From Purpureocillium takamizusanense (lineage: Eukaryota > Ascomycota > Sordariomycetes > Hypocreales > Ophiocordycipitaceae), in assembly GCF_022605165.1 (NCBI RefSeq), contig NC_063068.1, positions 3,658,001-3,722,000 of the forward strand: a stretch of 64,000 nucleotides of DNA, written 5' to 3'. This document shows, in pieces, positions 1-64,000 of the stretch. A program made the translations under genes and the position numbers. The notes under the pieces are model-generated. The model searched no databases. It saw only the letters and a list, made by a program, of their open reading frames with translations, and had not been told where the DNA came from. Each line of letters begins with the position of its first letter. Within the stretch, counting starts at the first letter, position 1.

Positions 1-30
1 TGCCATCGACGGAGGGTACGGCAATAATAT

Positions 31-420
31 CTAACCCATCATCTGCGCAGTTAGAAGAGCAAGTGCTCTTAGACACCGCATGCGTTCGCCGTAATCTGGC
101 CTTGTGATTCCATACAACAGATAGTCCGTCGTGTCGGAATCGTTCATGGCCCGATCGCAGAGAATCCTCGTGGCGACTTCTCTGATAGAGTAGTTTGGAT
201 GGTTTAAGAGCTTTTCCAGGGTCCCGGCTTTCAGCGCATCCTCGGTCTCCTGGGTGATGTATTGCGTCTTTGGCTCCGGAGTGGGCATCTCGTTGTCGTC
301 ACGGACAAGCGTGAGGGCGGTGACCATGGTGCTGACGAGTCCGAAGGCGGCACAGCCAATAACCACCAAGACCACCCGCTCATCGCGAGCCATGGACAAA
401 AGCCTGCTAGTAAAGCTCAT
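31..420 (-). CDS. Small membrane-anchored armadillo-like protein, 3' end uncertain
   Basis: A 129-residue reading frame starting at 420. The N-terminus has a membrane helix at about residues 16-40 (VVLVVIGCAAFGLVSTMVTA). A short helical region follows, with the phrase LLNHPNYSIREVATRILCDR and then YGITRPDYGERMRCLRAL. I recall this arrangement from an uncharacterised small fungal family with an armadillo-like fold, and no function is known to me. The frame stops at 31-33 just after MMG. A possible donor (GTTAGA) sits at the last codons, so the gene may continue through an intron past the left edge. It diverges from NOP14 with a 328-base shared upstream region. The start is well supported; the end is not. 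Confidence 0.6.
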   Translation of the reverse strand: MSFTSRLLSMARDERVVLVVIGCAAFGLVSTMVTALTLVRDDNEMPTPEPKTQYITQETEDALKAGTLEKLLNHPNYSIREVATRILCDRAMNDSDTTDYLLYGITRPDYGERMRCLRALALLTAQMMG

Positions 421-748
421 GCTGGAATGAAGATGGAGACGAATACACCATAACGATGCGGCTCGGAGAAGTCGTTTGGGAGGCGAATGATATGAGTCTC
501 AACTCTCGAGCTCCGAGATAGCCTGCCTGTTCGCCAGGAGTGGGTCGACTGATTTGCCGCGTTGCCGCAAGTCACCGCCAAAAGCTTGAGCCAAAAACGG
601 CATAGCGCGTAATTCTGGCGCGCTGCAGAGTGGGGGGTGCACGATCAAACTGTACTGCCGTTATCGATAGCAGCTCTATTCGAAAAATTTCCTGAAACTC
701 GAGCCTTGTTACAACATCACCCAGCCTGAGAACCGACAGCAGCCCAAC
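421..748. promoter_or_regulatory. Divergent promoter region between the small membrane gene and NOP14
   Basis: 328 bases separate the two divergent start codons, so this segment must hold both 5' leaders and promoters. I see no clear TATA box and no coding sequence. Confidence 0.5.
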
Positions 749-3530
749 ATGGCCGGGTCCCAGCTGAAGCGCCTCAAGGCGTCACTCAGGGAGCAGGGCA
801 TCACCGGGCCGCAACAATCGAAGAGGCAGAAACGCAAGCTCGCACAGGACGGTCGTGCGCGTAATGGGAAGAGGCTGCAGAGGGGAGTGGTCCTCGAAGG
901 CATCCGCGATCAGTTCAACCCTTTCGATCTCAAGCATGCGAAGGGTCCGAAATTCGAGGTCACTTCCAACAAGACACTCACCGGCGATGCAGCAAAGGGC
1001 ATCAGGGGTCGCCCTGGACAAGCCAGGGCGGCCGGTGAGGAACGAGTAAGCCTATTGGGTCCTTTCCCCATAGCGACAGTTTCTAATGTTCTGGTTGCTT
1101 CAGCGTCGCGAAACTCTTTTGGTCGACATGCAACGGCGCAACAAGGTCGGCGGTATTCTGGATCGCCGATTTGGCGAAAACGACCCGACCATGACGCCCG
1201 AAGACAAGATGCTGGAACGTTTCGCACGGGAAAAGCAGAGAAGTCACAGGAAGAGTTCCATGTTCGACCTGGAAGATGACGAGCCCGTAGAAGGTGGTCT
1301 TACACATGGAGGAAAGACTCTGACATTTGAGGACGAAGAGCCTGTCGACGACTTTCAAGAGAATGACTTGGACGGCTACGACAGCGATGGATCAGTGCGG
1401 GAGAGACAGCGGCTCAAGCGCATACGCGCCATGGCCAGTGAGACAAATGAGGACGAGGACGAACAGCCGGATCGCAAGAAGACGAAGAAAGAAGTCATGG
1501 AGGAAATCATTGCGAAGTCGAAAATGCACAAATACGAGAGGCAGGCGGCCAAAGAGGACGACGAGGAATTGCGGGCCGAACTCGATAAGGACCTGCGGGA
1601 CATCCAATCGCTTTTGACGTCGGCCTCCAAAACTTCTCAAGCGCGCAGTGTAGCCAATGCTCTCGCTTCCACCATAGCTGGCGAGGACAGGGATGCATTC
1701 GAGAAGAATTACGATCTTCAAGTGAAGCAGCTGGCGCAAGACAAGAGAGCCCAGCCCACCGAACGCACCAAGACAGAAGAGGAAAAAATAGAAGCGGAAT
1801 CAAAGAGGCTGCGAGAGCTTGAAGAGAAACGCCAGAAGCGGATGAGGGGCGAGGAGGTCTCCGACAGCGAGGAAAGCGAAAACGACATGAAAGTGGCCGA
1901 TGAAGATGCCAATGCTTCCGAAGATGACGACTTTGGGCTCGGCAGCGGTATCAGAACCAGACCAACCGCCACAGAGCTCGGTTTCGACGATGAGGACGAC
2001 TTCATCATCGATGACGACCTAGTGGCAAGCGGATCCGAACTCGAGTTACCGGACAGCGACGCTGAGTTGGATGCGGAAGAATCTGGCGATGACGCACCAG
2101 ATGAGGACGATGAAGAAGACGATTTCACCGCAGGTTTACTCAACGAGGAAGAGGCACGAAACCCCGTCTTCAAGGCCGAGACTGCTGCCAAGGCTTCTGC
2201 GTTGCAAAAGCCCGATGAGCATGGCTTGCCGTACACATTCCCGTGTCCTCAGACCTGCGAGGAATTCGAGACCATCACGAGACCATTTCCCAGCCAGCAT
2301 ATTCCCACCATCGTGCAGCGGATACGAGCGCTTTATCATCCTAAGCTTGACAGCCAGAACAAGGAACGCCTCGCCAACTTCTCCCTGGCCCTGGTTGACT
2401 TCATCTCCTCAGAGTGGAACCCTGATTCTTCTCCCTCGTTCCTAGTGCTGGAAAGCGTTGTGCGACATATCCACTCACTCTCAAAAATGTTTGCGATCGA
2501 GATCGCTCAAAAATTCAGGGAGCGTATCGCAGAGATTGGTAGCAAGCGACCCTTGGCCCCTCTGCCGTCGGACCTGATCCTCCTCACAGCTGTTGGAACC
2601 ATTTTCCCCACCTCGGATCATTTCCATCAAGTAGTAACACCTGCCATGCTGACGATAGGGCGGGCACTTGGGCAACAAGTTCCTCAAAATCTAGCCGACT
2701 ACGCTGTCGCAACGTATCTATCAATCATTGCCTTGCAGTACCAGCAATTATCGAAGCGATACGTTCCCGAACTTGTCAACTCTTGCTTAAACACCATATG
2801 CGCTCTCGCTCCCACTCCATCTCCAAAGCAGTCCGGCAACTTTCCTCAGCATGATCCCCCAACCAAGATCCGGCTACAGAACGCCACCGGGGTGTCTCCC
2901 AGGAAACTGTCGTTTGCAGACTGCCTCGTATCCGACATCAAAGGGAGAGACGCGACTTCCCTCAAGGTTGCCATTCTCGATACGACTATGCAGATCCTCG
3001 ACGCGGGTGCAGATCTGTGGGCAGGCAAAGAGGCTTTCCCAGAGATTTTCAACCAGGTTGCTTCTGTGCTGAAATTGTTGGGTGGGCAGTCAAACCGCGT
3101 GCAGTTGCCTGGCGCGCTCTGTGACCAGGCCGAGAAACTGGGAGTCAAGCTAGCACGCATGTCGCGACTTGCACAGATTTCACGCCGCCCCTTGGAGCTG
3201 CACCACCATCGTCCTCTCGCCATTAAGACATACATTCCCAAGTTCGAGGAGACCTTTGACCCGGACAAGCACTACGACCCGGATCGCGAGCGCGCCGACT
3301 TGGCCAAGCTCAAGAAGGAGCACAAGCGGGAGCGCAAGGGTGCTATGAGAGAATTGAGGAAGGATGCCAATTTCATGGCGCGGGAGAAACTGCGCATCAA
3401 AAAGGCCAAGGACGAGGCCTACGAAAAGAAGTACAAGCGCCTCGTCGCGGAGATCCAGAGCGAAGAGGGCCGCGAATCAAACGCGTACGACAGGGAGAAG
3501 CAAGCTCGCAAGAGGGCGAGGAACAGATAG
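749..3530 (+). CDS. NOP14: Nucleolar protein NOP14 (90S pre-ribosome, 18S rRNA maturation)
   Basis: Two exons, 749..1045 and 1104..3530, give 907 residues. The intron has donor GTAAGC, branch TTCTAAT and acceptor CAG, and the join reads GEER|RRETLLVDMQ. Family landmarks are visible: DQFNPFDLKHAKGPKFEV near the N-terminus, NKVGGILDRRFGENDPTMTP after the join, long acidic stretches in the middle (residues about 240-420), a helical core, and a basic C-terminus with the FDPDKHYDPDRERADLAKLK region. NOP14 proteins are nucleolar members of the small-subunit processome required for early pre-18S cleavages and 40S assembly. Length is close to the usual 800-900. The only intron lies near the 5' end. 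The next gene is on the same strand 530 bases downstream. The family call is very secure. Confidence 0.95.
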
Positions 3531-4060
3531 ACAGTCCGTGTCATTCAGTTGTAATCGCATGTCCTGGCGAAATTCCACATATCCTGCAGACAGTGTCCCC
3601 TTGTCCGTGATGAGGGATCAAAGGAACCGGTCGTAGTGACTTATCAGCCAACACAACAAGTTACGGAAAGTATGGCCACGGCGATGTGTTTAACTGGCTA
3701 CAATAGCGATGTTATGAACAGTTAAAGCCTTGCTGCTGTCCTCATTCTGTAGCCCGAAGTTTGTTTCATAGGCAGCCTTGTCAGTCAGGCTTCCGCAGAA
3801 AAGTGGACCTGACGGCTGCCACCACTTGCCCCCAGCAAGTTGGCACAGCACACTCACTTTGCGAGCTACAAGTGCGCAGGCTCGCTCATTTCCCTGTCAA
3901 CATACACCCGACACGTTCCCGTTCTTCTCCTTTTGGAATAGCTCTGCCTCTGGTGAGCAAGACCTGCGTTTGTTTTGCAACAACAACCACACTAACACGG
4001 ACGCAATAATGGCCAAGATTACAGCTCTCCTTCCACGGAACCCTGCCACAACTTGGCGCG
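3531..4060 (+). other. Intergenic: NOP14 3' region and 5' leader of the G-patch gene
   Basis: 530 bases without a conserved ORF. The right part is probably the transcribed leader of the downstream gene and contains a putative leader intron at 3953-4024. I see nothing else recognisable. Confidence 0.5.
3953..4024 (+). other. Putative 5' UTR intron of the G-patch gene
   Basis: Donor GTGAGC follows CTCTG, a branch-like CACTAACAC lies near 3988, and the acceptor is TTACAG at 4024. Splicing would remove an upstream out-of-frame ATG at 4009 that otherwise opens a frame overlapping the true start at 4061. Based only on splice signals. Confidence 0.5.
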
Positions 4061-5071
4061 ATGGCGTCTGGCAAAGAGGAGAATGCAAAGGGCCCGGCTC
4101 CCGGCCCCGACGGAGAAGAAGATGACTACATGACTATGATCATCCCGGACCCCGTCAAGAAAGAGACTTCTTTACAACGTGCGACGCGACTCAAGCGCGA
4201 GGCCCGGGAACGCGGCGTGATCAAGTCCAAAGCGCAGCTTGCAAAGGAAGCCGACGAAGCGCGCGAGAAGGCCCTGTCTACGTCTTTATTCGACGCGCCG
4301 CGCACGCAGCAGAGCAAGGGGCTGGCCATGATGGCCAAGATGGGATTCACCGGTGGAGGGCTCGGCAAACAGTCTGCAAAGGGCACGCCGCCTGCGGGCA
4401 TCACGGAACCCATCAGCGTGGCCGTAAAGGACAACCGTGGCGGCGTCGGCCTCGACGCCGAGAAGAGGAGGCGCGCCGAGGAGTCGGGCGAGGGACAGCG
4501 GGCGGCGAAAGCGGCCAGGCTGTTTGAGGACATTGATCCAGCCACGTACAGGGAAAGGATGAGCAGGGAGCGCCAGGCCGAGAAATGGGAGAGGCAGGTT
4601 ACGGCGGCCCAACGAGTCGCAGCAACCCTCGACGGCGAAAACATACCCGGCGAGGAAGCTGAAGATGACGAGATCCCGCCAGCAGAGCGCCGCCCTATAT
4701 CAACGCGGCGCCTCAAATCGTATCCCAAAGAGTACAGGGCGTATGTCCGCAAGGTACAGGAACAGGACCGCCTTAAGCGCGACCGCGCCTTGCTTGCCGC
4801 ACGCCGCCACGACCGCGACCTCAACGGCGATGAAGACAACGACGATCTCACTGCCCTCGGCAAAAAGGTCGAAGAATACGTGGAGGCGGAGGACTTGGAC
4901 GAGAGTGACGAGGAGTTGGAGGAATTCACCAACCTCGGTGCCGACGAGCAATTGAACAGCGTCGTCATGTATCTACGGGAGAAGCACAACTACTGCTTCT
5001 GGTGCAAGACGGCGTACCCTGACCGGGACATGGATGGTTGTCCGGGCACTACGGAAGATGATCATGACTGA
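4061..5071 (+). CDS. G-patch domain protein, GPATCH11 family
   Basis: Single exon of 336 residues. A G-patch domain lies at about residues 85-135 (QQSKGLAMMAKMGFTGGGLG followed by NRGGVGLD). The C-terminus ends in the DUF4187 module with paired cysteines (NYCFWCKTAYPDRDMDGCPG). This order is that of human GPATCH11 (also called CENP-Y) and its fungal relatives. G-patch proteins commonly activate DEAH-box RNA helicases; a specific role here is inferred only. The middle is rich in Arg, Glu and Lys and probably helical. An ATG at 4009 is in another frame and likely falls in a leader intron, so 4061 is taken as the start. Confidence 0.88.
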   Translation: MASGKEENAKGPAPGPDGEEDDYMTMIIPDPVKKETSLQRATRLKREARERGVIKSKAQLAKEADEAREKALSTSLFDAPRTQQSKGLAMMAKMGFTGGGLGKQSAKGTPPAGITEPISVAVKDNRGGVGLDAEKRRRAEESGEGQRAAKAARLFEDIDPATYRERMSRERQAEKWERQVTAAQRVAATLDGENIPGEEAEDDEIPPAERRPISTRRLKSYPKEYRAYVRKVQEQDRLKRDRALLAARRHDRDLNGDEDNDDLTALGKKVEEYVEAEDLDESDEELEEFTNLGADEQLNSVVMYLREKHNYCFWCKTAYPDRDMDGCPGTTEDDHD

Positions 5072-5366
5072 AAGCAACGATGCATACCGCTGTAAAACTG
5101 TAGCTTTACATGAAATCATGTAACCTTCCAAGTTTCTCCACCGCAGCTGTGATCATGGGCGCTGTCTCCTTGTGTTAAAAGGCCCTGTTCGTCACTGAGC
5201 AGTCTGCGCGCCGGCGTCTTCAAAGGCGGCCCTTGGTAGCCATCTTTCATATTCAATAGTCTACTGCAGTTACGCTTCTACATTTACACGTTCCCTCAAC
5301 ATACATGAACACGACAATTTTTTCCTCGCCAATGATGGTCAAGTCGCCTTGCCGCACTAACGCAGC
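5072..5366. other. Convergent intergenic segment
   Basis: 295 bases between the stop codons of two convergent genes. It presumably holds both 3' UTRs and polyadenylation sites. I see no coding sequence. Confidence 0.5.
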
Positions 5367-6748
5367 CTACCTCTTCTTGCCCTTGCGCTTGTTGGCCTTG
5401 CCGCCACTCTGGGCGCCGGTCGTCTTTACCTTGCTGAGCGAGTCGATGCTCTTGTCCAACATCTCAAAATCCTCGCCAGCCGAGTCAGTGGTGGGGGTAT
5501 GCTGTGGGGTGTCCGAATCGTCGTGGAAATCTTGGGCGCCAAGTTCCTCGTGCTTCTTGGTCACAAAGCGACCGACAGTCTTATTGAAGAACCAGAGAGG
5601 GACACGGACGACCGCTGTGTCCTTGATCGTCGGCTGCAGGAGTTCATCGGGCTGCCGAACAGTAAGCACGAGGTCACGCACGCGACATGTACGTGAGCGA
5701 CACTTACATCAAGTAGATACTCGTTGACGTTGCCCTCCTCGTCCGCTTCTTCAAGAAAGACGTCGCCGAGGGAGTCGACAACAAGGACCTTGCCATTCTC
5801 GGCGACAACCCTCTTGCGCGCCCCAGTGGGCGCGGGACCAGCTGAAGTGTCGGGGGGCGTGGCGCTCTGCGCCTTGCGGCTCGCCTTCTTGGAGCGACCG
5901 CGGCCATCTTCCTTTTTGGACTCCTTCTCTTGCATACGCCGCTGCTTTCTGTTCATGGGCATGGGAGGGGCCTCGTCGTCCGAGTCGGACGCGGGCGCAG
6001 GCGCGGGTGCAGGCGCTGCGCTTACGCCGGGGATGCCCATGCTGCCCCACGCCGTGTCCCTGGCGAACTTGACGTAGCGCTGGACAAACTCCTTCTGCCG
6101 CTTCCAGCTCATGTACAGGACGAGGTAGTGGATGGCTCCGCCGCCGAGCACGAACAGTCCCAGCATGACGGTGCCCAGGCCGGGCCGGTAGCGGTTGTAG
6201 TAGTAGTCGGTGCCCTTCCAGAGCGGGAATCCGTTGGAGAGGAAATGGTCGTACCGCTGGCGGGATGAGCCGCGCAGGATGTTGGCGATGAGGGACAGGC
6301 GGGCCTGGCACTCCGAGGCCTGCTTGACGGCCGTCCTGATCTCGGCCGAAGTGGGCGGCTTCGCAACGTGCACGCCGCCGCCGCCCGACTTGGCCTTCTT
6401 GGAGGCAGCAGCTTTGGCGCGGTCGGCCTTGAGCTGCTGCTTGACCTTGTCTGGGTGCAGCGACCTCGTCTTCTTGCGATATGCCTTGTTGATGTCATCC
6501 TGCGACGCGCTCGGGAGGATGCCCAGGATCTCGTAGAATGTAGCCCCAGGGTTCGGCTCGTGCGCCGCGATCTCATCGCGGATGCGGAAGATTTCGCGGT
6601 CTGCGAGTTCCAGCCGTCGTCAGTCAAACCACCGCGATGCGTGCAAGGCGAAGGAGCACTGGCAGCTGCACGTACCTTCCTTGTCCCATGCCGCGGTCAG
6701 CGGGCTGAGGAGGGACAATATCCCGATCGAGAGATATGCAATCTTCAT
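5367..6748 (-). CDS. ERJ5: ER membrane J-domain co-chaperone, ERJ5 family
   Basis: Three exons on the minus strand, 6748..6676, 6600..5708 and 5651..5367, encode 416 residues. Exon 1 encodes a signal peptide (MKIAYLSIGILSLLSPLTAA). Exon 2 carries the J domain: FYEILGILPSASQDDINKAY, then the essential HPD motif at residues 73-75. A membrane helix lies at about 165-188 (GTVMLGLFVLGGGAIHYLVL). An Ala/Pro-rich and then basic cytosolic tail follows, and exon 3 ends in a Lys-rich stretch (KANKRKGKKR). Introns have donors GTACGT and GTAAGT and CAG acceptors. ERJ5 proteins stimulate the ER Hsp70 (Kar2/BiP) and help ER protein folding. It is longer than the yeast protein (about 295), mostly through the C-terminal tail. 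Confidence 0.9.
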
Positions 6749-7837
6749 GTCGGCGTCGTTGAGTGCACCGCTTGGGCGCGATTGTGTCGGCGGTGCTTGG
6801 GGAAATAAAACTTGTGCAGCCGAGTAAGTTTTGCTCGGGGTGCGCGCCAGCGCTTGTAGTACATAAGGTACGTGTAGACCGGCAGACCGACCGGGCTGCT
6901 GGCGGAACGGCCAAGTGGCGGGAAGGGTCCCTGGCTGGCCCCACTCCAGGTCCGTGGTCAGTCAGGGCTCTGCTCTGCTCTGGCCCCCCTGATGATGCTT
7001 CGAGGATGTGGAGGCTTGCGTCGAGGCGCATGAAGCGACACGGCGGGACTTGAAATGAACATGATGCGTCGAGTGCGTGCGTGCGTCTTGTAGTGTGCCA
7101 CGCGCGAGAGACCTAACCCTACGTACTACTAGGTAATGGCTACGTACAGTATACTTCGTGCAGGCGGCCATACAAAACATACAAAGGCGAGCACGAACCA
7201 GGTAGCAGAGTTGAGGCTGAAGCCAGCATAACCCGAAGACCAGGGCCCAAGACATCCTCCCCATCTCGAGCGAAGCAGTCTACCAGCAAGCTGCTACCCG
7301 GTAATAAGGCGCGCCAAGCGAAGCAGTCTCTGCACCGCTTTGCTGCCTGGTAAAAGCGTAGCTGGGGCAGCTGGCGGATGCCCAACATAAACATGTCAGA
7401 ACGGGAGATGATCTCATCATACTCCAGGGGCTTGGATGATGGCTCAAAAACGTCCCGTACGACGGGCGATCGGGGAGGTTCGTTGAGATGGCCCGTAGCA
7501 GTGCCTGTCGATTCAACGAGCCCGATACAACACGATGAAAGTGGCGATACCCTCCAATAGGGTAAAAAATACGCCAGCTCCCTGCCGAATTGTCTCTTGT
7601 GGGCATGACAGCATGGTTCATAGGCCTGCACGGGGATCGGAAACGTAACTTGAGACATGGAGGCGACAGCAGCCGCCGGAACCCGTGCTCCGATTCCCTC
7701 TGTTTGAAAACGAAAAGGGAAGGACTCGCTGCTTCCCGCTCTTCCACAAAAGTAGAGAGTCAGGGGAATAAAAAACATCAGACTTCGACGTCGAGGTCAT
7801 GGCGACAGCCCAATGCCGAAAATGCAAAAAAAAAATA
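6749..7837. other. Intergenic, ERJ5 upstream region to tRNA gene
   Basis: About 1.1 kb. Frames up to 212 codons exist on the minus strand (7140-7778), but their composition is not protein-like and I recognise no family. TACGTAC-rich sequence occurs around 7120-7155. The right end holds the poly-T terminator of the tRNA gene. Confidence 0.4.
7826..7835 (-). terminator. RNA polymerase III poly-T terminator
   Basis: Ten consecutive T on the minus strand begin two bases after the discriminator base of the initiator tRNA. This is a typical Pol III termination signal and supports a live transcription unit. Confidence 0.8.
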
Positions 7838-7962
7838 TAGCAATTGTACGTTTCGATCGTACGACCTCCGGGTTATGAGCCCGGCTGGTTGCAAGTTAGC
7901 TTGATTCAGAATGGCTCCGCATTGAGTATAGACGTACCGCGCTTCCACTGCGCCAAATTGCT
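7838..7962 (-). tRNA. Initiator tRNA-Met (CAT) interrupted by a 53-nt insertion
   Basis: Read on the minus strand, the 5' half is 7962..7938 and the 3' half 7884..7838. Joined, they give 72 nt with every stem paired: acceptor AGCAATT/AATTGCT, D stem GCGC/GCGC, anticodon stem CCGGG/CCCGG around loop CTCATAA, variable AGGTC, and T stem GTACG/CGTAC around loop ATCGAAA. Hallmarks of a eukaryotic cytoplasmic initiator are present: the A1:U72 pair, three consecutive G-C pairs below the anticodon loop, and A54/A60 in the T loop. The A box (TGGCGCAGTGG) and B box (GATCGAAAC) are intact. A TATATA lies about 34 bases upstream and a T10 terminator follows. The insertion 7937..7885 sits between positions 26 and 27. 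The gene looks functional only if the insertion is removed. Confidence 0.9.
7885..7937 (-). other. Spliceosomal-type intron inside the initiator tRNA gene
   Basis: The 53-base insertion begins GTACGT on the minus strand, contains GCTAAC near its 3' end and ends AACCAG. These are the donor, branch point and acceptor signals of the protein-gene introns in this window, and the length falls in their range. Canonical nuclear tRNA introns lie at 37/38 and are cut by the tRNA endonuclease; this one is at 26/27. I see no obvious exon-exon helix that would give a bulge-helix-bulge motif, but I could not fold it. Whether it is spliced is unknown. Confidence 0.7.
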
Positions 7963-7995
7963 TTGAGCTTGGTGAAGAGTCAGCGTTTATTTTGG

Positions 7996-8001
7996 TATAT
8001 A
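7996..8001 (-). promoter_or_regulatory. TATA element upstream of the tRNA gene
   Basis: TATATA lies about 34-39 bases upstream of the tRNA 5' end. Upstream TATA elements support Pol III transcription of tRNA genes in some fungi such as fission yeast, where TFIIIB binds them. Assignment is by position and sequence only. Confidence 0.5.
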
Positions 8002-9182
8002 AGCCCAAATCTATAGTGGGGCTGAAACTTCCCGATCAACACCACAATCGGGCACCACTGTCGTGGACATCAAGTGGTTTCGAGAAGAGCGAAATGAGCA
8101 CGAGCTGTTTTCTTTTTCATAATAATAACTATTTGGACGCTGGCTAATCTGTATCTGGCCACCGCCGACCAAGGTGTTCCGAAGCGTCTGAGTGCCTCCA
8201 GTAATGAAAACATCGAAGTCGGCAGTATTTACAAAGTAGCTGCAATCTGGGTTGTGGCAACAATCAGCCTTCACGTTCCGCCTCTACCTCGACAGTGAGC
8301 AACCGATTCTTCTGGTTCACGCATTTGCTCTTTGTTAATTTGCAAGCTTCTGCATCAAATTATGCACCCGGGGTGGCACCTGATGAAACGAGTACAAGCA
8401 GCGTGGTGATTTCCGCTCGGCGGAGGGGCGATGGTCAAGACTCAACCCGCCACTGCGACTTGGCGGAACGACGGCGAGTCTCGCTGGCCAGCACGGGTGA
8501 GAGTGTCTCTCGCAATTGGGTTGCGACACCCGTCGCTTTCCCGTACTTTGCTCAACGGCGGTCCGACTACAAGGCCAAGCTCGTGTCGTCCGTCCTGTAG
8601 GGTAGCCTTCTAGTATAGTGACCGCTTCAAGAGAGCATCACAACCACGCGTGGTATCGAGTTGAGTGTCGTTGCATGAACGATTGAATGTCGAACGTGTG
8701 AAAATTTGAAGGCAGACACCACAGAGCGCAGGATGGCTTGGTCTTGCAAAGGTTGCAGGCTTGATCGGCGTCACCAGTGCTGGTCTGGATCTGATCGCCG
8801 GGCGGGAAGAAAGCATTCTGTCGGTGAAGTTGTTCCATTGGTACCTATTCGACGATCACACCTCTGCACACGCTTGGAAACCCAGCTGGACTGATGACCC
8901 TGCCGACCTCCCTGCGCGCGAAGACGACCTGTTCCATCAGCCGACATGGCATGCATTCAGAACCCCCGCCAGTATGGACGCATCAAAGCGGAGCCCAAAG
9001 CCGGGCCACACCCTCCCCAGCCTCCCCTGACTGGAGACCGATCCTCAGCACCAACTGAGGGTCAACGGCGCTGTCCAATCTGCAAGGCTCTCTCCCCGCC
9101 ATCGATATGGCGGTCCAGTTCCCTGAATCCCTGCAAGTAGTACTTCGTACTCGTCCGTAGTGGCGCCAGCTTCGGAACACAA

Positions 9183-9197
9183 CCCCCCCCCCCCCCC
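9183..9197. repeat. Homopolymer C15
   Basis: Fifteen consecutive C in intergenic DNA, a simple repeat. Length may be unreliable in sequencing. Confidence 0.85.
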
Positions 9198-9637
9198 AGC
9201 CACTCGAATTTACGGTGAGGTGAGGTTGAAACGGAGGAGGGGCCGCTGGTGCCCCTACAGCACACGCAATGCGAACTGTTGACCCTCCTCTGCTTCTGTC
9301 TGACCTGCAGGGCGTTGGAGTTTGTGTGTGGCCTGCCGAGAGCTCACCACCAGTCTGCCCTCGCCAACGGCTCCTCCATCCAGCCATTGCGCAACTGAGA
9401 AGGGCCTCCACAAGAGAGCGAAACACACAGCCTGTGATTTTTTTTGAGGCTACTTTTCCGATCCGGGGGTTTCGCTTCTCTTGTTCTTGTTCACGGAACC
9501 CGAGTAGCATCATCGTCTAAAGCGTATCAGTGGTGGCACGACCGCAGCGGGACCTGCTCCCAGCGATCAGCCTTTGGCCCCATCGCCAGACAACACACAC
9601 ATCACCGTGCGGATAAGTGCTCGACAGTACGTACGCC

Positions 9638-10491
9638 ATGGGCCTCCTCGATCCCTTCACAGACGGCCTTTCGGTCGGTCCTGGCGGCTTCTCCCGCCCC
9701 GCCTCCCATCGCCGCCAGTCCTCCCGCTCTCGACACAAGAAGCGCCGCTCGCGCAGTCGCTCGCGCTCGAGCTCTCGCCACCGCGGCGCGACGTCCATCG
9801 CCGGATCCCTCCTCGGCGGCCTCGGCGACAGCCATTACAATAAGCACAATGCCTCGCGCGGATCCTTCTTCGGGCTTGGCGACAGCCATTACAGCAAGCA
9901 CAACGCCTTGCGAGGCTCCTTCTTTGGGCTCGGCAACTCGAGTCGGTCCAGTTTCTTCGGATTGGGAGGTGCGTACATGGTGCAGCGCGCATTTATCTCC
10001 TCTAGCGAGAGGAACGAGTGGTGGCTCGGGTGGTGTGCTGACTGACTGACTGACTCGTCGCAGGCCGTTCGTCGTACTACAAGCGCTCCCCTCGACAGGG
10101 CTTCATGCAGCGGGCCTACAAGCGACTGAAGCGCCTGATCCGTGATCTCATACACTACGCCAAGCGCCACCCTTGGAAGGTCTTCTTCCTCGTCATAATG
10201 CCCCTCGTGACAGGCGGCGCCCTGACCGCCCTGCTCGCCCGCTTCGGGCTGCGCATGCCGCCGTCCCTCGAGCGTATGCTTGGCGTGGCCTCGCGTGCCG
10301 CCTCTGGTGACGGGTTCGGCCTCGTCAGCGATGCCGTCCGTATGGCCGGCGATTTCGGTTCCGGCGGCGCGCGGGTTGAGCGCGGCCATGACGGTGGCCT
10401 GCAATGGGAGCGAAGGTCCGTCTACGGACCTGGTCGCCGCGATGATGGCTGGGGGGACAGCATTAGAGGCGTGGCCAAGATGTTCATGTAG
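9638..10491 (+). CDS. SR-rich, internally repeated single-pass membrane protein, unknown function
   Basis: Two exons, 9638..9968 and 10064..10491, give 252 residues. The start MGLLDPFTDG follows a good context and a leader without upstream in-frame ATG. Residues 25-50 are a Ser/Arg/Lys tract (RSRHKKRRSRSRSRSSSRHR). Residues 62-110 hold tandem units ending in RGSFFGLG, with GDSHYxKHNA in the first two and a shorter third copy. A basic region (AYKRLKRLIRD) precedes one membrane helix at about 148-170 (VFFLVIMPLVTGGALTALLA). There is no signal peptide. The intron has donor GTGCGT and acceptor CAG and contains five CTGA repeats. I believe similar proteins occur in other ascomycetes, but I know no function. 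Confidence 0.8.
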
Positions 10492-11723
10492 ACACGGCAG
10501 CGCGGGACTTGCGCCGCTACAGCTCGACATGATATCAGGCCGGGGTGGTCATGGGGCTGAAGTTTCGTCCTGTTGATATGTCTGTGATCCCGGATAGCAT
10601 GCTATAGGATGCGCATTTGGCCTGGATACGACGTGCTTCTGGCAGACACCAATTTCATGACTTTACACTTTGGACATGGAACGAAATACCATATTCCGAG
10701 AAGGATTATCCGGAAACTAGCTATCCTCTGTGACCAACATCGGCCAAAGGGATTATCACACGGCTGCAACGGCAGCGACACCAGTACACTAGCAATAGCG
10801 GCCTGCGGCGTGTGCCTCCAAAGGCAGCCCTTGCACCTATTATAGTGGACAAATGGAAAAGGGTCGGTATGCGGATAACTCATCTTGAGCAACAAAGATA
10901 TAGCCCAGGTCACACGACTGTGGTATACCATCCAGCTCTTCACTAGTTATGCCGCCGTTATTCATTTGCAATGCGGCGTTCCTACCGTAGATGGACAGAA
11001 GCGCACAACTCTTAATCTGCTGCAAGGCCTATAACGCAACCCTCAGATGGCTTGTGTATAGCTTGCCCTGGATCTATTGGCACCCCATAGTACGACTTGT
11101 CTAACCCGATTCTGGCCCAGCGAGGAGATCGAGTGAGCCAGCAGGGTCCTCACAACTGCACGACGAGCTCCTTCAGAAAGCCATAAGAACGTGTATCTGC
11201 ACCCTGGAAGTAACCGGAAGGACGTCTAGACGAAATCCTTCGCAACCATGACGATCCTCCATAATCATGTTCATTATGCTATCCACTCTGCAATTTCTTC
11301 CAACCGCCATCTAGCCTGCCCTGGAAATAAACGCAGTTCACCGAACGGTGATGCCAGTGATGCACACGGGTTCAAGAAGTATATGAGGTTGAAACAGCTC
11401 GCGTCCCGAGAGACGTGCACCACCCTGGTGCAACAGTCTCGGGCGGGATCTGGAAAAACGTGCTGTGTGATCATGCTAAATAACAATATTCGTGCCGTCG
11501 TCAAGTCCCCAACACCCACAAGCGTCCCGCGGTGGCTCGTGGTGTCTCCACTGGTCTTGGATCATGTCGGCCGAGTAAAAAATACCGCCACGGGTAGGCT
11601 GGCAAGATGTGACACATAGCCGTCATTTTCGAACCACCGCAAACGCCGAGGCATACATTCACATAGCGTTCATGCAAGCCGCAAGGAGCGAGCAGCTCCG
11701 GCCATGTGTGTTGGCTCCGTCCC
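10492..11723. other. Convergent intergenic region
   Basis: 1.2 kb between the stop codons of two convergent genes. Frames of up to 123 codons are present but look random. I see nothing recognisable. Confidence 0.45.
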
Positions 11724-14651
11724 TCATGACGGCGCACCGTCCTTGTTGGGCTTCCAAAATTGCATCATTCGCCCGAGTCGTTGCTTCGTCTTGCTGCTCT
11801 TGGATCGAGATGGCTTGCTTTCCGCCTCATTGTCCAGCGTGACTTCCATAGACAGCTTGCTTCTTTCACCGTGGGAGCTGCTGATAAGCCGGCTCAGGCT
11901 GACGAGGCTGGAGCGTCTACGGCCAAATGCCGCCGATGACACAGAAACGGGTCGTTGCTCGCGAAAACTCGGCTGTGACAAGCGTGGGTTTGGAGAAAAC
12001 GCGCTGTCCCTTGTCATTGTCGAATTACTGGACGTCAGAGACGGAATATCGTAATCCATTGAGATCCGAACCTCTGGGCCTGGCTCGCCCATGAGTAGTG
12101 ATTGGAAGCTATTCTCGTCAGTGACGGATGATGGCGCCGTCGATATGCGCTGGGCATCCATGGACATTGGGGATCGTGGCGAGGGGTGAGACGACGATGC
12201 GTGGCTTGTCGAGTACGGGCTGATGGGCATGTTTGCCGCACCTCCTTGGAGCGATGTGCCCACCTCAACAGGCGCGAGGTCCTTCGTGCCAGACAGCCTC
12301 CTGGGTGACGAGACGGCGGAGTCTGCACCGCCCTGCATCGGGTTGAGACTTCGATAGATAATAGAAGGGGGCTCTTCCGCGATCACATCGTCCTGCAGGG
12401 AGGTTTTGGAGCACTCGGTGCGAACGGAGTGGGCAGCAACATTCTCGAACTCGTTGCCGTCGACGTCGACCTGTCTGGTTCCATGCGCCTCGTCACTGGA
12501 TGAGTGGATGTCCGGAACAATGCTTCCGCGTTGAGTAGACGGCACAACAGTAGCAGGCGGTGTCGCGTCGCCGTCATCGGTGTCGGAATCAGTGGAGTCT
12601 GCGGCGGCCAGTCTTCCAAAGGCACTCCGCCGTCTGTCCGCGGCGTCTGGTTCATCATCGTCCTCCTCATCCTCCTCGAAAACGTCGGCCATGGTCGAAT
12701 TGCTGCCAAAACGGTTGATGCCGGAGCGACCCGGATCGAAGGGAGGCAGATCAGGGGCAGACTCCGCTCGGCGGTGATAGTGCATACCCGGGCCGCTGAA
12801 GCCTTTCATACCCTGAGCGCTGTGCAATCGCCTCTTGCCCGTATTGCCCGCAGCGCGCTGTGCAGCCTCCCACTCCGAATTGTGTGGCAGAGGTGTGTTG
12901 AACGGTCCCAGGGCAGCATCGAGATCAATCATTGGATGCGATGCGTCGTCCTTTGATAACGGCCGCTTGTCCACAGAGGCGGGTTCAGCGATCTCGGGCG
13001 AATTCGTGATCGTAACCTGAGGAGTGGGCAACTCGGGGCCTAAAGCATGCACATTCTCGGCCTCGTCGTCCTCGTCCTCAAAGGGGCCAACCGACGCAGG
13101 GGGGGTTGGGGGTCGCACGTCGCTCATCTTGTTCCGTTTCTTATGCGCTTTGGGTTTAAGTGGCAAGATTGAGCCAGCCCAACCCTTAACCCTCTTCTTC
13201 TTGCTTTTCTTCTTGGTAGGTTGGCACACGACCGCGGTGTTCCTACCCGTCTCGGTGCAGTCAGATTCTTCATGGTCGGAAGACGAGGCTCCAGAAACGG
13301 CTCTCGACACGGACTCTGAAGAGCTGGAGCTCGATGGGCGGCGTTTTGGCGGACCCACGGTGTGCGCGAAAGGAGATTCGAGGCCAAAGAAAGACCATCG
13401 CTTGGGAGTCTTGACCATATTCCCTGGATGTGGAGGTCCCTCAGTCTGAATCTGGGCTTCGGCAATGTTGAGCAGGGTAGGGGTAGAGTTGCGCCGCCTT
13501 GGAGAGCTATTTTGCTTGGTACCAACGTGTAGGTCAGCCGTGTGCTCTAGGATAGCGCCTGCTGTGCTCGGTCTCGAGTCGGCCAGATCGCGTGTTGGAC
13601 TCCTAGATAGAGGTGCTGGGCTATCACGTTCTATGGGGGACGCAGCTGACACGATCGAGGATATACTGCCGGAGACCGAATGTCCTGGACGCGCCGTGGC
13701 AGTGCTGGATGTCTCGTTCGATACCAGAGACAGCGGCCTTGGTATGTACTCGAGCTTATCGGAGAACCCAACACGGTTTCTAACGGATCTTCTGTGTCCG
13801 CAACTTTCGACGTCGGACGCTGGGGTGACGGGCGTTAGTGGCAAGACTGGCCCTTGGTCGACAGTGACCGGGCGCATATCTTCCAATGCGTCGGCAGGTT
13901 CGGGCAACTTCGGTGGCTGTTCGTGAAACGGGATCGTGACGCCCTCCCTCAGGTTAAAGGCAGTCGGACTGTTTGGAGCGCTGCCGCTTCGGGGCATGGC
14001 AAAATCCGGTAATGGTGCGAGAATAGGCAGATCGTTGGTTGAAATGGCGCCGGATACGCCACGACGATGGCCACGCCGGGGCGGTGGTGCAAGCCCAGGA
14101 GACGCGAACCCACTCTCCGACCTGGTCGGACTGGTGCTCATCACGGCAATAGAGTTGCCGTCTCGAATGCTGCCGCCCACAAATTCACTGCCACCCCTAC
14201 GGTGTCCATGCCCGAGGGGTCGCGATGGGGACGCCAGCGGTTTTGAGGAGCTCGGAGTGACAGGAGGACTGAGGAGCGTGAACGACTCGGGATTCGGAGG
14301 CAGCGACGCCCCGGGATTGAAACTGAACGCAGGAAGGGCAACACTCCTGCGTTGTCTTTCATCAAATTTTGACGGCGAGTCGGCAGGAACATTCTGAGGC
14401 TCAATGGCAGACATCGGTCGCCGTCCGTATTCTCGAGCGTTGATTGTTGGCACCTGAGAAGGCGAGGGCATTCGGGCCGGAAAGATGAATGGTGGATTCG
14501 GAGGAGGAGCGTCGTCGTGCGGTATTGCGTCCGTGAACGGACCGTCAGAAGACGCATCAAGATCTGTCGAGCGGCGGGAGCCATCCTCCACGCCATGGAC
14601 GCGCGGCGAGGCATCAGCAACGGCCAAGGCGGGACCTTGCGCACTTGCCAT
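11724..14651 (-). CDS. Large low-complexity Ser/Pro-rich protein, unknown function
   Basis: One uninterrupted frame of 975 residues from 14651. It is rich in Ser, Pro, Arg and Asp and probably mostly disordered. Notable pieces are a strongly basic patch near residue 480 (KKKSKKKRVKGWAGSILPLK), short acidic runs (FEDEDDEAENV, VFEEDEEDDDEPD), a Ser/Leu segment near 910 (RRSSLVSLSRLISSSHGERS) and the conserved-looking C-terminal phrase KQRLGRMMQFWKPNKDG. There is no signal peptide or membrane helix. I recall such proteins in Hypocreales being labelled cell wall proline rich protein, but nothing here shows a wall location, so treat that name with care. The many Ser-rich motifs suggest phosphorylation. 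It converges with the membrane protein gene to its left. Confidence 0.75.
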   Translation of the reverse strand: MASAQGPALAVADASPRVHGVEDGSRRSTDLDASSDGPFTDAIPHDDAPPPNPPFIFPARMPSPSQVPTINAREYGRRPMSAIEPQNVPADSPSKFDERQRRSVALPAFSFNPGASLPPNPESFTLLSPPVTPSSSKPLASPSRPLGHGHRRGGSEFVGGSIRDGNSIAVMSTSPTRSESGFASPGLAPPPRRGHRRGVSGAISTNDLPILAPLPDFAMPRSGSAPNSPTAFNLREGVTIPFHEQPPKLPEPADALEDMRPVTVDQGPVLPLTPVTPASDVESCGHRRSVRNRVGFSDKLEYIPRPLSLVSNETSSTATARPGHSVSGSISSIVSAASPIERDSPAPLSRSPTRDLADSRPSTAGAILEHTADLHVGTKQNSSPRRRNSTPTLLNIAEAQIQTEGPPHPGNMVKTPKRWSFFGLESPFAHTVGPPKRRPSSSSSSESVSRAVSGASSSDHEESDCTETGRNTAVVCQPTKKKSKKKRVKGWAGSILPLKPKAHKKRNKMSDVRPPTPPASVGPFEDEDDEAENVHALGPELPTPQVTITNSPEIAEPASVDKRPLSKDDASHPMIDLDAALGPFNTPLPHNSEWEAAQRAAGNTGKRRLHSAQGMKGFSGPGMHYHRRAESAPDLPPFDPGRSGINRFGSNSTMADVFEEDEEDDDEPDAADRRRSAFGRLAAADSTDSDTDDGDATPPATVVPSTQRGSIVPDIHSSSDEAHGTRQVDVDGNEFENVAAHSVRTECSKTSLQDDVIAEEPPSIIYRSLNPMQGGADSAVSSPRRLSGTKDLAPVEVGTSLQGGAANMPISPYSTSHASSSHPSPRSPMSMDAQRISTAPSSVTDENSFQSLLMGEPGPEVRISMDYDIPSLTSSNSTMTRDSAFSPNPRLSQPSFREQRPVSVSSAAFGRRRSSLVSLSRLISSSHGERSKLSMEVTLDNEAESKPSRSKSSKTKQRLGRMMQFWKPNKDGAPS

Positions 14652-17600
14652 CTTTCCTCCAGCCGCGCAGCGGCAATCGGAAGCGATGCACGACTAGAAG
14701 GCTGATTGAATCATAGGACTGAACAAGAACTGAAGCCCGTCGTGAATGGCAGCTTAACTCCTCTGGCGTCTGACCTCGGGCTCTCGGGCAATCTACAGCG
14801 AGCGAAGGAGTGCGACCGACGAGGTGGAATTGGAAATAGCTCTGCGATCTTCGGGCCCGGACAAGAACTGAGCAGAAGTAAGCATCTCAAGCGAGCAGAG
14901 AGCGCCCCAAATGACGGGCGGGCAAAGAAGCAAAGGGGGCGGCCGAGCATCCGGCATTGCTGCGCGCACGCTGGCAGGGGACACGACGCAGGGCGGGAAG
15001 CGCGTAGCACGGTGGAAGACGCACCTCGGAGGAAATGCAAATGCTGCGCTGAACCAAAGGGCAGACCAAAGGCAAAAATTGATATAGTCACAAAGGAGCG
15101 GACGGTGAAAACCAGCGGCGCAACCTCGAGTCGAGATTTGCAGCTGGAATTGCACCAAGAGGGTTGGCGTCGAGCGCGCTGAGGCGGGAAGACTTGGTGA
15201 TGGGGGAAACGGAAGAGGGAGATGTGTGGATGGAGGAGGATTAAAGCCTAGGGAGGGAGGAAGGCGAGACAGGGCCCAGGCAGGCCGCGTAGGCGGCCAG
15301 TGAGAGCGACGAGCGTGAGATGTGAGAGTGGGCGTGTGGGAGGGAGGGAGAGGAGGGTCACTGGCCTGCGCTACTGTACAGTACACTCGTGTGGGTACGG
15401 GGCACGTACAAGTACAGGATGAGGTACCTCGCGCTAGCAGCTGGGGCTGGCGAGGTGCGTGTACCACTTGCGCATTGTGGTCATACCCAGGGTTGGCTCG
15501 TGTGAGCAAAACGTTGACGCCCGGCTGTATGAGGATGAGGATGCTGTGCACCGCATTCAGAAATCGAAAAGGACCCAAGGTTCTCCGGTCACTCCATTTT
15601 ACTGTCTTCTCTGCGCCGCCTGCCACTCACCACGACGGGCAGGCGGCACAGCGGCAAGAAGGTTCGTGGAGGGACGAGGGAACGCCCAAGGGCCCTGTAC
15701 TGCACCAAGGAGTACTTGCTTGACGCTGCATGCATGGATGCGAGGCAGTAGCGCCGATGGGGCGGAGCATGTACTCGTCCAGATACAGGTCGCATACAGA
15801 TATGTTGTACCAAGAAGGTACCTACTAGAGGCACCGTAGTATGGGGCACTTGCGTAGGGGCTCATCTCCTGCGAGCCCAGGCGCCGTCCTGCTAGGTGCG
15901 GGATCCAGGCGAGTCCGCGCTGGGGCGATGGGGCGCCCGCGGGTCTCCACGGTGCTTCGTATCGCTCCTTTTGGCTCGATCACCCATCATCTGGAAGTCC
16001 TTCCAGGCGCATGGCTCGTGGGCGGCTGTGAATCTCAGGAGGCACATACAGTACGTAACGCACACGCCTTGACATGAGAGGACGGACACAGCGACTTTCG
16101 CAAACTGCCACCCAAAGAGCGCAAGATGAGACGGTCCCCCGTGGTCATGCTCAGTTCAAAACGCAGGGCTCCGGGGGAGGCACATGGGATTGGGATTTCG
16201 GAGGCATCGCACAAACCGACGCATGGCTGCCAACTCTGTTTCCAAGCAAGCAATCCATGGATCGTAACCGCACCGCAAGGGGGCGGCGCCATTGGCGGCT
16301 GTTCATTCGAAATGCGGTATTGGCTGACGGGACTTTGGAGAACGTTCACTGCCACTCCGGCGAACTGACGTGCCCGATTAGTTCACGCGCAAGGACACTC
16401 GCCAACACTCGGGGTGCCGCAACCTGCCCCCCCGGCCGTCCGTTGATGGACAAGCGGCTCATTGCAACCCCCCGGGGTGGTCTGGCCCCTGGCGTCTGTG
16501 CCAGTCGGTGCAACCCAGCTGGAGCATCTGATTTGCCTGTGGCCCTGGTCGGCCTGCCCGGCCGCCTCCCCTGTCAGGCACGCCCCCATCCCCCCCCGAC
16601 CAACGCGGCATGGCCGCCCCCCCGAGAAAACAAGCCCCCAGCACAAGGATTGGATGGACGTGAGCATCGTGGGATGGCCTTGTTCATGCAGAGACGAGGG
16701 GGTTGGCTGGCCCGGCAACAATGCAACACGGGGCAGACCCCTCCGCATGACGGACATCATCCATCCATGCGTGCGTCTTTTTGCGGCTTGGCGGGCTAAC
16801 CTCCATGCAGCACCTCAGCTGTCGATGTTTCGTCTTGACGGGGCAAAAGACACGAGGTGCAGCAGAACCACCGTCCGCCGAGCACAGTCGGCCTTTGTGC
16901 GTCTGTGCCGACTGCTGGAGCAAAACGTTGAAATCGTGGCGGTAGGCTTTTTGGGCCTCACGGCGGCATCTCCGCCTAATCATTCTGGCCGGCCGCCTCC
17001 CGCCCGCCAATGGCCAGCCACTCCGGGTACTTTACGTAGCTGACATGTGCCAAACTCGCCTGCCACGAAGCCTCTAAAGTTAGGTTAGCAATGGCAGATC
17101 GGATCTCTCGCCGCATCGGGTCTTCTGGACCATTTGCGTGTGAGTGTGAGTGTGAGTGTGTATGTGCGTGTGTGTGTGTAGTGGTGGTACATGTCAAGTA
17201 CCGAGAATTGGAGCGTTTGTTCCGCTACGGGCTGGGCAGCCGTGCCTCGGATTATCAGTTTTTCTGCACGAAATACAGTACTGTACGAAGTACTTTGTAC
17301 CGAAATACAAATACGGTATTCCTCCACTCGCGGTGCGAGACGGTATGCGGCAAATGCTCCTCACGACGCCGTCAGGCACATACATCTCAGAGACATGGCT
17401 GACTGACACCCCACCGACGCTGCTGATGTGAGCGACGACGTCCAGGTTGCCATGGCTCAATGCTGCGCCTGTCTTTTATGCGGAGTGTTAATCTTTCTTT
17501 TGCTGCATCCCTTGCCTCGGCTCTCGGCTGAGATGAGGATCCTGCCTTCATTACTATCTCCGTCTACTTGCTTGTTGCGGGGTTATTAGCTCGCCGAGCC

Positions 17601-19498
17601 CGCAACCGCTGCAGAGCCCAAGTCTATCTTTGATTGCAGTGACGTGTAGCAAAGGTGGCGGCGATGAGGCAAGGCGAGTGGCCCAGAAATGGCCGCTCCA
17701 ATTGCTCGATGCAGATGCCTGTGTGTTATTCCAAGCTGATGGCTGTCGCAGGCTTAGGTCAAGTCGCTGTACCGGGCATGCTTGGTGCCTACCTGGCATT
17801 AGTCGAGTTGCGCCTGCCAGCTCAAGCATTGCAGTCCATCGCTACCGAGGCGCCGCTAGGGCGGCAAGCCCGCCAGTGCAACCACCGCGGCCGGCGAATG
17901 TAGCAGGGTGAACGACTTGCTACGTCGCATCGGCTTCCCCTGGTAAAGATCGACAATGCCACTGGTGGCATAATCACAGGACATGCTGAAGGGAGGCGTT
18001 CCTGTGCGATGGTACCTTCTATTTCTACACATCTGACATCGTGTAGTTGGAAGCAAACCAAAGCCCTTACTTCCCGTCTCCCTCTGCTCCCGGGACGATG
18101 CACGCGGCGGGGCAACACTGAAGCCGCAATTATGGCCGAGGTTCCCCATGGGGACTGACTGCCTTGGATGACATAGCCCACGCATCGGCTAGGAATCGTC
18201 TCGTACTGCCAGCAGCGAAAGGTGTAAGTGGCGGGCACCCTGAAGTTGGGCAGCGACGGGCATGAAGACTTGTTCTCGAAGCCGTGGTTGCGCGTCGAGC
18301 TGTCGCTGTTAGCCCTTGATTGTTTCAACATCGTGCTGGTGCCCGGCAGGGCGGCGATGACGACGCCTGGACCGTGAAAAGGGACACCATTATGTCTCAC
18401 GAGCCCTACCACAGATCACATCTTTGGTGCACAGACTGATATTCCCGGTCGCTGCTTCCAAGCTTCACCAACCAAAGGGGGTGCGACCAAAAGCTTGAAA
18501 CAGGGACACGACGGCCATGGGCGGCTTTGCGGACGCTCATGCCTAACCAGCAAGCACCTAATGAGCTGTCCGGCTGGTCAGAGCATTGGTCCCCTGCGCG
18601 AAACAAGCATCGGATTCGTAGCCTTCGCCTTGCGCTATGCGTCTTGGTTACAAACTCAAGGCTCTATTCATTCGATAACCCAACGACAACGCCTCTTCCA
18701 AGCCACGCCGTAATCAATGGCGTCTCAAGTTAATACACATAAACCGGCCCAGATGATTAAAAGGTACTTCGTACACTCAGAAAACAATCCTGGACAAGCA
18801 TATGTACGCTTAGCGAGATGAGGCTGGGCCCCAAGACGTGTCGCGGATATTGACACAGGTGGCGATCTGAATCCATCTCATCGCGAACTGCGTCAAGACA
18901 TGTCATCTTTCCTACTGACGGTGTTTCTGACGCCGCAAACTGGACCGGGTGCATTTGATGCGACGGCTCTGCGTGAGAATTTTGCCAATTCTTTGGCCTG
19001 GTGCCGCCATGATGTGAAAGTTTAAAAGTTTCTCTGCCACGGATCTTAGATGATGGCGTTGTGCGCGATGCCGATTTCCCCACTTCAATCGCCTTATTAG
19101 TATCTAGGCAGGGAGACGAGCAAAATCTTGAGCTATGGGCCATTGTGAGGTTGCGATTGAACATGGTCTTGTCTGTTTGACTAGGGTGGCACCCAAAAAG
19201 CGCCAACAGGGACGAACAAGGTGTTGCGCCACAACATTTGCCACCAGAATTCGGGCCTCACGCTCCAGCTTCGGCGGTCCTCTAAGGACCACATCTTGCA
19301 GCCCTTCGCTGCCTAGACCCGATCTTGCTCCAGCTAGTGGGGCTGTCAGCCACTGCAGAGCAGACTGTGCCTCGCTCACCGCCCCTGCCCCGCCGCCCCA
19401 GACCATGGCAGAAAGATTTTTGGGAGTCCGCGCGTTGTCCGCCAATGCGAGGACAAGAGTAAGCTTGACAAAAGTCGTCACGGATTCACAACAGCAAG
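14652..19498. other. Gene-poor 4.8-kb intergenic region
   Basis: No recognisable gene. The left 0.7 kb is probably the leader and promoter of the 975-residue protein gene. The region has C-rich stretches (16430-16630), a GT-rich microsatellite (17139-17180) and two copies of the GTACTTCGTAC motif (17283-17293 in reverse, 18764-18774). A 196-codon minus-strand frame at 17822-18412 has a patch with many Cys, Trp and Tyr but no family I recognise. The right end holds the CGR1 promoter. Confidence 0.4.
17139..17180. repeat. GT/GTGA microsatellite
   Basis: About 42 bases of GTGTGA and GT repeats in intergenic DNA. Confidence 0.8.
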
Positions 19499-19991
19499 AT
19501 GGCCGACGACGAGCAAGCTCCGACACTTGTGTCGGTTGGAAAGCCGGCTAAGCCACCGGCCAAGTCGCTTGGAATGCGCAAGAATGGTACGAGTCCTCGA
19601 TAGGTGACTCAGTCTGACGTTGGCTCTGACTATCTTATCGTGCGCAGGAAAGCAATGGCATCCTCCCAAGAAGGCGTTTCGGCCGACTGCAGGTCTGACA
19701 ACGTACGAGAAACGGCAAAAACAGCGCGCAGAGATGGCACAAATGAAAGCGAAAGAGAAGGAGTTGAAGGACGAGAAGGAAGAGCTGCGTCAAGTATGGA
19801 CCCACGAGAAGAAGTGGCCGAGGCCTCACTGACCCGATTTTGCCCTGCAGCAACGCATTCAAGCTATTCGAGAGAAGCGAGCTAAGAAGGAAGAGAAGGA
19901 GAGATACGAGAAGATGGCCGAGAAGATGCACCGAAAGCGAGTCGAGCGGTTGAAGCGCAAAGAGAAGCGCAATAAGCTTCTCAATTCATGA
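19499..19991 (+). CDS. CGR1: rRNA-processing protein CGR1
   Basis: Three exons, 19499..19586, 19648..19793 and 19851..19991, encode 124 residues, the usual length (yeast 120). The family signature spans the first join: [20 protein letters not shown], then [15 protein letters not shown]. The rest is a highly charged Lys/Glu/Arg helix ending [17 protein letters not shown]. Introns of 61 and 57 bases have donors GTACGA and GTATGG and CAG acceptors. CGR1 is a small nucleolar protein needed for processing of the 60S pre-rRNA and for nucleolar integrity. The frame is exact across both joins. A long frame on the opposite strand is a shadow of this gene and its flank. Confidence 0.93.
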
Positions 19992-20670
19992 GGGAACGGG
20001 GCAGCAGGGGCCGATATTGCGCAACAACGCACACGTCTAGGGTTGCGGAAATGAAAAGCGACACTGCCACGAGGAGACGGGGCAGGGACGCAGAGGCCCT
20101 CGTTTCGTGGCATTGGAAAAAGCTCTACGCGAGCTGCGCTTCGGACCTGTGAATCTAGGTCATCGACGATGGCACTTGATTCAATGTGGCTTCGTGTCGC
20201 CAGCCGTAAAGTAGACGCGACTTGGCGCGCGGGCGACGAAACCTCCGCGATACGAAACTTGGTTTCTTTTGCTGTTGGCATGAGGGCGTTACGGAGCATG
20301 GGGCTAATGATATTGCCGTGTCTGGGGCTGCATAGCCTCAGTGATAGTTGTTGCAGGTCGAAATTTAGCGTCAGAGAATAAGCAAACCATTGAGCTTTCT
20401 GGTACGACAGGCATTTGATTACTCTTGGGTCTAAATTGCTCACTCTCAGGCCATGTGACATTTGCTGGGCATTCAGAAGGCAGCATGTGAACCAGAGGCG
20501 ATCCAAATTCCACCACCAATCATTGCTCATCCGACGCACAGCTCCACCCCGTGCTGTGGCTGGGATTCGGTGTCGGCATTTCCGCCCCACGGCGGCTCTC
20601 GCACCACTTGGACCTCGCTTCAGACGGCGCTGCTTGCGTCACGCGGGAGACGCATCTCCCAAGCACGCCG
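19992..20670. other. Intergenic between CGR1 and the coiled-coil membrane protein gene
   Basis: 679 bases on which I see no gene of its own. It should hold the CGR1 3' UTR and the next promoter. The plus-strand frame is open from 20551, but the first ATG with a protein-like continuation is 20671. Confidence 0.45.
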
Positions 20671-21787
20671 ATGGCGAACTTTAATGGGCCGCTTGACTTG
20701 CCCGCGTTTACCTCTCCTCCTCGTGAGGGGCGGCACCGGGTCAAGAGGTCCGTAACTGAGTCCACATCGCCGGGCGGCCTTCGTCGTCGTCCCCATGACC
20801 ACGCTCGCCACGGTATTCACCACCACCAACACCAGCATCACCACCGCCACTTTCGCCACGACCGCGATGAATTCATTGTATCGGGTGTCAACCCGCCGCA
20901 TCTGACACGACACTCCGCAGATATGGCCCGCCCAGAGGCCATGGTCCCGACCTTGAGCCCGGACCAGAGTAGGAGGGCTAGCTTCTTAGTTTCTGGGGAT
21001 GACGATACTCGGGTCGAAACCAAGGAGAGCAGGGCGGCGAGACTGCGGCTGGAGAAGCAGAAAGCCGCGCTTCGGGCCGAGTGAGTCTCATTTCCCCGCA
21101 AACATTCCGTATCGCATCCATCACAGCTAAGCAGAGGCACCGCCTAGAAACCTGAGGAGGTCCCTCGCAGAGCTCAATGGATTCTCAACAAACATGACGA
21201 AGCGACTCGACGACACGTACTACGCAGTGCTAGAGAAGATGAGCACGTTACAGACTACGGTCACTGCCCTGAAGGACTTGGCGGAGTCGTCGCGCGAGAT
21301 CTGCGATGGGTTCGACAAGGACTCGCGCGAGCTCGCGGACGACATTGTTGGGCAGCTTGTCGCTGTCGGGCAATTCGACGAGCAGCAGACGAGGATAGTG
21401 GGACTGCAGAATCGGATAAGTGACGGACGCGCCAGGGTGCAGACCCTCACTAGTCGAGTGGACGCCGTCAGGGAGCGCATAGAGAGCTGGGAGCGTGCCG
21501 ACAAGGCCTGGCAGGAGAGGACACGCAAGAGGCTCAAGATCATCTGGTCCGTGACTTCCATCGTGGGCATCCTCATCATCGCCCTCGCGCTTGGCGTCCA
21601 CTATTCCTCCGTTCGGCTCAACAGCGCCGATCAAGGTGAGCTCAGGGATACAGCGGCCCCTGAGTGGCTGAGCGAGTCCAACTACACTCGGCAATCGAGT
21701 GAGAGTGGAGGTTCGGGCGGGAGAGCGCTGTTTTGGAAGACGCCCTTGCATGATGGTGAGCGGCTACGAGCGTTCGATGAGCTGTGA
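20671..21787 (+). CDS. Coiled-coil protein with C-terminal-half membrane helix, unknown function
   Basis: Two exons, 20671..21080 and 21148..21787, give 349 residues starting MANFNGPLDLPAF. The N-terminal third is polar, with a His-rich run near residue 50 (RHGIHHHQHQHHHRHFRHDR). Residues about 115-265 are predicted helical with heptad-like patterns (LRLEKQKAALRAENLRRSLA, later LQNRISDGRARVQTLTSRVD). A single membrane helix follows at about 268-288 (IIWSVTSIVGILIIALALGV), with a Ser/Gly-rich tail of about 60 residues. The topology resembles membrane-tethered coiled-coil proteins of the ER or nuclear envelope, but I recognise no family. The intron has donor GTGAGT and acceptor TAG; the two earlier AG sites give stop codons or lose the helix. 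Confidence 0.8.
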
Positions 21788-24191
21788 ATGGGATTCGCCT
21801 GTTGTCTTGCGGCTTGTTTGCGAACCAGATGCGTATGGCATATGCCCGTACATTCAGTTCCAATGATACCCCAATTCTTTCTTGAACCATGTGTATTGTT
21901 CGTTGCCTTGAGCTTGCTACGCTTGCGAAAGCTTGATGGTGTTGCTCGATTACTTTCTGCCCGCACGTTGGGTTGCTTGGGGCTCGAAATAGGACAAGTT
22001 GCGGAGCGCTTGGCCTGCTGTCTGTCGTACCCATGCGGGCGAGCTGAGGCGTTTTGGATATGTGCATGCCAGACATACTCTGACTTACGTGTGCAGCCGC
22101 CTCCCTTCGTGGTTGGTACAGACTCCGGCAGTATGCGAGAAAATTGCCGATTAAGGGCATATTCCTGGGTCTTCGCGGTGTAAGACTCATCGTCTAACCC
22201 CGGAGGGCAGTGGGATTATGCGCACTCCATCGTCTTGAGGTGGGCATGCGCGGTCCAATGCATGTCGTGGAAATGGAGGAACTTTGTACATTCGCGCTAG
22301 TCCATCTTCAAACTGACTACAAGGTGTTAGTGCGGCGACGCCGACACGAGCTACACAGTTTCTTTTTGGGTCAAGCCCTGGCCCGCCTTACAAGTGCCAT
22401 TAGCGGCAAGAAACGTGCACACCACAGTATGGAGAAGTATGTATGTTTGGGAGGGGAGGGCGCTTTCTTTTTGCCTTGCGCTCAACTTTGAAAGATAGTG
22501 CGAGAAGTACGAAACACGAAGCACGACGTGGGTACCGTCGTGAGAGCTCAGGGGGCCATGTTCAACAAAGACGGTCGGGTCTGGCAAGCATCCAATTCTT
22601 TGGAGAACAAACGAGACGGCGGACCATCACGTCAAGGGGACACAAGAACGAAATATGTCGCACGGATCTTGAAAGGGCCTCTCGTCAAAGCCCCGGATAC
22701 GTTTCGGCGTTCGCTTTTGTGCATAGGCACCAGGCGCGGCGACCGGCCACGGCCAGCAAGTTGGCTAACACACACGCGTTCTTGGTAACTAGCTAGATAG
22801 CTCTCACAGACGCGGCAGGTGGGTAAATGTGCCTGGCCCAGTCCAGTAGCCTGCACGCTTGCGTGTTGTGTTCGAAGTGCCAGGTGCAAAGCTTGGCGAC
22901 GACCTTGGCACGGGCAGCCAAGAGTCGTTCGTTTGCGTGCTGGAGAGCGGTTCTGGGCCGGGGAGTCATGGGAGTGTTTGGCGAAGAGTTCGGGCCATGG
23001 CCGACGATGGGCTGCCGAACTGCGAGACGCACGAAAAAGGAGGGGCCCGGCCGCATCCCACCAAGGCGCACTGCACTGCCCAGCGCCAAGCGATCAGTGG
23101 CCCTTGGTACTAGATGCTCAACGTTTCTTGGAAACAGTGCCCCATGCTGTGGGCATGAAAGGGGTGCCAAGATGGGACGTCATGCGACTTGCCAGCGGAT
23201 AACAAAAGTCAGGACTTTGAACTGATTGAACGCCTTCTACGGCAAAGAGCAGCATGCGGGCGGGTCGTTCTGCGGTGCCTGGTTACACTCGACGGTGTAA
23301 CACCGACCCCGTGGCTGCTGCAGACTCCCGATGGAATATCCAAGGGGCACCGCCGGGCGGGTTCCTGGGCGAGGTGCAGGCCGGATCTCGACTGGGGCCT
23401 GGCAGGGGAACAAGCTGGGGGCTGATTCTCCGAGGCTGGCTTGGCTGGCTGACGAGGAATGGAACATGCTCCCGCCCGCCAGGACCAGACGGAAGCCCAC
23501 GTCACGCTCATGGCGCTCCGCCTCCCGCCCATGTTGGGCCCCGTCCAGCGGATGGGGACCCCTGAAGGCGCGCCATTGATGCGCCAGACGTCAGATTGCG
23601 AGGCCCCAGGCTGGGCCCATGGCATTCATGGATTTCGTCACACACTCATCAGCCGCCGGCTCCAGCCCCGGGGCGCGCGCGCGACCGTGCATGCACGGAC
23701 GGACGACAGGGCCTCGTGGAGGGGCTGAGGCTGTGAACGTGACGAGGCATACGTGCTGCGCTTCGTCTTGCATCGTCGCCGCCGTCAAAGCAATGCGTCG
23801 CAACCCGACCTTATACAACAGCTTGCCTCCCCGGTGGTCCTCCGGTCGAGCCCATCGCGTTCACCCTCTCAACGCCAGCCTGTCCCTGCGGTCGCTTCGT
23901 CGCTTGAGGTACGTGCTTCCATTCACTCCCGGGTGCAGCCTTGGGGGTCCCCGTGGCGCTGAGTATCCTGCCAGGTCGAGCTACAGCCACTACCTACCTT
24001 ACCGCCCCGCCGAAATAACTCTATAAGCGCTGCGCCTGGCTCACGTCCGTCATCGCCCGGACAGACCCATACCCGCCGCACCTCGCACCTCGCGGACGGC
24101 AGCTTGCTTCCTCCCCATACTCAAAACCTGCATCGCAGTGCGTACGAGGCGTGTCAAAGCCGCTCGTGCCTTTCTGTCGTATCGCTTCGCC
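21788..24191. other. 2.4-kb intergenic region
   Basis: Several overlapping frames of 80-130 codons on both strands, none with recognisable protein sequence. The last 0.3 kb (TATAAG near 24022, pyrimidine-rich sequence) is probably the promoter of the PX-domain gene. Confidence 0.4.
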
Positions 24192-27100
24192 ATGGCATCT
24201 ACCGGCAAAGGCGAGAACGGCGTGCCCGTCGCGGCTGACACGACCACGTCGCTGCCCCTCCGCACCAACAGCAACCCCTCCGCGCCGCCGCCACCAGGAA
24301 ATGCCTTGACTGGCAAGCAAGAACATTGTCCGTTGCCTCGAGCGATTGAAGAATGCGCCAAAAGAAGGGGGCAGCCTGCTGACACGATGTCCTGTTGACC
24401 AGACCTAAAACGCGAGCTGATGTCCCAGCAAGTCAAGTGGGAGATCAACGAACTCAACTCCCCTACGGCGCTCCAACGTTTTGGCGCACCGTTTCGATCT
24501 GAGCGTGGCGAAGTCTCTCCACAGGAATCGGAGCTTCCCATACTTCGATACATATTCGTTCACCATGTTCGCGACTTTCCCTTCCTTGACAAGGCGAGGG
24601 AGAAGGAGTTCTGGCAGGACAAGCTGCAAGTGGTACGATCGTCCCACCCACTAACTGTCGTTGTCGTCCACCTATTTACGCACATACATGCAGTTCCTCG
24701 AATCCTTTGCGGGGAAGCAAATATCGTCGTCCGAGGATCGCCTCGAAGAAACCAAGCGCCGCAAGCTCGCCATCAAGGCGCAGAAGCTCGTCGAGCTTAT
24801 GATGGTGTCAGGCATTCCCACATCGTCCGGATTCGAGGAGCGCATTCGTTTCAGCGAAATCGAGATTGTGGACAGCAATGCAATCGATACCGGCGTCCTG
24901 CATACCATACCGGAGGGTAACTACATCAACGGATGGGATGTCAACGTGGCGGGTGCCCGCGTCACCCAGGTCAAGCGGAACATACGTTACCACAAGCATG
25001 CCGAGTTCCTGCTCCGAATAAAAAGAAAAGGAGAGCTGGAGCATTTTGTTGGACGCAGATACGGAGATTTCGCCAAGCTTTCTAGGAACCTGAAGACGGA
25101 ACTCCCGGGGAGGGTCCTGCCGCAGCTACCTAAGAAGAACAAGTCGAGCTCGACGGCGTCTGGGGTATTTTCGGCTTTCAGCAATGGCGACGATTCCGAT
25201 GCCTCTTCGATATCATCGCTCTCCACCCGCTTCACGGGGGCCGTCCAGGACTCCACTGAGGGCAGCTCGTCCCTGCTCTCCCCTTCAGGAGGTAAGATGT
25301 GCTCGCGGACCTCTGGGCAGGAAAAAAGATTATTCTCACACAGGCTTAGGAATCTCCTCGCGCAAGCCAGGGTCCATTACCTCAGCCAGGTCCATCGGAT
25401 CGAGGGCTTCCCCACGCCCCTCGGCAGAGAGCCGCCGCAGCCCGGGTACAGGACCTGGGACCCCCGTGGCCAACGAGGAGGTGAGCGACTTTGTGATACC
25501 CACTGACAAGTGTTTGTTCTCACATTTGCGCAGACTATCGTACTTTGGCGCGAGAATCAACGAATCTCGCTGCGGGCATGGATTCGGTCTTTGCTTCACA
25601 ACCCGCAAGTAGCTAACACCAAGGCTATGATGGAGTTCCTCAGTGGCAATCCCATCACCCCGACTGATGAAGATGTCGACGATATAGTGCGGCGGAGGGC
25701 GATCGATGAAAAGCGCATTGAGGAGCAAAAGAAGTTTTATGAGATTGCCAGGAAGCGAGCAGCGGAGCTAGACGAGTATATGGAACAGTAAGTTGACCGG
25801 CGATACCTGTTGGTGACTTGATTTCACTGACTTCATCCTAGATTTCGACGCGATATTGTGGAGAGCCACGGCTTGACTATGCTTTTCAAAGAGATCAAAG
25901 AAAAGCCGACAATCGACGATCTCAGTATTCAGTATCGAAAATTCGCGGAATGGCTTCGCATTGAGATTGCTGCAGTTATCTACCATCTCTTCCTCGCAGA
26001 GGACAACTCGCCAGAGATGTTCGCCCAGGCAAGGCGCATCCACTCACTCATCCCGTATTCGGTCATCAAGAATGTCATTCGCATTGCGAATCCGGCGGCT
26101 GTTATGTCGGGCATCCTGGACATATTCCTCGCTCAGCCCTTTGGTGCCAGGTCGCTGATGCAGCGAATTTTCTCTTTGACGCTGAACGACGGCATAAAGA
26201 GCTTCCAGAGGTCAATTGACACGTTGACCACCAAAATTGGCGACCCTGTTTTCACGGAAAAGATCCAAAAGTATACCAACGCCGAAGAAGAAGTCAAGAT
26301 GGCCATCCGTGAAGAAGCCGAGAGCGAAGACATCGACATTATCGTGGCCATTCTGCGGTCAGATCTGCTTGAGCCAGAGCTGACGGGCGAGCAGATTCAG
26401 CGCCTGTTCAATGCCTATGTTGCGTTTAACAACGCTGTCGAGAATATCGATGAGGAGCTAAAGCAGGGTGCTCAGCTGTTCTCCTACTTGAAACAGCTTC
26501 TGAAGCTGTGCACCAGACAGCGCGACAAGGCCATGATGCTCAACCTGATTGAAGAGCCTGTGACCTTGCAGCTGTTCCGCGACCTCTTCACGATCTTCTA
26601 TGAGCCCCTTGTGCGGGTGTACAAGTCTGCCAATGTCTATAGCAGTGTGACAGACTTTGCCGTCTTTATCGATGACATGATACAGGTGGGTCGAAAGCGA
26701 TACCTTGTCTGACTGATCAAGGCACTTGCTAACTGGCAATGTTCACAGGTGGTCGACAAGTGCAGAGAGCAGGATGCTTCAGCAGACCCCAACCAGACGG
26801 TTCAGGCGTTCATAGACCTGTGCCAGAGGCACGAGCACAACTTCTACAAGTTTGTGCACGAGGTGCACACCCACGACAATGGGCTTTTCACGCAGCTCAT
26901 GGGCTGGATAGAGGGGATCTTGGAATTTCTTCGGAAGGGTCCAAACAACGGCAAGTTGAACGTCAACGCACTTTTCGAAGGCGGTGCCAGTGCGGGTATC
27001 GTAGATAAGGAGAAGGCGATCGAGGAGATCAATGCCTTGATCGCGTGGCAAGAGGCGCGCAAGAAATGGCACAACGACAAGACGCGCCAAAAGATGGCGG

Positions 27101-27396
27101 CCGAAGGACAGCCCGGGGGCTCTCTGGGCGGCCTCGCGATGAACTTCGACTCCACCGACTTCGGCTTGGACGGGCAAGACCTCCAGGACATGGCGTACGA
27201 CGATGGCTCCGAATCAGAGGACGAAGCCGAGGAGGATGACGAGCTCGACCCTATTGAGGCGGAGCGCAGGAGGCGAGCGAAGCAGCAGGACCGTCTTCGG
27301 CGGTCGGCGGGCGAGCCTGCGAAGCCTCCCGTGTCCGAGGTGCACAAACTAACCGACAATTTCTTGGTGATGCTACGGGACGTGCTGGCAGACTAG
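24192..27396 (+). CDS. PX-domain lipid-binding protein, YPR097W/Lec1 family
   Basis: Seven exons: 24192..24327, 24403..24632, 24694..25291, 25344..25480, 25534..25787, 25842..26685 and 26749..27396, totalling 948 residues. Domains in order: a PX-associated region (about 40-175, with WEINELNSPTALQRFGAPFR), a PX domain (about 215-320, with KRKGELEHFVGRRYGDFAKL and the phosphoinositide-type Pro-rich turn LPQLPKK), a Ser-rich linker, and a long DUF3818 region (about 370-870). An acidic tail follows (SESEDEAEEDDELDPIEAER). In yeast, YPR097W (Lec1) binds phosphoinositides and has been linked to sterol and lipid-droplet organisation. The first donor GTCCGT is weak but gives the expected QEHYLKRELM join. 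At the intron 3 acceptor, TAG seven bases downstream is also possible. Confidence 0.9.
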
Positions 27397-28182
27397 AGGC
27401 GGTTCAATGGCCACGGCGGTAATTCGGCACAGAGAATACTACGCTGAGAGACGGTCTAGACAGAACAGCATCGTCGTCGTCGTCGGCGACGACGGTTGGG
27501 TAGAGGGGTGGTTTGAGGATAGATGTAACCGAGCCATATGATGTTGGAACTCCTGCATTGAAGCGAATGCATAGGCGCCGCATTACAAAGCACAATGACC
27601 AGGTCTGCATGTCGTGTCTATGACATGCTCGTTTTGTGGCGACGCGGCCGCGGAATTGGGGCGCCAGCTTCGGGTGGTGTTGTGGGGCGACCGGCTGGGC
27701 GCTGGAGCGCCTTTCCATGTGACGAGGACGGAAACGCGAGCTGAGCGTGATGCAGTTGGTTGCGCGAAAATGTCTTTTGTGCCTAGCTGGAATAGAGGCA
27801 GTCAACGCTGCACGGCTGAACGTAAATGTGCACGCCACGGTCATGTATAATAGAGCCGCGCTTGGTTTCCTGAGATGCCTGTCAAACCTGCGCCAGCAGC
27901 ATTGAAGAGCCCCGGGAGCTGCGCAGGCGCGCTGTAATGCTGCGAGGCGAACCTAGTAGGCTATTGCATGGGCGAGGGCTTATATTGGCTGCGCGCTGAT
28001 TGGCTGGATGAACCGAGGAGCCGAGCAGCAATCGTCCCGACGGAGACCCAGCGCAGACAAACGTTGCCGCGAGAACAATCGTCCGCATCATCGAACGACG
28101 TTCCAACCCAGACACCAATCCATTCGTCAAGCGCAGCACCGTTGCGGATGCAGCCTGCTGGTCTTCCGGACTCCTGTTGACG
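27397..28182. other. Intergenic and SDH1 promoter
   Basis: 786 bases. A short GTC repeat (about 27472-27487) lies near the left end. No protein-like frame. The right part is the SDH1 leader. Confidence 0.45.
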
Positions 28183-30478
28183 ATGGCTTCTTCCATGGCT
28201 CTGAGGAAACTGGCCTCTGGCTCTGCTGTGCGTCGCCCGCCCTCCCTCCGGTCCACGTCCTCCTCGCGGACGTCGAATAAACCTCTTGTCCCGCGACAAC
28301 ATTGACTGACCCGCGCCCTTGCAGTTTTCGCGGCTGGCGAGAAACCAGGTCAGGGCCTTTTCGACTACGCGACCTGTCGGTTAGTGCTCTTGCGTCGTTG
28401 AGCGCCCGCCCGCCCGCCCGCCCGCTGACCTCGGCATAATTGCAGCACGAGTTATCTCGAATGGCCCGCTGAGGGCCAAGGAGGCCTCCCCTTTCCTGAG
28501 CAACAAGTACCCAGTAATTGTACGCCTTGAACACAATTCCAATACGGTTCAGACTCCCTCCAAGCCCAAGCTGACCGACTGCAGGACCACGAGTACGATG
28601 CAATCGTCGTCGGTGCCGGTGGTTCCGGCCTGCGAGCCGCGTTCGGTCTTGCCGAGGCTGGCTTCAACACTGCCTGTATCTCCAAGCTGTTCCCTACCCG
28701 AAGCCATACAGTCGCCGCGCAGGGTGGTATCAACGCTGCCCTTGGCAACATGCACGAGGATGACTGGAGATGGCACATGTATGACACCGTCAAGGGCTCC
28801 GATTGGCTTGGCGACCAGGATGCAATTCACTACATGACCCGCGAGGCTCCTGCGTCTATTATCGAGCTCGAACACTACGGCTGCCCCTTTTCGCGAACCG
28901 AGGAAGGCAAGATGTGAGCTTGCCACAGATAATCAAGTCAATTGATATTCCCGACGACTAACTGGTTGCAGTTACCAGCGAGCCTTCGGCGGTCAATCCC
29001 AAAAGTACGGCAAGGGTGGTCAGGCCTATCGATGCTGCGCTGCCGCCGACCGAACTGGCCATGCTCTTCTCCACACGCTCTACGGCCAGTCCCTGCGGCA
29101 CAACACCAACTACTTCATCGAGTACTTCGCCCTGGACCTCATCATGCAAGATGGTGAGTGCCGAGGTGTCCTCGCCTACAACCAGGAGGACGGCACCCTC
29201 CACCGATTCCTCGCCAACCATACCGTTCTGGCGACTGGTGGCTATGGCCGTGCCTACTTCAGCTGCACATCCGCCCACACCTGCACTGGTGACGGTATGG
29301 CCATGGTTGCCCGTGCTGGTCTCCCTAACCAGGACCTCGAGTTCGTCCAGTTCCACCCTACAGGTATCTACGGAGCCGGCTGCCTGATCACGGAGGGCGC
29401 TCGTGGTGAGGGTGGCTACCTGCTGAACTCGGAGGGCGAGCGCTTCATGGAGCGCTACGCCCCGACCGCCAAGGATCTTGCCTCCCGAGACGTTGTTTCC
29501 CGTTCCATGACCATGGAGATCCGTGATGGACGCGGCGTTGGTGCTGAGAAGGACCACATCTTCCTGCAGTTGAGCCATTTGCCTGCTGAGATTCTCGCTG
29601 AGCGACTCCCCGGTATCTCGGAGACTGCGGGCATTTTCGCCGGTGTCGACGTCCGAAAGCAGCCCATTCCTGTCCTTCCTACTGTCCACTATAACATGGG
29701 TGGCATTCCCACTCGTTACACTGGCGAGGTTATCACGGTCGATGGGCAGGGCAATGACAAGGTTGTGCCTGGCTTGTTCGCCTGCGGTGAAGCCGCCTGC
29801 GTTTCCGTCCACGGCGCTAACCGTCTGGGTGCCAACTCTCTGCTGGACCTGGTCGTCTTCGGCCGCGCCGTCTCCCACACCATCCGCGACAACTTCACCC
29901 CTGGTACCAAGCTCAAGCCGCTGGCCGCCGATGCTGGTGCTGACCACATCGAGGTCCTGGACAAGGTTCGCACCTCGGACGGCCCCAAGAGCACGGCTGA
30001 GATCCGCCTGGCCATGCAGAAGGCCATGCAGACAGACGTCAGCGTTTTCCGTACTCAGGAGAGTTTGGATGAGGGTGTTCGCAAGATGGTCGACATTGAT
30101 GCGCAGTTCCACGATGTCGGCATCAAGGATCGCAGCATGATCTGGAACTCGGACTTGGTCGAGACGCTCGAGCTCCGCAACCTGTTGACTTGCGCGTAAG
30201 TCTGCTCTTGCGATTGCTGAGATGAAATGAAAATAATCTGACACATGGATCTTTGCAGCGTTCAAACCGCCACTGCCGCCGCCGCTCGCAAGGAGTCCCG
30301 TGGTGCGCACGCCCGCGAGGACTTCCCCGATCGCGATGACGAGAACTGGATGAAGCACACGCTCAGCTTCCAGAAGAAGCCGCACGAGAAGGTGGACCTG
30401 TCTTATCGCAAGGTCATTGCCACCACTTTGGACGAGAACGAGTGCAAGCCGGTGCCGCCCTTCAAGCGTGTATACTAA
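28183..30478 (+). CDS. SDH1: Succinate dehydrogenase flavoprotein subunit, mitochondrial
   Basis: Six exons: 28183..28227, 28325..28379, 28446..28519, 28585..28913, 28972..30195 and 30259..30478, giving 648 residues, the normal length. The first three short exons encode the mitochondrial presequence ([15 protein letters not shown] joined to [18 protein letters not shown]). The dinucleotide-binding motif is [19 protein letters not shown]. The FAD-linking histidine lies in [13 protein letters not shown]. Active-site segments [25 protein letters not shown] and [10 protein letters not shown] are intact. The protein oxidises succinate to fumarate in complex II, joining the TCA cycle to the quinone pool. 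All joins are in frame. Strong codon bias explains the long antisense frame over 28958-30622. Confidence 0.97.
28404..28425. repeat. (CCCG)n tandem repeat in SDH1 intron 2
   Basis: About five CCCG units within intron 2, between its donor GTTAGT and acceptor CAG. Confidence 0.8.
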
Positions 30479-30981
30479 ACGGGGCAGCTGAGGGCTTGGG
30501 GGGATCCTGTTTGACCCCGGATGCCTCAGACTGATGTGCAAAAAAAGACGGGACATGACGGCGCGTCTCCTTTGTTGTAAGACAGGCGATATCCGGGATT
30601 GGTAGAGGGCCGGAGGAGTCATTTGATTGAGTCGCCATGATGGATGTCGAAAGCATCCCTGGCCGTGTATGGCGCGGATGTGTACACGTGTAATTGAGCA
30701 TGGGAGGAGCTGAGTTTCTGTAGCAATCTGAAAACAAGATTACAAGCAAGAGGCGCCATCGCTTTTCCCAACCACCGATACTAAAAGCTCTCCTCCAGAT
30801 CGAAATGCCCGGCGGAGCGTTGTCTCACAGCATGGCTGGCTTCAACTGCTAGTTCTAGGCTTAGTGCCATCCTTGCTTTGCGGACATGAGCACCCCATCA
30901 TTGGGCGAGAGACGGACGCCAAAGGAAAACCCGCTGTACAGTCCAATTTACTCCTACTCCCAAACGCCGCGAATCATCTGC
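30479..30981. other. Convergent intergenic segment
   Basis: 503 bases between the SDH1 stop and the stop of the GRF gene. Presumed 3' UTRs; I see nothing else. Confidence 0.5.
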
Positions 30982-32354
30982 TTACGAACTGTCATCGGGC
31001 ATCGGTGTGAGCTGGGCCTTGATATTGGTTAGCTGCCTAGTGTGGAAACGCTCTCTGTTCTCCAATGCAACGATGCGCTCCTGGAGCTGGGCGATACGTT
31101 CGTCCTTGTGCTTAAGCGAGGCGCGAGCCGAATCCCGGCCCATCAGGAGGCCCCTTGTGCGACGGGCCGACGCAACGAGCAGGTCTTGCACAGAGTGGAG
31201 GACTGCCGGGTCAAGTACGTTGCTGCCGCGAAGGATCGCCATGATCTCGTCCGTAGGATCGTGAGCGGGGTCGGCTGGGCTGCTGGACGGTGTTGTTGCT
31301 GACTGCTGCAGGCCGGTGGTCCTTGATGATGATGTCGAGGGGGTTTTTGCCGGCGTGGGGATGCCAGATACGGCGGTCGGGGTCGCCAGCTGCTCCTGCT
31401 GCTCGAACGAGACGGTCTTTTGGCGCTTGGTGCTAGGCCCTGTGAAGAGGGTGCGAGCGACGGATGGTGTGCGCAGACCCTGTTCCGCGTCGATGGCCCG
31501 ATTCACGCTTGGGGTGGTGGTAAAGGTGTTGTCTGCCCTTTGTCGAACCTTTTCGGCGCTCCGATCAGCCAGATCCGCTAGCTGACGCTCGTCGTCCGAG
31601 TCCAGGTCGCTGAAGAGCTCTGCGTTGTCACCGCCGCCGTTTCGCGGCTCGAACGCGCTTCTCTTCCGCTTAGAAGGGGTGGGACATGGTGTCTCCATGC
31701 CCAGTGTATGAGAGCTGCTAGTACGAGGAGCCTTGTCTTCACCGCTGCTGCGACCGCTGCTGCGACCGGTCTGCTCTGTATCTGCACCTGCTACGGGCTC
31801 GTCAAGTCCCGGGTGCCGCTGGGTGGACGTGAGCTGGACTCCAAACGAAGTCAGGGGCCGCTGGGTGAAGCTCGGCGTTCTTGGCTTTGGCAGAGGCTGC
31901 TGCGCTTCGGTCTCCTCCACAGCGGCCAACGACACGCCGGCGCCGGCGCCGCCGCCGTGAGTACCCGATGGGAGCCCGTCCTCTCGGAGAGAGGCCTCGT
32001 CCCTCCAGAGGAAGAACTTGCAGAATGGGTAGGTTGAGCACGTCCAGAACAGCTTGCCCTTGTTGGGGGTGTCCTTCTTCACCTCGCGCAGGGTGGCCGG
32101 CTTGCGGGGCTCACAGTTGCCTGCTGCTCGTCAGCCATCGTTTCCCGCCTTGTAAGCTGGCAGCTTGGCCTCTGGGCCATTGGCGCTGCGCTGAACCATG
32201 GACAGTTTGGCGTTTTAGGGACGGTCGACTTACACCACCACTGGCCGTCTTCCCACAGCCCATTGAGACGCTTCTTTGCGGAGTGGGGCGTCTCGGTCGT
32301 GCTGGCGCGCCTATCTCGTTGGGGAGTCTTGGACAATACTGCCGCTGCGACCAT
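30982..32354 (-). CDS. GRF-type zinc-finger protein with C-terminal coiled coil
   Basis: Two exons on the minus strand, 32354..32234 and 32120..30982, encode 419 residues. The join restores the GRF zinc finger at about residues 36-80: GLWEDGQWWCNCEPRKPATL, then NKGKLFWTCSTYPFCKFFLW, with the expected Cys spacing. The middle is a Ser/Thr/Pro-rich disordered stretch with basic patches such as PSKRKRSAFEPR. The C-terminus (about 340-410) is a coiled coil (KHKDERIAQLQERIVALENR). GRF fingers bind single-stranded nucleic acid and occur in TOP3A, APE2 and NEIL3; fungal members of this architecture are uncharacterised, so a role in DNA repair is only a guess. The ATG at 32354 gives a start just ahead of the finger; an in-frame upstream ATG at 32501 would add 49 non-conserved-looking residues. 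Confidence 0.85.
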
Positions 32355-34595
32355 GGCTCCTCCCGGGGGGCCAATGTGATGATGAGTGACAACGTGTTGC
32401 AGTCCTGCCGGGTAGAGTTTAGACTTGGGGAGCGTTCGGCCGGATGACGTTGGGGGGAAACGGTGGAGGTGGAAAGTGGGGACCTGAGCCGTGGGCGGCA
32501 AGAGCCGCTAAACGGGGTGGCTGGAAAGGAGGGGGGGGGGGCGGCTGATGAAAGAGTGAATGAAGAAGGATCCCTGCAGGCAGGCAGTCGCACGCTTCCT
32601 CGTTCCAGCCCAGCGGGCAATGGTTCGGGAGGGGAGGGTCAATGGACGATGGACAGTCAGTCAGTCCCAAGACCCTGAGCGCAACGTGGTGATCGTCTGT
32701 GAGGATCGTCATCATCATCAATTCTCGCCATGTTCCGGAGTTTCATGATCGACAAAATTACGGCCACGACTGCGGTTGCGACCCTGGCAGTCGAGAGTGC
32801 AACCACCATTGCGTTGATACCGGTCTTTTGACAACTGGACGAACGACGGCACTGCAGCAAGCAACGGCGACCGCAGTAAGCGCTGAACAGCTTGACGGGA
32901 ATGTTCGATTCGCGCGCTCCCAACCCTGCAAGTTACGGGACTACTAGAGTTAGCATCAACCTTACAGCCTATCCCACGGCGGCCATCTGCCGCTTCAACT
33001 GGCGGTGGCGGCCAAGGCACTTGACCGCGCCCTAACCTCGGAATGGTAGGAGCCTCGTGAGGTCGTGGGTGGCTCTGTTTTGCGCCGCGTCCCTACGTCC
33101 GTGTCCCCTGGACAATCTATCTTCGAATTAGACGATCTTGGACGCCGCATCGCGTAGTGGGCACAGCAACCGCCGGCCGAGAGCGACTCATCAAATTCAG
33201 AAGTCTATTCAGGCTGCTGCTACGTGCCTCCCCCCACCCCAACCCGCAAAGGCCACACGGACAGGACAGCCCTTGCGGCTCTTGCGCCAGTGCGGGAGTT
33301 GGAGCCTGCGTTCTACGATGACAAACAACTCCATTGCCACGCAATTGATTATCACACCCAAGACGCAAAGCCTTCAGCTGTTGTTCTCCGCGACAAAACT
33401 CCTTGAGACCTCGAGTGACCGTCAGGAAGCGCCATGCTCCATCGCTCCGTGCCACTTTCCCCATAGGGAGCAGACAGCGAGTCCTGTCCAAGACTTCGGT
33501 CAGATGTCCCCGTCCGCCTGTGTGGCGGGGGGCGAGCTGAGCGGATAGTCTTTGGAATCACATGGATGTCTCAGGGGGTAAAACAGCCATCATAGCTGGC
33601 TGCTGCTTCGAGAACACTTTTTTTTTCTTCTCCTCGTCTCGCCCGCCGTCATCATGCCCGGTGGTGAGATCATGAGACCCTCGGAGGGGTTGACCTTTTG
33701 CCGCGTTCTGGATCGTCAGCTTCCTCGAGAGAGAGACCAGACTCGCGTCCGACAACTCACATGGCATACCTAGACCGCGGTCTTTGCGCCGGTGGATCAT
33801 CAATTGCATCCAGTTGCCCGAACGGGATGATAAGACATGTGGGAGTGGGCGTCGACGCAATGCTTCCTGCACTCCGCGTTTTCTCTATTTTGAAATGCAA
33901 GGCTGGCTGCGAGCCTGCATACGTACGAATTGTCTTTGACTTGCATATTGCCTAGGTATACGAATAGCCTGGGCCGCGAAATAGGGGGCAGGACAGCCTC
34001 ACGCGGGCCCGGGAGGTTGCCATGGCCAAGGGACTCAAGACAAAACGCTACAGACCATCGTTCGCAAAGTGTGCCAATGGGGCAGGAGGTTTCCAACGCG
34101 GCCGTTAAGGTGTGCAGATGGTTCTCGTAGCTGGAAAGACGGGGGTGGCATCGCCGTTTGATGACCGCATCATCGTCATCGACGGACGGCGGCAGTCTTC
34201 CGTCACTAGCGTCCAGCTACACACATCCAACCTGCACCGACTTGATGTATTGTACCCCTTGACGATTGCTATCCGCATGACAACTGCAGTCTTGGTAGGT
34301 TGGGGAAACACACACTCCCTCGCGCCGGCCGACACAACCATTAGGCGAAGCCCCAGAACATGAGGGCAGCCGCTTGGTTGGCTGGGGGGAACATGCATAT
34401 CTTCATGGTTGGAGCCGGCGGCGGCTTCCCCTCCAGTCCAGCTTCTCTTTTAATCTCTTTCCTCTTTCGACGTCGTCGCCCGGCTTTGTCTGCGCGCATT
34501 CAATGGGTCGCGGCAGGGGCATGGGCATTCCGCCCTCCCGGTCGAAGGAAGCCCGTCCGTCTGGCTGGCCGTTCGCCTGGCATGCATCCCCATCT

Positions 34596-34635
34596 CATCC
34601 CATCCCATCCCATCCCATCCCATCCCATCCCATCC
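34596..34635. repeat. (CATCC)8 pentanucleotide repeat
   Basis: Eight perfect CATCC units in intergenic DNA. Confidence 0.9.
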
Positions 34636-35396
34636 CAGGCCCCAGGACTATCTCTCCATCCGATTCCCCCCTTATCTCCCGCAAGGTGTGTGCGTCTCTT
34701 GAAACGCCTCTTCGTTGACGCCATCCAGATTTTTCCCAAGTTCCTACCCCGTCTACCCCTCACGGCGCCGTCATGCAAATAAGCTTTGAGGCAAACTCTT
34801 GTGTCTGCCTGTGCGCTCCCGGCCGAGTCTTCTCCACGGCTGGGTTGGCGTCTCCAAGGAGCAATTTGACGGCGACTCCCGAGGACCTCCCGATGATGAA
34901 TATATTTAGCCAACGTAGCGCCGCCAAGTATGCATAATCAAGGACGTACATGTCTCCGGGGTTCTAAATCCGGTGGCCAGATCCGCACCCAATATATTTT
35001 ATTAATAGGCAAGCTAGGCAGCGCAATTGCACTCCGCTTCTCCGGTCGCTGGGACGATAGTACGGACATGAGGGCATCCCAGCTCGCCACCACCCTCGAG
35101 ACGACAGGTCTCCACCCCCCACTCCTCCTCCATCTCGTTCCCCCCGCACGGGACTGCAAGATTAGGAAGGCGGGTGCTCGGCATCGTGGTGGACGGTTAC
35201 ATTGTCTGGCGCTGGCTCGCCGTGGCAGAGGGCCAATATCCACGCAGCAGTGCCTTCGGCCGAATCATGCTGCCGGGGCATGTCAACGTCGGCCGCGCCG
35301 CAACAGCAGCTTCTTGAACCCGACCGACCTCGCTTACATCAACAACATCATCATCAGATGCCCAAGTCCATCCAGCATCACGCCCGCCAACCTGTT

Positions 35397-35398
<2 letters not shown>

Positions 35399-35429
<31 letters not shown>
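35399..35429. repeat. (CGC)n trinucleotide repeat
   Basis: About ten perfect CGC units. It creates a spurious poly-Arg or poly-Ala frame on either strand. Confidence 0.9.
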
Positions 35430-36890
35430 ACGTGGGCGCTTTAACGCTCTGAGGCAGTTGACTCTTGCTTGGCAGCCAAAGCTGGAAGCCTCGTCGAGCG
35501 GCAGTGGCCAAAGCTGGCGCCCCGGCGATCATGCCAGATCTGGACGGAGGAAAAGAACCGGCAAAGGCTACCACCACCCTTGTCTTAAAGACTATGCTGC
35601 TGAGCCCATGGCCTGGCCGGCCGTGCCGCGGGTAGACAACGTTACCAGTACTGTACATTGGAGCGGCCACAACCATGGTTCCCTCTGGGGCCGGGCCTGT
35701 CTCCTCGAGCTGTTCGCCCTGCGCTCGCACGACGAGGCAACAGAGTCAGGCGGTACTGGTAGTATAGCTAGGATGAGTTGGATGGTTGTTGCTCGGCGAG
35801 CCCGGCGCAGTTACGGTCGAGATGAGGCACCGCGGAGGCCCTCGAGGCACACACACACACCGTGGCGTCAAAGTCCGTCGAAGTCTCTTCAACCCGGCGG
35901 GCTCTAAGCTCGGGACGTTATTCGTTTGCCAGTCTACTACCCCCGACTAAGCGGTGGGAATACTACCATCTCCGGGTAGCAGTGGTAGTGCTACGACCGT
36001 GTCACATTGTGACGACTGAGCGCGCCTTCCTCCAAACTAGAGTGTCTGATGGATGCTGCGTAGACTTCGAGAAAGCCTTCTTCACTTGCTCGGCCTACCC
36101 CCGCTGTCACACGGGAGCTACGGACGGGCACAGCATGGAGAAAACAAAGACACACAAGAACCGCCAAGGATGTTGAAGCCGACAAATCCGCCGCGCCAGA
36201 CTCACAAGCGTTGCAACACGCCACCGCCTAATCGCGCTGTGCAAGGCTCGCGAGTCAACCGCCATCACACACCCCGAAACGTGTGTAGACGTTGGGCCAC
36301 TCCTTGCCTCCCCTGGCGCTTGAAGACGCCCCCCTCCTCCACTCTCATCGTCTGCCTGCCACACTTCCTCGGGCACCATGTACCCTCTGTGCCCATTTGT
36401 TCTGCCTACGCCCTCCTCTAGGTACATACGTGCCTTTGCCAAGCGCCTTGCTTGCTGACGCCCATCCTCCATATGCTCCAGCTCTCGCTCTGGGGCCCCT
36501 GAGAAATAGGAATGTCAACACGGCCCCGGGACGAATGAGCATGTTTCCTCCGTCTCGCCCCCAGCTTCGCGGCGACGTCTTGGGGAGGCGAGCTAGAATC
36601 CATACAGAAGTTGCAAAGTAGGAACCTTCTTCCGCGCGCAAGTGCCGTCTTGCCCGTCGGTATCATTCGCTCTCCCCGTTCACACGCGCGCGCGCCATAC
36701 AGTACCACTTGACTCCATCCCCAATATGCCTCAAGCTTTGCTTCTTCCTCTCGCCTCCCCGACATCATCTGATTACAGAGCTGCCACTTTTGGAAGGTGA
36801 CGATGGTCTTGTTCGCCCTCAAGTCTCAGTTGGCGCGCAGCAACAGCATAAGCCTCGTGCCCGATTTCAACGACCTTGACCATGGACTCG

Positions 36891-36900
36891 ATATATAAAT
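36891..36900 (+). promoter_or_regulatory. TATA box of the subtilisin gene
   Basis: ATATATAAAT lies about 150 bases upstream of the start codon and is followed by pyrimidine-rich sequence. This is a strong TATA box, typical of a highly inducible fungal gene. Confidence 0.7.
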
Positions 36901-37048
36901 AAGGACAGTCGAACCCGCCATAATTTCATCTTTTTGTTCATCATCACCACTCAGACACCTCCTTCCCGCCCTTGGTTGCTGGTCTCAAAGACGCCTTCTC
37001 AACTCCTCGCCTCGTTGTAACAACTTGTCGCTGAACCCTGCCTTCACA

Positions 37049-38356
<1,308 letters not shown>

Positions 38357-38614
38357 GTGTTTCATGAATGAGGACTCCTTGACGACCCTTATGTTAGCCA
38401 TGGCTTTTGGGGCTCATCTATGGAGTGAAATCCTCAGAATGAAGGTACACATGTTACATGGAGCAGCGCTCTCGTCATGTGCTCTGAGCAGGAAGTAAAA
38501 GTGGACACATCTTTAACTAGCACTACCAATACATATATTATGAGGCCTCGAGTACTTGTCTCTCTTTTTGTGGACTCTTCGATGTGCCTGTTATGAGCGG
38601 CTCTTTTAATGGCC

Positions 38615-40303
38615 TCAGCGTAATTTGAAGCCACCTCGAGCCAGATTTTGGAAGACCCCCTCCGGGTCATATGCCGCACGAACCTTGCGCAGGAACTCCA
38701 GGTTGTCCGGGCCGTATGACTGCAGCGGAGTCTGATGAGGGGCTGCATAATTGATATACTGGAATTTCAGAAGCTGGTTTTTCGACTTTGCGAATGTCTC
38801 GACGCGAGATATCGCTTCCATTGCCTTGCTCTGGATAGTCTGCCTGGATGAGGAGTCGGGCCATAGGGCGGACAAGAGAAGGACTGCGGACAGTCATGAT
38901 CAGCGGGAAACGTGAGGCTCAGGATCATTCACGATGAAATGCTTACTGAAGCCGTTGTCGCCCGCCCTAACACCAAGAACGTTGTCGCCCTTGTTTTCCG
39001 AGCGTGACAACATGGCGCCGGCGAGGGGTTCCAGAGCGACGTCCCAGACGACACCTCCTTGAGGGTGGAACGAGTACAGAGTGCCATTGAGCACCTCAAA
39101 TATGTCGGCGAGGAGAGAGGTGGACGCCTTAAAGGTGGCAGTGGCAAACAGCCAATTCCTAAAACCGTAAGAGACAATACTTTGTTGCACGCCATCGCTT
39201 CGACTTACAGCGGAGGCGTTGGAGCCTCGTCAGCCAGCGTTGACAGGGATGTCATGGCGCTGCTGTTGGAGAGGCTGGGAATTGACAATAGATTGGAGAA
39301 CACCGGAGGGTTGAGCACTGGCTTGGTATAAACCGCCGACGTCGACATCAGCCAGCGGCCGGAGGTCGAATTGTAGAGCAGACCCATCACGAGCGAGACG
39401 TAAGGGTCGAAGGAGCCCGAATCGGCAATCTCTGCGAAGGCCGAAAACACCGCTTCGCGCTGAGAGATGTCGTGAACAAGGCTGGTAGAAGAGATATTCC
39501 CCTGCGGAAACGTAGCAAGATCAAAGCGTGTTACGATGCCGAAATTATTGGCGCCGCCCTTGAGGGCGCGGAAGAGGCTGGGATGGGACGTGCGGTTAGC
39601 GTTGACGATACTGCCGTCTGCGACAACGAGCTGTCCGTTCGTTGGGTTAGTCTCTCATGTCTTGCCCGAAAGAAACAAATCAAACGACGCCATACCTCGA
39701 AGTTTACCACGTTATCGCAAGCCCAGCCGACGCGCGTGGTGAAGTGCGAGATGCCGCCTCCGAGGAGCAGGCCGCCGACGCCGACGTTGCCGTTGCGCCC
39801 GCCGGCGACTCCTACGCCGAGCGGATCAAGATGGCGATACACGCTGAGCCAGGAGGCCCCCGCGCCAACCTTGGCGACCGAGTGGTCGCTGGTTGTTTCG
39901 ATGGAGGCGAGGCTCGTCAAGTCCAGAGTGACACCGCCATCGATGTTGGCAAAGCCTTGGGCAGGGCTATGGCCTTGGCCTTTGATGGCGAACTTGCAGT
40001 GGGGCACGGATTTTATGATTTCGATTGCTGTAGACACGTCCTGGGCTGTGGCTGGACGGACGATGCATGCTGGCTTGAGGTCGGACTCTTGGAGGGACCA
40101 GTATGAGGCTCCGGTGGCGTTGTACTGCGAGGAGGCCGGGAAGTTGACCGCGTGCGGGATGAACTGACCGAGTTCGCGACACTTGCAGATGTCAGTTGAT
40201 CTCTTGGTGATCACCATGAAGCGCGGTATGTACGTACACAGTCTGTCGCTCGTGCGGCCTGGATGCTCAACGCCACAAAGGCAGAGTAGCCTGATGGCTT
40301 CAT
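38615..40303 (-). CDS. Secreted FAD-linked oxidoreductase, berberine-bridge-enzyme-like
   Basis: Five exons on the minus strand: 40303..40238, 40181..39696, 39630..39209, 39158..38947 and 38883..38615, giving 484 residues. A probable signal peptide starts MKPSGYSAFVALSIQAARAT. The FAD_binding_4 domain (about 55-230) has the flavin-linking His in AIKGQGHSPAQG and the loop GNVGVGGLLLGGGISHF. The Cys that gives a second covalent bond in plant BBE is absent at the usual place. The substrate domain follows, and the C-terminal BBE module ends FLRKVRAAYDPEGVFQNLAR. Such enzymes oxidise carbohydrates or secondary metabolites; the substrate cannot be read here. Intron 1 needs an AAG acceptor. If it is not used, translation could start at the Met of MVITKRSTDICK and lack the signal peptide. 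Convergent with the subtilisin gene, 258 bases apart. Confidence 0.85.
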
Positions 40304-41290
40304 GATCGCTATGCTGATGCAAGTGAGCCGCCGATGCAAGACACACTTCCGAGAACAAGCAGGCACGCGTCCGGGAGAAGCATTCAAGTCGCCAGCGGCC
40401 ATACACGTACGAAGTTATATATGCGTTAATACTCGCCTATTTAGTACGACTCCGTGGCCTTGCTGTGGCGGCAACTCGGCACCGCGAACCGTGCTAGTGA
40501 AGTTGTCGAGTCGGGCCGTTCCCCTTGACTCCCTGTCGTCGCTTACATGCTCCTCAGTTCGGCCGCGCGACTACTCCTTGGAGATGATGTTACTACTAGA
40601 CTATTGATGCGACACTGGCGATTACCGACCTTGTGTGTCTGGGCCGTGGCAAGGACTCTTGCCCGCCAGATGTACAAGGTCAATTGACGACGCGCTCGGA
40701 GCCTCTCAGGCTCTCAAACCCCGTCAAACTGCCGCATCACCGTCTCCGGAGGTTCGGCCACACCAGCGGCAGTCCGGCCGGGGTTGGCGTTGATGTGCCC
40801 AATCAAGCCCCGGCCCTCGAGGCGTTCACAGTCCCCAAGCCCGGGGGGGGGGCAGGCCGGCTTGTCCCAAGGACAAACAAAATAAATCAACTTATTAACT
40901 CAGTTCTTACAGGTGACACTACGTACCACTTCTCTGGTGATGTAAGTGCTGCGCACCCCGAGCCAGGGCAACTCGAATGCAGGCCAGGCCTCTCTGTCTG
41001 CGCGGCGAGCGGCAGTTGCATGCTGAAAAAGAGGCGATCCGCAGTCAGGCAGCAACGATGGACTTCAGCAGGAGAGCACTCATCAATGCATGTCCCGGTC
41101 TGGGCGGCTGTGGCTGACTACAAACATGAACTCGTTTCGTGCGTGCCCCTCACACAGCCGCCTCGCCTCCACCTGCCGTGTTCCCCCTCCGACATCCTGA
41201 CTTTCAGCCAAGCTGCCCTCTTGCCACGGTAAAAATTGCTGTTCGAATCTCGCCCGCATCGCACTCCGACAAGACCGAAAAACGTTCATC
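40304..41290. other. Divergent intergenic region
   Basis: 987 bases between the FAD oxidoreductase and the Dabb gene. It holds both promoters. A 199-codon plus-strand frame (40633-41232) is not protein-like. Confidence 0.45.
40415..40421 (-). promoter_or_regulatory. TATA box of the FAD oxidoreductase gene
   Basis: TATATAA on the minus strand, about 112 bases upstream of the start codon at 40303. Confidence 0.55.
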
Positions 41291-41827
41291 ATGAGTGTCA
41301 AGCACATCGTCTACTTCCAATTCAAGGCGACCGCCACCCCAGACGACATCAACAAGGTTAGCACCCACCCCGCTGTGCCGGCACACCCTTGCATCGCTCT
41401 CCATCTAAATGGCAGGACACTTGCCGCTGACACGGTACTAACGTTACTTAAAATTCAGTGCGTCTCCGATATGCTTGGTCTGAAGAACAAGTGCGTCCAC
41501 CCAACCACGCAGAAGCAGTATATCAAGTCCTCGGTTGGTGGCAAGGACATTTCAATTGAGGGTCTCCAGGTGCGTGCGTTGGCAGCTGCCGCTCGCCCCT
41601 CTCCCCCGCCCCCGCGCGCCCATAATAGCAGACAAGAAACGCTGACCTAAATACCAAAGCATGGGATTACCCATGCCTTCATCGTCGAGTTCGATTCCGT
41701 TGCCGACAGAGACTACTACGTCAAGGAGGATCCGGCGCATATTGAGTTTGTCAAGACCTACGTCACTTCGCCGGATACCGTTCTTGAGAAGGGCCAGGTT
41801 ATTGATTTTGTCACTGGCGAATTTTAA
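41291..41827 (+). CDS. Stress-responsive A/B barrel (Dabb) domain protein
   Basis: Three exons, 41291..41356, 41459..41569 and 41660..41827, encode 114 residues, a normal single-Dabb length. The barrel strands read MSVKHIVYFQFKATATPDDI, CVSDMLGLKNKCVHP, YIKSSVGGKDISIEGLQ and GITHAFIVEFDSVADRDYYV, with the conserved DPAHIEFVK and the end GQVIDFVTGEF. Dabb proteins form small dimeric barrels, and members occur in stress responses and polyketide cyclisation; the activity of this one is unknown. Intron 1 (102 bases) has no in-frame stop and could be retained, but its TACTAACG branch and CAG support splicing. Intron 2 ends in AAAG rather than CAG or TAG, which the reading frame and homologous HGITHAF segment require. 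Confidence 0.88.
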
Positions 41828-42122
41828 ATTCGCTCCCCATGTGGAAAAAGATGGCCCGCAGCGGGTGTGCGATGTAGTCTCTAGACAGACCTTCATCAGA
41901 CAAAAGTCAACAGATCAAACGGACATGGCCGAGCGACCTAGCAACCTAGCGACCTAGCGTGGGTGTTTCACGCCGGATGTGGCTCTTCTTCAGGCCTCTT
42001 GTGGTCCAGTGTCTAGTATACACTATGACGATATGTCGAATACTAGGCTGCCAGGAGATGAAACGAATTCAGCACACAGGAAACCTGGTGTGGTGTTCGC
42101 TGCGACATGGCATCTACCAATC

Positions 42123-42127
<5 letters not shown>

Positions 42128-42155
<28 letters not shown>
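42128..42155. repeat. Homopolymer A28
   Basis: Twenty-eight consecutive A about 300 bases after the Dabb stop codon. No retroelement sequence is seen next to it, so it is treated as a simple repeat. Confidence 0.85.
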
Positions 42156-42157
<2 letters not shown>

Positions 42158-42390
42158 TGGCGGCATTGGATGCTATTCCCGTGCCAACTAGTGCTGCACA
42201 ATGAAAATGAATGCTGAGGGTTCGTGGTCTGACCCCGTGCAAAACCAAGCGCGAACGAGTGGGCCAGCAGCCGATGGGGCAGTTGCAGCTACGTAGAAAT
42301 GGGAAAGGACTCATGAAACGAACCCCCCTGGGCCTGGGAACGTAATGTCTAGGAGAGCCGGCTCCACGTGATAGCGCGTTATCTCCTTTC

Positions 42391-42450
42391 CTTTCCTGTC
42401 CTTTCCTGTCCTTTCCTGTCCTTTCCTGTCCTTTCCTGTCCTTTCCTGTC
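42391..42450. repeat. Minisatellite, six perfect copies of a 10-base unit
   Basis: CTTTCCTGTC repeated six times, with partial copies on both sides. It lies about 280 bases upstream of the UMP kinase start, in a pyrimidine-rich promoter region. Confidence 0.92.
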
Positions 42451-42732
42451 CTTTCATCTCCTTCAATTGTTGCCCCGTTGCCAGATCTTGCTCGAGTCTC
42501 TTCTGCTGTTCTCTCGTTGTTTCCTGCATCCCACCCCACCACTGGTCATTCGTTTTGTTTCTTCGTTTCGTTGTCCAACACTCCATTGGTGTGGCTGCCC
42601 ACGTGCAGGAAGCAAGCACAGCAAGGAGGACACCCGTAGTCTTTTTTTGCTTCTCACGTGCACGACGTCACAACCCCCCGTCACGCGCGCGCTCGAACCC
42701 AGGCGCTTCTGAATCCCCAGCAGCCCCCTCAG

Positions 42733-43780
42733 ATGGCCTCTCGCATACCCGTCTCGTGGCGCCTGGCCACACGCGCAATCGCCCGACCAGCGCGTTGCTC
42801 GGCCTCGACCTCCGTCCCGAGGGTAACCCTTCGTCAACAATCGCAACGTCGCCTCTACTCGTCCGAACCGCCGCGCAGCAGCTCCGGCGGAAACAGCAGG
42901 ATCAAGTTCTGGCCCTTCTTGGGAATCTTCGCCCTCGGAACTGCCGGCTACATCGCGCTGGTGAATTCCCGCAAGGGTAAGTACCCGCGCCACGCCACGG
43001 GCAACGGCCCTGGCGCAAATCACTTGGCCAACGGCTTCTGCAAGCATCTGCTTCTTGAACAACGAAAAAGGCTAACAGCAGCCCCCATTCCTCGTCGCAG
43101 AGATGCCTCCAGCAGTTGGTGCCCCGAAGCCCGCCGCAGGGCAGCTCCCCGCGCCCGCCAAGTCCACGCCGACCTTTTCTCCCGACGACGTAACGGTCAT
43201 TTTCGTTCTCGGCGGCCCCGGTGCCGGCAAGGGCACGCAGTGCGCCAACCTCGTCTCCAAGCATGGCTTTACCCACCTCTCGGCCGGCGACCTGCTCCGC
43301 GCCGAGCAGGAGCGCCCGGGCTCGCAGTTCGGCGACCTCATCCGCGATTACATCAAGAACGGACTCATTGTCCCCATGGAGGTGACGGTTCAGCTGCTTG
43401 AGAATGCCATGACGGACGCCCTGGCCAAGAGCGGCTCCCGCAAGGGACGGTTCCTCATCGACGGGTTCCCCCGCAAGATGGACCAGGCGCACAAGTTCGA
43501 GGAGGCGGTCTGCCCGGCCAAGCTGGTCCTCTTTTACGATTGCCCCGAGGATGTCATGGAGAAGCGCCTGCTCGAGCGCGGAAAGACCAGTGGCCGCTCC
43601 GACGACAATGCCGAGAGCATCCGCAAACGCTTCCGAACCTTTGTCGAGACGAGCATGCCCGTCGTCGACTACTATGAGAAGGAGGGCAAAATCATCAAGG
43701 TGGATGCCACTGCCACCCCCGACAAGGTTTTTGTCAACACCGAAAAGAGTCTCACAGAGCGGCTTGGCTCCAACTATTAA
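42733..43780 (+). CDS. URA6: UMP/CMP kinase with N-terminal mitochondrial-like and membrane segment
   Basis: Two exons, 42733..42976 and 43101..43780, give 307 residues. The kinase part (about 110-305) has the P-loop GGPGAGKGTQ, the nucleotide-binding HLSAGDLLRAEQ, the segment FLIDGFPRKMDQAHKF and the lid LERGKTSGRSDDN. These are features of eukaryotic uridylate kinase, which phosphorylates UMP and CMP for pyrimidine nucleotide supply. The first 80 residues are Arg/Ser-rich like a mitochondrial presequence (SWRLATRAIARPARCSAST, then RRLYSSEPP) and are followed by a membrane helix (FWPFLGIFALGTAGYIALV). Yeast URA6 (about 204 residues) lacks most of this, so location may differ. The intron lies exactly between the membrane part and the kinase. 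Confidence 0.92.
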
Positions 43781-44371
43781 GCGAAAGTGCGACCCTGCCG
43801 ACGAGGTTACACCTCTCATGGCGTTACTACTGTCGTACCGGTCCGACTGGGTGTCTCCCCCCAAGACCATGTCTGGGTTTGAAGGGCTGTAAACTTATCA
43901 TAGACGGAAAGGGACTAGGCGGTCGCAGCTTTTGAAGGATTTCCATCACGGGGAGGTACTCTATGATACCTGGCTCTCCATGCCTTCTCCTAGATCCTCA
44001 ATGTAGTACTACATGAGTGCGCTGCGTATTCTGCACCATAGCTTGGGGGGGATCGGCTTCGAAACGGAAAAGTTGCACACTGTCACTAAATGCTGAATGC
44101 TGGACTGTGTCTGTCATGTTGTTTGATTCTATTTACCGAGAAGCTTGTCTTCTTCCCTGATGCTGGAAAATAGAAACTGATGCTAAACCGGCTACGCCAT
44201 TCGCAAAAAGGGTCCCCCGTGCTCGTCGGATATTGGAGACGTGTCTCAACTCGACGACGTAGTAACACAAAAAAAACAACAAAAATCGGCATCTCTCAAG
44301 ATACCCCCAAGCCTATTGCCCGCATCCTCATTGCCCCGCTGCCTTTTTGTAGCCGTCGTCAGAATTTCTCT
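43781..44371. other. Convergent intergenic segment
   Basis: 591 bases between the UMP kinase and eIF3m stops. Presumed 3' UTRs; I see no gene. Confidence 0.5.
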
Positions 44372-45759
44372 TTAGTCGTCATTGTCCGTCCGCTCTCGCT
44401 GCTGTCGTCGCCCGCCTTGGCCCATGCCCGCGTTGTTCATCTTCCGCTCCAGCTCCTGCATTTCGCGCTCCTTCTGTGACTTGGCGTTGGCCTGCTCCTG
44501 GCGTAGCACGCCCAGAACGTTCTGGAGAGTGGCCCTCCAGTGGTCAACGCGGGTAGACAGCTCCTGATACTGCTTCTGGCCGAACACGCGGTACGTGACC
44601 TTGTGAACCAGGAACATGTTACGCTTTTGCGAGAGCTTTCCCTCAACGAGGCCGGCTCGGATCACATCGATCGCCCACATCTCAATCTCCTCCTCGGGAA
44701 TTTGAAGCGCTTTGACAATCTTGGCGTATTCGATCTCGCGGCTGGGAGTGGCGGCTGCCAGGCTGGCGAACGTAAGGAGACGCATCTTTCGGTGCAGCTT
44801 CTCGTGGTCCAGCTTCTGCTGCTCGACCCAACCCTCGTGCTCTTCGTTGAAGTCGTTGTAGTCCTCAAGATCTTGCTCGGCGAAGATATCGAGAAGCTGG
44901 GAGTAAACGGGGTGCGAGTCGCTGAGAGCCTGGACGCTGGGAATGGCGCGAAGGTCTTGGAAGAGGTAGTGGTTGTTCGAAAGAATAGCCGTCTTAAGAG
45001 CCCGCAGAGATAATCTTTGAGCATCCTCAGAGCCCATCTCCTCCTTATCATCGGCATCAAAGGTTCGAAGGGCCTTGAGGACAAACTCGTAGCTTGTCCT
45101 GGTCGAGAAGGTCAGCTAGCCGTACGCCGTGTTGTGGATACTACTGTCTGCTCAAGGATGCGGACAGCACAGTGTCAGTGGCTCGTCAGTTAGACTCACT
45201 CTTCCTCATCTGCCTCCAGGGCAACATCCGCGACCTCCTCAAAAAGTTTCCGCTCAATTTCCTCGCCGCAGCCCCATGAGTCTATCCATTCCGGAAGCTT
45301 GTCCAGGTATGGTCGCAGGTTGTCGAACATGCTATGAGCTTTCAAAAATTTGAGAATCTCCATGAACACGCGCGCCCGGATCGGGTCTTCCTGGTCGAGC
45401 AGGTTGAAGACGGTCGTCAACGCATTGAGAGATAGGGCCGCGCCGTGCACGGGCGAGTTGGCGAGCGGCTTGGCAAAGTTGCTGCAAAGCGTCGGCAGGT
45501 ACTTCTTGGGGTCGGCGGACTGAAGAACAAGGTGGATCATCAGGTTCGTCGCGGCGGTGTACTCCTTCTCGGGGACTGTGTTGAGCGCCTGCGAGGCGGC
45601 GACCAGCTTGGAGAGAACTTCCTCCTTCGGAGACTCCTTGGTCAGGAGCTGCTTCGCATCCTCAGCCTTCAGGTAATCCGCCATCTCCTTGGCGAGCTCC
45701 TCGAAGGAGCCATCGACAAAGAGCAGCTGCGGCTGCCCATTGCTCTTGGTGGCGGGCAT
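44372..45759 (-). CDS. Translation initiation factor eIF3 subunit m (PCI domain)
   Basis: Two exons on the minus strand, 45759..45200 and 45098..44372, encode 428 residues, the usual length. The start [20 protein letters not shown] is the first Met followed by conserved sequence. Helical repeats fill the N-terminal half ([39 protein letters not shown]). The PCI domain lies at about 225-390, with [40 protein letters not shown] and [19 protein letters not shown]. The join reads [21 protein letters not shown]. eIF3m is a subunit of the eIF3 complex that recruits mRNA to the 40S ribosome. It is absent from budding yeast but present in filamentous fungi and animals. Confidence 0.95.
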
Positions 45760-46522
45760 GATGGGCCTCAAATGCGATCCTTTCCCGTGCGTCGATCGGT
45801 CGGTCGGTCTCGCAATGCTGGTTGTGGGATCGCGACTCGGAGAGGCGGGAAGGCAGTCTCGCGGGCGTCTGCAACGGAGGGAGGGGGTGGAACTCGAGTG
45901 CGGAAAATCATGATATTGAGCGGTTAGCAGGGTCGGCGCCCGAATAGCCCTGTGGTGGGGCGTCGAGTGACCGCCCACCCCCCGCCAAATTTTCTGCCGC
46001 CCTCAGTGTGTGGGAGCTAAGCGAGAGCGGTGACGCTAGCAGGGTCATGTGACAATCCACGTGCACGGTCTGTGGGAGCCGCTCTCCTGCAGGTGCTTGC
46101 ACAACCCGGCCGCTATTTGTGACAACGTCCTCCAAAAGCGACTCTACGTTGCTTAGGTTGAAATGCATGCATCCAACCTTGATCCTTTGTATATTACTGC
46201 CAATGCTGCCAACCATGTTCCTTCTCAAGACGAAGGCTAGCCCCTAATGTGTGCATGCCTCTGCCCCCTGATTTGTGTAAACAGCAACTCCACGCCATTC
46301 GAAAACTAAAAACACCACCGTCTTATCGATGCAACGAAGAATCCCAGAGCGTAAGACAGTCGTGTCTTGAATGCCCAAACCGTTGCCTCGATGCCCCAAT
46401 ATCAATGTACCGCCGAAGAGCAGAGAATTGATCATAGCGCAGAGCGCACAAAGGATGCCGTAAGAACAGCGATACCAAGTGAGAAGTCTCACTCCCACGA
46501 CATTTCACCGCCAGCACAGCAC
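45760..46522. other. Intergenic between eIF3m start and checkpoint kinase stop
   Basis: 763 bases holding the eIF3m promoter and the kinase 3' UTR. No protein-like frame. Confidence 0.5.
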
Positions 46523-48801
46523 CTATCGACCGGCGTTCTTGCCTTTCTTCTTGCTTTTTTGGGCGGCAGCATCCCCAACCGGATAAATGCTCGCGCTTTC
46601 GTCCGGATAGAGTTGTTGATCGCCCTTCCCTCCCATCTCCATGAACTCACCAGCTGCTCTCTGACTATCAGGAGCCGTCTCTTTGGCCGCGTTGGTGATG
46701 CGATGCTTATTTTTTGAGAACACCTTCACGGGCGAGCGATCGTCTCCGACGGGAACCTGAGCCGTAACCTGCACGGAGTTGAGTGACGCAAGCAGGGTGC
46801 GCTCCCGCACAGGTGCCCGACGGTTGACTTCAAGTCCAGCAATACCACCGACAAGTCCGCCGGTGCTGTCATTAACGCCAGGCGCGCTCTGGGTAAGCCA
46901 TGGGTGTGCCAGACACTGATCAATAGTGAATCTCTTCTCGGGATCAACGACCAGCATTGAGTCGATGAGATCAACTGCCTCACGTTAGCAACCGGTATAG
47001 CGATACATACCAAGGGTCGGCTTACGGGCTGGGTCTCCAACAGAATCCCAGTATGGGGACGGGTAGTCGAAGCGACCGCTTTTTATTTGTTGGGAGAGCG
47101 TAAAGGGAAAGTCCCTCGAATAGAGCTCGTCTGAGAATGGGGGGAAGCCACAAAGACAAATGTAGAGCACAACGCCCAAGGACCACACGTCGACCGCCTT
47201 TGTGTACTTCCGTTGTTTGGAGTCGGCGAGGATCTCGGGTGCCACGTAGCTCGGTGTGCCGCATAGGGTCGTCGTAAATGATTCCTCACCAATGATCTTA
47301 GCCAAGCCAAAGTCGGCCAGCTTGACGTGTAAGTTCTTGTCGACCATGAGAATATTCTCGGGCTTAATATCCCGATGAACAATGTTGCGCTCATGCTATT
47401 TCATATTATCAGCACACAGAGCCTCATTAAGTATGCAACGAGAAGCCTCACCAGGTATTTGATCCCTTGAAAGAGCTGCTTGAAGAGCTTGCGCGACTCG
47501 TCCTCGCTGAGCTTCTGCTTCATGACGATGAAGTTGAATAGCTCGCCTTCCGGTGCCAGCTCCAGCACAAGATACACTCGGTCGCGCTCATTGAACGTGT
47601 CCTTGAGGCAAAGCACATTCGGGTGGCTGACGCCCATCAAAACTCCAATCTCCTGCTGTAAACCCTCGGTCTTCGATCGATCTTCCATACCGGGATGCTT
47701 CGTGAAGATTTTGACGGCGTATCTCTGTCCGCTCGATTTCTCCACACAGAGGTAGACTTCGGCGAAATGGCCTTTGCCCAGCTTCTCCAGCAGTGTGTAC
47801 TGTTGCAGAAAAGCGCTAGTCTGTCGGCTTTGAGGATACCTGAACACGAATCTGGCCTTGCCGTGAACCGCGATTTCATCTTGATCCTCTAGCTCGCGAC
47901 GCTGATTCCGTCCGACGATTGCTTCGTTGACATATGTGCCGTTGCTGGACAGATCTTCAACAATCGCCACAGTGTCTGTGCCTTTGTTCTCGGTGAAAAC
48001 CAAACAATGCCGGTTGGACACGACGCCCTCGCTGACAACAATATCTGAACAAATTCTCAATCAGTCGCTGCAGGAGAAGAGTAGATTCTGGGTTTGAGAG
48101 ATGCTCACCACACTCGGGGTGCCGGCCTATCAAGTATCCTCCTGACGCGACCCCCTTGACTTTTGTTCGCTCGTATGCCTCCTCCTCCTTGATCGCGGCT
48201 GGTCGGTTGTCCTTTGTCGATGCTTCACCGTTCGCAGCGGCTGCGATGGAGTCTGGGAGCGGGCACGCACTCCGCTTCTTCAACACTATCGGCTTGTCTC
48301 CATACTTGGGGTCGAGAGGGACGAGGTACCCCCAAACACCCTCCTTTGCTTCGTCCTCGACTTCGTCCGAGAGAGCTGGATGGCGATCGACGTATTGGCT
48401 GAGCGGTTGGGTGTCCTGAGGCGGCGACGAGAGGGCCTGGCTCTGGCCCCATGCCTCGTCTGTCTTGCGCGGCGTCACAGTTTCCGTTCTGGTGCCCGGC
48501 GGCGTCGCTGTCGGCTCCTTGTCTAACTCATCAGATGGGTCGTTTGCGGCGTGCGTCACGGGCGTGGGAAGCTGTTGCTTATGCACGACGGGAGTCTTGT
48601 CTTGGGCGGCTTGGGACAAACGATCGGAGCGGCGGGGCTTTTTAGACTCGGTCCCGTCCTCGGGAAGCGAACCCTGCTTCGGACGCGTGGTGGTGAGCGG
48701 CAGATACTGGAGCGTTCGCGCAGGGACCAGAGCGTGCATGGACAGAATCGGAAACTCACGAGCGGCCGCTTCAATTGGCTCTTCTCGTTACGAGGTGCCA
48801 T
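46523..48801 (-). CDS. FHA-domain checkpoint kinase, Rad53/Cds1/Chk2 family
   Basis: Five exons on the minus strand: 48801..48760, 48706..48109, 48044..47452, 47395..47026 and 46974..46523, giving 684 residues. An FHA domain lies at about 165-265, with the phosphothreonine-binding residues in GRHPEC, SNRHC and SSNGTYVNE. The protein kinase domain (about 285-555) has GKGHFAEVYLC, AVKIF, the catalytic loop HRDIKPEN, the DFG of LADFGLAKIIG and the APEIL segment CGTPSYVAPEIL. The kinase responds to DNA damage and stalled replication; FHA binding to phosphorylated partners activates it. There is one FHA domain as in Cds1/Chk2, not two as in Rad53. The N-terminal 130 residues are rich in SQ/TQ-like sites (AAQDK, DTQPLSQY). 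Exon 1 is only 42 bases; without it translation would start at 48739. Confidence 0.92.
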
Positions 48802-50383
48802 CGCCTCAGTGACCACAGGCGAAGGCAAGCCTTAAAAGCTGGCGGGATCAAAGCACGGTTGTCGTTTCACGAAGGTGGACAGACGCCAGCACGAAGGGAT
48901 CGATGATGATGCTGCCTGGCGTGCACAAGTCACCGAAGCGGGCGGGAGCGGGTGGAGGAGGGAAGGGCCGGGAACTGCAAGGCAGCGAGCGTGAGCTCTC
49001 TGGGGGCGATGGCGACTGCTTGGACTGTCGTGCCTGTCAGCCTCTCTTTTGCGGGTCACTTTTTAGCGTCCTGTTCGATTCGGTTCCAGCAGGTGAAGAA
49101 GCCCAGATGGGGGGAAAGATGAGCACGGGCAAGCAACCTGGGGCACTGGGCTGGGACCACAGGCCGACAGCTGAACACTGATTTTTGTGGGGAGCTACCT
49201 AGTGGGCGAAGCAGAGTCACGGCGCAAGGCAGCCGACCCTGCAGGGGTTCGAGGGACCGGTGCACGCTTCCTGGGACAGGTGAGCATGAGCCCGTGTGAA
49301 TGACCTCTTGCCGCCGCGCGAGGGGAACACTGGCGATTTCATGGTCGATTCGATTCGACGGCCACTGCAAGACTTCTGCCGCTGGAGGGAATGGTAGGCG
49401 CTCATTCCGCCGATAGGTAGCTGCTGAGCGTGGCACAGGGTTTTCTCACCCGCCATGGCTCGCCAGCCCTGATCTCGACACTTGGAGCGGCCGTGCGATG
49501 ACTCCTTCGCGGTGAAGCCATACCTGACGTGGCCACCTTTCCTCTCCTTTGCTGCCAGTCATTTCTGTTGGTCAGCTCCCTTTTGCCACACATACTTCGT
49601 AGTTCCAGCGCGTTGCAGATCCTGTTCATAGGTACTCAAGCAACGCACCCTTAGGACCCCGTCCCGTGGTGCTGGGAAGTCACGGGCGCACACAAGGGCC
49701 CCCCGAAGTTTGTCATGTTGGCAGCTACATACATACCTACAATGTACGTTATGCAAGGGCCGCCACCAGACGGCAGCCTCCGCTGTCTGCTAACCCGCCA
49801 GGCACGCTCAATCGATGCACCTATCTTTGACTGCAGTGAACCGTGAGCCCTTTCTCATTTTTCCATGAGTAGTGATCAAGACATCACATCATCCAGGTCG
49901 GGACGGCTAGGTTTGGGAGGAGTAGGCCCTCAAGTACGGGGTGCTGGCAAGCTACCTAGGGGCCCTATATCGTGCTCAACGAACTATTCCCCCTCCTTTT
50001 CATTACCATTAGAGGCTGCTTATCCATGCTTCACGGCTATTACAGTTGCCTTTCCAACTGGCCCAAACGCTTCGCACTCCATGACGAATGATTCTGCCCT
50101 GCTGAATTCGGTGCCTTGACCCGGCACCTAATCGGGTGCAAACACTCCGGCCGGGGCCTGCAGCTCGTCACGCAGTACCATCTGCCCGCCTTTCTCCTTG
50201 CGAATCATATGAACAGCCTGTGTATAATCCCAACCCATCTCTTCCGAAGACCGATAGCCATCATCATCATAAGTAGTAGCATGTCTCATTGCCGCCTGCC
50301 GCTCCCCAACTCCGCAGCCGAGGGATTTCGTATAAGTGGTAGCAGAGGGCCAACCCCGCCAGTCGATCCCAGAATCTAGGCTC
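48802..50383. other. 1.6-kb intergenic region
   Basis: Kinase promoter at the left and ArfGAP 3' region at the right. A near copy of the ACTTCGTA motif lies at 49592-49602. I see no gene. Confidence 0.45.
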
Positions 50384-53300
50384 CTATTTCTCGGGGATCG
50401 GTGATTTCGCCAGCCTTCCTCCAGCGCTCACACGCTTCTGTAAACGAGCCTCCTTCTCGCGCTGGAGCCTATCGCTGACTCCATAGTTGGATGGTAGTGA
50501 CGAGAGGCCATCGCCCATGGAGGCACTCGGCTTTCCGATTTTTTGCTCATAGTATTGCTGAGCAAACCGACCCAGAGGGAATGCCGGCAATGATGACGGT
50601 ATCTGCGCCCCATTTTGAGTCAGGAGCTCTGCCACTGGGAAGGGCACAGCCTTGCCTTCCTGCTCAGACGAGCTCGTGCTCGGTGTCGGCGAAGGTGAAG
50701 CAGGGTCGGCGGCAGCCAGAGCGAGCCAAACAGCGTGCGTTCCTCGCATCTTGTCGACCACATTCGGATTTGCCTTGAGTGCCAGGGCGTACAAAACTTG
50801 CTGGATCTCGTTCTTCTTAATTGCGGCCAGCAGCGTCTCGTCAGGTGTGGCGTATCTCGACAGAGTAGGTGAGATGGGCTCGACATAGGCTCGGTCAACA
50901 TACTTCGCCGTGATAAAACGGAGCCGCTGCTCGCGAGTTGCTTGTGAATTGGGTTTCCCCGCCGGGTCCAATTTCGCCTCCCAAACCATGTTCGACACCC
51001 TATTGCCGATGAGGAGGAGAACCTCGACAATATCGATTGTGAAGGATTTGATGTCGAGCGTGAGCGACCGCACTTTGCTGATATGTGTGCCCAGAGACCG
51101 ATGGATGCCACTGCATTCAATGCATAGTATGATGCCCAAGTTAATGGAAACCCACTCCACCTTGGACCCTGACCCGCAGTCGGCACACCAATTGTTGCCT
51201 TGATCGGCGTCTCGAACCATTTGCAACAGTTTATCTGGATTCTCGTCGTACCCGGAGCTGGTCGTTCGCACCACGCTAGGCCGTGCACCGACAGTGATTC
51301 TCCGGAAAGGCACGCCACTGCTGGCGCTCGTGTGGTGGTGTGGGGGATGTGCGCCGTGGCCGAGCGATTGGGTCTTGCCCGTCAGGACAGAGCCAATGTC
51401 CCGCTTAATCGAATTGTCCGTATGGCTCCTGCCCGGGGTGCCCTTATCATTGAGAGCTCGACCCTCCATAGCGCTCTGAAGCGCATTGTTGATGGACACA
51501 ATCCAGCTGTTCATGTCTTCTTCTGATGTGGCTTGATACACGCGCTTGTAATTCGGCGTGATGACTTCGAAACAGAAACGACGTTCGGCGTTTCGCGCCT
51601 CCCTTACGGACGCCATGCGCAAATCGATAGGATCCATATGAAGATCGAGCTTCTGTTTCCAGTTGCTGTATTCCGAAAGTTTACCTTGGTCCAGGACAAT
51701 CCAGAACCTGTGGTCGTGTGAGTACTGTGTGTTCTCTCCTCCATCGCGGGTTGTACTTACTTGTGCCACCCCTGCTTGTTCAGGTTCCTGGGGTCCACGT
51801 GGCCACCGGGCCTGTTCAGTGCCCAGAGTAAGCCTTCCTTTCGTTGACTAACTGCAACCTGCGTCGGATCGCGTTCTTCAAGGTCGCGGAACCCCTTGAA
51901 TTTTCCCCCTTGCGCCGGGCTCGCCAATGCGGAGTGGCCTAAGCTACCGGGCGACCTAGAGAGCTCCACGCCATGTCCGACACTTGTCTGGTTGCCGACG
52001 GCGATGGCGTTCTTGATTTGTGACCCAGTGCTGTCTGCCCGGCCCAGCTCCGAGTCTGATGTGTTGCCCGCATTCCCGTTCGAGTGGGACGAGATGGGCG
52101 CCGAGCTCGTAAGACTTGCTTGCTCGGGCTCCAGATACGGGGTGTTGCTCTTTTCCAACACGCGTCTCTTCTCCTCGCGTTCCCGTCGCCGGTATTGATA
52201 CTCCTTGTCAGTCTCTTGGACCTCAGTCGACAATGCATCGAGTTGTGGAAGGAAATTTTCAATCTTCTTCGCAGTGGCAAGGAAGCCCTTGGTTTGCGCA
52301 TCAGCGTATTTGGTGAGATGCGACAAGACCTCCTGCTCTTTCCTGCCACCGTGAAGATCTTGCATGAAGCTGGAGTAGTCGAAGCGCTTCAACTCGAAGT
52401 TTCGTCGCTTGTTTTGGTATTTGGAATCGCTTTCGGCAAGTTTCTTAGCCTTAACCGAGTCCTGGCGCTGGCCCAGATACCGAGACACGTATGCATAGTA
52501 GTCTTTGCTTTCTTCCTCAAAATCGCGCTTCTTGGATTCGGCCTGCTTGATGTCGAGTTGATACAGCTTGTTTAAGGGCTCGATGATAATCTTTTGTAGA
52601 TTGGCAGTGTTCTGACGTTCATAAGAGACAACTTCGCGTGCGATTTTGTCGAAGTAATGCTCCAGCGCGGGCTGGATGGCGTTTGCATTCGTTGAAGATG
52701 CCTCTCGCAGCGCTTCCATGAAGGCGACAAAGGCATCGTTGGACTCTGTTTGCGACATGTGCGCCTGCTCTGCTCGTTTCAGAACCTTCTTCATCTGCGT
52801 TCGCAGGTTACCCGTCTTCTGCTCCAGGGCCTTCAATGTCGCACGGAATACTGGCCCATCATCCGTTACTGTTACATCGTCGCCGGGTCGTGGACAAGCC
52901 AAGTCGACCTTGACCGGCTCCTTGGCTTGCGAGTTTGGTGTCGAAGAGCTCGCATCATTTGGCGGGAGCAATGGCGAGACTGGTTCTTCGATATCGACGG
53001 GCCCGGTGAGCCTCGAGTCCACCGACTGCGCTGACGCAACGCGAATCTTCGGGGGCGAGGCCAATAGAAACGGCGGAGATGGAGAGCTGGGATGACTGAG
53101 AGGAAACCCAGAGCTCGCTACCCAGTACGAGAAACTGGCCAGGGTGAGGAGGCGGTGTCCTCGCGAATCGTACTCGACAAAGCTGCAAGAGTTTCGCCAA
53201 CCACCGCCCCTTTCTTCCAATGCCCTGGGCGGTTTCCACTTCCAGGTCCATTCAAAGGAGACCGAGGCGCTACCGCTAGTGCTGTAGTCTCCAACCAGAT

Positions 53301-53907
53301 CGACATTGGCATTCTTGTGCAGGTTGGGGTCGGCGTGAAACTCCCGGGTGACGAGGTTCTCGACTTCCCGTGGAGTGGACGCACACACGTACGTGAGGCC
53401 AGAGATCTTGTTGTCTGAAGACGAGGGCTGGTCTTCGGTCGAAGTGGCTGGCTGGCCAGAGGCCTGCTGCTGCGACTGGCGCATCACGAAGGTGAAGGTG
53501 AATATCAGCTCGTCGTCATTGCTGAGTTTGAGGAGGAAAGCTGGCGCGCCGTTGGCGCCAGTTGGGGGATCAGGGTCCTGGTGTCACCGTCAGCTTCACG
53601 ACCTTGAGATTCGGCGCTCTTCGCGCGGACTGACCTGAACGTATTCGATGGGCGATGCGTCGCCGGCCGGCCGCGACGCGGAGATTCTGCTGGCTGGAAA
53701 TGCATTGGGAACAATGTTCACGGAGCTGCGCTTCCGCGGATTCGTAATCACGAGTGAGGATATTGACACTGAATGGGCGCGGTACCGTCAGCTTCGCGGT
53801 CGCCAAAGGAACGGGGCAAGGGCGCAGAAGAGGAGCAACATACATCTATCCTGGTCTCTGAGGTATAAAGCCGCGGCCTCGTCGGGCCTTGAGCTGACAT
53901 TACCCAT
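50384..53907 (-). CDS. BAR-PH-ArfGAP protein (Csx2/ACAP-like Arf GTPase activator)
   Basis: Four exons on the minus strand: 53907..53844, 53768..53635, 53577..51761 and 51707..50384, encoding 1112 residues. The N-terminus (MGNVSSRPDEAAALYLRDQD) may be myristoylated at Gly2, and the conserved fungal segment NIVPNAFPASRISAS follows. A BAR-type helical domain spans about 305-535 (KALEQKTGNLRTQMKKVLKR). The PH domain (about 645-755) is split by the last intron at QGWHK|FWIVLDQGK. The ArfGAP zinc finger (about 835-960) has CADCGSGSKVEWVSINLG followed by CIECSGIHRSLGTHISKVRS, with the arginine finger and all four Cys. It should bend or sense curved membrane and switch off Arf in vesicle traffic. 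The Munc13-like gene lies divergently 3 kb away. Confidence 0.93.
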
Positions 53908-56900
53908 TGCGACGAGGGCCTAACGGCGACGGCGGGCGACGATGTGTGCGACGGCGACAGTGGTGGCGACGATGTTGAACCAGGCTCGCAAGTCGACAGA
54001 CACGACAGCGCGGGGCTCAGATGGTGGGCGGATCTGGCGAGGCCGTCATCTGGCGCCGAGTGTGTTTGGAGCAGGGCGACAGAGCGAGGATGTTGGACGA
54101 GGGATGTTTGGCTAGCAATGAGCAAATAAAGCGGTACCGTATGCGATGGTGGTTCGTGGGCGTCAAACAGTGTTTGTCGGGCATGGAAGTATGTGGAGAG
54201 GGACAAAGGACCCCGGGAGCGGCTGGCGAAGGATGGATGGTGCTCTGTGTTCGTCCGCCCACACGAGGCACCAGCAACGAAAGCGGGAGGCGGGTCCAGC
54301 AGGTTGGATGGGTGGACGTGGATGGCAAAGAGGCAGGCAAGGCGCGGATCTGCCAACCAACCGCCTGCTGCGAAGGCGGGCGTCGTGGATGGATTGCGCT
54401 GCTGGACACGCGCCGTCGCCTGGCCTGCACTGCACTGGTATATTAATAAGGGTGCGCCTGGATGGGGAACAGTGTCTGTTAGCGCGTTTACCGCCGTCCG
54501 CACCTCGCGTCACCCCCAGGGCAGTCGGGGCAGTAAAAGTCGAGGGCGGTGCAGAGCAAAGGCGGACCCCTCTTTGTTGCCATGGATGGATGAAGGATGT
54601 CCGGGGATGGGGTGAATTGGATGACACCCGTGGACCCGGCCCAGCTAGACTCCTACGTCGTCTCGTCCCCCAACACCTAACCTCTGTAATACTAACGTAA
54701 GTACCAAAGTTCCTTTGGGCGGACTGTCATTCAGCGCACAACAAATATGGTGGGTGAAGTACTTCGTACTAGAAGTAGCTACATTAGTACTAACCTTACG
54801 TACCTTCACACTGTGGTTCCTTGTCCCCCACGCCAATGCGCTCCCAAGCCTTCTTCGCCATGTCGCCTCCTGGACCTGCTTCTCCTTGCCAAAGGGGAGC
54901 ACCCCACACGCTCATCGGCCATGCATGATGACATTATCCTACTTCATATGCTTTGGCAATTGCGAAGTCCACTTTTCACTCTGAGGTACAAAGGAAAACG
55001 ATGCGACAAAGCCCTACTATCTGTAGAGGCGCGCGAGAGCGAAGGCACATGCCATCAGGTCGCCAAGTCAAGTCGCACGGGACCTTCGCACAGCCTCGTC
55101 AGGTGGCCCTTTGTCCGTTGTGGATGGCCTCGTTCTACTGGCACCGAATGAGGGTGGCCATCAGCAGACACGACGGTGGCGTGGAACCGAAAATGCATTC
55201 GCCAGCCGGAACCATCACAGCCTTGGACGTGACGCGCGGTACCGTGTATGCAAGCATGCATCACTGCCCCAGTGCTCGGTTACGCGACTGGCCTTCCCGC
55301 AGAGACCCGTTCACGAGGTGAGTAACTCGCACTACCCATCGGGGCGGACGTCCCCTCGAGGCAGCAGTAGCAGAGGCGCGGCCGAGGTTAGCAACTATGC
55401 TCTTTTGCGCCTTTGCACGTTTCCACCGTCTAGAGGCAGTCATTTCAACCCATCTTGACATCGCTCCAAGCATGATGAGGTACGTGCCGGTTACGACAAT
55501 ATTTGAGTGGGTTGACCGCACCGCGATCGCCCCCGGAGGAAGTTCCCCTGCGATTTCAGCAGCAGCCAGACGAACCCGTGTCCTCGGGCCGGCTGTCATA
55601 ATACCCGTGGAGACAGCTTGGAATGGTGACACAAATCGGCAGCAGCAAGCAACGTCAGCCTAGTATCCTAGTCAGAGGAAGCATCATGGGTAGATGTGTT
55701 CCGTCTCTGCCACGAGCACCTTGTGCGTGAAGCTGCATTTAGCCTCACTTAGATTTTCACCTCGAAAAGCTTGGTGCATAGTGCTATCCCTTCAAGCACG
55801 GAGGCGAAATAGCAAGGCGATCCCGATTACGGCAGTGCCTTGGCATTGAGGCAGAGAGCTCTTCTGGTGACCGAGATTGTTTGTTTGAAACACTTCCCCT
55901 TTGCTCTGGGCCCCTTGCGTCCGGCCCAGCCATGGGACTCAGGGACTGGACCGGGACCAGGTGCGGCCGTTTGCTACACATGCATTGACGCCATCCTTTC
56001 GCTCCGATGCCCGGCCAAATGTGCTCTGCGTACATGCATGGCCATGCGTCCTCGGTCGGAAGGGGTCGTCTTCGAGGCAGGCGGGGATGGGCCGCTTACC
56101 ACTTTGTAGGCGCCAGTCTCCCAGACCGATACGTACTAGAGGCTGACGGAACAAGTGTGGCTTGAACAGGGACCTTACAGCTATTTTTGGCGACGAAATG
56201 TACTGTAAGTTCACTCTACCGGGCGAAAGATGATTTTTGTGCCCCTGCGGTTTATAGGTATGTAGGCACTAACTCTCGCCAATCTTCACACAAGAGATAG
56301 CGACCCGGTTCCATCATTGTGTGCGATGCTGAATCATTGTTTATCAGGGTTTCGGAGTGTTTGGGGGACCCAGCAAACCTACTTCGTATTCTGGCCGCCT
56401 CATACTACCTAACGTAGTACTTACAGCGATGCGTGGTCCGCTGCTGGGCTACAGTCTGGGCATTGACGCCGCTGGCGCGGGCGGCCTGACACAGACTGTG
56501 CCTGAGCTCCATGGTGATCGAACTAACCTGGCTCAGGCGTTGAGATGATGACGTCGCGTAGTCTTTGCTCGCTCGCTTGGGTACCCACAACGGGCCATTT
56601 CGAAACGCCTCTCAGCGCATGGTGCCGCCTAGCAGCCTCCGCTCGGCTGGTGCTGTGACTCGCCTGCCCTGTAGCTCCCCCCTCCGTCCGACAAGCCACC
56701 ACATCGGGTAGACGCCAGGGCAGGTGAGGCACCTACTTCGTACCTCGCTCTGATTCAACGTGCAAGCCCACGGGCCATCACGCACGCACTCCTCCCTTGA
56801 CACACTCGCTGCTCTCGACACCGACGACGAGCTGCCGCGACACCGTTGTTCGAATTCATTCCCCTTGCCGAAGGCCTGCGCCGGCTGGCCATGATCTTGC

Positions 56901-56972
56901 GCACCCATCGTCGTCTCAGGCACCAGGAGCGCAACCCAGCCGGAATCCAACATCGCTGCAACAACCGTCGTC
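53908..56972. other. 3-kb divergent intergenic region
   Basis: No gene recognised. It contains a GTACTTCGTAC motif (54759-54769) and two variants (56379-56389 and 56733-56743). Frames such as a 123-codon minus-strand frame at 55261-55632 match no family I know. Both flanking promoters lie here. Confidence 0.45.
54759..54769. repeat. GTACTTCGTAC dispersed motif (representative copy)
   Basis: Exact copies also lie at 9140-9150, 17283-17293 (as GTACGAAGTAC) and 18764-18774. Variants lie at 40407, 49592-49602, 56379-56389 and 56733-56743. All are intergenic. Function unknown. Confidence 0.6.
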
Positions 56973-59900
56973 ATGTCGACGGCGTCGCGACACTCGTTGC
57001 AGCCCTCCAGACGGCTGAAGAACAGCAGCAGAGACTCGGGTAGGGCACGGGCGGCGTCGCGTGCCCGAGGCCAACACATCGTCGTCGAACACGAAGAAGC
57101 AAGGAGCTTTGCTCTACGCGCGGCGTACCTCCACTACCTCCTTCAGCCCAAGGCCAAGCGAAAACAATACGTCGCTGCCCCGAAGGCGCCTGCGCGCTCG
57201 CATACAAGTGTAGGACAGCTAGTTCAGGAATATGTTTCCGGCAGCTCGTCCAGCCAGAAGCTCCCGCACAGCTTTCCAAGCCAGTTGCTTGACCGCGTTG
57301 GCGGCGTGCTGCGAGGCAACGAGTCGCTCCCCGGATACAACGATGCGGCCGTCAAACGAAGCTTTGCTGAGGCGTATACCGCCTTCTCCGAGAAGACCTT
57401 CCGCAAGAATATGGAGAAGGAGAGGAAGTTCGAGCCGCTTGTTCTCATTTTCTACTCCTCTGCGACGAAAGCCGCCCAGAAAGGAAGGGCGCCAGACGAT
57501 GACACGTGGAAGATCCTACCGGACCGTCATCTGGCCATGTTCGTGAGACTAGCCGCCAGCATCTTGCGTGACCATGGCCACGATCGCGATCGACCCGAAC
57601 TGGTATCGAGACTCAGCTCTTTGGAAAATAAGCTCCTTACCAACGATCAAAACCTAGTAGACAGCGGGTCCGACGGCGCTGGAACGACTGTCGAGGTCGT
57701 GGTCCCCTTGAGTTACGATGTCAAGGACATGCCAATGGTACAGGTTGTGGCGGCCATTTTTGGACTGAGCTTGTCTGATGTCCAGAACGAGATCAATGGC
57801 CATCGTCAGGTGTGGACGGAAGAGGCCGCCCTGCAGGACCTCAAATCGTATCAACACAGGCTGAACTCCAACAAGCCTGGAGCGTTACGGAGCGAGGACT
57901 TCGACCTTGAGGATGCTTTCAACGAATGGAAAAAGTCCGAGGCTCCTCATCTCTCGCAGATGATGCTGGACATCCTGACTGCCAAACCGGAGTTGGCCCG
58001 TCGATCCACTGGTCGCGCCGACAAACCCTTGCCAAGCCGCCCACAATCTATGTACGCCGACGATCAGGTGTATGCAGAGTTGGGTCGCGCTATTACAGGC
58101 TCTGACGACAGCGGCCTCGGGTTTGACCCAGCTGCGAGTCTCGGCTCCATGTCCATCGGCGGGGACAGCAGCAGCATTAGAGCCGTCGAAGAGGTAATTT
58201 ACACATTTATACCTCCCGACCCCAGGGCCTACTACAAGTACATTCTTCAACAAGCCATGACTTTCGACCAACTTCATACCGATCCTGCGGACTACGAGCC
58301 TCTTTCAAAGAAATCCATGGAGCTCATGACGGAACTGTGTGTCAGGTGGCGTGTGCCTCAGTTCTCTCGGCTCATTGCTGTTCTGGAGGTGGCGGCCCGC
58401 AAGTTTCTGGACCGTGAGCTGATTCCGACCGAGCTGGATGCCACCTTCGACTTCGTGAAAACGCCTCTGCCGGAGCAGAAGAAGACTCCGCACATTTCAC
58501 AATGCCTTACCCCTCTAAATGAAATTCCCCCAAGCCGCTGGACGGTTCACGATTTCGCTGTATATCGACAGACCTTACATGCATTGCACGATGCCCTTCT
58601 TCGTGAACTCTACGACCTCATGGAACGATCTTACGACACCAAACCCCCAGACATGGGTGCAGTCATGTGGCTGTTAGACATCCATATCGAGGGAGACCCG
58701 TCATTTTCTCACCGCTCTGCTTCCATGACAGAGTTTACCGAGCACCTACAACAGGGCCTCAGCCTGAAAGCGGCAGAGGCTTATCGCGACTATATGGAGA
58801 AAGAAATCCCCCCGCATAAAGATGAATGGGAATTTGGTCATGTTGTCAAGCTCGGCAAATCCGTCACCAAGTTGTGCGATAGGATACGAAAGAGGTACAA
58901 AAAGAACCCATCCATCATGGGTGTCAATCCCTTGGAAGTGCTTGTGAGAGAGGCGCTTCCTAGCTTCGAAAAAGACGCCGGTGCCATTATCGAGGCCATC
59001 ATACTAGGCGCCAAGGAGACGGGAGTAGATGTTGACATCCAAGACGGCTTTGAACTGTACAAAGAATTGGTTGAGATTCGACGCATTCACCACGAGTCTC
59101 TTCCTGACGTACCGTTCGCTTTCAACATCGAGAACCTACTGGTCGATTTCGTCTGGCGTTGGATTCGTGCCGCAGAAGCAAGGATGACCGAATTCGTGGA
59201 GCAGGCTATCAAGCAGGACCAGTTCCAGGTACGGACAGAGAGCCCAGATCACATACCGCGAGACTCCGAGCGACATAGTGTGTCAATCATCGACATGTTC
59301 ATGCTGTTCAACCAGACCGTCGACCAGGTCTTTGCTCTGGAGTGGGACAACGATGAGCATCACGCTAGGTTTATGACAGCGCTGGCAGGAAGCGTCGCGG
59401 CAGGCATTGGACACTACTGCGACATAGTCGACCAACGGTTCGCCAAAGAAATGGATCGCCCATCTGCCGAAGAGCTAGCTTCTCAGACGAGAACGACGCA
59501 GGAAAGGTGGATGCAGATCGCCAAAGACGCCTGGAACAACAAGGAGAAGGCCGAGCCTTTCCAATTCTACCCCGAGGTACGTTGCTAGAACCAATTTTGT
59601 CGCTGTCTCGCTAACACGTTGGTGGGCAAGTCTTTTGTCAAACTGAACAACATCGAATACGCAATGCAGGAGTTGGACAAGCTGGAAAAGAGCATGAATT
59701 CCGAGGCATGCGCCTTGGTGCTCGAACGCATCGATGGTCCTAAGAAGAAGGTTCGCAAGCCGAGCAAATACACATTTACCATCAAGGTTGTCGAGGCCGA
59801 GGACCTCAAAGCGTGCGACCCAAGCGGATACAGCGACCCTTATGTCGTGTTCGGGGACGAATACCAAAAACGACTCCACAAGACTCGCATTATATACCGG

Positions 59901-61202
59901 AACCTCAACCCTCGTTGGGACGAGTCATTCGACATCACCGTCCAGGGCCCCGTCAATGTCATAGCTACAATCTGGGACTATGACACGTTTGGCGACCACG
60001 ACTATGTTGGCCGCACGTCTCTTAAGCTGGACCCGGTTCACTTCGGCGACTATCTGCCACGCGAATTCTGGCTAGATCTTGACTCCCAAGGACGTCTGCT
60101 GATCAGAGTATCCATGGAGGGTGAGCGGGATGATATCCAGTTTCACTTCGGCAAGGCCTTCCGCCACTTGAAAAGGACAGAGAGAGACATGGTTCGCAAA
60201 ATAACGGACAAGGTTTGCTGCAATCCCTGGAACACATTGCATACAGGTTGCTGACGAAGACAAAAGCTCACCGCACAGATCAATTCGACGCTGTCCCATG
60301 AAACCCTTCGAGGCCTGCTTGGTACAAGTGGCATTGGCGCATCGGTCGCCGGCCTCTGGAAGAAGCGCACCTCAACCATGCCAGCAGCAACGCCTAGCCA
60401 AATCGAGGGCGCACTGACTTCTTTGTTCACGTACTTTGACGAGAACTTTGCCATCATGAAACAAACATTGACGGACGCCACCATGATCGCGGTAATGACT
60501 CGGCTGTGGAAGGAGGTGCTGATGACCATCGAAAACCTCTTGGTCCCACCACTTTCCGAGAAGCCATCAATGAAGAAACCTTTGACGCGCAAGGAGCTTG
60601 ACGTTGTGTATCATTGGCTGGAAATGCTGTTTGTCTTCTTCAACGCCAGAGATGAGGAGTCAGGGGAGCAGCTTGGAGTGCCTGCCGAGGTGTTGAAGTC
60701 GCCTAAGTGGCACGAGCTCGCGTCTCTGAACTTCTTTTACTTTGAAGACACCAACAGTCTGATTCGAGAATCGGAACGGATGGCATCTACAGCGGCTCAA
60801 CACGCTCAGTTGGCGCTTCAGCAGCAGGGCTCGTTGCAGAACCGCCTGTCAGCACCGGCGAGTTTTGGAGCCAGTTTCGGTGGAGCAGGAGCCTTTGCAA
60901 GCATGGGCACCATCCGACGTGGTAAGAGCATCATGATGAGCCGCAACCTAGGAACCATGCGTAAGGCCAAAGAAGCGAAGCGCCGCGAAGCACAGGCGGA
61001 CCCGAGCGACGACATGATATTGCGAATACTTCGTATGCGGCCCGAGGCCGCTTTGTATTTGAAGGAGCGGCACAGGCAGAAGGAACGACAGGCAGCAACA
61101 GCAGCGGCAGCGCTGATCGTGAAGAATAGCGTGGCCCAAGGATGGAACACGGGTGGGGGCGGCGTAGGTCAGTTTGGAAGAAACAACTTGCCCCGAAGGT
61201 AG
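56973..61202 (+). CDS. Munc13-like (UNC-13/Ync13) MUN-C2 protein
   Basis: Three exons, 56973..59576, 59631..60212 and 60279..61202, give 1369 residues. Long helical MUN-type regions flank a C2 domain. MHD1 lies in exon 1 (about 590-770, with MEKEIPPHKDEWEFGHVVKL). The C2 domain is at about 911-1025, with TIKVVEAEDLKACDPSGYSD and IWDYDTFGDHDYVGRTSLKL, which keep the Asp residues for calcium. MHD2 is at about 1085-1210. The C-terminus ends in a Gly-rich tail. Fission yeast Ync13 of this class couples exocytosis and endocytosis at the division site; animal Munc13 primes vesicles by opening syntaxin. The start MSTASRHSLQPSRR is the first in-frame Met with protein-like sequence. The acceptor of intron 1 is AAG, which the frame and the segment FYPESFVKLNNIEYAM require. 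Confidence 0.93.
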
Positions 61203-64000
61203 GACATCGATGAGTGGAGTTGCGAAGGCTCGGACTGCTGGGACTTCGGAGGCTTTCCAAGGTATGCACCCGTTTAATTTCCCCGATCGTTCGGAGTAGC
61301 ATCATATACCCTTCATAAGCGTTTGCCAAGAGGCAGCAGGCTCGGTTCACGCATGACAAGGAACAGCCCAAACGTTTAGCATAGCCCAAGATTTCCGATT
61401 CCTGTTCTGCATAGCTTGTTTGATAGCGTATTAGTTAGCCAGCGCTCGACAGGGAATGAATTTTCTGTATGAACGTGTCTCTTCGCAAGATAACCAAAGC
61501 ATTGCAGCACAACTCTCTGCGTTTTCTTAGTACCCGGGCAGTCTATAAATTGGAATGCTTGGGCTGGGGGGTCCATCAACAGTCCAAGGCAGACATGCAT
61601 AGCTTCGAGGTGCGGTGCCGTTGGGTTGCATGAGCAACCAAATGGTGGTCATATGCTTCAGGTGTATGCTGTCGTGGAACAAGAACGATTGGGATCTGGT
61701 CGTAAATTGACGATGCCCTTACAGCTGCCAGATGGTGTATGCCGTCTGCTAGCACGCGTGGCCACGTCTTCTTGGCTGTTGGCAGCCTCGGCGCGCAAGC
61801 CCCAGTGATACACCCGCCGTGATGCCTCAGAACGACCTTGCCACTGGCGCGGGCGCGTGGTGCAATTCTCGAGTAATATGTTTATTAATATGGCTGCCCG
61901 AACGCAACGCGACATGTTGCAACTTTGCCTTGACTGCAACATCTTTTTTTTTGGTCGTCCTAAAGACTGGTGCGAAGTACGTTGCATATATGACCAGGGC
62001 AAGCCGCGGTATGTAGACAGCGTCGCAGTCGCTGGAGACGTCACTCCCCACAATGCACCATCAGGCTGAACCTTGTCTCCAACTTCAATCATGTCATCAT
62101 CGGATGCATGGAAAGGGACAATGACATATTTCGGCCGTCCATCCAAATGACGAATTTGGTAGTCTTTGATTGCGCAGGACTGGGATCGTCGAAGACGGCA
62201 ACGCGGGAGAGAGGTATGAAACGTGCTGGCAGCGGCGATCCTCCGGCAGACCAGGCGATCGGGAATTGTCAATGCTTCCTCCTACCATATACGTGCAGAT
62301 CCAGTACAGAATGGGCAAGCATCCTTGGAGTAAGAGACAAGACTGCAAAAAGTTAAATCAGGGCGCACGGCCCATTACCTCGTGGAAATCGTGTGACGGC
62401 ATTTGAAAAAGGGAGGATCAGCCAATGTGCCAGGATCCTGGGCTGGGGATCCAGTCATTGTACCTAGCAAGATGTGCGGAACCTACTTTGCGCTCCGATC
62501 CGAGCGAGTGGACGACTGGAGACGCGAGAGGGACGCCTGCCCCCATTGCGCCCCCAATGCAGTGGCTATGGCTACGTCTCCTGACATTACCTATTGGGAA
62601 GCCCCTGGTCAGGGCCGTAGTACTTGGGCATGGCATCTACTGATGTGGCATGAGCATGAGTCTGCGTAGTGGCAGCGGGGCAGCGGGGGCCTCCTGTGCC
62701 TGCAGGTGGCAGGCATGCCCCGGTTCGGAAGCGTTCCGAACACGCCGCAGGACAAGAAGCCGTCGGTTGTCGCCAGGCAGTGTACGGAGAAGGTAGAGAG
62801 AGATATTGGACGGTGCCTGCAAGCCATCGATGTGGCTGAGGAGCGTTTCCTTCGCAGGGGCATCAGTTCTTGAGGTCCGGCACCTTGGCATGCAAAGTTG
62901 CTTGCTTCCAGGGGAGTTCGGCCAGTCTGCGTCGCGACAAGAATCAACGTCCAGGGCTCACCGTCCCAGGTCGTCGCCGAGCGTGAAGAGAGGGGCGCGA
63001 GGCGAGGCGGGGCCGCCGAAAAGAAGAAAAAAAGGGGTTCACGGTTCGCCCGCGCCAAACACGGCAATAGGGGGGCGCGGCGCATGAAAGGCGGGCACGC
63101 GAAAAGATTCGCACAAAGTCTGACAACGATCCGGAGCGCGCGGCGATTGGCCTGTCGGCGCACGATGGCTGTGGGCGTGGAGCCAGCGACCTACCCATGA
63201 CGTCGGCGGCTGCGGCGCCTGCTCCTCCCATCTCGTACACTTCCCCCACAAACTCGTACTAGAACGCTCCACTTGCACTGCCAAAATGCGCAAAGGGGTC
63301 CCAGATTCCATGGCTCCAGGGACCCGCGTTCAGGTGCGGCACTGGCCACTCGGGGCTCTACCTGGCCTGGGTATGGGTGACTGGATGCCTGGGAGCGGGA
63401 ATACCACTGTCGGAGGGGCAGAGGCCTGTACTGGCGACGACGTTATCTCGAGCCATGCCGTGTTCTTTCCTGAAACAAGCAAAGGAAGGGGGGGGGGGGG
63501 GGGGGCGGCGCGCGCGGAGATGCAGATCTGGAGATGGGAAATGTCAATCGCCGGGTTCTCGCGCAGGGGCGATGCTGTGCACCAGAGACGTGGAAGCACG
63601 CGGTGATGGAGAAGCAGCGCAGATCGTGAGTTTGCAGACTGGGAGAGGTAATGAGGCGGTCATAATGAGGCGCCTCCTGTCTGTCTGCTGGTTCCCGTCA
63701 GGCGTGCCCTCTTGGAGATTGGACGACCCTTGGAGGCAATTTGCAGCCCATGGTGCCATGATGTTGGCGCAAACTCCTGTGCTGTGCTCATATGCATGCA
63801 TTCCTGCGCCTTTGACTCGACTGCCGATTCGCTGCTTGAACCTGTGGACGAGCCAGGTCGTCGTCTCGAGTGGCACAAACAATCAGCGACCCAACGGCTG
63901 TTTGCCGCTGCGGGCCAGTCAGTGATGGAGTGGTAGGGGTCTTTCTTTCTTTGTTGGCCTGCGCCGCACAGTGTTTTTGCTTCGCTCGACAGTGGGGAAG
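61203..64000. other. 2.8-kb region without a recognised gene
   Basis: The left part is the 3' UTR of the Munc13-like gene. A 204-codon minus-strand frame (61658-62272) has one protein-like patch discussed under findings. The right part holds a G18 run and no clear gene; a gene may start beyond the window. Confidence 0.4.
63488..63505. repeat. Homopolymer G18
   Basis: About eighteen consecutive G in intergenic DNA. Exact length may be affected by sequencing. Confidence 0.8.

Follow-up and report, generated by a model that had tools for sequence, protein, structure and literature searches.

mRNA-type introns in three tRNA genes of a fungal genome, among them an initiator tRNA-Met gene interrupted between positions 26 and 27

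Background

Tani and Ohshima (1989, 1991) reportedly described an mRNA-type intron in the U6 snRNA genes of Schizosaccharomyces pombe. In passages of two papers (PMC8917221, PMC10484740), removal of this intron in S. pombe is ascribed to the spliceosome, and the second of them adds reverse splicing as the presumed origin of the fission yeast intron. For nuclear tRNA genes, the first-pass annotation of the DNA studied here had assumed that introns are confined to position 37/38. This is contradicted by a red alga and by nucleomorphs, for which sections of a review (PMC4090602) describe nuclear tRNA introns at other positions; the main text of the same review holds no word starting with "spliceosom". 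A search of the open-access PMC literature, with subscription papers outside its scope, listed no paper recognisable as a report of a spliceosomal intron in a tRNA gene.

The DNA analysed here (the window) is a stretch of 64,000 nucleotides on contig C1 of a 35,574,015-base, 14-contig assembly, in which all genome-wide searches were made. It holds an initiator tRNA-Met(CAU) gene split by a short sequence with the signals of an mRNA-type intron. The protein encoded by a neighbouring G-patch gene has its nearest named matches in Purpureocillium lavendulum (71% identity) and Drechmeria coniospora (57%), followed by other Hypocreales, which points to a fungus resembling the Ophiocordycipitaceae.

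Results

The interrupted initiator gene lies on the minus strand at 7838..7962 (125 nt), as do all features given in this paragraph. Exon 1 (7938..7962, 25 nt) corresponds to tRNA positions 1-26, comprising the acceptor 5' strand, the D arm and G26, and exon 2 (7838..7884, 47 nt) to positions 27-73, with the anticodon arm (CAT), the T arm and the acceptor 3' strand. Between them stands a 53-base mRNA-type intron (7885..7937, boundary ambiguous by one G) that has its 5' splice site GTACGT at 7932..7937, the branch-point motif GCTAAC at 7895..7900, with 11 nt after the branch A, and the 3' splice site CAG at 7885..7887. Read along the strand, the order is AGCAATT TGGCGCAGTGGAAGCGCG, the 53 bases, CCGGGCTCATAACCCGGAGGTC, the T arm and the acceptor 3' strand. 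Judged by the box consensus, TGGCGCAGTGG (7945..7955), entirely within exon 1, is the A box and GATCGAAAC (7850..7858) the B box, which starts 97 bases from the first base of the A box at tRNA position 8. A TATATA lies upstream (7996..8001), and a run of ten T, the Pol III terminator, follows at 7826..7835. Among 61 other tRNA predictions of the same genome, a TATA at -50..-19 was present in 15, and four or more T at most 40 nt away in 60. Length, coordinates, splice and branch motifs, TATATA and T run all agree with what the first-pass annotation had stated.

Taking out 7937-7885 leaves an initiator tRNA of 72 nt in which all 21 stem pairs (7+4+5+5) form. We compared 60 deletions of 53 bases, starting at gene positions 9-68, and full pairing arose only from this one and from its one-base shift, which yields the same product and leaves the G assignable to either side. 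Eukaryotic initiators are recognised by A1:U72, three G:C pairs in the anticodon stem, CAU, A54 and A60. All of these occur in the predicted spliced product, which by the features tested is a eukaryotic initiator tRNA. Parts of the literature likewise name A1:U72 (PMC8450103) and A54 (PMC3978253) as initiator features. Counting against a spliceosomal intron, exon 1 ends in GCG and not in an AG-type context.

The gene was missed both by ARAGORN and by Rfam at gathering score; at relaxed threshold, its 3' half alone aligned to the tRNA family with 22.2 bits (gathering score 29). Folding of the whole precursor was no better than that of shuffles (z -0.54), and a protein-database search with the frame running through tRNA and intron returned no candidate. 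A genome search with the intron and short flanks matched only itself (one match), so no repeated or mobile copy was seen and a mobile or repeated intron was rejected. Junction patterns gave 0 matches in the viral and 0 in the prokaryotic contig collection, a result that is silent on conservation.

Next, the intron signals were set against chance and against protein-gene introns. Both strands of the window contain 127,894 53-mers; 410 of these start with GT and end with AG, and the full signal set is found in two, one of which is the initiator intron. Twenty-two candidate protein-gene introns of the window resemble it in 5' site, branch motif and branch-to-3' distance, with lengths of 50-122 and 7-19 nt after the branch A. 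As they were chosen by open frames on both sides and a branch-like motif, they provide a consistency check and not an unbiased consensus; within that limit, they agree with the earlier claim that signals and size resemble those of surrounding protein-gene introns.

Two further tRNA genes carry comparable inserts, so that the genome has three interrupted in this way: initiator (26/27), Trp (26/27) and elongator Met (within the anticodon). Their inserts of 53, 56 and 70 nt, respectively, fall in the range of the window candidates. The fungal 5' site GTRNGT together with GT...AG ends is present in the initiator (GTACGT...CAG) and in Trp (GTATGT...CAG), while elongator Met has GTAAGA...CAG. The branch motif RCTRAC appears in the same order as GCTAAC, ACTAAC and ACTAAC, at distances of 11, 11 and 13.

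The Trp gene was found among 26 genome sites resembling the initiator 5' half. Four continue directly into GT, and two of these have a downstream B-box-like motif. One is the window gene; the other, C1:1619198-1619061 (minus), is tRNA-Trp(CCA), labelled Glu by ARAGORN, in which GGGGGGCTGGCGCAACGGTAGCGCG is followed at 26/27 by a 56-base insert GTATGT...ACTAAC...CAG and then by an anticodon arm with ordinary intron (TTCCA pairing TGGAA), the T arm, the acceptor strand and T7. TATAAAA lies upstream, and the A-to-B box spacing is 110 bases against 97 in the initiator. Acceptor, D and T stems are fully paired, the anticodon stem in 4 of 5 positions (A31.C39 mismatch); by eye, U31.U39 stands in the elongator Met genes, hence a 31-39 mismatch is not peculiar to Trp. 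From branch to end, 12 of 16 letters agree by eye between the initiator and Trp introns, much of this being shared consensus from which we draw no conclusion on common descent.

A genome-wide motif of a 7-nt-loop D arm plus GTRNGT matched exactly twice, in the initiator and in Trp, both with full 3' halves. Since its backwards control also gave two matches (uninspected), the argument is carried by these complete 3' halves and not by the match count alone. An Arg(CCT) gene that shares the D-arm ending GCGCG is without insert at 26/27.

We then looked for a second Trp gene. A 24-letter T-arm pattern with up to three mismatches had a single match genome-wide. The Trp D-arm pattern with one mismatch matched 15 times, against 6 in the backwards control, and exactly only in Trp and Arg(CCT); nine of the 15 matches were characterised, seven further ones being tRNA genes read as non-Trp. 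The uninterrupted Trp anticodon arm, again with up to three mismatches, gave seven matches, all at three, and by eye none combines CCA with a fully paired stem. The Rfam tRNA search of the genome scored 63 of 580 candidates. A B-box census listed 99 sites, 29 of them in Rfam-found tRNA genes; of the other 70, ten were examined, three holding a tRNA gene (one already in the set) and none an insert at 26/27. On this partial census, which leaves room for a divergent second gene, the interrupted gene looks like the sole tRNA-Trp gene.

The elongator Met case came from a scan of 68 ARAGORN predictions, at 69 tRNA or B-box loci, for GTRNG...NCTRAY...YAG. Five genes matched. Three Arg(ACG)-like matches are chance, as the "intron" would begin in the acceptor stem and take in the D arm; the fourth is Trp, and the fifth is C8:751450-751631 (182 nt), called Leu(CAG) by ARAGORN and identified here as elongator Met. 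Over its first 36 bases it does not differ from a near-identical paralog, the elongator Met gene C3:2063779-2063885 (107 nt). There the C3 paralog continues directly, whereas the C8 gene has 70 bases, GTAAGA...ACTAAC...CTACAG, with 13 nt after the branch A, followed by TATGTGC, from where the two genes agree again. The insert splits the anticodon CA/T, and its removal restores CAT ahead of an ordinary anticodon-loop intron. Its limits are fixed by the paralog and not by a splice motif, and they land exactly on GT and AG. Small indels set the ordinary introns of the two genes apart, so neither gene is an exact duplicate of the other; elongator Met can also be obtained from the uninterrupted paralog.

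At locus L086, a Met(CAT) call by ARAGORN was read as a long-arm Leu(CAA) gene. Loci L072 (read as Leu-type) and L051 (read as Lys-type) hold closely spaced, near-identical tRNA pairs with differing anticodon-loop introns.

The U6 snRNA gene of this genome is interrupted as well. Rfam gave one U6 match genome-wide (47 of 1,490 candidates scored), on C3 (locus L128, about 1455-1612). The alignment is poor just ahead of ACAGAGAAG because the expected upstream part TTTGAAACGAT sits 55 bases further up. These 55 bases, GTAAGC...CCTGAC...CACAG with 11 nt after the branch A, form an mRNA-type intron directly before ACAGAGA, bordered by the exon ends GAAACGAT and ACAGAGAAG and containing the B-box-like GTTCGAATCC. 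Initiator, Trp and U6 introns thus measure 53, 56 and 55 nt, and each has 11 nt after the branch A and ends in CAG. That mRNA-type introns occur in U6 of some fungi, as had been stated at first reading, agrees with the S. pombe case (in part of PMC8917221) and with this gene. U6 is an essential RNA and a second copy did not turn up, so splicing of a Pol III-type transcript by the spliceosome is most likely required in this genome, as it is in S. pombe (PMC8917221, PMC10484740). With an intron-bearing U6, a spliceosomal intron in a tRNA no longer faces its chief mechanistic objection.

Finally, the genome was searched for intact initiator genes, a check raised by the first-pass annotation. One uninterrupted initiator-type gene was found at C5:2574982-2575053 (64 bits), yet the genome has only two initiator-type genes overall. 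This number is what three genome-wide patterns leave (anticodon arm, anticodon-to-T-loop, and T arm with one mismatch). All 53 sites listed for the T-arm pattern were tested for T-stem pairing, with 55 sites in the stretches that were read: the two initiators pair 5 of 5, while pairing is 4 of 5 at two other sites, neither of which is among the anticodon-to-T-loop matches. The C5 gene is identical to the spliced window tRNA in 53 of 72 positions. Its D arm is elongator-like (TAGCTCAGGGGAAGAGC). Eight of 21 stem pairs have both partners changed between the two initiators; in no pair is a single partner changed, and pairing is intact throughout in either gene. By this pattern, the two look like old, separately maintained genes. 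The compensated changes do not date the intron, and if it was gained recently, they are uninformative on splicing. In principle, the cell could live on the uninterrupted gene.

Discussion

The anatomy of the gene and its signals, together with the two other interrupted tRNA genes and the U6 intron, are read directly from DNA. They make it very probable that 7838-7962 is a functional, Pol III-transcribed initiator gene whose U2-type intron at 26/27 is removed by the spliceosome, and that it is one of a small set. As to transcription, splicing, use in translation and their order, we infer the following course. Pol III would start downstream of the TATA, use the A and B boxes and read through to the T run; U1 would recognise GUACGU at the 5' end of the intron, the A of GCUAAC would form the lariat, and joining at the CAG end would give an intact initiator tRNA. 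In Trp and elongator Met, the spliceosome would take out the insert and the SEN enzyme the anticodon-loop intron.

It might be argued that the insertion has disabled a former initiator gene and that C5:2574982-2575053 supplies the cell, the window copy being silent. Both Met types exist as uninterrupted genes, hence the interrupted initiator and elongator Met copies may be dispensable, and a section of PMC4090602 describes eukaryotic tRNA genes with short D- or T-arm insertions as supposed pseudogenes, for the most part single members of a large group of synonymous genes. Here, the three patterns reveal just two initiator-type genes, not many. Had the insert arisen at random, a matched set of 5' site, branch motif and 3' site would not lie at its exact junctions, nor would the pattern recur in tRNA-Trp and elongator Met, and the initiator shows neither decay of any stem pair nor loss of TATA, boxes or terminator. 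We consider a pseudogene improbable. Even less probable is an initiator intron cut by SEN at an unusual bulge-helix-bulge, on the model of red algae and nucleomorphs, where ectopic nuclear tRNA introns are known (parts of PMC4090602). Three of four central-helix pairs can form at the junction in both initiator and Trp, but the bulge-helix-bulge is incomplete (central 3/4, inner 1/3, outer 2/3, with the same counts in both genes), an A stands opposite G in each central helix, and shuffled introns pair at least as well as the initiator intron in 14% of 20,000 trials. A clear motif of this kind, which the initial reading had regarded as decisive against its own proposal, was looked for at both junctions and only this incomplete helix was found. 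The initiator intron, at 26/27, is also away from the SEN-type position 37/38. Moreover, SEN cleavage leaves unexplained the branch motif and CAG as well as the elongator Met insert with its paralog-defined GT and AG ends.

Least credible of all, and close to negligible, is the notion that the three signals are coincidental in an insert that splices itself or is otherwise removed; we found no point in its favour. Within the window no Rfam family attains its gathering score, a 241-base stretch surrounding the gene gives only tRNA at E up to 1, and a group I or II catalytic core had no Rfam match. Known group I and II introns are longer than the 53 to 70 nt of these inserts.

The first proposal, that this nuclear tRNA gene holds an intron of spliceosome type, is well supported, and strengthened by Trp, elongator Met and U6. 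The accompanying statement that the initiator must be matured in this way is not established, since the uninterrupted C5 gene exists. An argument from necessity is better made on tRNA-Trp, because no second Trp gene was found. That the splicing step could act as a control point, as the initial reading suggested, is speculation. From these gene counts, it is likely that translation in this lineage is spliceosome-dependent: the apparent sole Trp gene and one member of each Met gene pair found, initiator and elongator, would need splicing, and Trp would need both systems.

Should this be true, the spliceosome would be maturing these tRNAs, a task otherwise ascribed to another enzyme, and three tRNA genes with mRNA-type introns, together with U6, would tie translation to it. 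It would offer a natural system for studying how Pol III transcripts come within reach of spliceosomes and how RNA genes acquire introns; by analogy with U6, a similar entry into tRNA genes by reverse splicing is possible. Genes of this sort, which standard tRNA finders would overlook, may be common among related fungi. The blind spot is evident here: ARAGORN and Rfam miss the initiator, and ARAGORN mislabels Trp (Glu) and elongator Met (Leu). In the relevant part of PMC8450103, the noncanonical-intron search of tRNAscan-SE 2.0 is described for its archaeal mode.

Among known systems, the ectopic introns of Cyanidioschyzon merolae and nucleomorphs resemble the initiator intron in being nuclear-type and away from 37/38, but differ in being attributed to splicing endonucleases (both according to sections of PMC4090602). 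Canonical SEN/TSEN introns at 37/38 likewise lie within nuclear tRNA genes, whose products can fold fully only once the intron is out, and introns of this anticodon-loop type are present in Trp and both elongator Met genes; the initiator intron differs by its position at 26/27, the lack of a bulge-helix-bulge and the presence of GT, branch and CAG signals. In S. pombe U6, a Pol III-type gene carries a short mRNA-type intron that the spliceosome removes (part of PMC8917221), and in this the likeness is evident. Here, in contrast, the host is a tRNA and the intron sits in the tRNA body, with A and B boxes both in exons, whereas in U6 of the same genome the B-box-like GTTCGAATCC is intronic.
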